Source of the DNA: an uncultured Clostridia bacterium
Lineage (GTDB): Bacteria > Bacillota > Peptococcia > Peptococcales > Peptococcaceae
Length of the DNA: 40,164 nt
Direction of reading: 5' to 3'
Assembly (NCBI GenBank): GCA_944391625.1
Contig: CALXUG010000026.1
Span: forward strand, 1 to 40,164
Below, piece by piece: positions 1 to 40,164 of this stretch. A program made the position numbers and the translations under genes. The notes under the pieces were generated by a model that was not told the origin of the DNA, searched no databases, and saw nothing but the letters and a program-made list of their open reading frames with translations. How positions within the stretch are numbered: position 1 is the first letter of the stretch; each line of letters opens with the position of its first letter.

Positions 1-72
1 CAATAGCTCAGTCGGTAGAGCGCATGACTGTTAATCATGATGTCACTGGTTCGAGTCCAGTTTGGGGAGCCA
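1..72 (+). tRNA. tRNA-Asn (GTT), 5' end cut by window edge
   Basis: The D arm (AGCTC..GAGC), an anticodon arm with loop CTGTTAA (anticodon GTT) and the T arm with GGTTCGAGTCC are all visible. The 3' acceptor strand TTGGGGA is followed by discriminator G and an encoded CCA at 70-72. About four bases of the 5' acceptor strand lie outside the window, so the gene is partial here only because of the window edge. Confidence 0.95.
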
Positions 73-87
73 TTTTTTTGTTATCAT

Positions 88-169
88 GGAGGGGTTCCCG
101 AGCGGCCAAAGGGGACGGACTGTAAATCCGTTGGCTCCGCCTTCGAAGGTTCGAATCCTTCTCCCTCCA
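88..169 (+). tRNA. tRNA-Tyr (GTA)
   Basis: A class II tRNA with a long variable arm. The acceptor GGAGGGG pairs with TCCCTCC (one G-U pair), the anticodon loop is CTGTAAA (GTA), and the T arm contains GGTTCGAATCC. The gene ends at discriminator A with no encoded CCA, unlike the tRNA-Asn 15 nt upstream, so the CCA must be added enzymatically. It is probably the last gene of a tRNA array coming from the left. Confidence 0.95.
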
Positions 170-338
170 TTTTATATATCTTTATGTAGTGTCGCACTTC
201 TGTCGAGAAGATGCGGCGTTCTTTTTACCCATTTGGCTGTATAAAACAGTAGTCGATTAACCCCACTGAATCATATGAAATTTGCAATCATTTTCTATAC
301 CCAGTGTATTTACTCAATATATACTATCATAAAACAAG

Positions 339-383
339 AAACGTGCTGTCAATTACCTCAACAAAGTAGTGACAGCACGTTTT
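339..383. terminator. Bidirectional intrinsic terminator
   Basis: A perfect stem of about 12 bp (ACGTGCTGTCA at 341-351, TGACAGCACGT at 370-380) is followed by seven T on the plus strand and preceded by an A-rich run. It lies between the plus-strand tRNAs and the minus-strand SDR gene and can end both transcripts. Confidence 0.85.
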
Positions 384-424
384 TTTATCAATGAGTTACA
401 ATTTTAAAGGCATATTGTCCATTT

Positions 425-1216
425 CTAATCAGTTATTTTTGGTGCGGCATCGCCATAGGTTGGAGCCGGAACTTTATATCCGCCGGCCACCGGCAAACAA
501 TGACCTGTGATAAAGGATGCTTGATCGCTGGCCAAAAATAACGCTGCATTGGCGATATCTTCTGCCTGTCCAAAGCGTTGCAACGGCACATGCTTTAAGA
601 ATGCATCGATAAACGCCTGCGGCATATTATTCAACAACGCCTCGGTAGCAATCATGCCCGGCATTACACAGTTGCAGCGAATTCCCAGACGGGCATACTG
701 GGTTGCAATATTTTCGGTTAAACTCATAACTGCCGCTTTGGATACACAATAGGAGATGCGGTCCAAGTCAGGATTATAACCGCCGATACTGCCAATATTT
801 ACAATGGCGCCGCCTTTTGGCATATGAGGAACCGCATATTTTACAGGAAGAAAGACACTGTTTAAATTGGTGCAAAGGGTTTCATTAAAATACTGCACAT
901 CGGTTTTTACAATGTCAAAGTCTTGTTTTACGTCAGTACCGCCATAATTGTTAATCAGGATATCAATGCGCCCTTCTTTTTCAATTACAGTGCTTACCAT
1001 CGACTGATAACTTTCAATTTCTTTTGCATTAAAATAAACTGCTGCAGCTTTTCCCCCTTCTGCAATGATCTGCTCGGCAATTTCCTGTCCGGCATCCATA
1101 CGGCGCACACCCAGATAAACGGTAGCGCCTCCCTGAGCCAATCCTTGCGCACAAGCCAAACCAATTCCTCTTGTTGCTGCCACCACCAATGCCACTTTTC
1201 CTTCAAATTGTTTCAT
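425..1216 (-). CDS. SDR-family oxidoreductase, 7-alpha-hydroxysteroid dehydrogenase-like
   Basis: A classical short-chain dehydrogenase/reductase of 263 aa, cytoplasmic and NAD(P)-dependent. Seen: the N-terminal Rossmann glycine motif as AATRGIG (residues 13-19, so the usual TG at its start is AA), NNYGG at 89-93 in place of NNAG, and the catalytic set N117, S143, Y156 and K160 (YCVSK). The start is the second ATG at 1216, because GGAGG sits 8 nt upstream; the ATG at 1231 overlaps that ribosome site. From memory, the NNYGGT motif, a YFNA segment, the YCVSK surroundings and the C-terminal VAGG resemble clostridial 7-alpha-hydroxysteroid dehydrogenases, which oxidise the 7-hydroxyl of bile acids. 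Substrate is inferred; another carbonyl or alcohol is possible. It stands alone on the minus strand. Confidence 0.85.
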   Translation of the reverse strand: MKQFEGKVALVVAATRGIGLACAQGLAQGGATVYLGVRRMDAGQEIAEQIIAEGGKAAAVYFNAKEIESYQSMVSTVIEKEGRIDILINNYGGTDVKQDFDIVKTDVQYFNETLCTNLNSVFLPVKYAVPHMPKGGAIVNIGSIGGYNPDLDRISYCVSKAAVMSLTENIATQYARLGIRCNCVMPGMIATEALLNNMPQAFIDAFLKHVPLQRFGQAEDIANAALFLASDQASFITGHCLPVAGGYKVPAPTYGDAAPKITD

Positions 1217-1367
1217 AAGAATCGCCTCCATTTTGAAATCCTATGTCTATTATCGGCCTATGACTTCATAAAATATACCAACGGTTTTTATTAATGCAAG
1301 ACATCCGTTGGTTTGTGAAATTTTATTTGTGTACGCTGCGTATCATCAATTAGGAGGCAATCATTAT

Positions 1368-2558
1368 ATGTATTCCAGTAAAATATTGTTAAATCAGCAA
1401 CAGATTGAGGCAATCAATTGGAGAAATCTGCAAAAGGAAGGTACAGGGCTGGTTTCTATCTGCGAGATAGAATCTATTTTACCTGAGCAGCTGGATGCGC
1501 TTTTAAAAGCCGAAAAATTCCCCCAGGAGCCTCGCTATGATAAGGACGGCAACTTATATGACCAATCCTTCTACGAGGCGTTAAACAGGCGTATGGCCGC
1601 TGCTGTTGAGCAAAAACATTGTACGCTTCGCTATGGGGTGGCCATTGACAATACCTTTTTGCGATTATTTCCCACTATGGCCGGCAGTTATCGCTTTGAT
1701 GAATTGGGCGATCTGGACAGATTTGCAGTTACGTTCATTAAACTGGGAGAACCGCTAGTCGTTTATTGTCAGGATGCAAGCGGCGTGTGGAGTTTTGTAC
1801 AGAGTCAGCAAGCCTATGGCTGGATATTGACCGCCCATCTGGCATGGGAAGAACAACACTCCCGCTGGCGGCAATACTGCTGTGACAGGGAACAGCTGCT
1901 GGTGGCAGACAGCAGGCGCATCTTAGAATATGTTGATTTTAACGGTTGCTTACAAAATCAGCTATTGCTGATGGGCACTAAGCTGCCGTTATATGACGCC
2001 AATTGCCATACCTTTGTCATTGGCATTCCCTTTCGGGATTGCCGCGGTAACCTGGCCATTCTGCAGACAATGGTGCAGCGGGACGGCGGGTTTATACCGG
2101 GGCCCTTGCCCCTTTCTGCACAAAATATCATCAGTCAGGCTAAAAAAACGCTGGGTGAACCTTATGGTTGGGGCGGCAGCGGGTACTATCGGGACTGCAG
2201 TTCACTCATTGGAGATGTGTTTTCTGTTTTTGGATTGTTGTTTCCCCGCAATAGCAGAGAGCAGATGCAGATGGTGGGTACCGAGCAGTGCCCCGGCAAT
2301 CGAGATCAAAAATATGCCTTTATCGTCAATTTACCTGCCGGCAGTGTATTATATTTTCCTGGTCATGCCATGCTGTATCTGGGCCGCCGGGGAAATCAGC
2401 TGGAAATTTTGCACAGCGTATATGCCATCGGTCTGCCTGCTCAACAGGAAGTGATTCCCCACAAAATAAAACGGGTGGTGCAGGGCAATCTTCAACAGCG
2501 GCGAGTCAATGGAGAACAGCTTTTAGATGCAGTGACAGCCTGCTGGATTCCTCGATGA
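1368..2558 (+). CDS. NlpC/P60-family peptidoglycan hydrolase with SH3-type N-terminal region
   Basis: A 396-aa protein. The C-terminal part is an NlpC/P60 papain-like domain: catalytic Cys277 in YRDCSS, His333 in PGHAMLY and a third polar residue, probably His349. The region before it (about 90-240) has short beta-rich segments like the SH3b1/SH3b2 domains of clostridial gamma-D-glutamyl-diamino acid endopeptidases. Such enzymes cut stem peptides of peptidoglycan. The ATG at 1368 is chosen because AGGAGG lies about 10 nt upstream; an open frame from 1308 has no ribosome site. With this start there is no signal peptide and no membrane segment, so it may act on cytoplasmic muropeptides (recycling). 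The downstream M19 dipeptidase would fit such a role, but the two are separated by an ABC-F gene. Confidence 0.85.
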   Translation: MYSSKILLNQQQIEAINWRNLQKEGTGLVSICEIESILPEQLDALLKAEKFPQEPRYDKDGNLYDQSFYEALNRRMAAAVEQKHCTLRYGVAIDNTFLRLFPTMAGSYRFDELGDLDRFAVTFIKLGEPLVVYCQDASGVWSFVQSQQAYGWILTAHLAWEEQHSRWRQYCCDREQLLVADSRRILEYVDFNGCLQNQLLLMGTKLPLYDANCHTFVIGIPFRDCRGNLAILQTMVQRDGGFIPGPLPLSAQNIISQAKKTLGEPYGWGGSGYYRDCSSLIGDVFSVFGLLFPRNSREQMQMVGTEQCPGNRDQKYAFIVNLPAGSVLYFPGHAMLYLGRRGNQLEILHSVYAIGLPAQQEVIPHKIKRVVQGNLQQRRVNGEQLLDAVTACWIPR

Positions 2559-2635
2559 CAGAAACCTAATACACAAAATTTGCACATATTTGCACACAAT
2601 AGATAGAACTAATCAAAAAGGTCGGCAGTCAGGGC

Positions 2636-2664
2636 TTGTCTAGCGCTTAAATTTTCAGTACAAT
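2636..2664 (+). promoter_or_regulatory. Sigma-A type promoter for the ABC-F gene
   Basis: TTGTCT at 2636-2641 and TACAAT at 2659-2664 with a 17-bp spacer. The expected start near 2671 leaves a leader of about 50 nt before the ATG at 2720. No attenuator hairpin is obvious in that leader. Confidence 0.65.
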
Positions 2665-2719
2665 AACAGTACGATACCGAATACAAATTTTAAGAAGTTA
2701 TGAAATAAAGGAGTTATGC

Positions 2720-4273
2720 ATGAGTATTTTAACAGTTGAACATTTAAGCCATGGCTTTGGCGACAGAGCAATTTTTGACGATGTATCCTTCCGTTTGCTG
2801 AAAGGAGAGCATATTGGCCTGGTGGGTGCCAATGGGGAAGGAAAATCTACCTTTATCAATATCATTACCGGCAAACTGCAGCCCGATGCCGGCAAAATCG
2901 AATGGGCAAAACGGGTTCGTGTGGGCTATCTGGATCAGCACGCTGTACTGGAGCGGGGCATGACCATCCGTGATGTGTTGAAGAGTGCCTTTCAGTTTTT
3001 ATACGACATCGAGCAGCAAATCACCGACAGCTACATGAAGATGGGCGAAGTAGAAGGCGACGAGCTGGATGCGCTGATGAATGAAGTCGGCGATTTGCAG
3101 GAACTTTTAGATACCCATGATTTTTATATCATCGACAGCAAAGTTGACGAAGTTGCCCATCATTTGGGGCTGGATGATATCGGCCTGGACCGAGATGTAG
3201 AAGATCTGAGCGGCGGGCAGCGCACCAAAATTCTGTTAGGGAAGCTATTGCTGGAAAAGCCCGACATCTTACTTTTGGATGAACCGACCAACTATCTGGA
3301 TGAATCTCACATTGCCTGGTTAAAACGATATCTGCAGGAGTACGAAAATGCCTTTTTGCTGATCTCCCATGATATTCCGTTTTTGAACAGTGTTATCAAC
3401 CTGATCTATCATATGGAAAATCAAAAATTGGATCGCTATGTGGGTGACTATGATAATTTCCGCCGCATTTATGAAGTAAAAAAATCACAGCAGGAAGCAG
3501 CCTATCGCGCCCAGCAGCAGGAGATTGCCGAGCTGCAGGATTTTGTTGCGCGCAACAAGGCGCGGGTATCCACACGCAATATGGCCATGTCCCGGCAGAA
3601 AAAGCTGGATAAAATGGAGATTATCGAGCTGGCGGCAGAAAAGCCAAAACCATCTTTCCAGTTTATAATGGGCCGCACCACCAGCAAGCTGATTTTTGAA
3701 ACAAAAGGACTGGTGATCGGATACGACAAACCGCTGTCCAAACCGTTGGATTTATTGCTGGAGCGGGGACAGAAGGTAGCGTTGGTAGGTGCCAACGGTA
3801 TTGGGAAAACCACCTTGTTAAAAAGTTTGCTGGGTGAAATCCCATCTTTGGCCGGCGAAGTAATCAAAGGGCAGAACCTGGAGATTGGTTATTTTGAACA
3901 GGAAACCAAGCCGACTGACAATACCTGTTTGCAAGAAGTGTGGAACACATTCCCCCACTTTAACCAGCAGGAAGTGCGGGCGGCATTGGCGCGCTGCGGT
4001 CTGACCACCAAGCACATTGAAAGTAAAATACAGGTGCTCAGCGGCGGCGAAAAAGCCAAAGTTCGCTTATGCAAGCTGATGAATCAGGAAACCAACGTAC
4101 TGGTGCTGGACGAACCGACCAACCATCTGGATGTGGATGCCAAAGACGAATTAAAACGGGCGCTGCAGGAGTACAAAGGAACCGTACTGCTCATCTGCCA
4201 CGAACCGGAATTTTATCAGGATGTGGTGACCGATGTGTGGAACTGTGAAAAATGGACTACAAAACTTTCCTGA
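2720..4273 (+). CDS. ABC-F family ATPase (YbiT-like)
   Basis: A soluble twin-ATPase protein of 517 aa with no membrane domain. ABC-F proteins bind the ribosomal E site, where they relieve stalling or protect against antibiotics. Seen: Walker A GANGEGKST near residue 37 and GANGIGKTT in the second half, signatures LSGGQRTK and LSGGEKAK, and Walker B with LLLDEPTNYLD and LVLDEPTNHLD. A charged linker of about 80 residues (QQQEIAELQDF..KKLDKMEII) lies between the two cassettes, as is usual for the family. The ribosome site AAGGAG lies 7 nt before the ATG. It has its own promoter. Subfamily by general resemblance only; no antibiotic specificity can be read from it. Confidence 0.92.
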   Translation: MSILTVEHLSHGFGDRAIFDDVSFRLLKGEHIGLVGANGEGKSTFINIITGKLQPDAGKIEWAKRVRVGYLDQHAVLERGMTIRDVLKSAFQFLYDIEQQITDSYMKMGEVEGDELDALMNEVGDLQELLDTHDFYIIDSKVDEVAHHLGLDDIGLDRDVEDLSGGQRTKILLGKLLLEKPDILLLDEPTNYLDESHIAWLKRYLQEYENAFLLISHDIPFLNSVINLIYHMENQKLDRYVGDYDNFRRIYEVKKSQQEAAYRAQQQEIAELQDFVARNKARVSTRNMAMSRQKKLDKMEIIELAAEKPKPSFQFIMGRTTSKLIFETKGLVIGYDKPLSKPLDLLLERGQKVALVGANGIGKTTLLKSLLGEIPSLAGEVIKGQNLEIGYFEQETKPTDNTCLQEVWNTFPHFNQQEVRAALARCGLTTKHIESKIQVLSGGEKAKVRLCKLMNQETNVLVLDEPTNHLDVDAKDELKRALQEYKGTVLLICHEPEFYQDVVTDVWNCEKWTTKLS

Positions 4274-4331
4274 TGAATCTGCTGCTAAATAATCTGATTT
4301 TTATTGGGAGTATAACTGCAATCAATGTTAC

Positions 4332-4362
4332 GGGTCATCTCGATCAGAGGTGGCCCTTTCTT
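4332..4362 (+). terminator. Probable intrinsic terminator after the ABC-F gene
   Basis: GGGTCATCT pairs imperfectly with AGAGGTGGCCC around the loop CGATC, followed by TTTCTT. The stem holds a G-U pair and a bulge, so confidence is moderate. Confidence 0.55.
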
Positions 4363-4476
4363 ATCGCTTTTGAAGGGTAGAGAATTTTAACCATCGGTGA
4401 TATGTGATGATGGTGCAAAGAGATTGCTCTCTTGAAGGTTTGTGAAAAGTTATGACAGACAGAAAAGAAAGGAACG

Positions 4477-5427
4477 GTGATTCCTGTGATTTTTGACGGA
4501 CATTCGGATATTTTAACAGCCCTGACCCGGTTTGTACAAAAGGGAGAAAAGCAGCCCTTTACCGATCATTATTTGCAGGCATTTGTGCAGGGGCAGGTGG
4601 AAGGCGCCATTTTTGTCCTATGGGCAGATCCGGCGCAAAAGTTGCCATTGACAGAACAGATTGCACAGCAGCTGCAAGCACTGCATCATTTGCAGAAAGA
4701 GGAACATGTATTGCAGCTTATCCTGGGGCAGAAAGATTTGGAACTAGCCATGGCGCAGGGCAATCGTTACTGTTTGTTGGGCGCAGAGGGGCTGGACGGT
4801 TATCCGCAGGAAGAAGCCACCATAGATTGGTTGTATCAACAGGGCGTGCGCCATGTGGGGCTTACCTGGAATTATGCCAATCAATTTGCCGCCGGTGTTC
4901 TGGATTATGGCGGTCTGACGGCGCTGGGCAAGCGGGCAGTCAAGCGAATTCAACAATCCGCCATGCTGCTGGACATTTCCCACTTAAACGATGCGTCTAC
5001 CGCTGATGTGCTGCGGCTGGCCCAAGGGCCAATCCTTGCCTCCCACAGCAATTGCCGCCGCTTGTGCAGGCATCCGCGCAACCTGACCGATGACCAAATC
5101 AAAGCAGTGGCTGCTACAGGCGGCGTGGTGGGTATCAACAGCTATCCCCTGTTTATTGCTGAAACGAAACAACAGCAAAATCTGCATCATCTGGCAGACC
5201 ATATTGTGCATATGGCCGACCTTGCAGGTGTAGAAGCAGTGGGATTTGGCTTTGACTTTAATTATTGGGATACCGCTGCCGATGCAGTAATTTTGCCGGA
5301 TTTGCATCAATACAGCCAGATACCCCGGCTTTTGGAATTGCTGAAACAACGGGGCTTTCATGATAGCGAACTGCAGCAGATTTGTCACGGTAATTTTTTG
5401 CGTTTGTTGCGAGAGGTATTGGCATAA
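4477..5427 (+). CDS. Membrane dipeptidase family (M19) zinc dipeptidase
   Basis: A 316-aa zinc dipeptidase of the renal dipeptidase family. Bacterial members cleave dipeptides, often with a D-residue at the C-terminal side. Metal-site motifs are in order: H9 and D11 in DGHSDIL, the bridging Glu in GAEGLDG, His in LDISH, His in ASHSNCR, and Asp in the late GFGFDF motif. No signal peptide, so it is cytoplasmic. The start is uncertain: GTG at 4477 lies only 4 nt after AAAGGA and GTG at 4486 about 12 nt after it; both keep the metal motif. It is followed after 53 nt by yabP. A role in cell-wall peptide turnover with the NlpC/P60 protein is possible but inferred. Confidence 0.9.
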   Translation: MIPVIFDGHSDILTALTRFVQKGEKQPFTDHYLQAFVQGQVEGAIFVLWADPAQKLPLTEQIAQQLQALHHLQKEEHVLQLILGQKDLELAMAQGNRYCLLGAEGLDGYPQEEATIDWLYQQGVRHVGLTWNYANQFAAGVLDYGGLTALGKRAVKRIQQSAMLLDISHLNDASTADVLRLAQGPILASHSNCRRLCRHPRNLTDDQIKAVAATGGVVGINSYPLFIAETKQQQNLHHLADHIVHMADLAGVEAVGFGFDFNYWDTAADAVILPDLHQYSQIPRLLELLKQRGFHDSELQQICHGNFLRLLREVLA

Positions 5428-5480
5428 AATTTACTGCATCTGCATAGAATATAGCATTCTCAGAAAAGGGGGCTTTTTGT

Positions 5481-5768
5481 ATGCAGGAGCAGGAAAAAAC
5501 CACAGTCGAGCTGGTGGACCGGCAAATGATGCGGTTAAGCGGCGTTCATAATGTAGATATATTTGACGAAGAAAAAATCGTGCTGCAGACAGAACTGGGC
5601 AAGCTGGAAATTCAGGGACAGCACCTGAATGTGACCAATCTGGATGTGGAACACGGCAGCTTACAGGTGGACGGCATCATTGACGGATTTTTTTATGTGG
5701 AGGAAAAGAAGAAGAAAAGTAAAATGAAACGGCGCTCAAACGGCGTATTGTCCCGACTGTTATCATGA
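5481..5768 (+). CDS. yabP: Sporulation protein YabP
   Basis: A 95-aa protein of the YabP family, which in Bacillus subtilis is made in the mother cell and is needed for normal spore formation, with unknown biochemistry. The family signature is visible: an N-terminal ELVDR, then a SGVHNV..FDEE segment, a beta-rich core (VLQTELGKLEIQG, LNVTNLDVEHGSLQVDG) and a basic tail. The ribosome site is a GGGGG run before the ATG. The stop codon overlaps the yabQ start by 4 nt, implying translational coupling. Confidence 0.88.
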   Translation: MQEQEKTTVELVDRQMMRLSGVHNVDIFDEEKIVLQTELGKLEIQGQHLNVTNLDVEHGSLQVDGIIDGFFYVEEKKKKSKMKRRSNGVLSRLLS

Positions 5769-6250
5769 GCCAGACCATAATCGGGCAGCAGATGACACAA
5801 ATGCTGCAGATGGTTTTGTTTGGCTGGGCTGTGATGCTGGCTGCCGATGAAAAAAAGGCGCTGGCAGTATGCGGCCATTGGTCCTACTGGAAAAAAACTG
5901 CGGGAGATTTTTTCTTTTGTCTGCTGTGCGCTGTGCTGTTTTGGCTATATCTGGTGCATGTAAACGGCGGCTTGCTGCGCAACTATATTGTGATTGGGAT
6001 GCTGGTGGGCGGCGGGCTGTATCATTTTGTGTTCCGGCGCTGGTGTTATCGGCTTTGCATCTGGCTGGCCAAAGGCATTTTATTTTGCAGCAGCTGTATC
6101 GTTATTGTGCTGTTATTTCCCTGGCGGATGCTGTATCGTTTTATTTTGCAACCCTGCGGTCAATTTTGGAAAAAAATTTACCAGGAGCGGCAGGAATTTG
6201 CCTGTGAAGAGGAAAATATTATAGAAAATGAAAATAATTTTTCAACTTAA
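5765..6250 (+). CDS. yabQ: Sporulation protein YabQ (integral membrane)
   Basis: A 161-aa hydrophobic protein with about four predicted membrane segments (near residues 9-26, 44-66, 74-90 and 95-125) and a charged C-terminal tail. YabQ is needed for spore cortex formation in Bacillus. Identification rests on position (directly overlapping yabP, before a divIC-like gene and an S1-domain gene, the standard order in spore formers), on size and on topology, since the sequence itself is poorly conserved. Confidence 0.82.
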   Translation: MSQTIIGQQMTQMLQMVLFGWAVMLAADEKKALAVCGHWSYWKKTAGDFFFCLLCAVLFWLYLVHVNGGLLRNYIVIGMLVGGGLYHFVFRRWCYRLCIWLAKGILFCSSCIVIVLLFPWRMLYRFILQPCGQFWKKIYQERQEFACEEENIIENENNFST

Positions 6251-6317
6251 TATAGCATTTCATAATCATTTATTATATAATAGAACAGACAAAAAAGAAA
6301 CATGAGGCGGTGAGCAG

Positions 6318-6614
6318 ATGGCAAAACAAAAACGGCAGAAGGTAAATGTAAAACGGACTGTAATTACATTAATGGCAGTTTATGTTTGTTGCCATCTGAT
6401 TTATGGCGGAGGCAGTATTCTAAATTTAAAAATGCAGGAGCGGGATCTGAAGCAGCAGCTGGAAGCAGCCTATGCAGAACAGAGCAGTCTGCAGGCAGAT
6501 TTGGAATATATGAACAGCGAGGACGCCATAGAGGAGATTGCCCGCGAAAAGCTGGGACTGGTAAAAGAAGATGAAATTTTAATTCAGCAGATCGAAACAG
6601 ACGCGGCGCAGTAA
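6318..6614 (+). CDS. Septum formation initiator, FtsB/DivIC family
   Basis: A 98-aa bitopic membrane protein: a short basic cytoplasmic N-terminus, one membrane segment near residues 14-31, then an extracytoplasmic coiled coil (LNLKMQERDLKQQLEAA..) and the family motif EEIAREKLGLVKEDE. It acts in the divisome together with FtsL- and FtsQ-type proteins. GAGGCGG before the ATG is a good ribosome site. The position between yabQ and the S1-domain gene matches the divIC locus of Bacillus. Confidence 0.9.
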   Translation: MAKQKRQKVNVKRTVITLMAVYVCCHLIYGGGSILNLKMQERDLKQQLEAAYAEQSSLQADLEYMNSEDAIEEIAREKLGLVKEDEILIQQIETDAAQ

Positions 6615-6693
6615 GCAAAGTTGGTGTTTCTTGGGTTTTCTATGTCAAAGAAAAAGGCATAAATTTAATTTTTTAGGGAGGCAGTTTGTTCGC

Positions 6694-7053
6694 ATGTCCA
6701 TTAGTAAAGGGCAAATTTTGGAGGGCACCGTAACAGGTATTACAAAATTTGGAGCATTCATCGAGCTTGGTACAGGGGAAACCGGATTGGTTCATATCTC
6801 CGAAGTTGCAGACACCTATGTAAAGGATGTCAATGAATTTTTAAAGGAAAAAGATGTTGTCAAAGTAAAGGTAATTAATGTTGATGACAGTGGTAAGATT
6901 GGTTTGTCCATTCGTCAGGCGAAGGAACGGCCAAAACAGCCGACTGTTTCCTTTGAGGACCGTTTGGCTCGTTTTATGAAAGACAGCGATGAAAAGCTGG
7001 CTTCTCTGAATAAAAATATGAATTCGAAACGCAAGAGCGGCAATCGATATTAA
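6694..7053 (+). CDS. S1 RNA-binding domain protein (YabR-like)
   Basis: A 119-aa cytoplasmic protein with one S1 domain at residues 3-72 (KGQILEGTVTGITKFGAFIEL, VHISEVADTYV, VKVKVINVDDSGKIGLSIR), then a basic low-complexity tail. The ATG at 6694 is chosen over an upstream frame from 6631 because GGGAGG precedes it and because it starts exactly at the S1 fold. Homologues sit in the same position after divIC in many Bacillota and are related to polynucleotide phosphorylase S1 domains. The gene is closed by a strong terminator. Confidence 0.9.
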   Translation: MSISKGQILEGTVTGITKFGAFIELGTGETGLVHISEVADTYVKDVNEFLKEKDVVKVKVINVDDSGKIGLSIRQAKERPKQPTVSFEDRLARFMKDSDEKLASLNKNMNSKRKSGNRY

Positions 7054-7060
7054 GAATCAG

Positions 7061-7101
7061 GCAGTATGGGGGGTGGTTTTATGGGTCCATACTGCTTTTT
7101 T
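7061..7101 (+). terminator. Intrinsic terminator of the yabP-yabQ-divIC-S1 block
   Basis: A perfect 9-bp stem, GCAGTATGG (7061-7069) with CCATACTGC (7087-7095), followed by six T. Confidence 0.88.
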
Positions 7102-7195
7102 ATGTGGGTTGGACTTGTTAAAATTCCGTAGAACTGTGTTGTTTGCAAATTGGTTTGCTTGCGTACCATTTGTACGCCGCGCTGCACCAATGTGC

Positions 7196-7333
7196 AAGCC
7201 GCCTTGTTCTACGAAATTTTTCCTGCGTTCATAAGCCGCCTTGCACTGCGAAAAATTTCCTGCGTCCATAAGCCGCCTTGTTCTACGAAATTTTTCCTGC
7301 CCCCATAAGCCGTTTGGCGCCGCAAAATTTTTT
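7196..7333. repeat. 37-bp tandem repeat, three units plus a partial fourth
   Basis: Units at 7196-7232, 7233-7269 and 7270-7306 are exactly 37 bp each and begin AAGCCGCCTTG; a degenerate fourth starts at 7307 with AAGCCGTTTGG. Units 1 and 3 are nearly identical; unit 2 differs mainly by a swapped CACTG for TTCTA and a shifted A/T run. A fragment like the unit end (TTTTCCTGCGTTC) appears again near 12818-12833. There are no spacers, so this is not a CRISPR. No coding role is seen. Confidence 0.85.
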
Positions 7334-7452
7334 TCTATACTGGTGAATTAGGGTGAATCATCGGGTAAGCACGCTTGTTGTGTTTGCTGTATATTCCCAA
7401 TGAGAATGGGCAAAATGCAACAGGGACCGGGATACAGAAATGCTATATAGAA

Positions 7453-7600
7453 CAGCTTCTGCTATCCTTTGCCAAAATTCCGACTTGAAACGAACTGTTT
7501 TATTGTTTGTCCAAATCGTGACAGACGTAGTCTGGCTAAGATGGACAAATCATAAAACTGTACGAGGCACGGAGGGAGAGGCAAAGGATAGCAGAAGCGT
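7453..7600. repeat. Long imperfect inverted repeat in the leader of the Ppx/GppA gene
   Basis: The outer arm is an 18-bp perfect match (CTTCTGCTATCCTTTGCC at 7456-7473, complement at 7580-7597). Further in, GTTTTAT..TTTGTCCA pairs with TGGACAAATCATAAAAC, and the tip is CAGAC-GTA-GTCTG. The 20-nt and 8-nt segments between arms do not pair and look like internal loops. The right arm ends 14 nt before the AAGGAGG ribosome site of the downstream gene, so the fold could influence its expression. Confidence 0.8.
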
Positions 7601-7629
7601 TGATAAGTGTTAATAAGGAGGCACACATC

Positions 7630-8511
7630 ATGCACAAAGCAGTGATTGATATGGGTACTAACAGTACCCGGCTGGCAGTGGGTTCTTTACAGGATGGAAC
7701 CTTAAAAATGGAGTTTACGCAAGTGCTGGAAACCCGCTTGGGAGAAGGCATGGGTACAGAGCGCATCATTAAGCCGGAGCCGCTGCAGCGCAATGTGGAT
7801 GCTGTGCGGCAGTTTGTGCAGCAGGCAGAGGCTATGGGTGTAGAGTCGCTGCGCATTACTGCTACCAGCGCAGTGCGGGATGCGGCCAACAAGCAGCAGG
7901 TGCAGCAAGCCATTGAAGCAGCAGCGGGGATGGAACTGGAGATATTGCCCGGTGAAACCGAGGCGCGGCTGAGCTATCTTGGCGCCAGCGGTGACTTTCT
8001 GAATCTGCACCGTCCGCTGGCAGTGCTGGATATTGGCGGCGGCAGCACCGAGCTGGTCTATCCGGTGCAGGGCGGCATTCATGGAGCCAGTGTCAATGTG
8101 GGAGCGGTGCGGCTGCTGGAACATCCAGAACTGCGGCCGGAGGTATTTTCTATTCTGCAGGGATTGCAGGCGGACAAGCTGCCGGAGCATTGCGCGCTGA
8201 TTGCCGTTGGCGGCACCAATACCTGCCTGATGGCTATGGAACTGGGACTGACCAGCTATGACGGCAGCAAAATCCATGGGCAGGTACTGCCGCGGCAGCG
8301 GGTAGATGTTTGGTGCCAGCGGCTGTTGAATATGACCCAGGCCCAGCGGGAGCAAATACCGGGCATGAAAGCAAAACGGGCTGATATTATGCCTTACGGT
8401 GTACTGATTTTGCAGCAGGCGATGGAACTGTTGCAGATGCCGGAAGTCATCATCAGCGATAAAGGTTTGGTGTATGGCTTACTGTTAGAGGCCTTTGGCG
8501 GAGGCATTTAG
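7630..8511 (+). CDS. Ppx/GppA family phosphatase (exopolyphosphatase-like)
   Basis: A 293-aa member of the ASKHA-fold exopolyphosphatase/guanosine pentaphosphatase family, cytoplasmic. Seen: first phosphate motif DMGTNSTRL (residues 7-15), the TSAVRDA region, second phosphate motif LDIGGGSTELV, and GGTNTC in the third nucleotide-binding area. It is the short version, with only the N-terminal two-lobed domain and no HD domain, as in many clostridia and Negativicutes. It would shorten polyphosphate or hydrolyse pppGpp; which cannot be told from sequence. The start at ATG 7630 is set by AAGGAGG 8 nt upstream. A long hairpin occupies the leader. Confidence 0.9.
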   Translation: MHKAVIDMGTNSTRLAVGSLQDGTLKMEFTQVLETRLGEGMGTERIIKPEPLQRNVDAVRQFVQQAEAMGVESLRITATSAVRDAANKQQVQQAIEAAAGMELEILPGETEARLSYLGASGDFLNLHRPLAVLDIGGGSTELVYPVQGGIHGASVNVGAVRLLEHPELRPEVFSILQGLQADKLPEHCALIAVGGTNTCLMAMELGLTSYDGSKIHGQVLPRQRVDVWCQRLLNMTQAQREQIPGMKAKRADIMPYGVLILQQAMELLQMPEVIISDKGLVYGLLLEAFGGGI

Positions 8512-8540
8512 AACGATAAAAAATACAGCAGCAAACGAGA

Positions 8541-8581
8541 AAGTCGGGATTCTGTCAGATAAACAGCGTTCCGGCTTTTTT
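8541..8581 (+). terminator. Intrinsic terminator after the Ppx/GppA gene
   Basis: AAGTCGGGA pairs with TTCCGGCTT (two G-U pairs), with an inner CTGT/ACAG stem, followed by a T run at 8576-8581. Confidence 0.75.
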
Positions 8582-8649
8582 GTCAGTTGGCTGCATAAAT
8601 GGCGCCGGCCTTCATATACATAAAGAAATGGACAATGGAGGTGTTTGGG

Positions 8650-9870
8650 GTGCAGAGTGTAGATCTGACCTATGAATGGAATGATGTGGCACTCCTGACG
8701 GATCAACGGGCCTACACATTTATATGTAAGACCATGTTACAGATCCCGGAGCATGCAATCACAGAATTACAGGAAATCATTCTGCTGGACTGGGAAAATC
8801 ATTCACAGCAGAAACATACATTTGACGGCAGCATGCAGCTGCAGATTGGTTATTTGGACCGACAGCAGCAAAAAGCCGCGCTGCAGATTGAGATTCCCTT
8901 ACAGGGAGATTTGGAAGATGTATGGCAAAGCAATGCCACAGCAAGATTGTTATACGGCAAAGGAAAAGCGACCGATACCTGTCTGCTGCTGGAAACTGTT
9001 TTACAGATTCCCAGAATGCCGGAGCTAAAGCGCAGCCAGGTGACGGTGGGGCCGTTCCACATGGAAGAATTGCTGGAACTGCCGGAGGATTGGCCCGGCT
9101 GTGAGGAATTGGAAGCCACAGCAGCCATCCTGCAGATTGAAGAAAGCGTGGTTCAGCAGCAAAAGCTGTATCTGAGCGGTATTTATCAGCTGGCTGTGGT
9201 ATACCAGAACGAAGCGCAGATTGGAGAGCAGCTGTTTGCCTATGAGCAGCAGCGTCCGGCGCAGTTGATGGTGCCGGTGCCGGCAGGTGTAGCCCAGCTG
9301 GAAGGTATCATTCCTTTTTATCATAATCTGACAGCGCAGCTATTGGACGACAAACGGATTTTATTGGTTGGCGACGGTATGTTATATACAGAAGCCGTCA
9401 GCGATGCACCGGCAGCGCAGCAGAACAGACCTGCTTTTGATGCAGCGCAGCCAAAATTGCAGCAGGGACAGCAGGAAGAATCCTGCCCGAAGGAAAAGCA
9501 GATATTACAGCAAAATATCCGTCTGGAAACCATTCTGCGCCAACTGATAGAAGCGCTGCAGCAGCACGAACAGGAAACAGCAGAAAAGCAGCAGTGCCCA
9601 GTCAGGCCGGAAAAAACGGATCAGGGGATGCAGCAAAAAAAACCGCAACCGCAAGAAACTGTTACAGAACCAATGGAGCAGCCAATGCCAACGCAACCGA
9701 CGCCCAATCGTCCCCCCTCGGTGGTGACCAGCAGAGGTTCCCGACGGGCTAATCTGTCTAAATATATGCGCAATTTGAACAGCTCGGTGCAAACGCCCAA
9801 ATCCACGCGCAACTTTGAAATTTTGGCAGAGCCGGAAGGGACAAAAACCAATCATACAACAGAAGAATGA
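8650..9870 (+). CDS. Possible spore-envelope protein of the SipL/DUF3794 type
   Basis: A 406-aa soluble protein. The start is GTG 8650, with GGAGGTG 6 nt upstream. Residues about 1-270 are beta-rich with repeated segments of the form (gly/ser) then alternating hydrophobics ending in YQLAVVYQN; the stretch ELPEDWPGCEELEATAAILQ.. followed by LYLSGIYQLAVVY resembles the DUF3794 (SPOCS) repeats of clostridial SipL and relatives that anchor spore coat layers. Residues about 280-406 are low complexity, rich in Gln, Pro and Glu, with basic SRGSRRANLSKYMRNL near the end. No LysM domain is visible, unlike full SipL. The family call is weak and based on pattern only, supported by nearby yabPQ and spoIIE. 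It has its own terminator on each side. Confidence 0.45.
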   Translation: MQSVDLTYEWNDVALLTDQRAYTFICKTMLQIPEHAITELQEIILLDWENHSQQKHTFDGSMQLQIGYLDRQQQKAALQIEIPLQGDLEDVWQSNATARLLYGKGKATDTCLLLETVLQIPRMPELKRSQVTVGPFHMEELLELPEDWPGCEELEATAAILQIEESVVQQQKLYLSGIYQLAVVYQNEAQIGEQLFAYEQQRPAQLMVPVPAGVAQLEGIIPFYHNLTAQLLDDKRILLVGDGMLYTEAVSDAPAAQQNRPAFDAAQPKLQQGQQEESCPKEKQILQQNIRLETILRQLIEALQQHEQETAEKQQCPVRPEKTDQGMQQKKPQPQETVTEPMEQPMPTQPTPNRPPSVVTSRGSRRANLSKYMRNLNSSVQTPKSTRNFEILAEPEGTKTNHTTEE

Positions 9871-9875
9871 ACGGG

Positions 9876-9914
9876 AGAGATTATTGTGCGAAATGCATGG
9901 TAATCTCTTTTTTT
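9876..9914 (+). terminator. Intrinsic terminator
   Basis: AGAGATTA (9876-9883) pairs perfectly with TAATCTCT (9901-9908), followed by seven T. Confidence 0.85.
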
Positions 9915-9964
9915 ATGGGATGTTCAATCATGAGTTGCCATATAGAAACTATTATATCATACTG

Positions 9965-10058
9965 TTGTTTTATTTTTACTTGTGAATATAAAGTTGAAAC
10001 GATGTTAAAAAAGATTATCGAGTGAACGCTACTGTGTCGCACTACTATCATAAGTAGT
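9965..10058 (+). promoter_or_regulatory. Candidate feoAB promoter with a downstream inverted repeat
   Basis: TTGTTT at 9965 and TATAAA at 9987 with a 16-bp spacer form a plausible sigma-A promoter. About 50 nt downstream ACTACT-ATCATA-AGTAGT (10041-10058) is a 6-bp inverted repeat that could be an operator for a metal regulator. No convincing Fur box was found, so regulation by iron is only expected from the genes, not shown. Confidence 0.4.
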
Positions 10059-10149
10059 TACCAACTAAAAAATATATTGCCAAACAATCAGTGAGGTGCT
10101 AAAATTTAATCAAAAAGTTTTGCAGTAAAAATTGCTGGAGGGGAGTATA

Positions 10150-10380
10150 TTGAATTTAAGTCATGGTCAAATACATACAACCTATCAGGTTGTGGATGTA
10201 TCCCATCTTGCGCTGCCGATAGAGCGCCGATTGGAAGCCCTTGGTTTGACCGAAGGTACCAATATTACAATTTTAAATAAGAAGAAAAAAGGGGCTGTCA
10301 TTGTTAAAGTGCGCGGCACCCGCTTTGCAGTGGGAGAGCATATTGCAGAGGGCATCCAGATTGGGGAGGTGACACCATGA
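10150..10380 (+). CDS. feoA: Ferrous iron transport protein FeoA
   Basis: A 76-aa cytoplasmic SH3-like protein that supports FeoB. Seen: VSHLALPIERRLEALGLTEGTNITILNKK, the classical FeoA core with the RRLEALGL..G turn, then VIVKVRGTRFAVGEHIAEGIQI. The start is TTG at 10150, with GGAGGGG 6 nt upstream; a TTG at 10132 in the same frame lacks a site. The stop overlaps the feoB ATG (ATGA), implying coupled translation. Confidence 0.92.
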   Translation: MNLSHGQIHTTYQVVDVSHLALPIERRLEALGLTEGTNITILNKKKKGAVIVKVRGTRFAVGEHIAEGIQIGEVTP

Positions 10381-12431
10381 AGGATACGGTCAATATTGGG
10401 TTTATCGGGAATCCAAACTGCGGCAAAACCACGCTGTTTAACGCCTATACCGGAGCTAAATTAAAAGTGGCCAACTGGCCCGGTGTTACCGTAGAAAAAA
10501 AGGAAGGCTCCATGCAGTATCAGGGGCACACCTTTAAACTGGTGGACTTGCCCGGCATTTACAGCCTGACCTCTTATACCATGGAGGAAAAAGTATCCCG
10601 GGAGTTTATTCTCAGCGATGATGTAGATGTTATTGTAGATATTGCCGACGCCTCTGCGCTGGAGCGCAATTTATATCTGACACTGCAGCTGATTGAGCTG
10701 GGCAAACCGGTGGTGTTGGCTTTAAATATGATGGATATTGTAGAAGAACGGGGCATGGAAATTGATATGCACCGTCTGCCGGAAATGCTGGGTATTCCTG
10801 TGGTGCCGGTGTCGGCGCGCAAAAAGCGGGGGCTGGATATTCTGATGCACGCAGTGGCCCATCATATGGATGACGATGAACCGGTTGTGCTGATTCACGA
10901 GCATGACCAAGCAGAAGAAAGCAGCCGGCATGCCCACGATCATCATCAGGAATATGCCATGGTGTACAGCGATACCATCGAAGACAAAATTGACGCCATC
11001 ACAGAGGTATTGCAGGTGCGTTACCCAAATATGCGCAATTATCGCTGGCACGCGCTCAAGCTGTTGGAGCAGGATGCCGACATTATGCAGCGGTATCCCG
11101 TTGATTTGCCTGCGGTGATGGATCGCAGCTATGAAAAAGATATTATCAATCAAAAATATGATTTTATTCAGGAAATTATTTCGGAAGTATTGATGAACAA
11201 AGCCGAAAAGGCAGAACGCACCGACCGTCTGGATGCTGCGCTGACCCATCCTGTTTGGGGTGTGCCTATCTTTTTAGGCGTGATGGCCATGGTATTTATG
11301 CTGACCTTTACCATCGGCGACTGGCTCAAGGAAACCTTTGTGGAGGAAGCGATTGCCTGGGTTTCCACAGGAATTCTGAATTGTCTGCTTTATTTTCAGG
11401 TCAATGATATTTTAATCTCTTTGATCGTAGACGGAATTGTGGCAGGGGTAGGCACCATTTTAACCTTTTTGCCCAATATTTTCATTTTGTTTCTGGCCCT
11501 GGCCTTTTTGGAAGACAGCGGCTATATGGCGCGGGTGGCCTATGTAATGGACGGCATTATGGGCCGTCTGGGATTATCGGGCAGAGCTTTTATTCCCATG
11601 CTGTTGGGATTTGGCTGCACAGTGCCGGCCATTATGGCGTCCAGAGCTCTGGAAAATCCCCGTGACCGCCGCAAGACCATTTTAATTACGCCATTTATGT
11701 CCTGCAGCGCCCGTTTGCCTATCTATGTGGTGTTTTCCCAGATGTTCTTTGCCGAGCATGCCATGCTGGTGGCTTACTCCATGTATGTGCTGGGGATTGT
11801 GGTGGCTTTGCTCACTGCTTTTGTTCTAAAGCTGATCGATAAAAAAGAAAGTCAAAATAATTTATTAATTGAGCTGCCCGAATATAAAGCGCCCAATGCC
11901 CACAGCATTGCCATCTATGTATGGGAAAAGGTAAAGGACTATTTAACAAGAGCAGGTACTGTTATTTTTGTAGCTTCCATTATCATGTGGGGATTGCTGA
12001 ACTGCGGGCCAACCGGTCTGGCAGCCGATATGGGACAAAGCTTCGGCGCTATCTTAGGCAAATGGCTGGTTCCGATCTTTGCTCCTGTAGGTTTGGGCTA
12101 TTGGCAGATTGTGGTGGCGCTCTTGTCCGGTATTGCCGCCAAAGAAGTGGTGGTATCCAGCTGCGGTGTGCTGTTTGGCATCAGCAATCTCAATTCGCAG
12201 GCCGGTATGGATGACATGGTGGGCATTTTGGCCGCCATGGGCTTCGGCGCCGTCAACGCCTATGCACTGATGACCTTCTGCCTGCTGTACACACCATGCG
12301 CCGCCACCTTGGCTACCATCAAGCGGGAGTCCGGCAGTTGGAAATGGACAGCCCAGGCGATGGTATTCCAGTTGGTTGTGGCCTGGCTGGTCACCTTTGT
12401 GGTGTATCGCATTGGATTGTTATTTGTTTAA
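10377..12431 (+). CDS. feoB: Ferrous iron transport protein B
   Basis: A 684-aa Fe(II) transporter with an N-terminal GTPase. G1 GNPNCGKTT (residues 11-19), switch I with the conserved T following VANWPGVTVE, G3 DLPG (57-60), G4 NMMD (117-120) and G5 VSARKKRG are present. Two Gate-type membrane modules follow, with about eight to ten helices from residue 300 on, and the conserved motif GFGCTVPAIMASR. A His-rich linker (residues 174-190, six His) lies between the GTPase and the helical GDI region; it may bind metal. The length is near the usual 650-750. It overlaps feoA by 4 nt and is followed after 13 nt by a small Cys-rich protein. Confidence 0.96.
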   Translation: MKDTVNIGFIGNPNCGKTTLFNAYTGAKLKVANWPGVTVEKKEGSMQYQGHTFKLVDLPGIYSLTSYTMEEKVSREFILSDDVDVIVDIADASALERNLYLTLQLIELGKPVVLALNMMDIVEERGMEIDMHRLPEMLGIPVVPVSARKKRGLDILMHAVAHHMDDDEPVVLIHEHDQAEESSRHAHDHHQEYAMVYSDTIEDKIDAITEVLQVRYPNMRNYRWHALKLLEQDADIMQRYPVDLPAVMDRSYEKDIINQKYDFIQEIISEVLMNKAEKAERTDRLDAALTHPVWGVPIFLGVMAMVFMLTFTIGDWLKETFVEEAIAWVSTGILNCLLYFQVNDILISLIVDGIVAGVGTILTFLPNIFILFLALAFLEDSGYMARVAYVMDGIMGRLGLSGRAFIPMLLGFGCTVPAIMASRALENPRDRRKTILITPFMSCSARLPIYVVFSQMFFAEHAMLVAYSMYVLGIVVALLTAFVLKLIDKKESQNNLLIELPEYKAPNAHSIAIYVWEKVKDYLTRAGTVIFVASIIMWGLLNCGPTGLAADMGQSFGAILGKWLVPIFAPVGLGYWQIVVALLSGIAAKEVVVSSCGVLFGISNLNSQAGMDDMVGILAAMGFGAVNAYALMTFCLLYTPCAATLATIKRESGSWKWTAQAMVFQLVVAWLVTFVVYRIGLLFV

Positions 12432-12444
12432 GGAGGCGGAGCCT

Positions 12445-12621
12445 GTGTTAGCAACGATAGTTATTGGCGCAATCATCGGCCTGTATGCCGGTTGGGTGAT
12501 TTTTAAAAAGTATAAGGACTGGAAAGCAGGCAAATATTGCAGCTGCGGATGTTCCGGATGTTCCGGCAAAAAAAGCTGCGCCATTTCCAGCGATGATTCC
12601 GTTATCTCGAGCGAAGCGTAG
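12445..12621 (+). CDS. FeoB-associated Cys-rich small membrane protein
   Basis: A 58-aa protein: one membrane helix at residues 2-20, a basic stretch (KKYKDWKAGKYC) and a CSCGCSGCSGKKSC cluster. It matches the FeoB_associated family found directly after feoB in many anaerobes, perhaps functioning like FeoC as a redox or iron sensor; the role is unproven. GTG 12445 is chosen because AGGAGG lies 8 nt upstream, so the frame that opens inside feoB is not used in full. Confidence 0.85.
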   Translation: MLATIVIGAIIGLYAGWVIFKKYKDWKAGKYCSCGCSGCSGKKSCAISSDDSVISSEA

Positions 12622-12651
12622 CCGAGAGATCTTTATAATCAATATTTCAGG

Positions 12652-12799
12652 CGGGAACGATTACCCTTTGTTATGTCCACACGCTGCTCTGGACAGAGGC
12701 TCATACGTTTTTGTCGCGTTGGACTTTGTCCGGCTCCATAAAACGTATTTCACCTCAATCCATCCAGAGGTGGACATTTAACAAAGATAATCTTCCCTC
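12652..12799. repeat. Dispersed palindromic element, copy A
   Basis: Nested inverted repeats: outer GGGAA.GATTA..TTTGTT against AACAAAG.TAATC.TCCC, then TGTCCA/TGGACA, CTCTGG/CCAGAG, ATACGTTTT/AAAACGTAT and a tip GGAC-TTT-GTCC. The central 100 bp is clearly homologous to copy B at 14333-14472, while the outer arms differ in sequence but remain self-complementary. It lies in the 399-nt gap between the feo genes and spoIIE. There is no open frame of note and no target duplication. Confidence 0.85.
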
Positions 12800-12855
12800 T
12801 GGTTACCGTTGGATGAAAATTTTCCTGCGTTCTCGAAAAAAATAAAAAACATATC

Positions 12856-12906
12856 ACGTTGTAATATCTTTGCATGATTGGCAGAGACTATTGCAACGTT
12901 TTTTTA
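12856..12906 (+). terminator. Intrinsic terminator of the feo operon
   Basis: ACGTTGTAAT (12856-12865) pairs with ATTGCAACGT (12890-12899) with one G-U pair, followed by eight T. It is placed after repeat copy A, so the copy would be part of the feo transcript. Confidence 0.8.
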
Positions 12907-13020
12907 TGCGTTAAAAGATAACGCAAGAAAATTTTTCACCAATGCCCCAATCCGACAATTTTTACAGAGGAAATGATGTATTATGGTAATAACTGGATAT
13001 TGTGGGATGGAGGAGTCGGC

Positions 13021-14154
13021 GTGAGAAAGACGGAGATGACGAGATTAGTAGAACTGGGCAATAGTTTTATCCAACTGGGAAATGCGCTGCAGCAGATGGA
13101 AGTACAGCCGCCGCGGCAGCAAACTGATATTATACAGGATATTTACAATAAAGTATATCAGCAGGTATGCCGGTTTTGTCCCAAAGAAAGCTGGTGCTGG
13201 CAGGAGGAAAGCGGCTATACTTTGGAGGAACTGAGCAATGCCTGCAATGTGTTGGAGGAGTTTGGCCTGCAAAAGCAGCCTGCCTTTTCCACCAAGTTTC
13301 AGGGACGCTGCAGCCGCACCGGCCAGCTGGAAATTGCGCTGTCCAACCAGATGGAATATTACAAGCAGCAGCAGAGCCAGCAAACGCAGCTGGAAGAAAG
13401 CAAAGCCAATATTGCCAATCAGCTGGTATTGCTGGGAGAACAAATACAGTTGATGCGCACAGGCAATGGCAGCTACGAGCAGACCCAGCGGCTGCTGGTG
13501 GGCCATGCTTCCAGCAAAAAGGAGCAGGTATCGGGCGATAGCTGGGGCGTGCAGGATTTGGGCGACGGCCGCATGGTGCAAATTTTGTGCGACGGTATGG
13601 GCAGCGGTGAGCTGGCCATGCAGCAGAGCAAGCTGGCAGTGCATTTGCTGCAGACTCTGTTGTCCGGCGGCTTGAGTATGCGGCTGTGTTTGAATATGAT
13701 TAATACCATTATGTCCTTTCAATACGGCGGTGTGCGGTTCAGCACTATGGATATTGCTCTGTGGAACTTACACAGCGGCAAAATTGAATTGTATAAATAC
13801 GGCGCAGCTCCATCGTTTGTCAAAAATGGCCGTAAGGTGGTTTCCTATGATGGCAGTTCGCTGCCGGTGGGGATTTTGCCGCGGGTGGAATGCTCTTTGT
13901 TGGAGCATACCATTGCTGAAGGGGATTTGCTGATTACCATGAGCGATGGGCTGTATGAATTGAGTGCCGATGGATTTCAGTGGGAGCAGATTATCAGTTG
14001 TCTGCCCACCACCAATCCGCAGCTGGCTGCCGAATATCTGCTGGCCATTGCCACCAGCCGCATCCGCGCCAATCAGAAGAAAACCAGCGAGCAGGCAGCG
14101 GGCGTTATACAGCATGCCGATGATATGACTGTGGTGGTGAGCCGATTGTTTTGA
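13021..14154 (+). CDS. SpoIIE-type PP2C phosphatase without the membrane domain
   Basis: A 377-aa protein corresponding to the central and C-terminal parts of SpoIIE. Seen: the Cys motif CRFCPKESWCW (C50, C53, C59, W60) and a later CSRT typical of the SpoIIE central region, a coiled-coil segment (about 110-145), then a complete PP2C domain with DSW (D173), DGMGSG (191-196), FSTMD, SDGL (308-311) and DDMTVVV (D367, D368). Bacillus SpoIIE (about 820 aa) starts with some ten membrane helices; here none exist in frame upstream. Start GTG 13021 follows GGAGGAG by 5-6 nt. In Bacillus SpoIIE dephosphorylates SpoIIAA to activate sigma-F. A soluble form would need another way to reach the septum, or may serve another anti-sigma switch. 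Confidence 0.85.
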   Translation: MRKTEMTRLVELGNSFIQLGNALQQMEVQPPRQQTDIIQDIYNKVYQQVCRFCPKESWCWQEESGYTLEELSNACNVLEEFGLQKQPAFSTKFQGRCSRTGQLEIALSNQMEYYKQQQSQQTQLEESKANIANQLVLLGEQIQLMRTGNGSYEQTQRLLVGHASSKKEQVSGDSWGVQDLGDGRMVQILCDGMGSGELAMQQSKLAVHLLQTLLSGGLSMRLCLNMINTIMSFQYGGVRFSTMDIALWNLHSGKIELYKYGAAPSFVKNGRKVVSYDGSSLPVGILPRVECSLLEHTIAEGDLLITMSDGLYELSADGFQWEQIISCLPTTNPQLAAEYLLAIATSRIRANQKKTSEQAAGVIQHADDMTVVVSRLF

Positions 14155-14188
14155 GTATAAGCGGCAGTAAAAATATAACGGCAATGCA

Positions 14189-14236
14189 GAGAGCAGATGC
14201 CAAGGCGGGGTGCCTGTCTTGGGGCTGCTCTTTTTT
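14189..14236 (+). terminator. Intrinsic terminator after the SpoIIE-like gene
   Basis: AGAGCAG pairs with CTGCTCT and an inner CCAAG with CTTGG, followed by six T at 14231-14236. Confidence 0.8.
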
Positions 14237-14332
14237 GTGCGGTAAATTTTTGGCTGCTGATACAGTAGATAGCGTAATGTTTTTGCAGAAAATTGGGATA
14301 AATAAATCTGGCTGCGTGTAAAGCAGCACATC

Positions 14333-14472
14333 GGGCAATATCTGTTGCAGCGTTCACACGCTGCTCTGGACAGTAGCCGCACGTATTTTTGTCGCTTTGG
14401 ACTGCGTCCAGCTCCATAAAATACGCTTGCCACAGTCCATCCAGAGGTGGACTTTCTGCAAAGAAATTGCCC
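14333..14472. repeat. Dispersed palindromic element, copy B
   Basis: Same architecture as copy A: outer GGGCAAT..TTGCAG against CTGCAA..ATTGCCC, then CTCTGGA/TCCAGAG, CGTATTTT/AAAATACG and tip TGGAC-TGC-GTCCA. Compared with copy A, the four inner pairs TACG/CGTA are replaced by CGTA/TACG, so both sides changed together. It sits between the spoIIE-like gene and the D5 helicase gene. Confidence 0.85.
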
Positions 14473-14699
14473 TCTTTTTGTGTGATTCATGCAGCGGCAA
14501 TATGTATACAATCGTTATCAGGTGTGTTATAGTGGATAGATAGGAAAGTGTTGCCTGAGAACGTGGGTAAAATGATAACGCTGAAAATAAGCAATATGGA
14601 AGTATAAGCATAAAAATGACAAAAGCAGAAATAAACTAACAGAAACGGAATGGTAGGGATGTTAAAAGCAGGGTAAGGCGCAGAGGAGCGTGGATAACA
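14473..14699. other. Non-coding upstream region of the D5-type gene
   Basis: No gene is seen. The stretch holds an 8-bp inverted pair CGTTATCA (14513-14520) and TGATAACG (14573-14580) 52 nt apart, and a weak promoter candidate TTGTGT (14478) - 17 bp - TATGTA (14501). Together with the terminator and repeat copy B it makes up the 545-nt gap. Confidence 0.4.
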
Positions 14700-16244
14700 A
14701 TGGAGCAGCAGATGGAGCAAAGGACACAGCAGGAAATGCAGCAGCAAACAGGGCAGCAGCTGCAGCGGCAGACGCAGCCAATCACACAGGCCGGATTTAT
14801 GACTGTGGCAGAGGATGGCAGGGTGGTATTGCCGCCAATTAAGATGTATATGGATAATGATACTGGCAACGCCCGGCGGTTTTTGGATGCATACGGTGAA
14901 CAGGTGCTGTATTGTCCGTCGGAAAAGCGCTGGTATGTATTTGATGATGTGCGGTGGGTGCCGGATACCACCAATCAGGTAGAGCGTATGGCGCGACAGG
15001 CGTTGGAGCAGTCCTATGCCCGGGAGCTGGAATATTATCATGCAGCAGAGCGCAGCGGCATGATGCAGGGGCAGGTGCAAAAGGCCAGCCGCCGACAGCA
15101 GGCAGCAGGCAATTTGTCGGGGCTGCGCAGCTGTGTAGGTATGGCAGCGCTGGAGAATACCATTGATCCGTCCCAGTTTGATGCCGACCCCTATTGGCTG
15201 AATCTGCCCAATGGGGCGATGAACTTGCGGGAGCTCAAGATTCGCAACCATCATCGGCCGGAGCAGTATTTTACCAAAGTAACCCGCGGTGCCTTTTTAT
15301 ATGACTTGTTTAGCGGCAGGGAGCTGACCGCTGAGCAGGATGGCTTTCCGGCCATTTGTCCCCACTGGTTTCAATTTGTCATGGAATGCTGCATGGGCGA
15401 TGCCGATTTATATCTTTATTTGCAGCGGGCGGCGGGTTACTCGGTATTGACCGGCGATATTTCGGAGCAGAAGGTGTTTTGTCTGGCAGGGGCAGGGCGT
15501 AACGGCAAGTCGCTGTTTATCAACACCATGGCTATGGTGCTGGGTGATTACGCCAGCAAGATTGAAGCATCTGTGTTGTGCCGCAACCGCTATGGTGAGC
15601 GGGACAACGACTTGTCCAAGGAATTGTACCGCATTCGCGGCAGCTATCTGGTATACTCCAACGAGTTTGGACAAAACAGTATGCTGAACGAAGCTTTTAT
15701 CAAGGCTATCACCGATGGCGGAAAAATTTCCTGCCGTCCGCTGTACGGTGCCAGCATTGAATATACGCCAACCTACACCTTGTGGTTCAGCACCAATCAT
15801 CTGCCCAATCTGCAGGCCATGGATGCGGGCATTCGTCGCCGCATTGAGGTCATTCCCTTTCAGAATCATGTTCCCGAAGAACTGGTAGACCGCAATTTAG
15901 CCAGCTATTTTGAGGCAGAAGCCGATGCCATTTTAGTGTGGCTGTTCACCGGCTACTGGGAATATCTGCAGCAGGGGCTAAATCCGCCGGCAGTGGTGCA
16001 GCAGGCCACGGCCCAGTATTTTGCCGAGCAGGATGTATTTGCCCAATTTGTGGAGGAACACTATCAGATGGATGTTGCGGGCAAAATTTATGCTAAGGAA
16101 ATTTATCAGGCATACACCGTCTGGTGTGCAGAAACAGGCCAGCAGAGAGCAAGCCAAGTGGTTTTGAGCAGAGAATTGCAGCGGCTGGGTATAGAGAAAA
16201 GGAAGGATAAATATGGCACATTTTATGCATTAATAAAAATATGA
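14700..16244 (+). CDS. D5/P4-family phage or plasmid primase-helicase, helicase part only
   Basis: A 514-aa protein. Residues 1-30 are a Gln-rich tail. Residues 57-90 (NARRFLDAYGEQVLYC..WYVFDDVRWV) are the D5_N start, and residues 255-420 the SF3-type helicase: Walker A GAGRNGKS (264-271), Walker B-like LVYSNEFGQ, and the sensor region LWFSTNHLP. Full-length phage and plasmid members carry an archaeo-eukaryotic primase or prim-pol domain before D5_N; here it is absent. No integrase, capsid or other phage gene is nearby, so this is an isolated relic or a domesticated helicase. The start ATG follows GAGGAG by 11 nt; another ATG at 14712 is possible. GC content is like the surrounding core genes, which argues against very recent arrival. 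Confidence 0.85.
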   Translation: MEQQMEQRTQQEMQQQTGQQLQRQTQPITQAGFMTVAEDGRVVLPPIKMYMDNDTGNARRFLDAYGEQVLYCPSEKRWYVFDDVRWVPDTTNQVERMARQALEQSYARELEYYHAAERSGMMQGQVQKASRRQQAAGNLSGLRSCVGMAALENTIDPSQFDADPYWLNLPNGAMNLRELKIRNHHRPEQYFTKVTRGAFLYDLFSGRELTAEQDGFPAICPHWFQFVMECCMGDADLYLYLQRAAGYSVLTGDISEQKVFCLAGAGRNGKSLFINTMAMVLGDYASKIEASVLCRNRYGERDNDLSKELYRIRGSYLVYSNEFGQNSMLNEAFIKAITDGGKISCRPLYGASIEYTPTYTLWFSTNHLPNLQAMDAGIRRRIEVIPFQNHVPEELVDRNLASYFEAEADAILVWLFTGYWEYLQQGLNPPAVVQQATAQYFAEQDVFAQFVEEHYQMDVAGKIYAKEIYQAYTVWCAETGQQRASQVVLSRELQRLGIEKRKDKYGTFYALIKI

Positions 16245-16584
16245 TGAATTGATGACGGGTTGATGGTGCGTTGGTGATGGGTTGGGTGGTACGTTTTTCT
16301 GTCAACCAATAGAGTGGTGGTGGGTATGGTGGGTTTTCCGGAAACTTTTTTGAGAATAAACAAAAAATAAAAATTAAGATAAAAATCCAGAAAAAGTCGT
16401 CACCTCGTCACCAAAGATTTGGTAGCAAAGGTGTCGCCATTTTTCTGAAATAAAGTAGGAAGGCATTTTTGTTTATGAGCAGATGATCTTTCAACGAAGA
16501 CATGCGGTGATATCAATAACATAGAAATCAGCCAATTCGGTGATGCATTTGCGCAAAAATTTGCGCTTTAAAAGAGTCAGTACG
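16245..16584. other. Non-coding region with G/T-rich short repeats
   Basis: No gene is seen. 16252-16335 is strongly G/T-biased with irregular repeats of GGTTG and GGTG (GATGGTG, GTGATGGG, GGTTGGGTGG). A short inverted repeat ACCAAA-GA-TTTGGT follows near 16411-16424 within a run of GTCACC and GGTGTCGCC units. Possibly a remnant of phage or plasmid replication DNA linked to the D5-type gene; no function can be assigned. Confidence 0.4.
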
Positions 16585-16745
16585 CTCTAGGGATGTATTC
16601 ATTCCTCGTCGCCGGAATTTCTATAGCAGAACCAAGCCTGCAGTCAAGGGCAACGCCGCTAACGCGGTGCCGGGCACCCTTGATTGCAGGCTTTTTGTTC
16701 TGCTGAAATCCGCCTGCGCGACGGGGATGAAACCATTCCTTAGAG
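16585..16745. repeat. 161-nt long imperfect palindrome with GC-rich core
   Basis: From outside in: CTCTAGGGA against TCCTTAGAG, TTCAT-CC-CGTCGC against GCGACGGGGATGAAA, AGCAGAAC against GTTCTGCT, GCCTGCA.TCAAGGG against CCCTTGA.TGCAGGC, and a tip CGCCGC-TAAC-GCGGTG (one G-U pair). GCAGGC is followed by TTTTTG on the plus strand, so the core could terminate plus-strand transcription. It lies between two convergent genes, 16 nt after the stop of the minus-strand ATPase. The size and nested form also fit a MITE-like element, but no flanking duplication is evident. Confidence 0.8.
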
Positions 16746-16761
16746 CCGGTTTTGATTTCAT

Positions 16762-18015
16762 TTAGAATTCCAGACTATCTGCGTTCAGCAGAAAATATTT
16801 CATTCCCATAATGACAAAACCTTCATCGTTACGCCATGGTTTTTTTGTTCCGTTGACAATAATGATTTTCTTGAAGGAATCAGGAATGTTACGCAGGGAG
16901 TTGAATTCCTGATTTTGTTTTTCTTCGGAAGTCATATCATAAGCAACTTGAATGTAATATCGTTGACTCCCTCGGTTAATAACAAAATCAACTTCTAGTT
17001 GTTTGCGTATACGATTGCCTAACTTGTCTTTGGCAAATACATCCACCATACCTACATCGACATTGTATCCTCGTATCAGCAATTCATTATAAACGATATT
17101 TTCCATAATATGTGTTGGTTCCTGTTGTCTGAAATTTAATCTGGCATTTCGGAGTCCCAGATCAGTGAAATAATATTTTAGATTTGCTCCAATATATTTT
17201 CTGCCCTTTATATTATAACGGTTTGCTTTCGCAATCAGAAAGGCTTCTGTCAGGTAGTCAATGTGCTTGGAGATAGTTTTGTTGGAATAATTCATTTGAC
17301 GCTCGCTGGCGAAAGTATTAGATAATTTTGAAGGATTTGTCGGCGCACCAATTACGGAAGCAAGCACATCCACCAGAATACTGATTTCATCAACGCTTTG
17401 CAGTTTATTTCGTTCAATGACATCTTTAAGATATACATTGGCAAAAATATTTTTCAGATAATCTGCTTTTTGTCGCTCGCTTTGGAAGAGCGCAACTTGC
17501 GGGAGTCCACCGTAAGTCATGTATTCATCCCAGGCATCTTCGTAATCACCATGATAGGCGGAAAAAAATTCCGCGAATGAGAGCGGATAGATTCTGATTT
17601 CATCACCTCGGCCGCGAAACTCGGTAACGATATCGCTGGAAAGAAACTTAGAATTACTGCCCGTTACATAGACATCTATATTTGGCATACGCAGCAAGCT
17701 GTTCAGTACCTCTTCAAACCGCGGCATAAATTGCACTTCGTCCAGTAAGAGGTAGTAGTTGCTGTCATCTGTCATTGCCTCCTTAATATAGCGGTAACAT
17801 GTTTGAGGTTCTCTTAGTGCTTCATTTTCAATGCCATCTAAAGCAATTTCAATGATGTGTTTGTCATCAATGCCATGTTCAAGAAGATAATTTTTGAAAA
17901 TAGTAAAGAGTAAAAAGGACTTTCCACATCGGCGAATACCTGTAACGACCTTTATCATATGATTATCTTTTCGTTCTATCAGTTGCTGAAGGTAAGTATT
18001 TCTTTCAATTTCCAT
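16762..18015 (-). CDS. AAA-type ATPase with DUF4143 domain
   Basis: A 417-aa cytoplasmic protein of the AAA_14-DUF4143 family. Walker A GIRRCGKSFL near residues 25-34, Walker B YYLLLDEVQF near 91-100, and GSNSKFLSSDI (sensor region) are visible. The C-terminal part (about 215-400) includes DLGLRNARL, NIVYNELLIRG and the restriction-nuclease-like EVDFVINRG..YYIQVAYD, typical of DUF4143. The biological role of the family is unknown; copies are often multiple and sporadically distributed, like mobile or defence-linked genes. The ATG at 18015 follows AGGAGTG. The upstream region has tandem repeats with palindromes. Confidence 0.9.
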   Translation of the reverse strand: MEIERNTYLQQLIERKDNHMIKVVTGIRRCGKSFLLFTIFKNYLLEHGIDDKHIIEIALDGIENEALREPQTCYRYIKEAMTDDSNYYLLLDEVQFMPRFEEVLNSLLRMPNIDVYVTGSNSKFLSSDIVTEFRGRGDEIRIYPLSFAEFFSAYHGDYEDAWDEYMTYGGLPQVALFQSERQKADYLKNIFANVYLKDVIERNKLQSVDEISILVDVLASVIGAPTNPSKLSNTFASERQMNYSNKTISKHIDYLTEAFLIAKANRYNIKGRKYIGANLKYYFTDLGLRNARLNFRQQEPTHIMENIVYNELLIRGYNVDVGMVDVFAKDKLGNRIRKQLEVDFVINRGSQRYYIQVAYDMTSEEKQNQEFNSLRNIPDSFKKIIIVNGTKKPWRNDEGFVIMGMKYFLLNADSLEF

Positions 18016-18020
18016 TCAAT

Positions 18021-18200
18021 CACTCCTAATTTACGTGCATTTGCACGCTTTTTGGTAATGAAATTGTAACGCAATCAAAAAGAAAAATCAAGATACACTC
18101 CTAATTTATGTGCATTTGCACGTTTTTTAGTAATGACATTGTAGCGTAATCAAAAAAGAATCAACATACACTGTTAATTTGTATGCATTTGTATGTTTTT
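18021..18200. repeat. Tandem repeat of about 74 bp carrying GTGCATTTGCAC palindromes
   Basis: Units start at 18021, 18096 and 18169 (the third partial). Each begins CACTCCTAATTT or a variant, then the palindrome CGTGCATTTGCACG (18034-18047), TGTGCATTTGCACG (18109) and TATGCATTTGTATG (18182), then a T run and AATCAAAAA. Similarity decays from unit 1 to unit 3. It lies directly upstream of the minus-strand DUF4143 gene; the first copy overlaps its ribosome site, suggesting a leader or operator function or a repeat that carried the promoter along. Confidence 0.8.
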
Positions 18201-18257
18201 ATGTATTGAACTATGGCGAAATAATTTTTAGAGCCGGATTTTAATAGGAGATATATA

Positions 18258-18306
18258 AATAGGGAGCAGATTCAACTGATAATGGTTTGAGTCTGTTCCC
18301 TATTTT
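18258..18306. terminator. Hairpin terminator at the end of the XRE gene
   Basis: AATAGGGA.CAGA.TCAA pairs with TTGA.TCTGTTCCCTATT around a 10-nt loop. It overlaps the TAG stop of the minus-strand regulator; on the minus strand it is followed by the weak run TATTTATAT, on the plus strand by TTTTT. Confidence 0.7.
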
Positions 18307-18506
18307 TCGTCCGGAATATAACACAGCACATCTTCTACTTCACAGTCCAGAAGATCGCAGAGGTTATTTAGCGTTGCGGTGGAGATGTTTCGATTTTGTT
18401 TTAAGGAATCCAGCGTACCGCGGCTGAAATTGTAGTCTTTGATTAAATTGTATGTTGTAATACCCTTGGCTTTCATTGTTTTCCATAAAGGCTCAAAAGA
18501 AATCAT
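18300..18506 (-). CDS. XRE/Cro-type small transcriptional regulator
   Basis: A 68-aa protein almost wholly made of one HTH_26-type helix-turn-helix: FEPLWKTMKAKGITTYNLIKDYNFSRGTLDSLKQNRNISTATLNNLCDLLDCEVEDVLCYIPDE. The start ATG 18506 follows GGGGGTG by about 7 nt; an in-frame GTG at 18515 is inside that site. It is divergent from the LysR gene, with a palindrome and a promoter in the 135-nt gap, so it may control itself and the LysR gene. Such stand-alone regulators are common in acquired DNA. Confidence 0.9.
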   Translation of the reverse strand: MISFEPLWKTMKAKGITTYNLIKDYNFSRGTLDSLKQNRNISTATLNNLCDLLDCEVEDVLCYIPDEK

Positions 18507-18552
18507 AAGCCGCACCCCCTATATCATTCCATTATATGGTGTGGGGGGATTG

Positions 18553-18581
18553 TTGAATATTCCCGACATATCGGGTATAAT
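18553..18581 (+). promoter_or_regulatory. Promoter with embedded palindromic operator upstream of the first LysR gene
   Basis: TTGAAT (18553) and TATAAT (18576) are 17 bp apart. The last 14 bp of the spacer are the perfect palindrome CCCGA-CATA-TCGGG (18562-18575), touching the -10 box. A protein bound there would block RNA polymerase; the divergent XRE regulator is the natural candidate. Confidence 0.7.
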
Positions 18582-18641
18582 GGGTGAAAATATAAAGTGT
18601 TTTGGATTAGTTGATCTGAATTGTAATAGGGAGATGACAAA

Positions 18642-19493
18642 ATGCTGAAAATTGAACAATTGTATTATTTGACACAAGTAGCTAAGTATAATTCTATTAA
18701 TAAAGCAGCAGAAAGTTTATATATAACTAAGGCAGCGGTCAGCAGTTCCATCAAACAATTAGAAAAACAATGTGGATATCCTATATTAGAGCGAACATAT
18801 CGAGGTGTACGTTTGACAAAGAATGGTGAACGGGTTGTAAAAATAGCGGAACAAGTACTGAGCTTGTGTGACGAAATAGAACGATTAGGGAATGAAAAAA
18901 GTGAACTAGTTGAGAAAAAGGATTTAATTGTGCCGAATCAGATATTAAAATTATTGTCCTCCAAATTGATAGGTATTAATTCAGATGTGTTGGATTATTT
19001 TATTTTACATGAGGTTGAGAATAATATAGAGAAAATATGTGAACTATTAAAAGAGAATGTATTAGCATTAGTAGGAGTAGTAGAAGATGACATAAAGGTT
19101 ATTGAAAAATATACAGATATTTATTGTCATGAATTGTGGAGATCAAAATTATATCCGGTAAGTAATAAAAAAACAAAGTGGGTTGATAAGGAGAAAAAAG
19201 TAATTACATTTGAAGAATTGGAAACTTTGCCTTTGATTACTATGCCTGGAATGAATCAGAAAAGGGAAAATATAGTATTACAAACTATAGATCCAGATAT
19301 CTATGCAGAAGCAATTTTAAACGATTTAGGAGTTGGAGTTGTTGCGAAGTATTCCCCAGAAATATTTTCTCATGATTACAAAAAATTTAAAATATATGAG
19401 CCTTTAAGTGCTGAAACTGCGATTTTTATTTTGTTTCATAGGAAAAATATTATTGAAATGCAGTCTTTAGCTAAAATGTTAAAAATTTTTTAA
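18642..19493 (+). CDS. LysR-family transcriptional regulator (cassette A)
   Basis: A 283-aa regulator. The N-terminal winged helix-turn-helix is clear (LYYLTQVAKYNSINKAAESLYITKAAVSSSIKQLEKQCGYPILERTYRGVRLTKNGE, residues 5-62), followed by a linker helix and a divergent effector-binding region. AGGGAG precedes the ATG by 8 nt. The base composition is very AT-rich compared with the core genes. It is followed by a terminator and then the permease and AlkP-superfamily genes in the same direction, which are its likely targets. The effector is unknown. Cassette B has its own LysR at the equivalent place. Confidence 0.93.
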   Translation: MLKIEQLYYLTQVAKYNSINKAAESLYITKAAVSSSIKQLEKQCGYPILERTYRGVRLTKNGERVVKIAEQVLSLCDEIERLGNEKSELVEKKDLIVPNQILKLLSSKLIGINSDVLDYFILHEVENNIEKICELLKENVLALVGVVEDDIKVIEKYTDIYCHELWRSKLYPVSNKKTKWVDKEKKVITFEELETLPLITMPGMNQKRENIVLQTIDPDIYAEAILNDLGVGVVAKYSPEIFSHDYKKFKIYEPLSAETAIFILFHRKNIIEMQSLAKMLKIF

Positions 19494-19518
19494 ATACAAT
19501 CGTGAATTATATGAAGAT

Positions 19519-19558
19519 GCTATGAAATGACAGTATTTGTTGCTTCATAGCTTTTTTT
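19519..19558 (+). terminator. Intrinsic terminator after the first LysR gene
   Basis: GCTATGAA (19519-19526) pairs perfectly with TTCATAGC (19544-19551), followed by seven T. It separates regulator and permease transcripts. Confidence 0.85.
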
Positions 19559-19583
19559 ATAAGTAAAATAGTAATTTACTTAT
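19559..19583. promoter_or_regulatory. Perfect 9-bp inverted repeat, candidate LysR operator
   Basis: ATAAGTAAA - 7 nt - TTTACTTAT. A further half-like AATAAGT follows at 19587-19593. It lies about 30-50 nt before a weak promoter (TTGATA at 19612, TATGAG at 19635, 17-bp spacer), the position expected for an activator site in front of the permease gene. Confidence 0.55.
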
Positions 19584-19725
19584 AGTAATAAGTCTGCATT
19601 TCAATGTCTTCTTGATAAATTAAATTTATGATACTATGAGTTCACAGGAAGAAACATCGATGTTGATTTAGATAGAGAATAAATAAAATAAGCAAGATTC
19701 AAAAAAGTTAGGAGTGTGATTCAGA

Positions 19726-21171
19726 GTGAAAACGGAATCAAGTAAAGCGGGCTTAAAAACAATGATTCATTTTATTATCATGGTAACTTTATATGTTTTT
19801 GTTAGTACAGCAGAGCCCTTGGCCCCTATTACTCCCGCAGGTATGCAAATGTTAGCCGTGTTTCTTTTTGTACTATGGGGTTGGATGACTATCGGTTTTG
19901 TATTTCCTAGTTTAGCGGGTATCTGGTTGTTAGGTTTTAACGAAATAATCGGTCATAATGGTGCTTTTGCAGGTAGTTTTGGTAATCCTGTAGTAGCACA
20001 GATGTTATTCATTTTCTTTTTAATTAAACTACTGGAAATTAATCGCGTTCCAGAAGTAATCGCTACTTGGAGTATGAGTCGTAAAATTGTACAAGGTAGA
20101 CCAATGGTTTATAGTTTAGTTGTTTTATTGATTACTTGTTTAATGGGTATGGTAAATATGTTTTTGGCTATTTTGGTTATGTGGGCTATTATGTATGGTG
20201 TATTTGAAAAAGTGGGCTACAAAAAACATGATACTTATGTGAATGTAATGTTAATAGGTATTGTAATGTTCTCAATGATGGGCCTGATTATTTTCCCATT
20301 CGTAGATAATGGTTTGATAATTATGAGTGCATATGCTAACATTACCGGTTCTCCTATACCATATGGTTCATATCTTATGACAATGATTCCTGTTACAATT
20401 GTTTTGGCTGTTGTTTGGTTGTTAGTTGGTAAATATATTTTACGTATGGATATGAGTAAAATTAAAGATGCAGATAATAGTGTGTTAGATATGAGCTTAT
20501 TAAATGTTACTAAACAACAAGTTGCAAGCATGGTTATTATTGTTGTATTTATTTTAAGTTTGTTATGTCAAAACTTTATTCCTGAAGATATTCCAGTTTT
20601 AGGAATGATTGCACAATCTAATGTTTTTGTATCTATCGTAATTTGCTTTGGTATTGGTGCGTTATGGTATATTGATGGTAAACCAGTAATGGAATTTAAC
20701 AAGTTAGCTGGTGGTATTGTGTGGGATAGCTGGTGCTTAACAGCTTTTGTATTACTGCTTACTGCTCAGTTAACAGGGCCAGACACAGGTATTACAGCCT
20801 TCTGCGTAAAAGTATTACAGCCGATGCTCGGTGGTTTAGGTGTATATGCATTAGTAGTTGTTGTAATGATTTTTGCATTCATTATAACCAATGTTTGCAA
20901 CAACATTGTAGTTACCTTATGTATAATTCCTATTATGTTTGCATTATCACAGACAATGGGCTTTAATATTCAACCTGTAGCTATGGTAATAATGATGGCT
21001 TCTCACTTTGCATTACTTACTCCGGCTGCAAGTGGTCCAGCGGCATTAATGTTCGGTAATACAGGTTGGCTTTCCAAAGGAGATATCTATAAAGTGGTTC
21101 CTCTTCAATTAATATCAGCTCTGCTGGTGGTGTTAACAGTAGGGTATGCATGGGCCAATGTGGTTTTTTAA
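19726..21171 (+). CDS. SLC13/DASS-like anion permease (cassette A)
   Basis: A 481-aa integral membrane protein with about 11-13 hydrophobic segments. The second-repeat motif TPAASGPAALMFGNTGW near the C-terminus and the first-half segment with GFVFPSLAGIWLLG resemble divalent anion:sodium symporters (dicarboxylate, citrate, sulfate). GTG 19726 follows AGGAG by 11 nt. The gene is 59 nt upstream of the AlkP-superfamily enzyme, so import of that enzyme's substrate is the obvious idea. A paralogue lies at 35764-37215. The substrate is unknown; by context an organic anion with a phosphate group. Codons are AT-rich (GGT, GTA, TTA). Confidence 0.88.
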   Translation: MKTESSKAGLKTMIHFIIMVTLYVFVSTAEPLAPITPAGMQMLAVFLFVLWGWMTIGFVFPSLAGIWLLGFNEIIGHNGAFAGSFGNPVVAQMLFIFFLIKLLEINRVPEVIATWSMSRKIVQGRPMVYSLVVLLITCLMGMVNMFLAILVMWAIMYGVFEKVGYKKHDTYVNVMLIGIVMFSMMGLIIFPFVDNGLIIMSAYANITGSPIPYGSYLMTMIPVTIVLAVVWLLVGKYILRMDMSKIKDADNSVLDMSLLNVTKQQVASMVIIVVFILSLLCQNFIPEDIPVLGMIAQSNVFVSIVICFGIGALWYIDGKPVMEFNKLAGGIVWDSWCLTAFVLLLTAQLTGPDTGITAFCVKVLQPMLGGLGVYALVVVVMIFAFIITNVCNNIVVTLCIIPIMFALSQTMGFNIQPVAMVIMMASHFALLTPAASGPAALMFGNTGWLSKGDIYKVVPLQLISALLVVLTVGYAWANVVF

Positions 21172-21230
21172 TTCATTGTTAGTACAAAATTGTATATAAA
21201 AAGTTAAAGTTGAAGAAAGGATGAAGAACA

Positions 21231-23267
21231 ATGTTTGAAAAGTCTGAAAAAGTTATGGTTCTTGGTATCGACGGCTTAGACCCTCGTTATACCGCCAAAA
21301 TGGTAAGAGAAGGGAAAATGCCTGCATTCAAGAAATTAATTGAACGCGGTGCTGCCAGAGAAGATTTAATGTGCTTAGGTGGCTGTGCGCCTGTAACTCC
21401 TCCAGGATGGGCAACCTTATCCACAGGTGCATATTCTTATACCCATGGTATTTGCCAGTTCTTTGGGTTCTCTGCTGAAGAAATGGACAAAAAATACTAT
21501 CAGTTGGATTCTCGTGTATGCAAAGCAGAGCAGTCATGGAACTGCACGGCTGAAGCAGGGTTAAAAACATGTGTATTCCACTGGCCTGGTGCCTCTTGGC
21601 CTCCAACCAGTGACAGTGAAAACTTATTTGTAATTGATGGTACTGTTCCAGGTACACCTGGTATGGCGGCGTTCTATGTTGAAGGGAACTTCTTCTTTGG
21701 TGCAAGCCCGAATGTAGATAAGCTGGAATACATCAAAGGTGTTCAAGATGCTACTGCGCCTTGTCATGTAGAAAAAGTGTCAGATGACTTAGTGCATGCT
21801 GGTGAAAATTTAGAATCCAAAACTGATGTGGCCAAAGGTGTAGCGATTTCAAATGAATTGCAGGGACTTAGTACAGTAGATTTTAATGCTGGTGAAGGTT
21901 GGGGCATTAAAAATGGACGTTTCCAGCAGGCCTATGATGTATGTAAATCTTATTTGCGACCTGCAGAAGGATGGGCGAATGCTCCAGAAGGCGCGCTGGA
22001 ATTTGCAGTGCTGTTAAGTAATAGTTTAATCCGCCGTCCTGGTTTGATTTTGAGAAATGAAGAAGGCAAATATGATAGAGTAGCAATTTACAAATCTAAA
22101 AAAGATGTAGAACCAATGGCAGTTATGAAAGATAAAGAGTTTTATCGTGACTTCATTGACGAAGGTTTCCGTGGTGAAAATAAATGCATGGGTTCCCGTG
22201 ACATTTATGTAATGGAACTGGCTGAAGACGGTTCTAACTTAAGACTGTATTTTTCTAGCTGTGCAGCAATTGATGATGACAGCGTAATTCATCCAAAATG
22301 GTTGCATCAAGAACTGATGGAAAATGTAGGACCATACCCTCCAACAGCACAGTTCTATGGTCAGAATGAAGAACATCAGTTAATTCAGTGGTTATGTTGG
22401 AATCATGCTGCAGACTGGTATGTGAAAGCAATTGATTATTTAATTGAAAAACAGGATATGCAAGTTTTCTTCTCTCACTGGCATGGTTGTGACTTGATGG
22501 TTCACACCTTTATTCGTTACTTCCAGGATCAGGGGTATAACCAGTTCCCTGTAGAACACTATAATGAATGGATGGAACGTGTATATGAATTGTGCGATAG
22601 ATATATCGGTTCCTTCCTGCATTATTTGGATGAAGGTTGGACCATCATTGTTACATCTGACCATGGCTTGACCTGCCCTGCAAATGAACCACCTGCAATT
22701 GGTGATATGTGTGGTATCAACATTGGTCTGATGGAAGAACTGGGTTACACTGTTATGAAAGAAGAAAACGGAAAACGTGTAATTGACTGGACGAAAACAC
22801 GTGCAATTGCTGAACAGGGTGGCAACATCTGGATTAACTTAAAAGGTAGATCAAAGAGAGGTATCGTAGACCCAGAAGACAAATTTGAACTGGAAGAACA
22901 AATTATGACAGACTTACTGGGTTATAGACATCCTGTAACTGGAAAACGTGTATTGGCAGTTGCATTACGTAATAAAGATGCTATTCAGTTGGGTTATGGT
23001 GGTCCAACAGCTGGTGACATCTTTACCGCAAATGCGGATGGTTATGCGTATGACCATACTGATGGTTTGATGACAAACCATGGTGTAAATGAAACTTCTC
23101 TGGCTCCAATTATGATTCTGGCGGGTAAAGGGATTAAGGAAGGTTATACCATTGAACGTATGATTCGTCAGGTAGACATGGCTCCAACTATTTGTGCACT
23201 GACAGGATCTAGATTTACAGATACAATGGAAGGTGCGCCAATCTACTGCGCAATGAATCAGGAGTAA
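21231..23267 (+). CDS. AlkP-superfamily phosphohydrolase/phosphodiesterase, COG3379-like (cassette A)
   Basis: A 678-aa cytoplasmic metalloenzyme (no signal peptide). Visible metal and catalytic residues: D14 in LGIDGLD, nucleophile T56 in APVTPPGW, D421 and H425 in HGCDLMVH, D477-H478 in TSDHG, and H617 in NHGVNE, the full two-metal set of the alkaline phosphatase/NPP fold. A Thr nucleophile, with no C-x-P-x-R motif, argues against a sulfatase. A large insert (about residues 130-400) with FHWPGASWPP and RRPGLILRNEEGKYD is shared with the paralogue at 33624-35684 and gives substrate specificity. Codon choice (CGT, GGT, AAC, GAA) is like dnaK in this window, hinting at high expression. It likely cleaves a phosphodiester, pyrophosphate or phosphonate imported by the adjacent permease. 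Confidence 0.85.
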   Translation: MFEKSEKVMVLGIDGLDPRYTAKMVREGKMPAFKKLIERGAAREDLMCLGGCAPVTPPGWATLSTGAYSYTHGICQFFGFSAEEMDKKYYQLDSRVCKAEQSWNCTAEAGLKTCVFHWPGASWPPTSDSENLFVIDGTVPGTPGMAAFYVEGNFFFGASPNVDKLEYIKGVQDATAPCHVEKVSDDLVHAGENLESKTDVAKGVAISNELQGLSTVDFNAGEGWGIKNGRFQQAYDVCKSYLRPAEGWANAPEGALEFAVLLSNSLIRRPGLILRNEEGKYDRVAIYKSKKDVEPMAVMKDKEFYRDFIDEGFRGENKCMGSRDIYVMELAEDGSNLRLYFSSCAAIDDDSVIHPKWLHQELMENVGPYPPTAQFYGQNEEHQLIQWLCWNHAADWYVKAIDYLIEKQDMQVFFSHWHGCDLMVHTFIRYFQDQGYNQFPVEHYNEWMERVYELCDRYIGSFLHYLDEGWTIIVTSDHGLTCPANEPPAIGDMCGINIGLMEELGYTVMKEENGKRVIDWTKTRAIAEQGGNIWINLKGRSKRGIVDPEDKFELEEQIMTDLLGYRHPVTGKRVLAVALRNKDAIQLGYGGPTAGDIFTANADGYAYDHTDGLMTNHGVNETSLAPIMILAGKGIKEGYTIERMIRQVDMAPTICALTGSRFTDTMEGAPIYCAMNQE

Positions 23268-23321
23268 TTAGTAGGACTAGGCTAAAAATTGAATTCAAAT
23301 TCATATAGTGTGTAAAACAGT

Positions 23322-23353
23322 AAAAAGGAGGGGGCTGGTTCCCTTCCTTTTTA
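23322..23353 (+). terminator. Hairpin with U-run between the enzyme and zinc-ribbon genes
   Basis: AAAAAGGA.GGG pairs with CCC.TTCCTTTTT, ending in TTTTTATTG. It may be a partial terminator that lowers expression of the three downstream genes. Confidence 0.6.
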
Positions 23354-23377
23354 TTGTTTATTTTAGGAGGATTTAAA

Positions 23378-23917
23378 ATGGCAAATGAAAAAATAGATAA
23401 CGATGCATATATTAAAAATTTAATGCAGACTCCGCGTGTACAGGGTTTAAGAAAACGTACCAAACGATGCAAATGTAAATATTGTGGCGGAAAGTTACGC
23501 TTAAAACAGATTGTGTACAATACTACAATTGAACCTCGCATTGAAATTTTTTGCGAAGAGTGTCAACGGATTGAATACGGTGTAGAGCCGGAAATTTATT
23601 TTTTGGCAAAATATTATGTGGATGCCTATGGTTGTGACTATTATCCAGAGCTAGATGCAAGTGCTGTGAAGGATAGAATGAATGTGGGAAAAGTATGCGA
23701 AATTATTTTTTGGGCTTTGAATGGACTGCAGCTGGTAAATATGGAAGGTTTCCAGGTGCCGTATGAAATGGATAAACGAATGGTTGGTGAAAGCATTATT
23801 TATAATTTAGATGCATTGGAAAAGGATGCAGATGGTAATGAAAATGATGATGATGAAATTTCGTTAGAAGAAGTAGGCGCTTTAACAAGTATTGGGGCGG
23901 GTGAACTTCGTGGATAA
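23378..23917 (+). CDS. Unrecognised zinc-ribbon protein
   Basis: A 179-aa soluble protein of no family I recognise. Residues 26-56 contain CKCKYCGGK and, 27 residues after the last of those Cys, CEEC, a likely four-Cys zinc ribbon. The middle (about 60-120) has hydrophobic helices; the C-terminus is acidic (DADGNENDDDEISLEEVG). ATG 23378 follows AGGAGG by 8 nt; an upstream TTG frame has no site. The stop overlaps the next gene's likely GTG start by 8 nt. Position suggests it works with the ABC ATPase and the 314-aa protein that follow. Confidence 0.75.
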   Translation: MANEKIDNDAYIKNLMQTPRVQGLRKRTKRCKCKYCGGKLRLKQIVYNTTIEPRIEIFCEECQRIEYGVEPEIYFLAKYYVDAYGCDYYPELDASAVKDRMNVGKVCEIIFWALNGLQLVNMEGFQVPYEMDKRMVGESIIYNLDALEKDADGNENDDDEISLEEVGALTSIGAGELRG

Positions 23918-24746
23918 AGAGTGGAGTAAACAAACAGAGATAGATGATACATTAGTAAAAGTAGAAAATTTGTTTTGTGTACATGGGAATAGGTATACTT
24001 TAACGAATATCAACTGGGAAGTAAAACGTGGTGAAAACTGGTTGGTGTTCGGCTTAAACGGTAGTGGTAAGACTACATTGCTTTCCATTATTGCAGGCTT
24101 TACGGAAGGCAGTAAAGGAACTGTCAAAGTATTCGGACAGGAATACGATAAAGATAATACATTAGAACTGCGAAAAAGAATCGGTTGGGTTTCCAGTTCA
24201 TTTTTTGATAAATATTATCATAACGAAATTGCATTAAATATTGTGTTAAGCGGTTTATTCGGCACTTTGGGCGTAAGTGAAGCTGTCTGTGATACAGATA
24301 TGAGGAAAGCCTTAAATCTAATGGAAGAGTTACATTTAAAGAAAAAAGAAAACAGAGTCTTTTCAACTATGAGTAAAGGTGAGCGACAAAATGTAATGAT
24401 TGCCAGAGCATTAATTAGTAATCCGGAAATCCTGGTGTTGGATGAACCAGGGAATGGTTTGGATGTATTAGCAAGAGAATATATGCTGGAAACGGTCACT
24501 AGACTAGCGAAAGAAAGAAATATCACAGTATTGTATGTTACGCATTATGTAGAAGAAATTTTGCCGATTTTTGAAAATGCAATAATGCTTAAAGAAGGTA
24601 AAATAGATGCGATTGGAAAAACAAAAGATATTTTTACCACAGAAAGTTTGTCTGAATATTTCAGCCATGACATTCAAATTTTGGAGCAAGAAGGACGTTA
24701 TGTAGCACAATTAAAAGCAGAAACGAAAATCACAGAATTATTCTAA
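23910..24746 (+). CDS. ABC-type ATPase without a membrane partner (YlmA/ModF-like)
   Basis: A protein of about 278 aa. Walker A GLNGSGKTT, signature MSKGERQNV (in place of LSGGQ), Walker B ILVLDEPGNGLD and the H-loop VTH are present. A C-terminal extension of about 50 residues follows the H-loop. The overall form (VENLFCVHGNRYTLTNINWEVKRGENW) resembles YlmA/ModF-type single ATPases that are encoded without permeases. GTG 23910 is taken as start because GGGTG lies 6 nt before and it overlaps the previous stop; GTG 23901 is possible. No ABC permease lies nearby, so it is either a regulatory or quality-control ATPase or shares a distant permease. Confidence 0.88.
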   Translation: MDKEWSKQTEIDDTLVKVENLFCVHGNRYTLTNINWEVKRGENWLVFGLNGSGKTTLLSIIAGFTEGSKGTVKVFGQEYDKDNTLELRKRIGWVSSSFFDKYYHNEIALNIVLSGLFGTLGVSEAVCDTDMRKALNLMEELHLKKKENRVFSTMSKGERQNVMIARALISNPEILVLDEPGNGLDVLAREYMLETVTRLAKERNITVLYVTHYVEEILPIFENAIMLKEGKIDAIGKTKDIFTTESLSEYFSHDIQILEQEGRYVAQLKAETKITELF

Positions 24747-24768
24747 TTAGAGAAAGGAGCTGAAGCAG

Positions 24769-25713
24769 ATGTTACAGGAAGGCGAAAGAGTAGACAATCA
24801 TGATAAAGTATGTGCAGAGTATTATTCTACATTGCTGATGATGGGAGCATATGATAATGAATTTGCCTATTTTGGTACAGCATATATAGAAGAAGGAAAG
24901 AGAAAATGCTTTATAAGTGATAATAGAGAAAAAGTATACCAATTTATTCGGGAATGTCGTACAAAAGAGATTTATCCTACAATAGTAGAAAATATTATAA
25001 AACGAGTACGAATACATGCCGGAGAAAAAGATCAAGTTACACAGGAATTAAAATTGGAATATGCAAAAGAAATGGCAAAACGATATCCGCGAGAATATCT
25101 AGAACAATTACAGACAGTGGCATTATGTCCAATCAATAATAAAGCTGCAATATTGCTTAAACAGATAAGAGAAGAATTAGAAGGCTGTTTTGATGAAGAT
25201 GCGTTGAAACTGTTTGAAGGAGCGGTAGACTATGCGTATGATGGGAAAATATTAACCTATGCAGAATATGAAATGAATAAGGCATGGTTGAAATTGGAAC
25301 GAGATTTTTTGACGGAACGTACCAGACCAGCGAGTCATTTTAGAAGAAAAGTGACAGGTTTTGCATATGAAAAGGATGGGTGGATAAAATATTATTCCAA
25401 TGCAGTTGAAGCTAGAACAATGGAAAAACGAAAAGAGTTATTGTCTAAAAATGTGTTTGTAACACCAGTATTTGAAAAAGAATATTATTTTAATCTTTTT
25501 GGAGAGCTACCTCAAAAGCTATCAGAGTTTGATGTGCACATAAAAGAACGAATGGATGAAAATTATTTACGATTAATTCGTGATTTGCAAGCAATAAAAC
25601 CGGAAATTAATGTAGAAGCGGTAGTAAAGTTGGAAACGGTAGCGAAAGAAAAGTGGGGCAGAGGGGCCAATGAGACGGTACAGTACTATAAAACGCTGTG
25701 GCATTTGCTATAA
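24769..25713 (+). CDS. Hypothetical protein, 314 aa, last gene of cassette A
   Basis: Not recognised. A soluble, mostly helical protein rich in Lys, Glu and Tyr, no signal peptide or membrane segment. The segment CPINNKAAILLKQIREELEG and a later RRKVTGFAYEKDGWIKYYSNAVEARTMEKRKELL stretch are distinctive. The ATG follows AAAGGAG by 10 nt and lies 22 nt after the ABC ATPase gene, so co-transcription is likely. Strongly AT-rich. It could be an accessory or effector protein for the ATPase, but nothing in the sequence shows a function. Confidence 0.75.
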   Translation: MLQEGERVDNHDKVCAEYYSTLLMMGAYDNEFAYFGTAYIEEGKRKCFISDNREKVYQFIRECRTKEIYPTIVENIIKRVRIHAGEKDQVTQELKLEYAKEMAKRYPREYLEQLQTVALCPINNKAAILLKQIREELEGCFDEDALKLFEGAVDYAYDGKILTYAEYEMNKAWLKLERDFLTERTRPASHFRRKVTGFAYEKDGWIKYYSNAVEARTMEKRKELLSKNVFVTPVFEKEYYFNLFGELPQKLSEFDVHIKERMDENYLRLIRDLQAIKPEINVEAVVKLETVAKEKWGRGANETVQYYKTLWHLL

Positions 25714-25831
25714 AATAGCTTGGTTATGAAGTTTAAAATAGAAATTACGGAAAATATTAATAAGGCAAGTATAGAAGTATGAAATTTATGGATACAAACA
25801 AAACTTCATGATAAGAGCCTCTTCATTTGAA

Positions 25832-25879
25832 GAACTTCACAGTTACATTTTTATGTGACTATGGAGTTCTCTTTTTTTC
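25832..25879 (+). terminator. Intrinsic terminator of cassette A
   Basis: GAACTTCACAGT pairs with ACTATGGAGTTC with one G-U pair and one mismatch, followed by seven T at 25872-25878. Confidence 0.8.
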
Positions 25880-25926
25880 TCCACATTTTCTTAACAATAT
25901 CATTAAAAATTTTTTCCAAAAATCCA

Positions 25927-25955
25927 TTGACTTTGTGGGGCAATCGTACTATATT
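25927..25955 (+). promoter_or_regulatory. Sigma-A promoter of the heat-shock operon
   Basis: TTGACT at 25927-25932 and TATATT at 25950-25955, 17-bp spacer. The expected start site falls at the edge of the CIRCE operator, the usual arrangement for HrcA repression. Confidence 0.85.
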
Positions 25956-25962
25956 AATATTG

Positions 25963-25989
25963 TTAGCACTCGACATGATAGAGTGCTAA
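25963..25989. promoter_or_regulatory. CIRCE operator (HrcA binding site)
   Basis: TTAGCACTC - 9 nt - GAGTGCTAA, a perfect match to the CIRCE consensus. It is placed 7 nt after the -10 box and ahead of hrcA, so HrcA should repress the whole operon, including the group III chaperonin. Confidence 0.97.
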
Positions 25990-26026
25990 CAATTTGAAGA
26001 CAATGAAAGAGGTGGAGCTGGTGGAA

Positions 26027-27052
26027 ATGGATAGCCGGAAGCAAAAGATATTGGAAGCGGTGGTGCTGGATTATATTGAAACTGCTGAGCCGGTGGGTTC
26101 CAGAACCATCTCCAAAAAATATAACCTGGGTGTCAGTTCGGCTACCATCCGCAATGAGATGGCGGATCTGGAGGAAATGGGGCTGATTGAACAGCCGCAC
26201 ACTTCGGCAGGTCGGGTGCCGTCTGAGGCAGGGTATCGTTATTATGTAGACTATTTGATGGCGCAAAGCGACATTCAGCAAGAAGCCCAGCAGATGATCA
26301 GCCATGCGTTGCAGGATAAGCAGCAAAAGGTTGGTGATGTGCTGCGGGATTCGATGAAATTGCTGGCAGAGGTTACCAACTGCACCACTGTGATGGTGCT
26401 GGATGAAAATCGCGGCGCTGCGCTGCAATTGCTGCAGCTGCTGCTGGTAGAGCCGGGAAAAGCGCTGATGGTGATTGTGATGGAAGGGGATAAGATAGAA
26501 AATCATTTTCTGGAAATTCCCAAATCCATGACCAAAGAAGATCTGGAACTGGTTTCTGCTATGATGAATCAGAATTTGCGGGGACTTAAGGTGGACGACT
26601 GGCAGAGAAGTATGCTGGAAACTATTTTTCAGGATCTGACCAGGCAGCGCCAGGTGGTGGACCGCGCATTGGAAATGCTGTCCTCCATTTTGGATATCCG
26701 TAACAAGGATAAAAAGATTTATCTGGACGGCGGCCTGAATATGCTGTCCCAGCCCGAGTTTCAGGATGTGAATAAGGTAAAGACGCTGCTGCATTCTTTG
26801 GAACAGCAGGAAGTGCTTTCCCAGCTGATGGAGGCGGACAATGAAACAGGCATTACTGTTAAGATTGGCGCCGAAACCGGTCTGGATGAGGTAAAAGATT
26901 GCAGTGTGATTGTTGCTAATTATAAAGTAAAAGGAAAGACCGTTGGTAAGGTTGGTTTGATTGGTCCGACAAGAATGGATTACGCTACAGCGGTGAGCAT
27001 GTTGAATACCATGGCGCAAACGCTGGAAGAAGCGTATCCGGATAAAGAATAG
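26027..27052 (+). CDS. hrcA: Heat-inducible transcription repressor HrcA
   Basis: A 341-aa CIRCE-binding repressor. The N-terminal winged helix (MDSRKQKILEAVV, residues 1-13, through VGSRTISKKYNLGVSSATIRNEMADLEEMGLIEQPHTSAGRVPSEAGYRYYVDYL) is nearly textbook. The GAF-like and insert domains follow, with GPTRMDY near the C-terminus. ATG 26027 gives the usual family length and lies 9 nt after GGTGGAG; a TTG at 25994 and GTG at 26021 are less likely. First gene of the heat-shock operon; 12 nt before the chaperonin gene. Confidence 0.96.
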   Translation: MDSRKQKILEAVVLDYIETAEPVGSRTISKKYNLGVSSATIRNEMADLEEMGLIEQPHTSAGRVPSEAGYRYYVDYLMAQSDIQQEAQQMISHALQDKQQKVGDVLRDSMKLLAEVTNCTTVMVLDENRGAALQLLQLLLVEPGKALMVIVMEGDKIENHFLEIPKSMTKEDLELVSAMMNQNLRGLKVDDWQRSMLETIFQDLTRQRQVVDRALEMLSSILDIRNKDKKIYLDGGLNMLSQPEFQDVNKVKTLLHSLEQQEVLSQLMEADNETGITVKIGAETGLDEVKDCSVIVANYKVKGKTVGKVGLIGPTRMDYATAVSMLNTMAQTLEEAYPDKE

Positions 27053-27064
27053 TGAGGGACTTTC

Positions 27065-28591
27065 ATGAGTGAACAGCGGGAACAAAAATTTGATTTGCTG
27101 GAGAATAACGCCAATGCCGTGCGGGCAGTGATGTCGGCGGTAGAAAGCACCATCGGCCCCAAAGGGCTGGACACCATGCTGGTGGATCAGTTTGGCAATG
27201 TGGTGATTACCAATGATGGGATTACCATTTTGGATATGATGGAGGTCAATCATCCGGTGGCGCGCATGTTGATTCATGCCATTGATGCGCAGCAGGAGGA
27301 AGTTGGCGATGGCACCACTACGGCAGCGCTGATGGCCGGCGAGATGGTCTTGCATGGGCTGGAGCAGGTAAATAAAGGGGTTCCGGTGGCGCAGGTGCTG
27401 GCAGGTTTGCGGTATGGTGTAAAAGAGGCTTGCCGTTTGATGGAGCTGGAGGCAATCCAAATCGGCAGTATGGATACCGGTCAGTTGTATAACATCGCTT
27501 ATATTGCAGGCAGGGAAGATGAATCCATTGCCAAATTGATTATGGATGGTGCCAATCTGATTGGCCGGGACAAATTGCTGGAGCCGGGGTTTCGGTTTTC
27601 GCAGCGGGTCAGGGCTATAGAGGGCGCCGACAGTCAGGTGCTGAACGGTGTGCTGGTCAGCAAAGAGCGGTTCAGCATACAAATGCCGTTAGAATTGCAT
27701 GAGCAGGTAAAGGTATTGGTGATTGACGATGCTTTGGAGCAGGAGGAACTGAACAAAAATGCTTTGGCTACCGAGAGCGGGTTTCAGCAATATCTGATTT
27801 TGAAAGAGGATTTTAAGGCAAATATACAGAAAATCATTGATGCAGGCGCGCAAGCTGTGTTTGTGGATCGCGGTGTAGATGATGCGGCAGCGGAAATGCT
27901 GGAAGAAGCCGGTGTTTTGGTGGTAGCCAGAGTGCCTCATAAAGAATTGGTGGATTTGGCAGAGCATGTGGGCGCTAAATTACTGAAACGAACGGGGCTG
28001 AATAAATCAGCTGCCGAGCTGCAAAAACAATTTGGTACAGCAGAGCATATTATAGGAAATGAGAAGTTGGGTAATATAACAGTGCTGGGTGGCGCCGGTA
28101 AGGCTTCGATGGCAACCATTTTGGTGGGTGCTACCACCGGTGAGGTAGTCGGCGAGCGGGAGCGCATTGCCAAGGATGCCGCAGCCAGTGTACAATCTGC
28201 CTTGCAGAAAGGGCTGGTTGCCGGAGGCGGTGCAGCGGAGCTGGCGGTGGCGCGGCAGCTGGAGCAAAATAAAAACGGGCTGTCGGGCATGGCGGTGTTT
28301 GGCGCAGATTGTGTGATTGCCGCTCTGAAAAAACCGTTTATGCAGATTGTGACCAATGCGGGATTCAATCCGCTGGAAAAGCTGGGCGATGTGCATAAGG
28401 CCCAGGAGCTGCAGAATAATCACCATCTCAGTATAGACTGCGATACAGGACGTATACATGATTTGTATATGGCGGGCATTGTGGATCCGCTGTATGTGAA
28501 GCTGCATAGTTTGAAAACTGCTGGTGAAGTAGCAGAAGCAATTCTGCGTATCAATATTATAGTGAAAAAGAAAGAATATCAGTCAACATAG
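27065..28591 (+). CDS. Group III (archaeal-like) bacterial chaperonin
   Basis: A 508-aa chaperonin related to archaeal thermosomes/CCT rather than to GroEL. ATPase motifs: GPKGLD (31-36), NDGITIL (50-56), GDGTTT (81-86), a late GGGAAEL and the IVDPLYVK motif. There is no GroEL-type GGM tail. Group III chaperonins, characterised in Carboxydothermus, form double eight-membered rings with a built-in lid and need no GroES; their gene lies in the dnaK operon, exactly as here between hrcA and grpE. Length is slightly shorter than thermosome subunits (about 540). It would work beside DnaK-DnaJ-GrpE under CIRCE control. A separate groESL locus may exist outside the window. Confidence 0.94.
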   Translation: MSEQREQKFDLLENNANAVRAVMSAVESTIGPKGLDTMLVDQFGNVVITNDGITILDMMEVNHPVARMLIHAIDAQQEEVGDGTTTAALMAGEMVLHGLEQVNKGVPVAQVLAGLRYGVKEACRLMELEAIQIGSMDTGQLYNIAYIAGREDESIAKLIMDGANLIGRDKLLEPGFRFSQRVRAIEGADSQVLNGVLVSKERFSIQMPLELHEQVKVLVIDDALEQEELNKNALATESGFQQYLILKEDFKANIQKIIDAGAQAVFVDRGVDDAAAEMLEEAGVLVVARVPHKELVDLAEHVGAKLLKRTGLNKSAAELQKQFGTAEHIIGNEKLGNITVLGGAGKASMATILVGATTGEVVGERERIAKDAAASVQSALQKGLVAGGGAAELAVARQLEQNKNGLSGMAVFGADCVIAALKKPFMQIVTNAGFNPLEKLGDVHKAQELQNNHHLSIDCDTGRIHDLYMAGIVDPLYVKLHSLKTAGEVAEAILRINIIVKKKEYQST

Positions 28592-28616
28592 TCAATAAAG
28601 GAGTGTGACCCATCAC

Positions 28617-29165
28617 ATGTCAAAGCAGGAACAAGAAATCCTGGAAGAGGAAGTGGATACAGAGATTTCCGAAGAGGACGCTGCGGAAACAGCAGAGGCT
28701 GCACAGGAGGAAGATGCATTAGATGCCGAGAAGCTGGCAGCAGAGCTGGCTGATTTGAACCAGCGGTTCTTACGGGTTGCGGCGGATTTTGATAATTATA
28801 AACGCCGGACTGTACAGGAAAAAGAAGATTTAATAAAATACAGCAATGCCAAAATAATGGGCGAGTTGCTGCCGGTGTTGGATGCGTTCCAGCTGGCGCT
28901 GAAAAATCCGGGCGAAAGTCAGGAAGCCCAAAATGTGATCAAAGGGGTAGAAATGCTGTATCGCCAGATTATGCAGGTACTGGAGCAAGCGGGTATGAGC
29001 AAAATCGAAGCGGTTGGTCAGCCGTTTGACCCAAAACTGCATGAAGCAATCATGCAGGTGGATGATGACAGCGTGCCGGAAGATACTGTGGTGGAAGAAC
29101 TGCGGGCCGGTTATGTATTGAACGAACGGGTAATCCGTCCGTCTATGGTAAAAGTATCAAGATAA
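28617..29165 (+). CDS. grpE: Nucleotide exchange factor GrpE
   Basis: A 182-aa cytoplasmic dimer-forming protein that releases ADP from DnaK. The acidic N-terminus (EEEVDTEISEEDAAETAEAAQEED) leads into a long coiled coil with FLRVAADFDNYKRRT, and the C-terminal beta domain has GQPFDPKLHEAIMQV and GYVLNERVIRPSMVKVS. ATG 28617 is taken as start; GTG 28605 would lie only one base after AAAGGAG. Confidence 0.96.
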   Translation: MSKQEQEILEEEVDTEISEEDAAETAEAAQEEDALDAEKLAAELADLNQRFLRVAADFDNYKRRTVQEKEDLIKYSNAKIMGELLPVLDAFQLALKNPGESQEAQNVIKGVEMLYRQIMQVLEQAGMSKIEAVGQPFDPKLHEAIMQVDDDSVPEDTVVEELRAGYVLNERVIRPSMVKVSR

Positions 29166-29223
29166 CTTTGTGAAATAAAACAGTAAAATAAAATTGTGAT
29201 ATTTATTTAGGAGGAATTTTAAA

Positions 29224-31047
29224 ATGGGTAAAGTAATTGGGATTGACTTAGGGACAACAAACTCTTGCGTAGCAGTAATGGAAGGCGGCGAAGCCGTAGT
29301 AATTCCTAACACAGAAGGGAACCGTACCACTCCATCTGTTGTAGGGATTTCCAAAACAGGGGAACGTCTGGTAGGGCAGGTAGCAAAACGCCAGGCGATT
29401 ACCAATCCTGATAATACAGTAAGCTCTATCAAACGTCATATGGGGACTGATTATAAAGTAACAATAGCAGGAACTGCTTATACACCGCAGGAAATTTCCG
29501 CTATGATTCTGCAGAAATTGAAAGCAGATGCAGAAGGTTATTTGGGTGAAACTGTAACAGAGGCGGTTATCACCGTACCAGCTTATTTCACAGACAGCCA
29601 GCGTCAGGCTACAAAAGATGCCGGTAAAATTGCCGGCTTGAATGTACTGCGTATCATCAACGAACCAACCGCCGCTTCTCTGGCTTATGGTATGGAAAAA
29701 GGCGATGATCAGACTGTTCTGGTATTTGACCTGGGCGGCGGTACTTTCGACGTTTCCATTCTGGAACTGGGCGATGGCATCTTTGAAGTAAAAGCAACCA
29801 GCGGTAACAACCGTCTGGGCGGCGATGATTTTGACGAAAAAGTAATTGACTGGATGCTGGTTGAGTTCAAAAAACAGACCGGTATTGATCTGGCCAACGA
29901 TAAAACTGCAATGCAGCGTTTAAAAGAAGCTGCTGAAAAAGCAAAAATTGAATTGTCTAACGTAACAAGCTCCAACATCAATCTGCCATTCATCACCATG
30001 AATGAAAATGGCCCGCAGCATTTGGATTTAACATTGACCAGAGCTAAATTTGATGAGCTGACTGCTGATCTGGTAGAAAAAACCATGGTTCCAACCCGTC
30101 AGGCCTTAAAAGATGCCGGTTTGTCTGCAAACGATATTCATAAAGTAATTCTGGTTGGTGGTTCCAGCCGTATTCCTGCTGTACAGGATGCCATCAAAAA
30201 CCTGCTGGGCAAAGAACCATTCAAAGGCATCAACCCAGATGAATGCGTTGCTATCGGTGCAGCCATTCAGGGCGGTGTGTTAGCTGGTGAAGTAAAAGAC
30301 GTGGTTCTGCTGGACGTAACTCCACTGTCCTTGGGTATTGAAACACTGGGCGGCGTATTTACCAAAATTGTAGAACGCAACACCACCATTCCAGTATCCC
30401 GTCAGCAGGTATTTACCACAGCTGCCGATAACCAGACATCTACAGACATTCATGTGCTGCAGGGTGAACGTGAAATGGCGCAGTACAATAAAACATTGGG
30501 CCGCTTCACCTTGATGGATATTCCACCAGCTCCACGTGGTATTCCACAGATCGAAGTAAAATTCGATATTGATGCCAACGGTATTGTAAACGTATCTGCA
30601 AAAGATCTGGGTACAGGCAAAGAACAGCGTATCACCATCAAATCCAGCAGCGGCTTGTCTGATGCAGAAATTGATCAGATGATTAAAGATGCAGAAATGA
30701 ATGCAGAAGCCGATAAAAAACGGAAAGAAGAAGTAGATATCCGCAATAACGGTGATGCTATGGTATTCCAGGTTGAAAAAACCTTAAAAGATATGGGCGA
30801 TAAAGTAGATGCTGCCGAAGTAGCAGATATCAACAAAGCCAAAGATGAATTGAAAGCAGCATTGGAAGGTACTGACACAGCCGAAATCAAAGCAAAAACC
30901 GAAGCGCTGCAGGAAGTGCTGTACAAAATGACCGAAAAAATGTACGCAGCTGCTCAGCAGGCACAGCAGGCTCAGGGCGGTGCTGATGGTCAGCAGTCTG
31001 CTCCTCAGGAAGATGGCGTGTATGATGCTGAATATAAAGAAGTGTAA
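29224..31047 (+). CDS. dnaK: Molecular chaperone DnaK (Hsp70)
   Basis: A 607-aa Hsp70. Seen: [14 protein letters not shown] (phosphate 1), [12 protein letters not shown] (phosphate 2), [12 protein letters not shown] (adenosine), the linker [14 protein letters not shown], a full substrate domain, the helical lid and a Gln/Ala-rich tail with EYKEV. AGGAGG precedes the ATG. Codon use (GGT, CGT, AAC, GAA, GTA) is biased, as expected of a very highly expressed gene. Third chaperone of the CIRCE operon. Confidence 0.98.
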
Positions 31048-31171
31048 GCCATAGAGTATTTGGTTCAAATATTGTAACAGAAAAGAATAAATACTGTTGA
31101 AGAAAAGCGCAAAGAGGCGAATATCACCTTGGATGCGCTTTTCTCGGCAAAAGGAAAGAGGAGGACCAAAC

Positions 31172-32395
31172 GTGGCAAAGCGCGATTATTATGAGGTGCT
31201 TGGCGTAGAAAAAGGCGCCAGTGACGATGAATTAAAAAAATCTTATCGAAAACTGGCCAGAAAATATCACCCAGACGTAAATCCAGGCGATAAAGAAGCA
31301 GAAGAAAAATTTAAAGAAATTAATGAAGCATATGAAACCTTGTCCGACGCTGACAAACGGGAACAGTATGACCGATATGGCCATGACGGTCCCGGCGGTT
31401 TTGGCGGTGCAGGCGGATTTGGTGGTTTTGGCGGCGGTCAGGATTTTGGCGGCATGAACGATATTTTTGATATGTTCTTTGGCGGCGGATTCGGCGGCGG
31501 TCAGCAGCAGCGGGGCCCAAGAAAGGGCGCTGATTTGCGCTATGATTTAACCATTGATTTTGAAGAAGCTGTCTTTGGTACAGAAAAAACCATCACACTG
31601 CCAAAATGGGAAAGCTGCGGCACTTGTCACGGCACCGGCGCCAAACCGGGAACCAGCGCTACCACTTGCAGCCGCTGTAATGGTACTGGGCAGGTTTATA
31701 CCATGCAGAAAACTCCATTCGGGCAGATTCAGACAGCCAAGGTTTGTCCGGAATGCGGCGGGAAAGGAACCGTTATCAAAGATCCATGCACCGAATGTAA
31801 CGGCAAAGGCAGGAAACGGGTCAACAAGAAAATTGAAATCAAAGTGCCTGCCGGTGTGGATGTGGGCTCCCGTCTGCGTATGAGCGGAGAAGGAGACCCC
31901 GGCGAACAGGGCGGTCCAAACGGCGATTTGTATATTTATATCAATGTTCGTAATCATCCGATTTTCGTTCGGAATGAAGATGACATCTATATGGAACAGG
32001 AAATTAACATTGCTCAGGCTGCATTGGGCGCTGATGTGCAGGTGCAGACACTGGAAGGCAAAGTAACCCTGACCATTCCTGCCGGTGTGCAGAGCGGCGC
32101 CAAGTTCCGTATGAAGGGCAAAGGCGTTAAAAATATCAAAGGCTATGGCAAAGGCGACCAGTATGTTACCATCAAGGTAGTAACGCCAAAAAATCTGACC
32201 ACCGAACAGCGGGATCTGCTGCAGAAGCTGAGCGCTACCTTTAAAACGGAAGCGCCGGAGTCAGAAGAACCCAAAATCAAAATAGATGAAACTAAAAAAA
32301 AAGAAGAAAGAAACGAAGAAAATAAAAAAGGCAAAGGGTTTTTCGGCAAGGTGAAAGACGCCGTAGAAGACCTGTTTGACGGAGACGAAGATTAA
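31172..32395 (+). CDS. dnaJ: Chaperone protein DnaJ (Hsp40)
   Basis: A 407-aa type I Hsp40. J domain ([16 protein letters not shown], with the HPD motif), Gly/Phe-rich region (residues about 73-115), four CxxCxGxG zinc motifs ([32 protein letters not shown]) and the C-terminal substrate domains. A charged tail of about 55 residues ([33 protein letters not shown]) extends it beyond the usual 375-380. GTG 31172 is the start, with AGAGGAGG 7 nt upstream; the open frame from 31097 has no site. The 124-nt gap after dnaK is the largest in the operon. Confidence 0.96.
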
Positions 32396-32411
32396 TAATA
32401 ACATAAGTAGA

Positions 32412-32454
32412 AACGCTGATTGTTTGGAGAAATCCAGACAGTCAGCGTTTTTTT
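32412..32454 (+). terminator. Intrinsic terminator of the heat-shock operon
   Basis: AACGCTGATTGT (32412-32423) pairs with ACAGTCAGCGTT (32438-32449) with one G-U pair, followed by a run of T. Confidence 0.88.
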
Positions 32455-32465
32455 GTAAAATTTAT

Positions 32466-33425
32466 CTAATAGATTTGTTCAAGTGTTTTATGATAGGCTT
32501 GTTTCAGGATTGCGATAATATCTTGCCCTAAAGTAGTTTCGCATAAATCTTTTTTTATATAAACTGCAGTTGCGATACGAATAGGGATGTCAAGAGGGAT
32601 AGTGGTTATATTATTTTGCATGATTATATTAGATAATGAAGAACCTTGTGTGGATGGTACACTAATGGCATAATGTGAACCGGAAAGTAACAATTCCTGT
32701 GAAGTAGACATTTTATTAGTATAGGAGACGATATTTAGTGCAATATGGTTTTTGAGACATATTTGAGCTACATTAGATATAGTTCCATCATGAGAAAAAC
32801 ATAGTAACGGAATGGATTCTAAGATGGAACGGGGAATAGAAGTATATTCTGCATATGGGCTGGTTTTGTTTGCGATAAGTTCCAGTTTTTCAATATTAAG
32901 AATAAATAGATGATAATTTAAAGCTGGTTTACTGTGTTTTAAAAGGAAATTGTGATCTCCTTGTAAAAAAATCAGGTCATATTGTGTCGAATCATTTGCA
33001 GTTTGGGAGCAAGTAGAAAGATTTAATTCCATACTTTGAGTAGTGATTGCATGTCCATATTGCGCTATATTATGTAGCAGAGGATTTACAATAAAATCTA
33101 ACATTGCAGAATGTACTATTTGTAAATGATATGGTTCTTGCTTCATATTATTTTGAAAGTGTTCTTGGTGACTGGTTTGTAGCATGGTTACCATTTTTTT
33201 ATGTTCGTTAACTACGCGAAGTGCAAAGCTATAGACAATTTTTCCGTCTATTGTGAGAGTGGTGCCTTTGGTGCTGCGAGAAAAAATGGTGACACCTAGT
33301 TCTTGTTCAAAAGCTTGCATAGAACGGCTTAAATTTTGATGTGTCATGTGTAGATATTGGGCGGCAATATTAAAACTGCCCCATTGATAAATTTGTATAA
33401 GTTGTTCCAATTGTTCTAACTTCAT
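32466..33425 (-). CDS. LysR-family transcriptional regulator (cassette B)
   Basis: A 319-aa regulator with an N-terminal winged HTH (LEQLIQIYQWGSFNIAAQYLHMTHQNLSRSMQAFEQELGVTIFSRSTKGTTLTIDG). The effector domain is divergent. The gene is AT-rich and transcribed away from the second AlkP-superfamily gene, sharing a 198-nt control region, the classical LysR layout. It presumably controls the enzyme-permease pair of cassette B. It is not a close copy of the LysR at 18642-19493; helix-turn-helix sequences differ at many positions, so the two cassettes may answer different signals. Confidence 0.93.
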   Translation of the reverse strand: MKLEQLEQLIQIYQWGSFNIAAQYLHMTHQNLSRSMQAFEQELGVTIFSRSTKGTTLTIDGKIVYSFALRVVNEHKKMVTMLQTSHQEHFQNNMKQEPYHLQIVHSAMLDFIVNPLLHNIAQYGHAITTQSMELNLSTCSQTANDSTQYDLIFLQGDHNFLLKHSKPALNYHLFILNIEKLELIANKTSPYAEYTSIPRSILESIPLLCFSHDGTISNVAQICLKNHIALNIVSYTNKMSTSQELLLSGSHYAISVPSTQGSSLSNIIMQNNITTIPLDIPIRIATAVYIKKDLCETTLGQDIIAILKQAYHKTLEQIY

Positions 33426-33529
33426 AATTTCACTCCTTTAAAATACCCATGATTGGTATATTCTATTGATATGTATTATAGCTGATTTTATTTTTTGTTG
33501 CAATTTTTTTGTGATAGCTGTTAAAAGGC

Positions 33530-33569
33530 TTGCTATACATAAATTGAAATTATATGTACTATATACATA
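33530..33569 (+). promoter_or_regulatory. Promoter and inverted TACATA/TATGTA repeats upstream of the second AlkP gene
   Basis: TTGCTA (33530) and TATGTA (33553) with a 17-bp spacer are a plausible promoter. TACATA (33536-33541), TATGTA (33553-33558) and TACATA (33564-33569) form overlapping inverted repeats with T-N-A style symmetry, possible LysR binding sites. Confidence 0.5.
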
Positions 33570-33623
33570 GGAGCTAGATAGAAATTCAGTGATGAGTAAG
33601 CGATTAGAAGGAGAGGATGTATT

Positions 33624-35684
33624 ATGACAAAACGTGAAGTAATCAGCGACAAAATTTTAGTATTGGGCATGGATGGTTTAGATGCTAGATTATTGAAAAA
33701 GTATGTGGATGAAGGAAAATTACCAAACTTTAAAAAGTACATTGAACGGGGTGCTCAGAGAGAGGATTTGGTATTGTTAGGTGCTCAGCCTACTGTAACA
33801 CCAGCGCAGTGGACAACGTTGGCTACTGGTGCTTATCCTTGCACTCATGGCGTAACAGATTTTTTTGCACCATCTAAAGAATTGGATGCACAGGAGTATA
33901 ATTTTGATTCTCGTAACTGTGCAGCAGAACAAGTTTGGAATTGTTTTGCTGAATCCGGCAAAAAGACACTGGTATTCCATTGGCCGGGTTCCGCATGGCC
34001 TCCAAGTAGTGACAGTCCAAATTTACATGTGGTAGATGGTTCGACACCAGGTGGTGTTGGTTATGGTGCTGCTACTGTAGAAGTAGAATTTATGATGGAA
34101 GCCAACACAAAAATTCCAGAGTTAACGTTCCAATTAGCCGCTGTGCAAAGTGGTAGCGCTCCTTGTGTTGTGGAAGGTATGGAAAAAGTAGATGATACGG
34201 ACAATGAAGAAGATATCAATCAAGCAGTTGCTTCTGCAGATTCCTACATGGTTCCGATAAATCATAACTATGTTATGAATAAAGATGAAGGTATGGGTGG
34301 TTTTATTGGTGCTAATTTGGATTTGGTGCAGTCTCCAATTAAAGATGCTTCTGGCTGGGACCATGCTCCAAAAGATGCAAAAGAGTTCTATTTGTTATTA
34401 TCCAGTGGCAGGATTCGTCGGCCGGGTTTAATTTTGCGTAATGAAGTGACTGGAAAATATGATACGATTGCGTTATATACTTCTAAAAAAGATAAAGAAC
34501 CATTGTTTATTGCGAAAGACAAGGAATTAGTACGAAACATTGTTGATAAGGGCTTCAAAGGTAACGATGAATCTTGTCGTGCGATTCGCAACTTTAAAGT
34601 TTTGGAACTAGCGGAAGATGGCAGTAAACTGCGTATGCATATTTCCGGCGCTATGGATATTGATAATGATGGTGTATGGCATCCGAAATCTTTGTATAAA
34701 GAAGTGGTAGAGAATGTTGGTTATCCACCAGCTACCAGTAACTTGGGTAGCCAGGATAAAGAACAAATTAGAGAGTGTATGTTTGAAAACTGGGATGTTA
34801 GCTTGGATTGGCATGCTGGTGCGATGAGTTATCTAATGGACAATGGTGGTTATAGTGCTGTATTTTCACATTTTCATGCGTTAGACTTACAGGCGCACAT
34901 GATTGTACGTTTTATGAGTGATAAAAAAATTGGTAACTGGACCAACCAAGTTGAGCCTGAATGGTATTGTCAGATGATGGAAGATTTGTATGTACAGGAG
35001 GACAGATATGTAGGTAAATTCTTACATTATTTAGATGAAGGTTGGACCATTTTGTTAGTATCTGATCATGCATTAACCTGCCCGCAGCATACTCCGCCAA
35101 TGTTGTGTGATATGAGTGGCTTAAATACAATTGTGATGGAAAAGCTAGGCTATACTGTATTAAAACGAGATGCAAATGGTAAACGTTTGAGAGAAGTAGA
35201 TTGGGAAAAAACAACAGCGGTTAACAATCGTGCTTGTCATATCTATATTAATCTAAAAGGCAGAGATCCTCATGGTATTGTAGAACCTGAGGACAAATAT
35301 GAATTAGAAGAACAAATTATGACAGATTTATATGGGTTACGTGATGAGCGTACAGGTAAACGTATTATTGCGTTGGCATTGCGTAACAGAGATGCAATTT
35401 TGTTAGGCTTAGGTGGTCCAAAATCTGGTGATATTTGTTTCTGGACAGCAGAAGGTTACAATTATGATCACACAGATGGCTTATCTACCACATGGGGCGA
35501 TGCAGATACGTCTTTGTCTCCAGTATTTATTGCAGCCGGGAAAGGAATAAAAGAAGGTTATGTAACAGAACGTATCATTCGTCAGGTAGATGTGGCTCCT
35601 ACAGTAGCCGTTTTGGGTGGAGTACGTTTCCCAGCACAGTGTGAAGGGGCACCGGCTTATCAAATTTTTAAAGACGAAATTTAA
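33624..35684 (+). CDS. AlkP-superfamily phosphohydrolase-like protein, COG3379-like (cassette B)
   Basis: A 686-aa paralogue of the enzyme at 21231-23267, alignable over its full length. Conserved: D17 in LGMDGLD, nucleophile T59 in TVTPAQW, D421 and H425 in HALDLQAH, D481-H482 in SDHA, plus FHWPGSAWPP and RRPGLILRNE in the insert. Missing: the final metal His of the cassette A copy (H617) is W624 in STTWGDAD, and the SDHG glycine is alanine. The enzyme may bind one metal differently, use another ligand (YDHTDG His is nearby and present in both copies), or be non-catalytic. No signal peptide. The ATG follows AGAAGGAGAG by about 8 nt. It is followed after a hairpin by its permease. Confidence 0.85.
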   Translation: MTKREVISDKILVLGMDGLDARLLKKYVDEGKLPNFKKYIERGAQREDLVLLGAQPTVTPAQWTTLATGAYPCTHGVTDFFAPSKELDAQEYNFDSRNCAAEQVWNCFAESGKKTLVFHWPGSAWPPSSDSPNLHVVDGSTPGGVGYGAATVEVEFMMEANTKIPELTFQLAAVQSGSAPCVVEGMEKVDDTDNEEDINQAVASADSYMVPINHNYVMNKDEGMGGFIGANLDLVQSPIKDASGWDHAPKDAKEFYLLLSSGRIRRPGLILRNEVTGKYDTIALYTSKKDKEPLFIAKDKELVRNIVDKGFKGNDESCRAIRNFKVLELAEDGSKLRMHISGAMDIDNDGVWHPKSLYKEVVENVGYPPATSNLGSQDKEQIRECMFENWDVSLDWHAGAMSYLMDNGGYSAVFSHFHALDLQAHMIVRFMSDKKIGNWTNQVEPEWYCQMMEDLYVQEDRYVGKFLHYLDEGWTILLVSDHALTCPQHTPPMLCDMSGLNTIVMEKLGYTVLKRDANGKRLREVDWEKTTAVNNRACHIYINLKGRDPHGIVEPEDKYELEEQIMTDLYGLRDERTGKRIIALALRNRDAILLGLGGPKSGDICFWTAEGYNYDHTDGLSTTWGDADTSLSPVFIAAGKGIKEGYVTERIIRQVDVAPTVAVLGGVRFPAQCEGAPAYQIFKDEI

Positions 35685-35703
35685 GTATATTTTTAACTAT
35701 AGT

Positions 35704-35747
35704 TGGGCTGTTCTGCGTTATTTTTTAGATAGCACAGACAGCCCAGT
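35704..35747 (+). promoter_or_regulatory. Intercistronic hairpin between enzyme and permease genes
   Basis: TGGGCTGT (35704-35711) pairs with ACAGCCCA about 25 nt later, without a strong T run behind it but with TTTTTT in the loop. It ends just before the AGGAGG ribosome site of the permease, so it may tune the ratio of the two proteins or protect the upstream message. Confidence 0.55.
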
Positions 35748-35763
35748 TAGGAGGGAAAGTTAT

Positions 35764-37215
35764 ATGGTCACAGCGGCAAAGAATAAAAATACTGCATATT
35801 ATATTAATTCTATTATTTGTGTAGCTATTATGTGTTTTTTTGGTTTATTACCATCTCCTGTAGAAACGATTTCTCCACTGGGGATGCGAATTTTAGGTAT
35901 TTTTATTGGTTTGATTTATGGCTGGATTTTTGTTGATTTGATTTGGCCAAGCTTTTTAAGTTTTGTAATGTTAGGATTTACTGGTTTAATGACGGTAAAT
36001 GAAGCATTTATTGCTGGTATGGGTTCAGTATTATATTTACAGCTATTCATGTTGTTCCTAGTAGCTGCCTATTTTGATAAATGTGGATTAACTACATACA
36101 TTGCTGAATGGTTTGTAAGTAGGAAGATAAACGTAGGGCGTCCATGGGTATTTACTTTTATGTTGTTTTTATGTGTAATTGTAATGTCGTGTACTGTTGG
36201 TTATGTGGCGGGTGTTTTGATTTTATGGACGATTTTTTACAAAGTATGTGCTATTTATGGATTTAAAAAAGGTGACACGTATGTAGGATTTATTGTTGGT
36301 GGATTGATGTATGTAGGTGTTATGAGTACAATTTTATTCCCGTTTACCAGTTTTGGTATTATTGTACAGGGGCTAGTTCGCCAAGGAGTAGGAACTGATC
36401 TTGCATTACCTGTTGGACCATGGTTATTTATAAACACATTGATTGTTTTTGCTTTAATTTTTGCATATATGGCATTTGGTAAGTTTATTTTAAAAATTGA
36501 TTTATCTGTTATGAAAACAGATAGTGATGATTTTATAAACTTACGGGAAAAGAAAATGACACATAAACAACGAGTAGGTTTTATTTATTTGATTATTTTT
36601 ATGGTAATGTTGATGGGCGGAACAATATTTCCACAACCGTTAAAAGGAATATTTGCAAATATTGGTGTGTTGGGGACTTGCGTTCTTTGTATTGTGGGTA
36701 TGGTGTTTATTCGTGATGAAAATGGCTTCAATAAAATTACAATTAATGATTTGAAAGTTGGTATTAGTTGGGAAACACTAATTTTAATGGCTGCTACTAT
36801 GCCGCTGGCTACAGCATTGGAATCGGAAGAGGCTGGGATTGTTGGCACCATTGTAACTTGGTTGACCCAAACGTTTGCAGGTTATAGCCAGGTAGTATTC
36901 TTGATTGCGGTAATTATTATTTTTGGTCTTTTAACACAAGTTGTTCATAACATGGTTTTACTAGTTATTTTTACCCCAGTATTATGTCAGACTTGTGTTG
37001 GATTAGGAATTAGCCCATGGTTGTTTGCAATTTTGATTACGTTAGCTTTACAAACTGCGGTTGCTACGCCTGCGGCAAGTTGTCAGGCAGCGATGGTTTT
37101 TGCCAATACTGACTGGATTACTACAAAACAGGCTTATGTTAATAGTATTGTGTTTGTGCTGTTTAGTCTTATCATTTTAGTGGTGTCAATTCCAATTGGT
37201 ATGTTGATATTTTAA
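35764..37215 (+). CDS. SLC13/DASS-like anion permease (cassette B)
   Basis: A 483-aa membrane protein with about 11-13 hydrophobic segments, paralogous to the permease at 19726-21171: both have SPLGMRILGIF / TPAGMQMLAVF near the N-terminus, a WPSF / FPSL segment, KKGDTYV / KKHDTYV, and TPAASCQAAMVFANTDW / TPAASGPAALMFGNTGW near the C-terminus. ATG 35764 follows AGGAGGG by 9 nt; the frame is open to 35617 but that part overlaps the enzyme gene and has no site. Gene order is enzyme then permease, the reverse of cassette A. Confidence 0.88.
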   Translation: MVTAAKNKNTAYYINSIICVAIMCFFGLLPSPVETISPLGMRILGIFIGLIYGWIFVDLIWPSFLSFVMLGFTGLMTVNEAFIAGMGSVLYLQLFMLFLVAAYFDKCGLTTYIAEWFVSRKINVGRPWVFTFMLFLCVIVMSCTVGYVAGVLILWTIFYKVCAIYGFKKGDTYVGFIVGGLMYVGVMSTILFPFTSFGIIVQGLVRQGVGTDLALPVGPWLFINTLIVFALIFAYMAFGKFILKIDLSVMKTDSDDFINLREKKMTHKQRVGFIYLIIFMVMLMGGTIFPQPLKGIFANIGVLGTCVLCIVGMVFIRDENGFNKITINDLKVGISWETLILMAATMPLATALESEEAGIVGTIVTWLTQTFAGYSQVVFLIAVIIIFGLLTQVVHNMVLLVIFTPVLCQTCVGLGISPWLFAILITLALQTAVATPAASCQAAMVFANTDWITTKQAYVNSIVFVLFSLIILVVSIPIGMLIF

Positions 37216-37224
37216 TTAAGTTCA

Positions 37225-37250
37225 AGGCTGTCATTGTAAAATGGCAGCCT
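37225..37250 (+). promoter_or_regulatory. Intercistronic hairpin without U-run
   Basis: AGGCTGTCAT pairs with ATGGCAGCCT (one G-U pair) around TGTAAA. No T run follows, so it is more likely an mRNA-stabilising or processing hairpin than a terminator. Confidence 0.6.
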
Positions 37251-37284
37251 ATTAACTGTTATCATGCAAAAAGGTGTGAGGTAA

Positions 37285-37947
37285 ATGGAAAGAAAAATAG
37301 CAAACAAGTGGAACATCAATATGAATACATTGAACCAGGCTAATTATGATATAGCAGAATCTATCAAAGTTTGGGGGTTCGTAGTGGAGGAAAACCAGAT
37401 AATATGTGGATATATTTTTTTAGAAGAAACAACCTGTGTACAAAGCTGGTATAATTGGCGTTGCACAGAAGCACGGGTGAGTACAATGCAATCGGGAGAG
37501 ATTATCAAAACAGTAGTTGATGAAAAAGACTTAGATGTATTTGGAACGGCTTTAATGGCAAACCCTGTTATGCTGACGGAATTAAAGCAAAACTTAATAG
37601 CAGAAAATGCTGATTTTGATGAAGGGATTATTAGATACACACTCATTTGTTTAGGATTCGGTCGAGGTGCAGAGAAAGACAAAATATCTGATATAGATAT
37701 GAAAAATCATGGATATGGCTTAATTTATTGGGAATATGGAAAAGTTTGCACATTTTTTGATAATCGTTTTGTTGGGATGATGCGTAGATTGAAAGAATTA
37801 CAGGTACAGAATATACGGCCGATTTGTATAAAAATCAAAAAGACAAAGAATGTGCCGATTCCGGTGGCAGATGGGCGGCATTTATTAACAATGATGGCAG
37901 AACAGCAGAATTTACAAAAATTTTATGCGGTGTTGCAGACTTATTAA
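37285..37947 (+). CDS. Hypothetical protein, 220 aa, last gene of cassette B
   Basis: Not recognised. A soluble protein with mixed alpha/beta character, no membrane segment, and four to five scattered Cys (for example QIICGYIFLEETTCVQSWYNWRC) that do not form a clear metal motif. The ATG follows GGTGTGAGG. Same AT-rich composition as cassette B and 69 nt after the permease, so probably co-transcribed. It shows no visible similarity to the terminal genes of cassette A. Confidence 0.7.
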   Translation: MERKIANKWNINMNTLNQANYDIAESIKVWGFVVEENQIICGYIFLEETTCVQSWYNWRCTEARVSTMQSGEIIKTVVDEKDLDVFGTALMANPVMLTELKQNLIAENADFDEGIIRYTLICLGFGRGAEKDKISDIDMKNHGYGLIYWEYGKVCTFFDNRFVGMMRRLKELQVQNIRPICIKIKKTKNVPIPVADGRHLLTMMAEQQNLQKFYAVLQTY

Positions 37948-37966
37948 AAAGACAATATTTTTTGAT

Positions 37967-38033
37967 ACAGAGGATTTTGCATCAACATTTTTTCGATTTG
38001 AAAATTAAGTAGTGCAAAGCCTCTGTTTTTTTT
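37967..38033 (+). terminator. Intrinsic terminator of cassette B
   Basis: ACAGAGG...TTGC pairs with GCAA..CCTCTGT around a 34-nt AT-rich loop, followed by a run of T. Confidence 0.75.
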
Positions 38034-38128
38034 GTATAATTTAATACAGTGATGATTTTGAAAGATTCTTTCTAAACATGAGCGAAATAAATGAAATAAT
38101 CAATCTATGGATAAGGAGTCGGCGAGAT

Positions 38129-39655
38129 ATGAAAGCAGGGTTTGATGCAAAAAAGTACCTGGAAGAGCAGTCAAAGTATATCTTGGAGCGAGTCAATCAT
38201 TATGACAAGCTATATCTGGAGTTTGGAGGAAAATTGCTGGGTGATTATCATGCAAAACGGGTATTGCCCGGATTTGATGAAGATGCCAAAATCAAATTGC
38301 TGCATAATTTAAAAGATAAGGTAGAGATTATTATTTGTGTGTATGCCGGCGATATTGAACGAAACAAAATCCGCGGGGATTTTGGGATTACCTACGACAT
38401 GGATGTGATGCGCCTGATTGATGATTTGCGCAAATGGGAGCTGGAAGTGAACAGTGTGGTAATTACCCGCTATGAGCAGCAGCCGGCGGCGCAGATTTTT
38501 ATCAACAAACTGGAACGACGCGGGATCAAGGTGTATCAGCATCAGGCCACCAAGGGTTATCCGTTGGATGTGAATGTGATAGTAAGCGAGGAAGGGTACG
38601 GAAAGAACCCATACATTGAAACAACCCGACCGATTGTGGTTGTTACAGCTCCCGGACCCGGCAGCGGCAAGTTGGCCACCTGTTTGAGTCAGCTGTATCA
38701 CGAATCTATTCGCGGCAGGGTGGCCGGATATTCCAAATTTGAAACCTTTCCGGTTTGGAATGTGCCATTAAAGCATCCGCTGAATATTGCTTATGAAGCG
38801 GCCACTGCCGATTTAAAAGATGTGAATATGATTGACTCTTTTCACATGGATGCCTACGGTAAGGTAGCGGTCAATTACAACCGCGATATTGAGGCTTATC
38901 CGTTATTGAAACGAATTATTGAAAAAATTACAGGCAAAGAGGCTATTTATAAATCGCCTACGGATATGGGCGTTAATCGGGTCGGCTTTGGGATCATTGA
39001 CGATGATGTGGTGCGGGAAGCCTCCCGTCAGGAAGTGATCCGCCGTTATTTTAAGACAGGCTGTGAGTATAAAAAGGGATATGTGGACAAGGCTACCTTT
39101 GATCGGGTGCAGTTGATCATGGAAGAGCTGGGATTGCAGCCCGGAGACCGCAAAGTGGTAGCGCCTGCTTATCAAGCGGCGGAAGAAATGGAGCGGCGTC
39201 TGGCACAAGAAGGACAGAGTGATAAAAATCATGTTTGTTCGGCAGTGGCCATTGAATTGGAAGATGGCACTATGGTAACAGGAAAAAGTTCAGATTTGAT
39301 GACAGCCACGTCGGCGGCTATGCTCAATGCCATTAAACAGATGGCCCGTGTTGCTGATGAAATTCATTTATTGTCACCGGTTATTTTAGAGCCCATTCGT
39401 TCGTTAAAATCCAACACTCTGGGCAGCCAAAGTCCGGCGCTGAGCTGTGATGAGATTTTGATTGCGCTGACCATTTGCGCAGCCACCAATCCTATGGCGC
39501 AGGTTTGTCTGGATCATCTGCACAAATTGCGGGGATGTCAGGCCCACTCTACGACTATTTTAATCCGCAGCGATGAAGAATGCTTCCGCAAACTGGGCAT
39601 TGATGTGACCTGTGATGCAGTATATCCTTCGGACAATTTGTATTATAATAACTAA
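38129..39655 (+). CDS. DUF1846 (UPF0371) family protein
   Basis: A 508-aa cytoplasmic protein of the DUF1846 family, widely conserved in anaerobic Bacillota and of unknown function. Seen: [21 protein letters not shown] at the N-terminus, [22 protein letters not shown] (a P-loop-like GPGSGK), [23 protein letters not shown], and [18 protein letters not shown] 38129 is chosen over an in-frame ATG at 38078 because AAGGAG lies 11 nt upstream and the family starts there. GC content returns to the level of core genes, marking the right edge of cassette B. It is closed by a two-way terminator. Confidence 0.9.
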
Positions 39656-39700
39656 AGATTTTGTTTGTTTTGTTGGAACTAGCTACAGTTTAATAGATTA

Positions 39701-39743
39701 AAAAACCCGAACTTTTGCAAAATATGCAGAGGTTCGGGTTTTT
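39701..39743. terminator. Bidirectional intrinsic terminator
   Basis: AAAAACCCGAAC pairs with GTTCGGGTTTTT, with A and T runs on both sides. It serves the DUF1846 gene on the plus strand and the converging sulfatase-like gene on the minus strand. Confidence 0.88.
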
Positions 39744-39787
39744 GATTTGTTATACTGTTGCGGCGAAAGGTTGTGCCGGATATCAGC

Positions 39788-40164
39788 TTATGCTTCCAGC
39801 AGAGCTTTGGCGCAGCATAAATAATAGTGACGGCCGTTGGAACTGGTTTCCAGTTCTGCTAGTGCGGTCATGGCCTGAGCTTTGTATTGGCGGGCCTGCT
39901 GAACATTTTGCTGGCTGTTTAACAGGATGTCGCACAATTGCAGTGCCCATTGATATTGTTGATTCTGGAGGGCTTGATTGATTTCTGTGCATACCGGTTC
40001 TGCACCGCCCATCATGCGCAGCATATTTTCTGCTTGCTGTTTGACAGGCAACGGATTGAGATTGGTAGGGTTTCCGTCAAACCAGCCCATATAACCAGCA
40101 AAAATGCCTCGAACCGACCAACTGACGGTGCCATAGTGTTCTTCCAGATAGGGCAGCGACTGCA
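39788..40164 (-). CDS. Alkyl-sulfatase-like MBL-fold protein, C-terminal part (runs off the window)
   Basis: The minus-strand frame is open from the right edge of the window to a TAA at 39788-39790, about 124 residues. The sequence before the first in-window Met (YGTVSWSVRGIFAGYMGWFDGN) and the following GGAEPVCTEIN..YQWALQLCDILL..ALAELETSSNGRHYYLCCAKAL match the dimerisation domain of SdsA/BDS1-type alkyl sulfatases, zinc enzymes that hydrolyse primary or secondary alkyl sulfates. The catalytic metallo-beta-lactamase domain is outside the window. The protein ends right after the dimerisation domain, so it seems to lack the C-terminal SCP2-like domain of the long enzymes. Confidence 0.85.
   Translation of the reverse strand, partial: QSLPYLEEHYGTVSWSVRGIFAGYMGWFDGNPTNLNPLPVKQQAENMLRMMGGAEPVCTEINQALQNQQYQWALQLCDILLNSQQNVQQARQYKAQAMTALAELETSSNGRHYYLCCAKALLEA

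Follow-up and report, generated by a model that had tools for sequence, protein, structure and literature searches.

The window, that is, the whole 40,164-nt stretch of DNA from an uncultured Clostridia bacterium that was analysed here, holds three long imperfect hairpins (Table 1). Two palindromes that an initial annotation had placed at 12652-12799 (copy A) and 14333-14472 (copy B) are present at those coordinates. Its two structural observations were likewise confirmed on the window sequence: the four-pair swap, by which TACG...CGTA in copy A is CGTA...TACG in copy B, and outer arms that are unrelated in sequence between the copies and pair within each of them (GGGAACGATTACCCTTTGTTAT with ATTTAACAAAGATAATCTTCCC in copy A, GGGCAATATCTGTTGCAG with CTGCAAAGAAATTGCCC in copy B). 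The MFE of copy A is -60.4 kcal/mol on the plus strand and -70.5 kcal/mol on the minus strand, and that of copy B -56.5 and -65.8 kcal/mol, respectively; fold z-scores range from -4.6 to -10.0 and 0 of 200 shuffles fold equally well. The minus strand, here termed the E strand, is thus the better folder in both copies.

Copy A has diverged and is an outlier; neither terminal inverted repeats (TIRs) nor the class-1 spacer described below were found in its flanks. Copy B is canonical and lies within a MITE whose right end has decayed. The third hairpin (MFE -74.0 including 12-nt flanks) stops just 5' of the likely start or likely ribosome-binding site of an open reading frame at 7600-8511, the putative product of which, judged by eye, is Ppx/GppA phosphatase-like. 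Upstream of this hairpin, positions 7196-7332 are occupied by a 37-bp tandem repeat (AAGCCGCCTTG...CCTGCGTTCAT), and a piece related to this repeat adjoins copy A at 12808-12832.

Table 1. Hairpins and associated features in the window and at other loci.
Feature	Position	Strand	Covariance-model score (bits)
Copy A, diverged member of class 1 with type I apical module	12649..12801	-	126.2
Copy A, 84-nt apical core (conserved module, model R2)	12687..12770	-	
Copy B, canonical member of class 1 with type I apical module	14326..14478	-	170.4
Left TIR GATAGCGTAATGTTTTTGCAGAA, degraded, of the ISLre2-type MITE carrying copy B	14268..14290	+	
Third hairpin, own class, type II apical module, 19-nt outer arms	7451..7603	+	56.1
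Third hairpin, apical core	7483..7567	+	74.7
parS examples	L005:1940-2070; L010:1411; L198 (C27:20001-39311)		
Retron-like reverse transcriptase, no hairpin of the family nearby	L172 (C32:12826-13383)		

All three hairpins are members of a superfamily of single unbranched imperfect hairpins of ~150 nt (unit length about 150-170 nt), with ~100 dispersed copies in the source genome. BLAST against the same genome returned 55 partial DNA matches, which on extraction resolved into 43 left-arm places plus orphan right arms; full-length sequences for alignment were taken from 38 of the 43. The extracted copies come in two forms that share basal arms and carry an apical part of either type I (GAGCTGGACGNAGTCCANNGCGA) or type II (CGTGGCAGACGNAGTCTGNCTAAG). 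At least four sequence classes can be distinguished, between which apical modules are swappable. Many canonical copies have an upstream spacer of ~45 nt in common, and the class-1 spacer contains a TATAAT-like box. Tandem copies recur with a period of about 194 bp, as in a three-hairpin class-1 array (L159, C46:643-1183; period 194 bp). Because several contigs end inside copies, the assembly undercounts the hairpins.

A covariance model built from the 38 copies gave 124 matches in the source genome, with window positions 7451-7603 among them; a few are the opposite strand of one palindrome. The same model detected matches in all 7 congeners, where DNA BLAST had missed them, and 0 matches in five other genera of the family. 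A second model (R2), limited to the 84-nt apical core, found copies in all 8 genomes of the genus, at least 98 in the source genome and 12, 13, 10, 26, 49, 28 and 7 in its congeners, but had no match in any of 38 further genomes from the class; an exact-motif scan of genome contigs likewise found none in other genera. The superfamily is therefore restricted to one genus of gut bacteria (8/8 vs 0/38 genomes). It is previously undescribed; our literature search returned nothing matching it. The initial annotation had proposed a structured repeat family of this genome; the family is indeed structured, but it is genus-wide with species-specific expansions rather than genome-specific. With 55 DNA matches, 124 covariance-model matches and a third copy in the window, chance does not account for the palindromes.

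The 71 extracted copies were reduced to 33 representatives less than 80% identical, nearly all of which fold as a single unbranched stem and have their internal loops in common. Covariation was assessed on 30 representatives (<80% identical) aligned by sequence only, with 21 consensus pairs. Across 628 cells 93.6% were paired, compared with 31.6-41.8% after sliding partners by 1-3 columns; double-sided cells numbered 148 vs 48 in shuffles, and the covariation score was 0.590 vs 0.224 when shuffled. Double-sided changes occurred in 17 of the 21 consensus pairs, some without broken cells (e.g. GC17/AU13 and CG18/UA12). Outer arms are too divergent for alignment between classes, yet they are paired inside each copy, and close copies show extra compensatory pairs at the hairpin base. 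Conservation resides in the asymmetric internal loops and in the apical loop, and not in the arm sequences; 47 of 71 copies, and 29 of 38, have C-GNA-G as the apical loop, its N position being free to vary. The arms thus evolve freely yet stay complementary, and across the genome- and genus-wide copy set covariation is overwhelming. The aligned copies also amount to a natural collection of dozens of variants, with almost all base pairs redrawn and the loops unchanged, that can serve for separating DNA-fold, RNA-fold and template-switch accounts of long palindromes.

Covariation supports the earlier suggestion that selection acts on the folded form, as RNA or cruciform DNA, and the evidence now leans toward DNA. 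G.U pairs make up 4.2% of MFE pairs on E and 5.1% on anti-E, and deviations from consensus pairs comprise 8 G.T and 6 A.C of 628 cells; as the two are similar and both rare, G.U tolerance gives no hint that an RNA strand is under selection. Within class 1 alone there is a slight lean of G.T over A.C (12 vs 9 and 8 vs 6 distinct types; 23 vs 12 and 18 vs 7 cells), which makes the argument suggestive, not decisive. C-GNA-G is a classic, very stable mini-hairpin loop of DNA that RNA forms as well. The element is strand-asymmetric, since for 30 of 33 representatives E has the more stable fold with RNA parameters, and for 31 of 33 with DNA parameters. In class 1, 31 of 38 copies have E on the G-poor strand (p = 1.2e-4), which would make anti-E the lagging-strand template in place of E; no such bias was seen in the other classes.

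If these were structured non-coding RNA genes or 5'/3' UTR elements selected as RNA, the strong covariation, the greater stability of E, the TATAAT-like box and the position of the copy at 7451 just upstream of an open reading frame would all be accounted for. We nevertheless consider this rather improbable: G.U pairs are few and about as frequent on one strand as on the other, orientation to neighbouring genes is inconsistent (by crude open reading frame calls), by eye there is neither a conserved -35 box nor a terminator, few neighbours are shared between species, and the copies form tandem and inverted arrays. Nor did Rfam at relaxed E-values match any family, except one unrelated FMN riboswitch. 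An RNA with strict Watson-Crick helices could still be accommodated. Another source of paired changes is the DNA itself, for arm-templated conversion occurs in this family, which qualifies the attribution of such changes to selection on the fold. One copy (C3:41951) has its left arm duplicated as a perfect 25-bp inverted repeat, another (C39:15168) has its right arm duplicated perfectly, inverted, over 17 bp, and in a third (C13:27882) the outer right end was rewritten and now matches the left. The simplest reading of the fold-back derivatives is DNA strand switching at the hairpin, which can yield paired changes without selection. On this basis the palindromes could be selfish DNA whose arms are kept matched by templated correction and whose fold has no selected function, and the symmetry of G.T and A.C deviations would agree. 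It appears unlikely, though not negligibly so, because such correction should erase asymmetric internal loops and distinct loop sequences, both of which are conserved across classes less than 80% identical; strand switching leaves this conservation unexplained, and the superior folding of E over anti-E also speaks against the selfish-DNA reading.

Some canonical class-1 copies sit inside an element of ~300-400 bp with the ends GATRGTGTAAA...TTTACACYATC. One complete MITE (C32:33992-34289) is flanked by the 9-bp target duplication AAAAATTTA, and an IS on contig C39 has the same ends, a 9-bp duplication (GTTGCCTTT) and two open reading frames, apparently frameshifted, matching UPF0236 (ISLre2-type transposase). 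A transposase with matching termini, as the initial annotation had suggested looking for, hence exists for a class-1 subset, not for the whole family. The TIRs shared with the UPF0236 IS and the 9-bp duplications are what an ordinary ISLre2-type MITE family with an accidentally palindromic interior would show. Such a family is a very improbable account of the whole, as both TIRs occur only on some class-1 copies while many others have none, no such TIRs were seen adjoining singletons or copies of classes 2 and 3, and the hairpins are present in congeners. The MITE reading is limited to the class-1 subset, and ISLre2 mobility explains only part of the spread because many copies are without such ends.

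We favor, at roughly even odds (about 0.5), a genus-specific superfamily of non-autonomous mobile hairpins that are recognised as a folded strand, probably of DNA. The working form would be a single strand in its folded state, DNA more probably than RNA, of which a protein may read the loops rather than the helix sequence, much as with integron attC sites, and copying of the hairpin would proceed through the same folded form. Some class-1 copies may in addition have been captured by an ISLre2-type IS and then spread as ordinary MITEs, and arm-templated repair could help the arms stay matched. Mobility of the hairpin itself is inferred. Hairpin families and positions are species-specific across the genus, and when 29 congener loci were compared with the available source-genome loci, very few had a flanking gene in common, which by a rough estimate is about chance. 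Two genes that adjoin each other in the source genome have a hairpin between them in one congener (G002); this fits insertion in the congener or, alternatively, loss by deletion in the source species. Counting against the favored reading, we identified no recombinase for the hairpins, target duplications are defined only for copies with TIRs, and the strand bias of class 1 would put anti-E, instead of E, in the position of lagging-strand template, with no bias in the other classes.

Several other candidates were considered and set aside. The window locus offered no orthologous empty site for comparison, as gene order differs in congeners. Scans of viral contigs gave no real match to a phage or viral carrier; the three contigs that matched (L177, L218 and L219) did so inside phage genes, without a hairpin. 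A retron origin was rejected, since the single retron-like reverse transcriptase in the genome has no hairpin near it and is not genus-wide.

Known palindromic interspersed repeats and MITEs include ERIC, Correia/NEMIS, RUP, the Rickettsia palindromic elements and bcr1 of B. cereus. Like these, the hairpins are short, non-coding, dispersed, taxon-restricted, imperfect palindromes that are mostly intergenic (PMC2229807, PMC10969869). Unlike these, their arms turn over almost completely between classes with pairing kept, and they have swappable apical modules and form back-to-back composites with parS. REP/REPIN elements with RAYT are also hairpin repeats that occur in inverted pairs (PMC3733652), but at 20-40 nt the REP unit is far shorter, and this system was rejected as the Y1 transposase (PF01797) has 0 matches in the source genome and is present in only 1 of 7 congeners. 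Integron attC sites offer a variable-sequence imperfect hairpin (PMC6393395), and it is by analogy with them that we propose folded-strand recognition; the present hairpins are instead dispersed, not in cassette arrays, and have no fixed core site (R'/R''), with outer arms unconserved between classes. ISLre2-family MITEs share the TIRs and the 9-bp duplication with some class-1 copies, whereas most of the superfamily is without such TIRs.

Class-2 and class-3 hairpins are found back to back, 6-7 nt apart. At the junction (e.g. L151:856-863) we observed TTG(YRYRYR)ATAAGG, variable but alternating in purine and pyrimidine. An exact ParB site (parS, TGTTTCACGTGAAACA) terminates the class-3 units, its distance from the hairpin being almost constant; within 110 bp and with at most 2 mismatches, parS accompanies 35 of 54 class-3 3' arms. 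The source genome has 69 exact parS, or 72 allowing one mismatch, of which about 11 cluster around parA-parB on contig C27; the others are scattered and mostly attached to class-3 hairpins. In other genera of the family the number of parS is 0-2. The 106-bp class-3 parS unit has dozens of matches in the source genome, while congener matches to it are confined to parS and its immediate flanks. Class-3 units thereby put dozens of exact parS off the chromosomal parAB locus, and such dispersed sites would make ParB/SMC loading at scattered positions testable in a natural genome. A broader proposal, which we hold only tentatively and regard as doubtful, is that of a new type of mobile element in which folded single-stranded DNA is recognised via its loops and GNA apical loop, with arbitrary helices, and of which the composite spreads functional ParB-binding centromere sites over a bacterial chromosome. 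Finally, three class-2 hairpins (L149, L154 and L158, on contigs C8, C15 and C6) have in common an insertion of ~27 nt at the same place, which carries a small hairpin of its own (CCCGACGCTTTTCTGGTCGGG).
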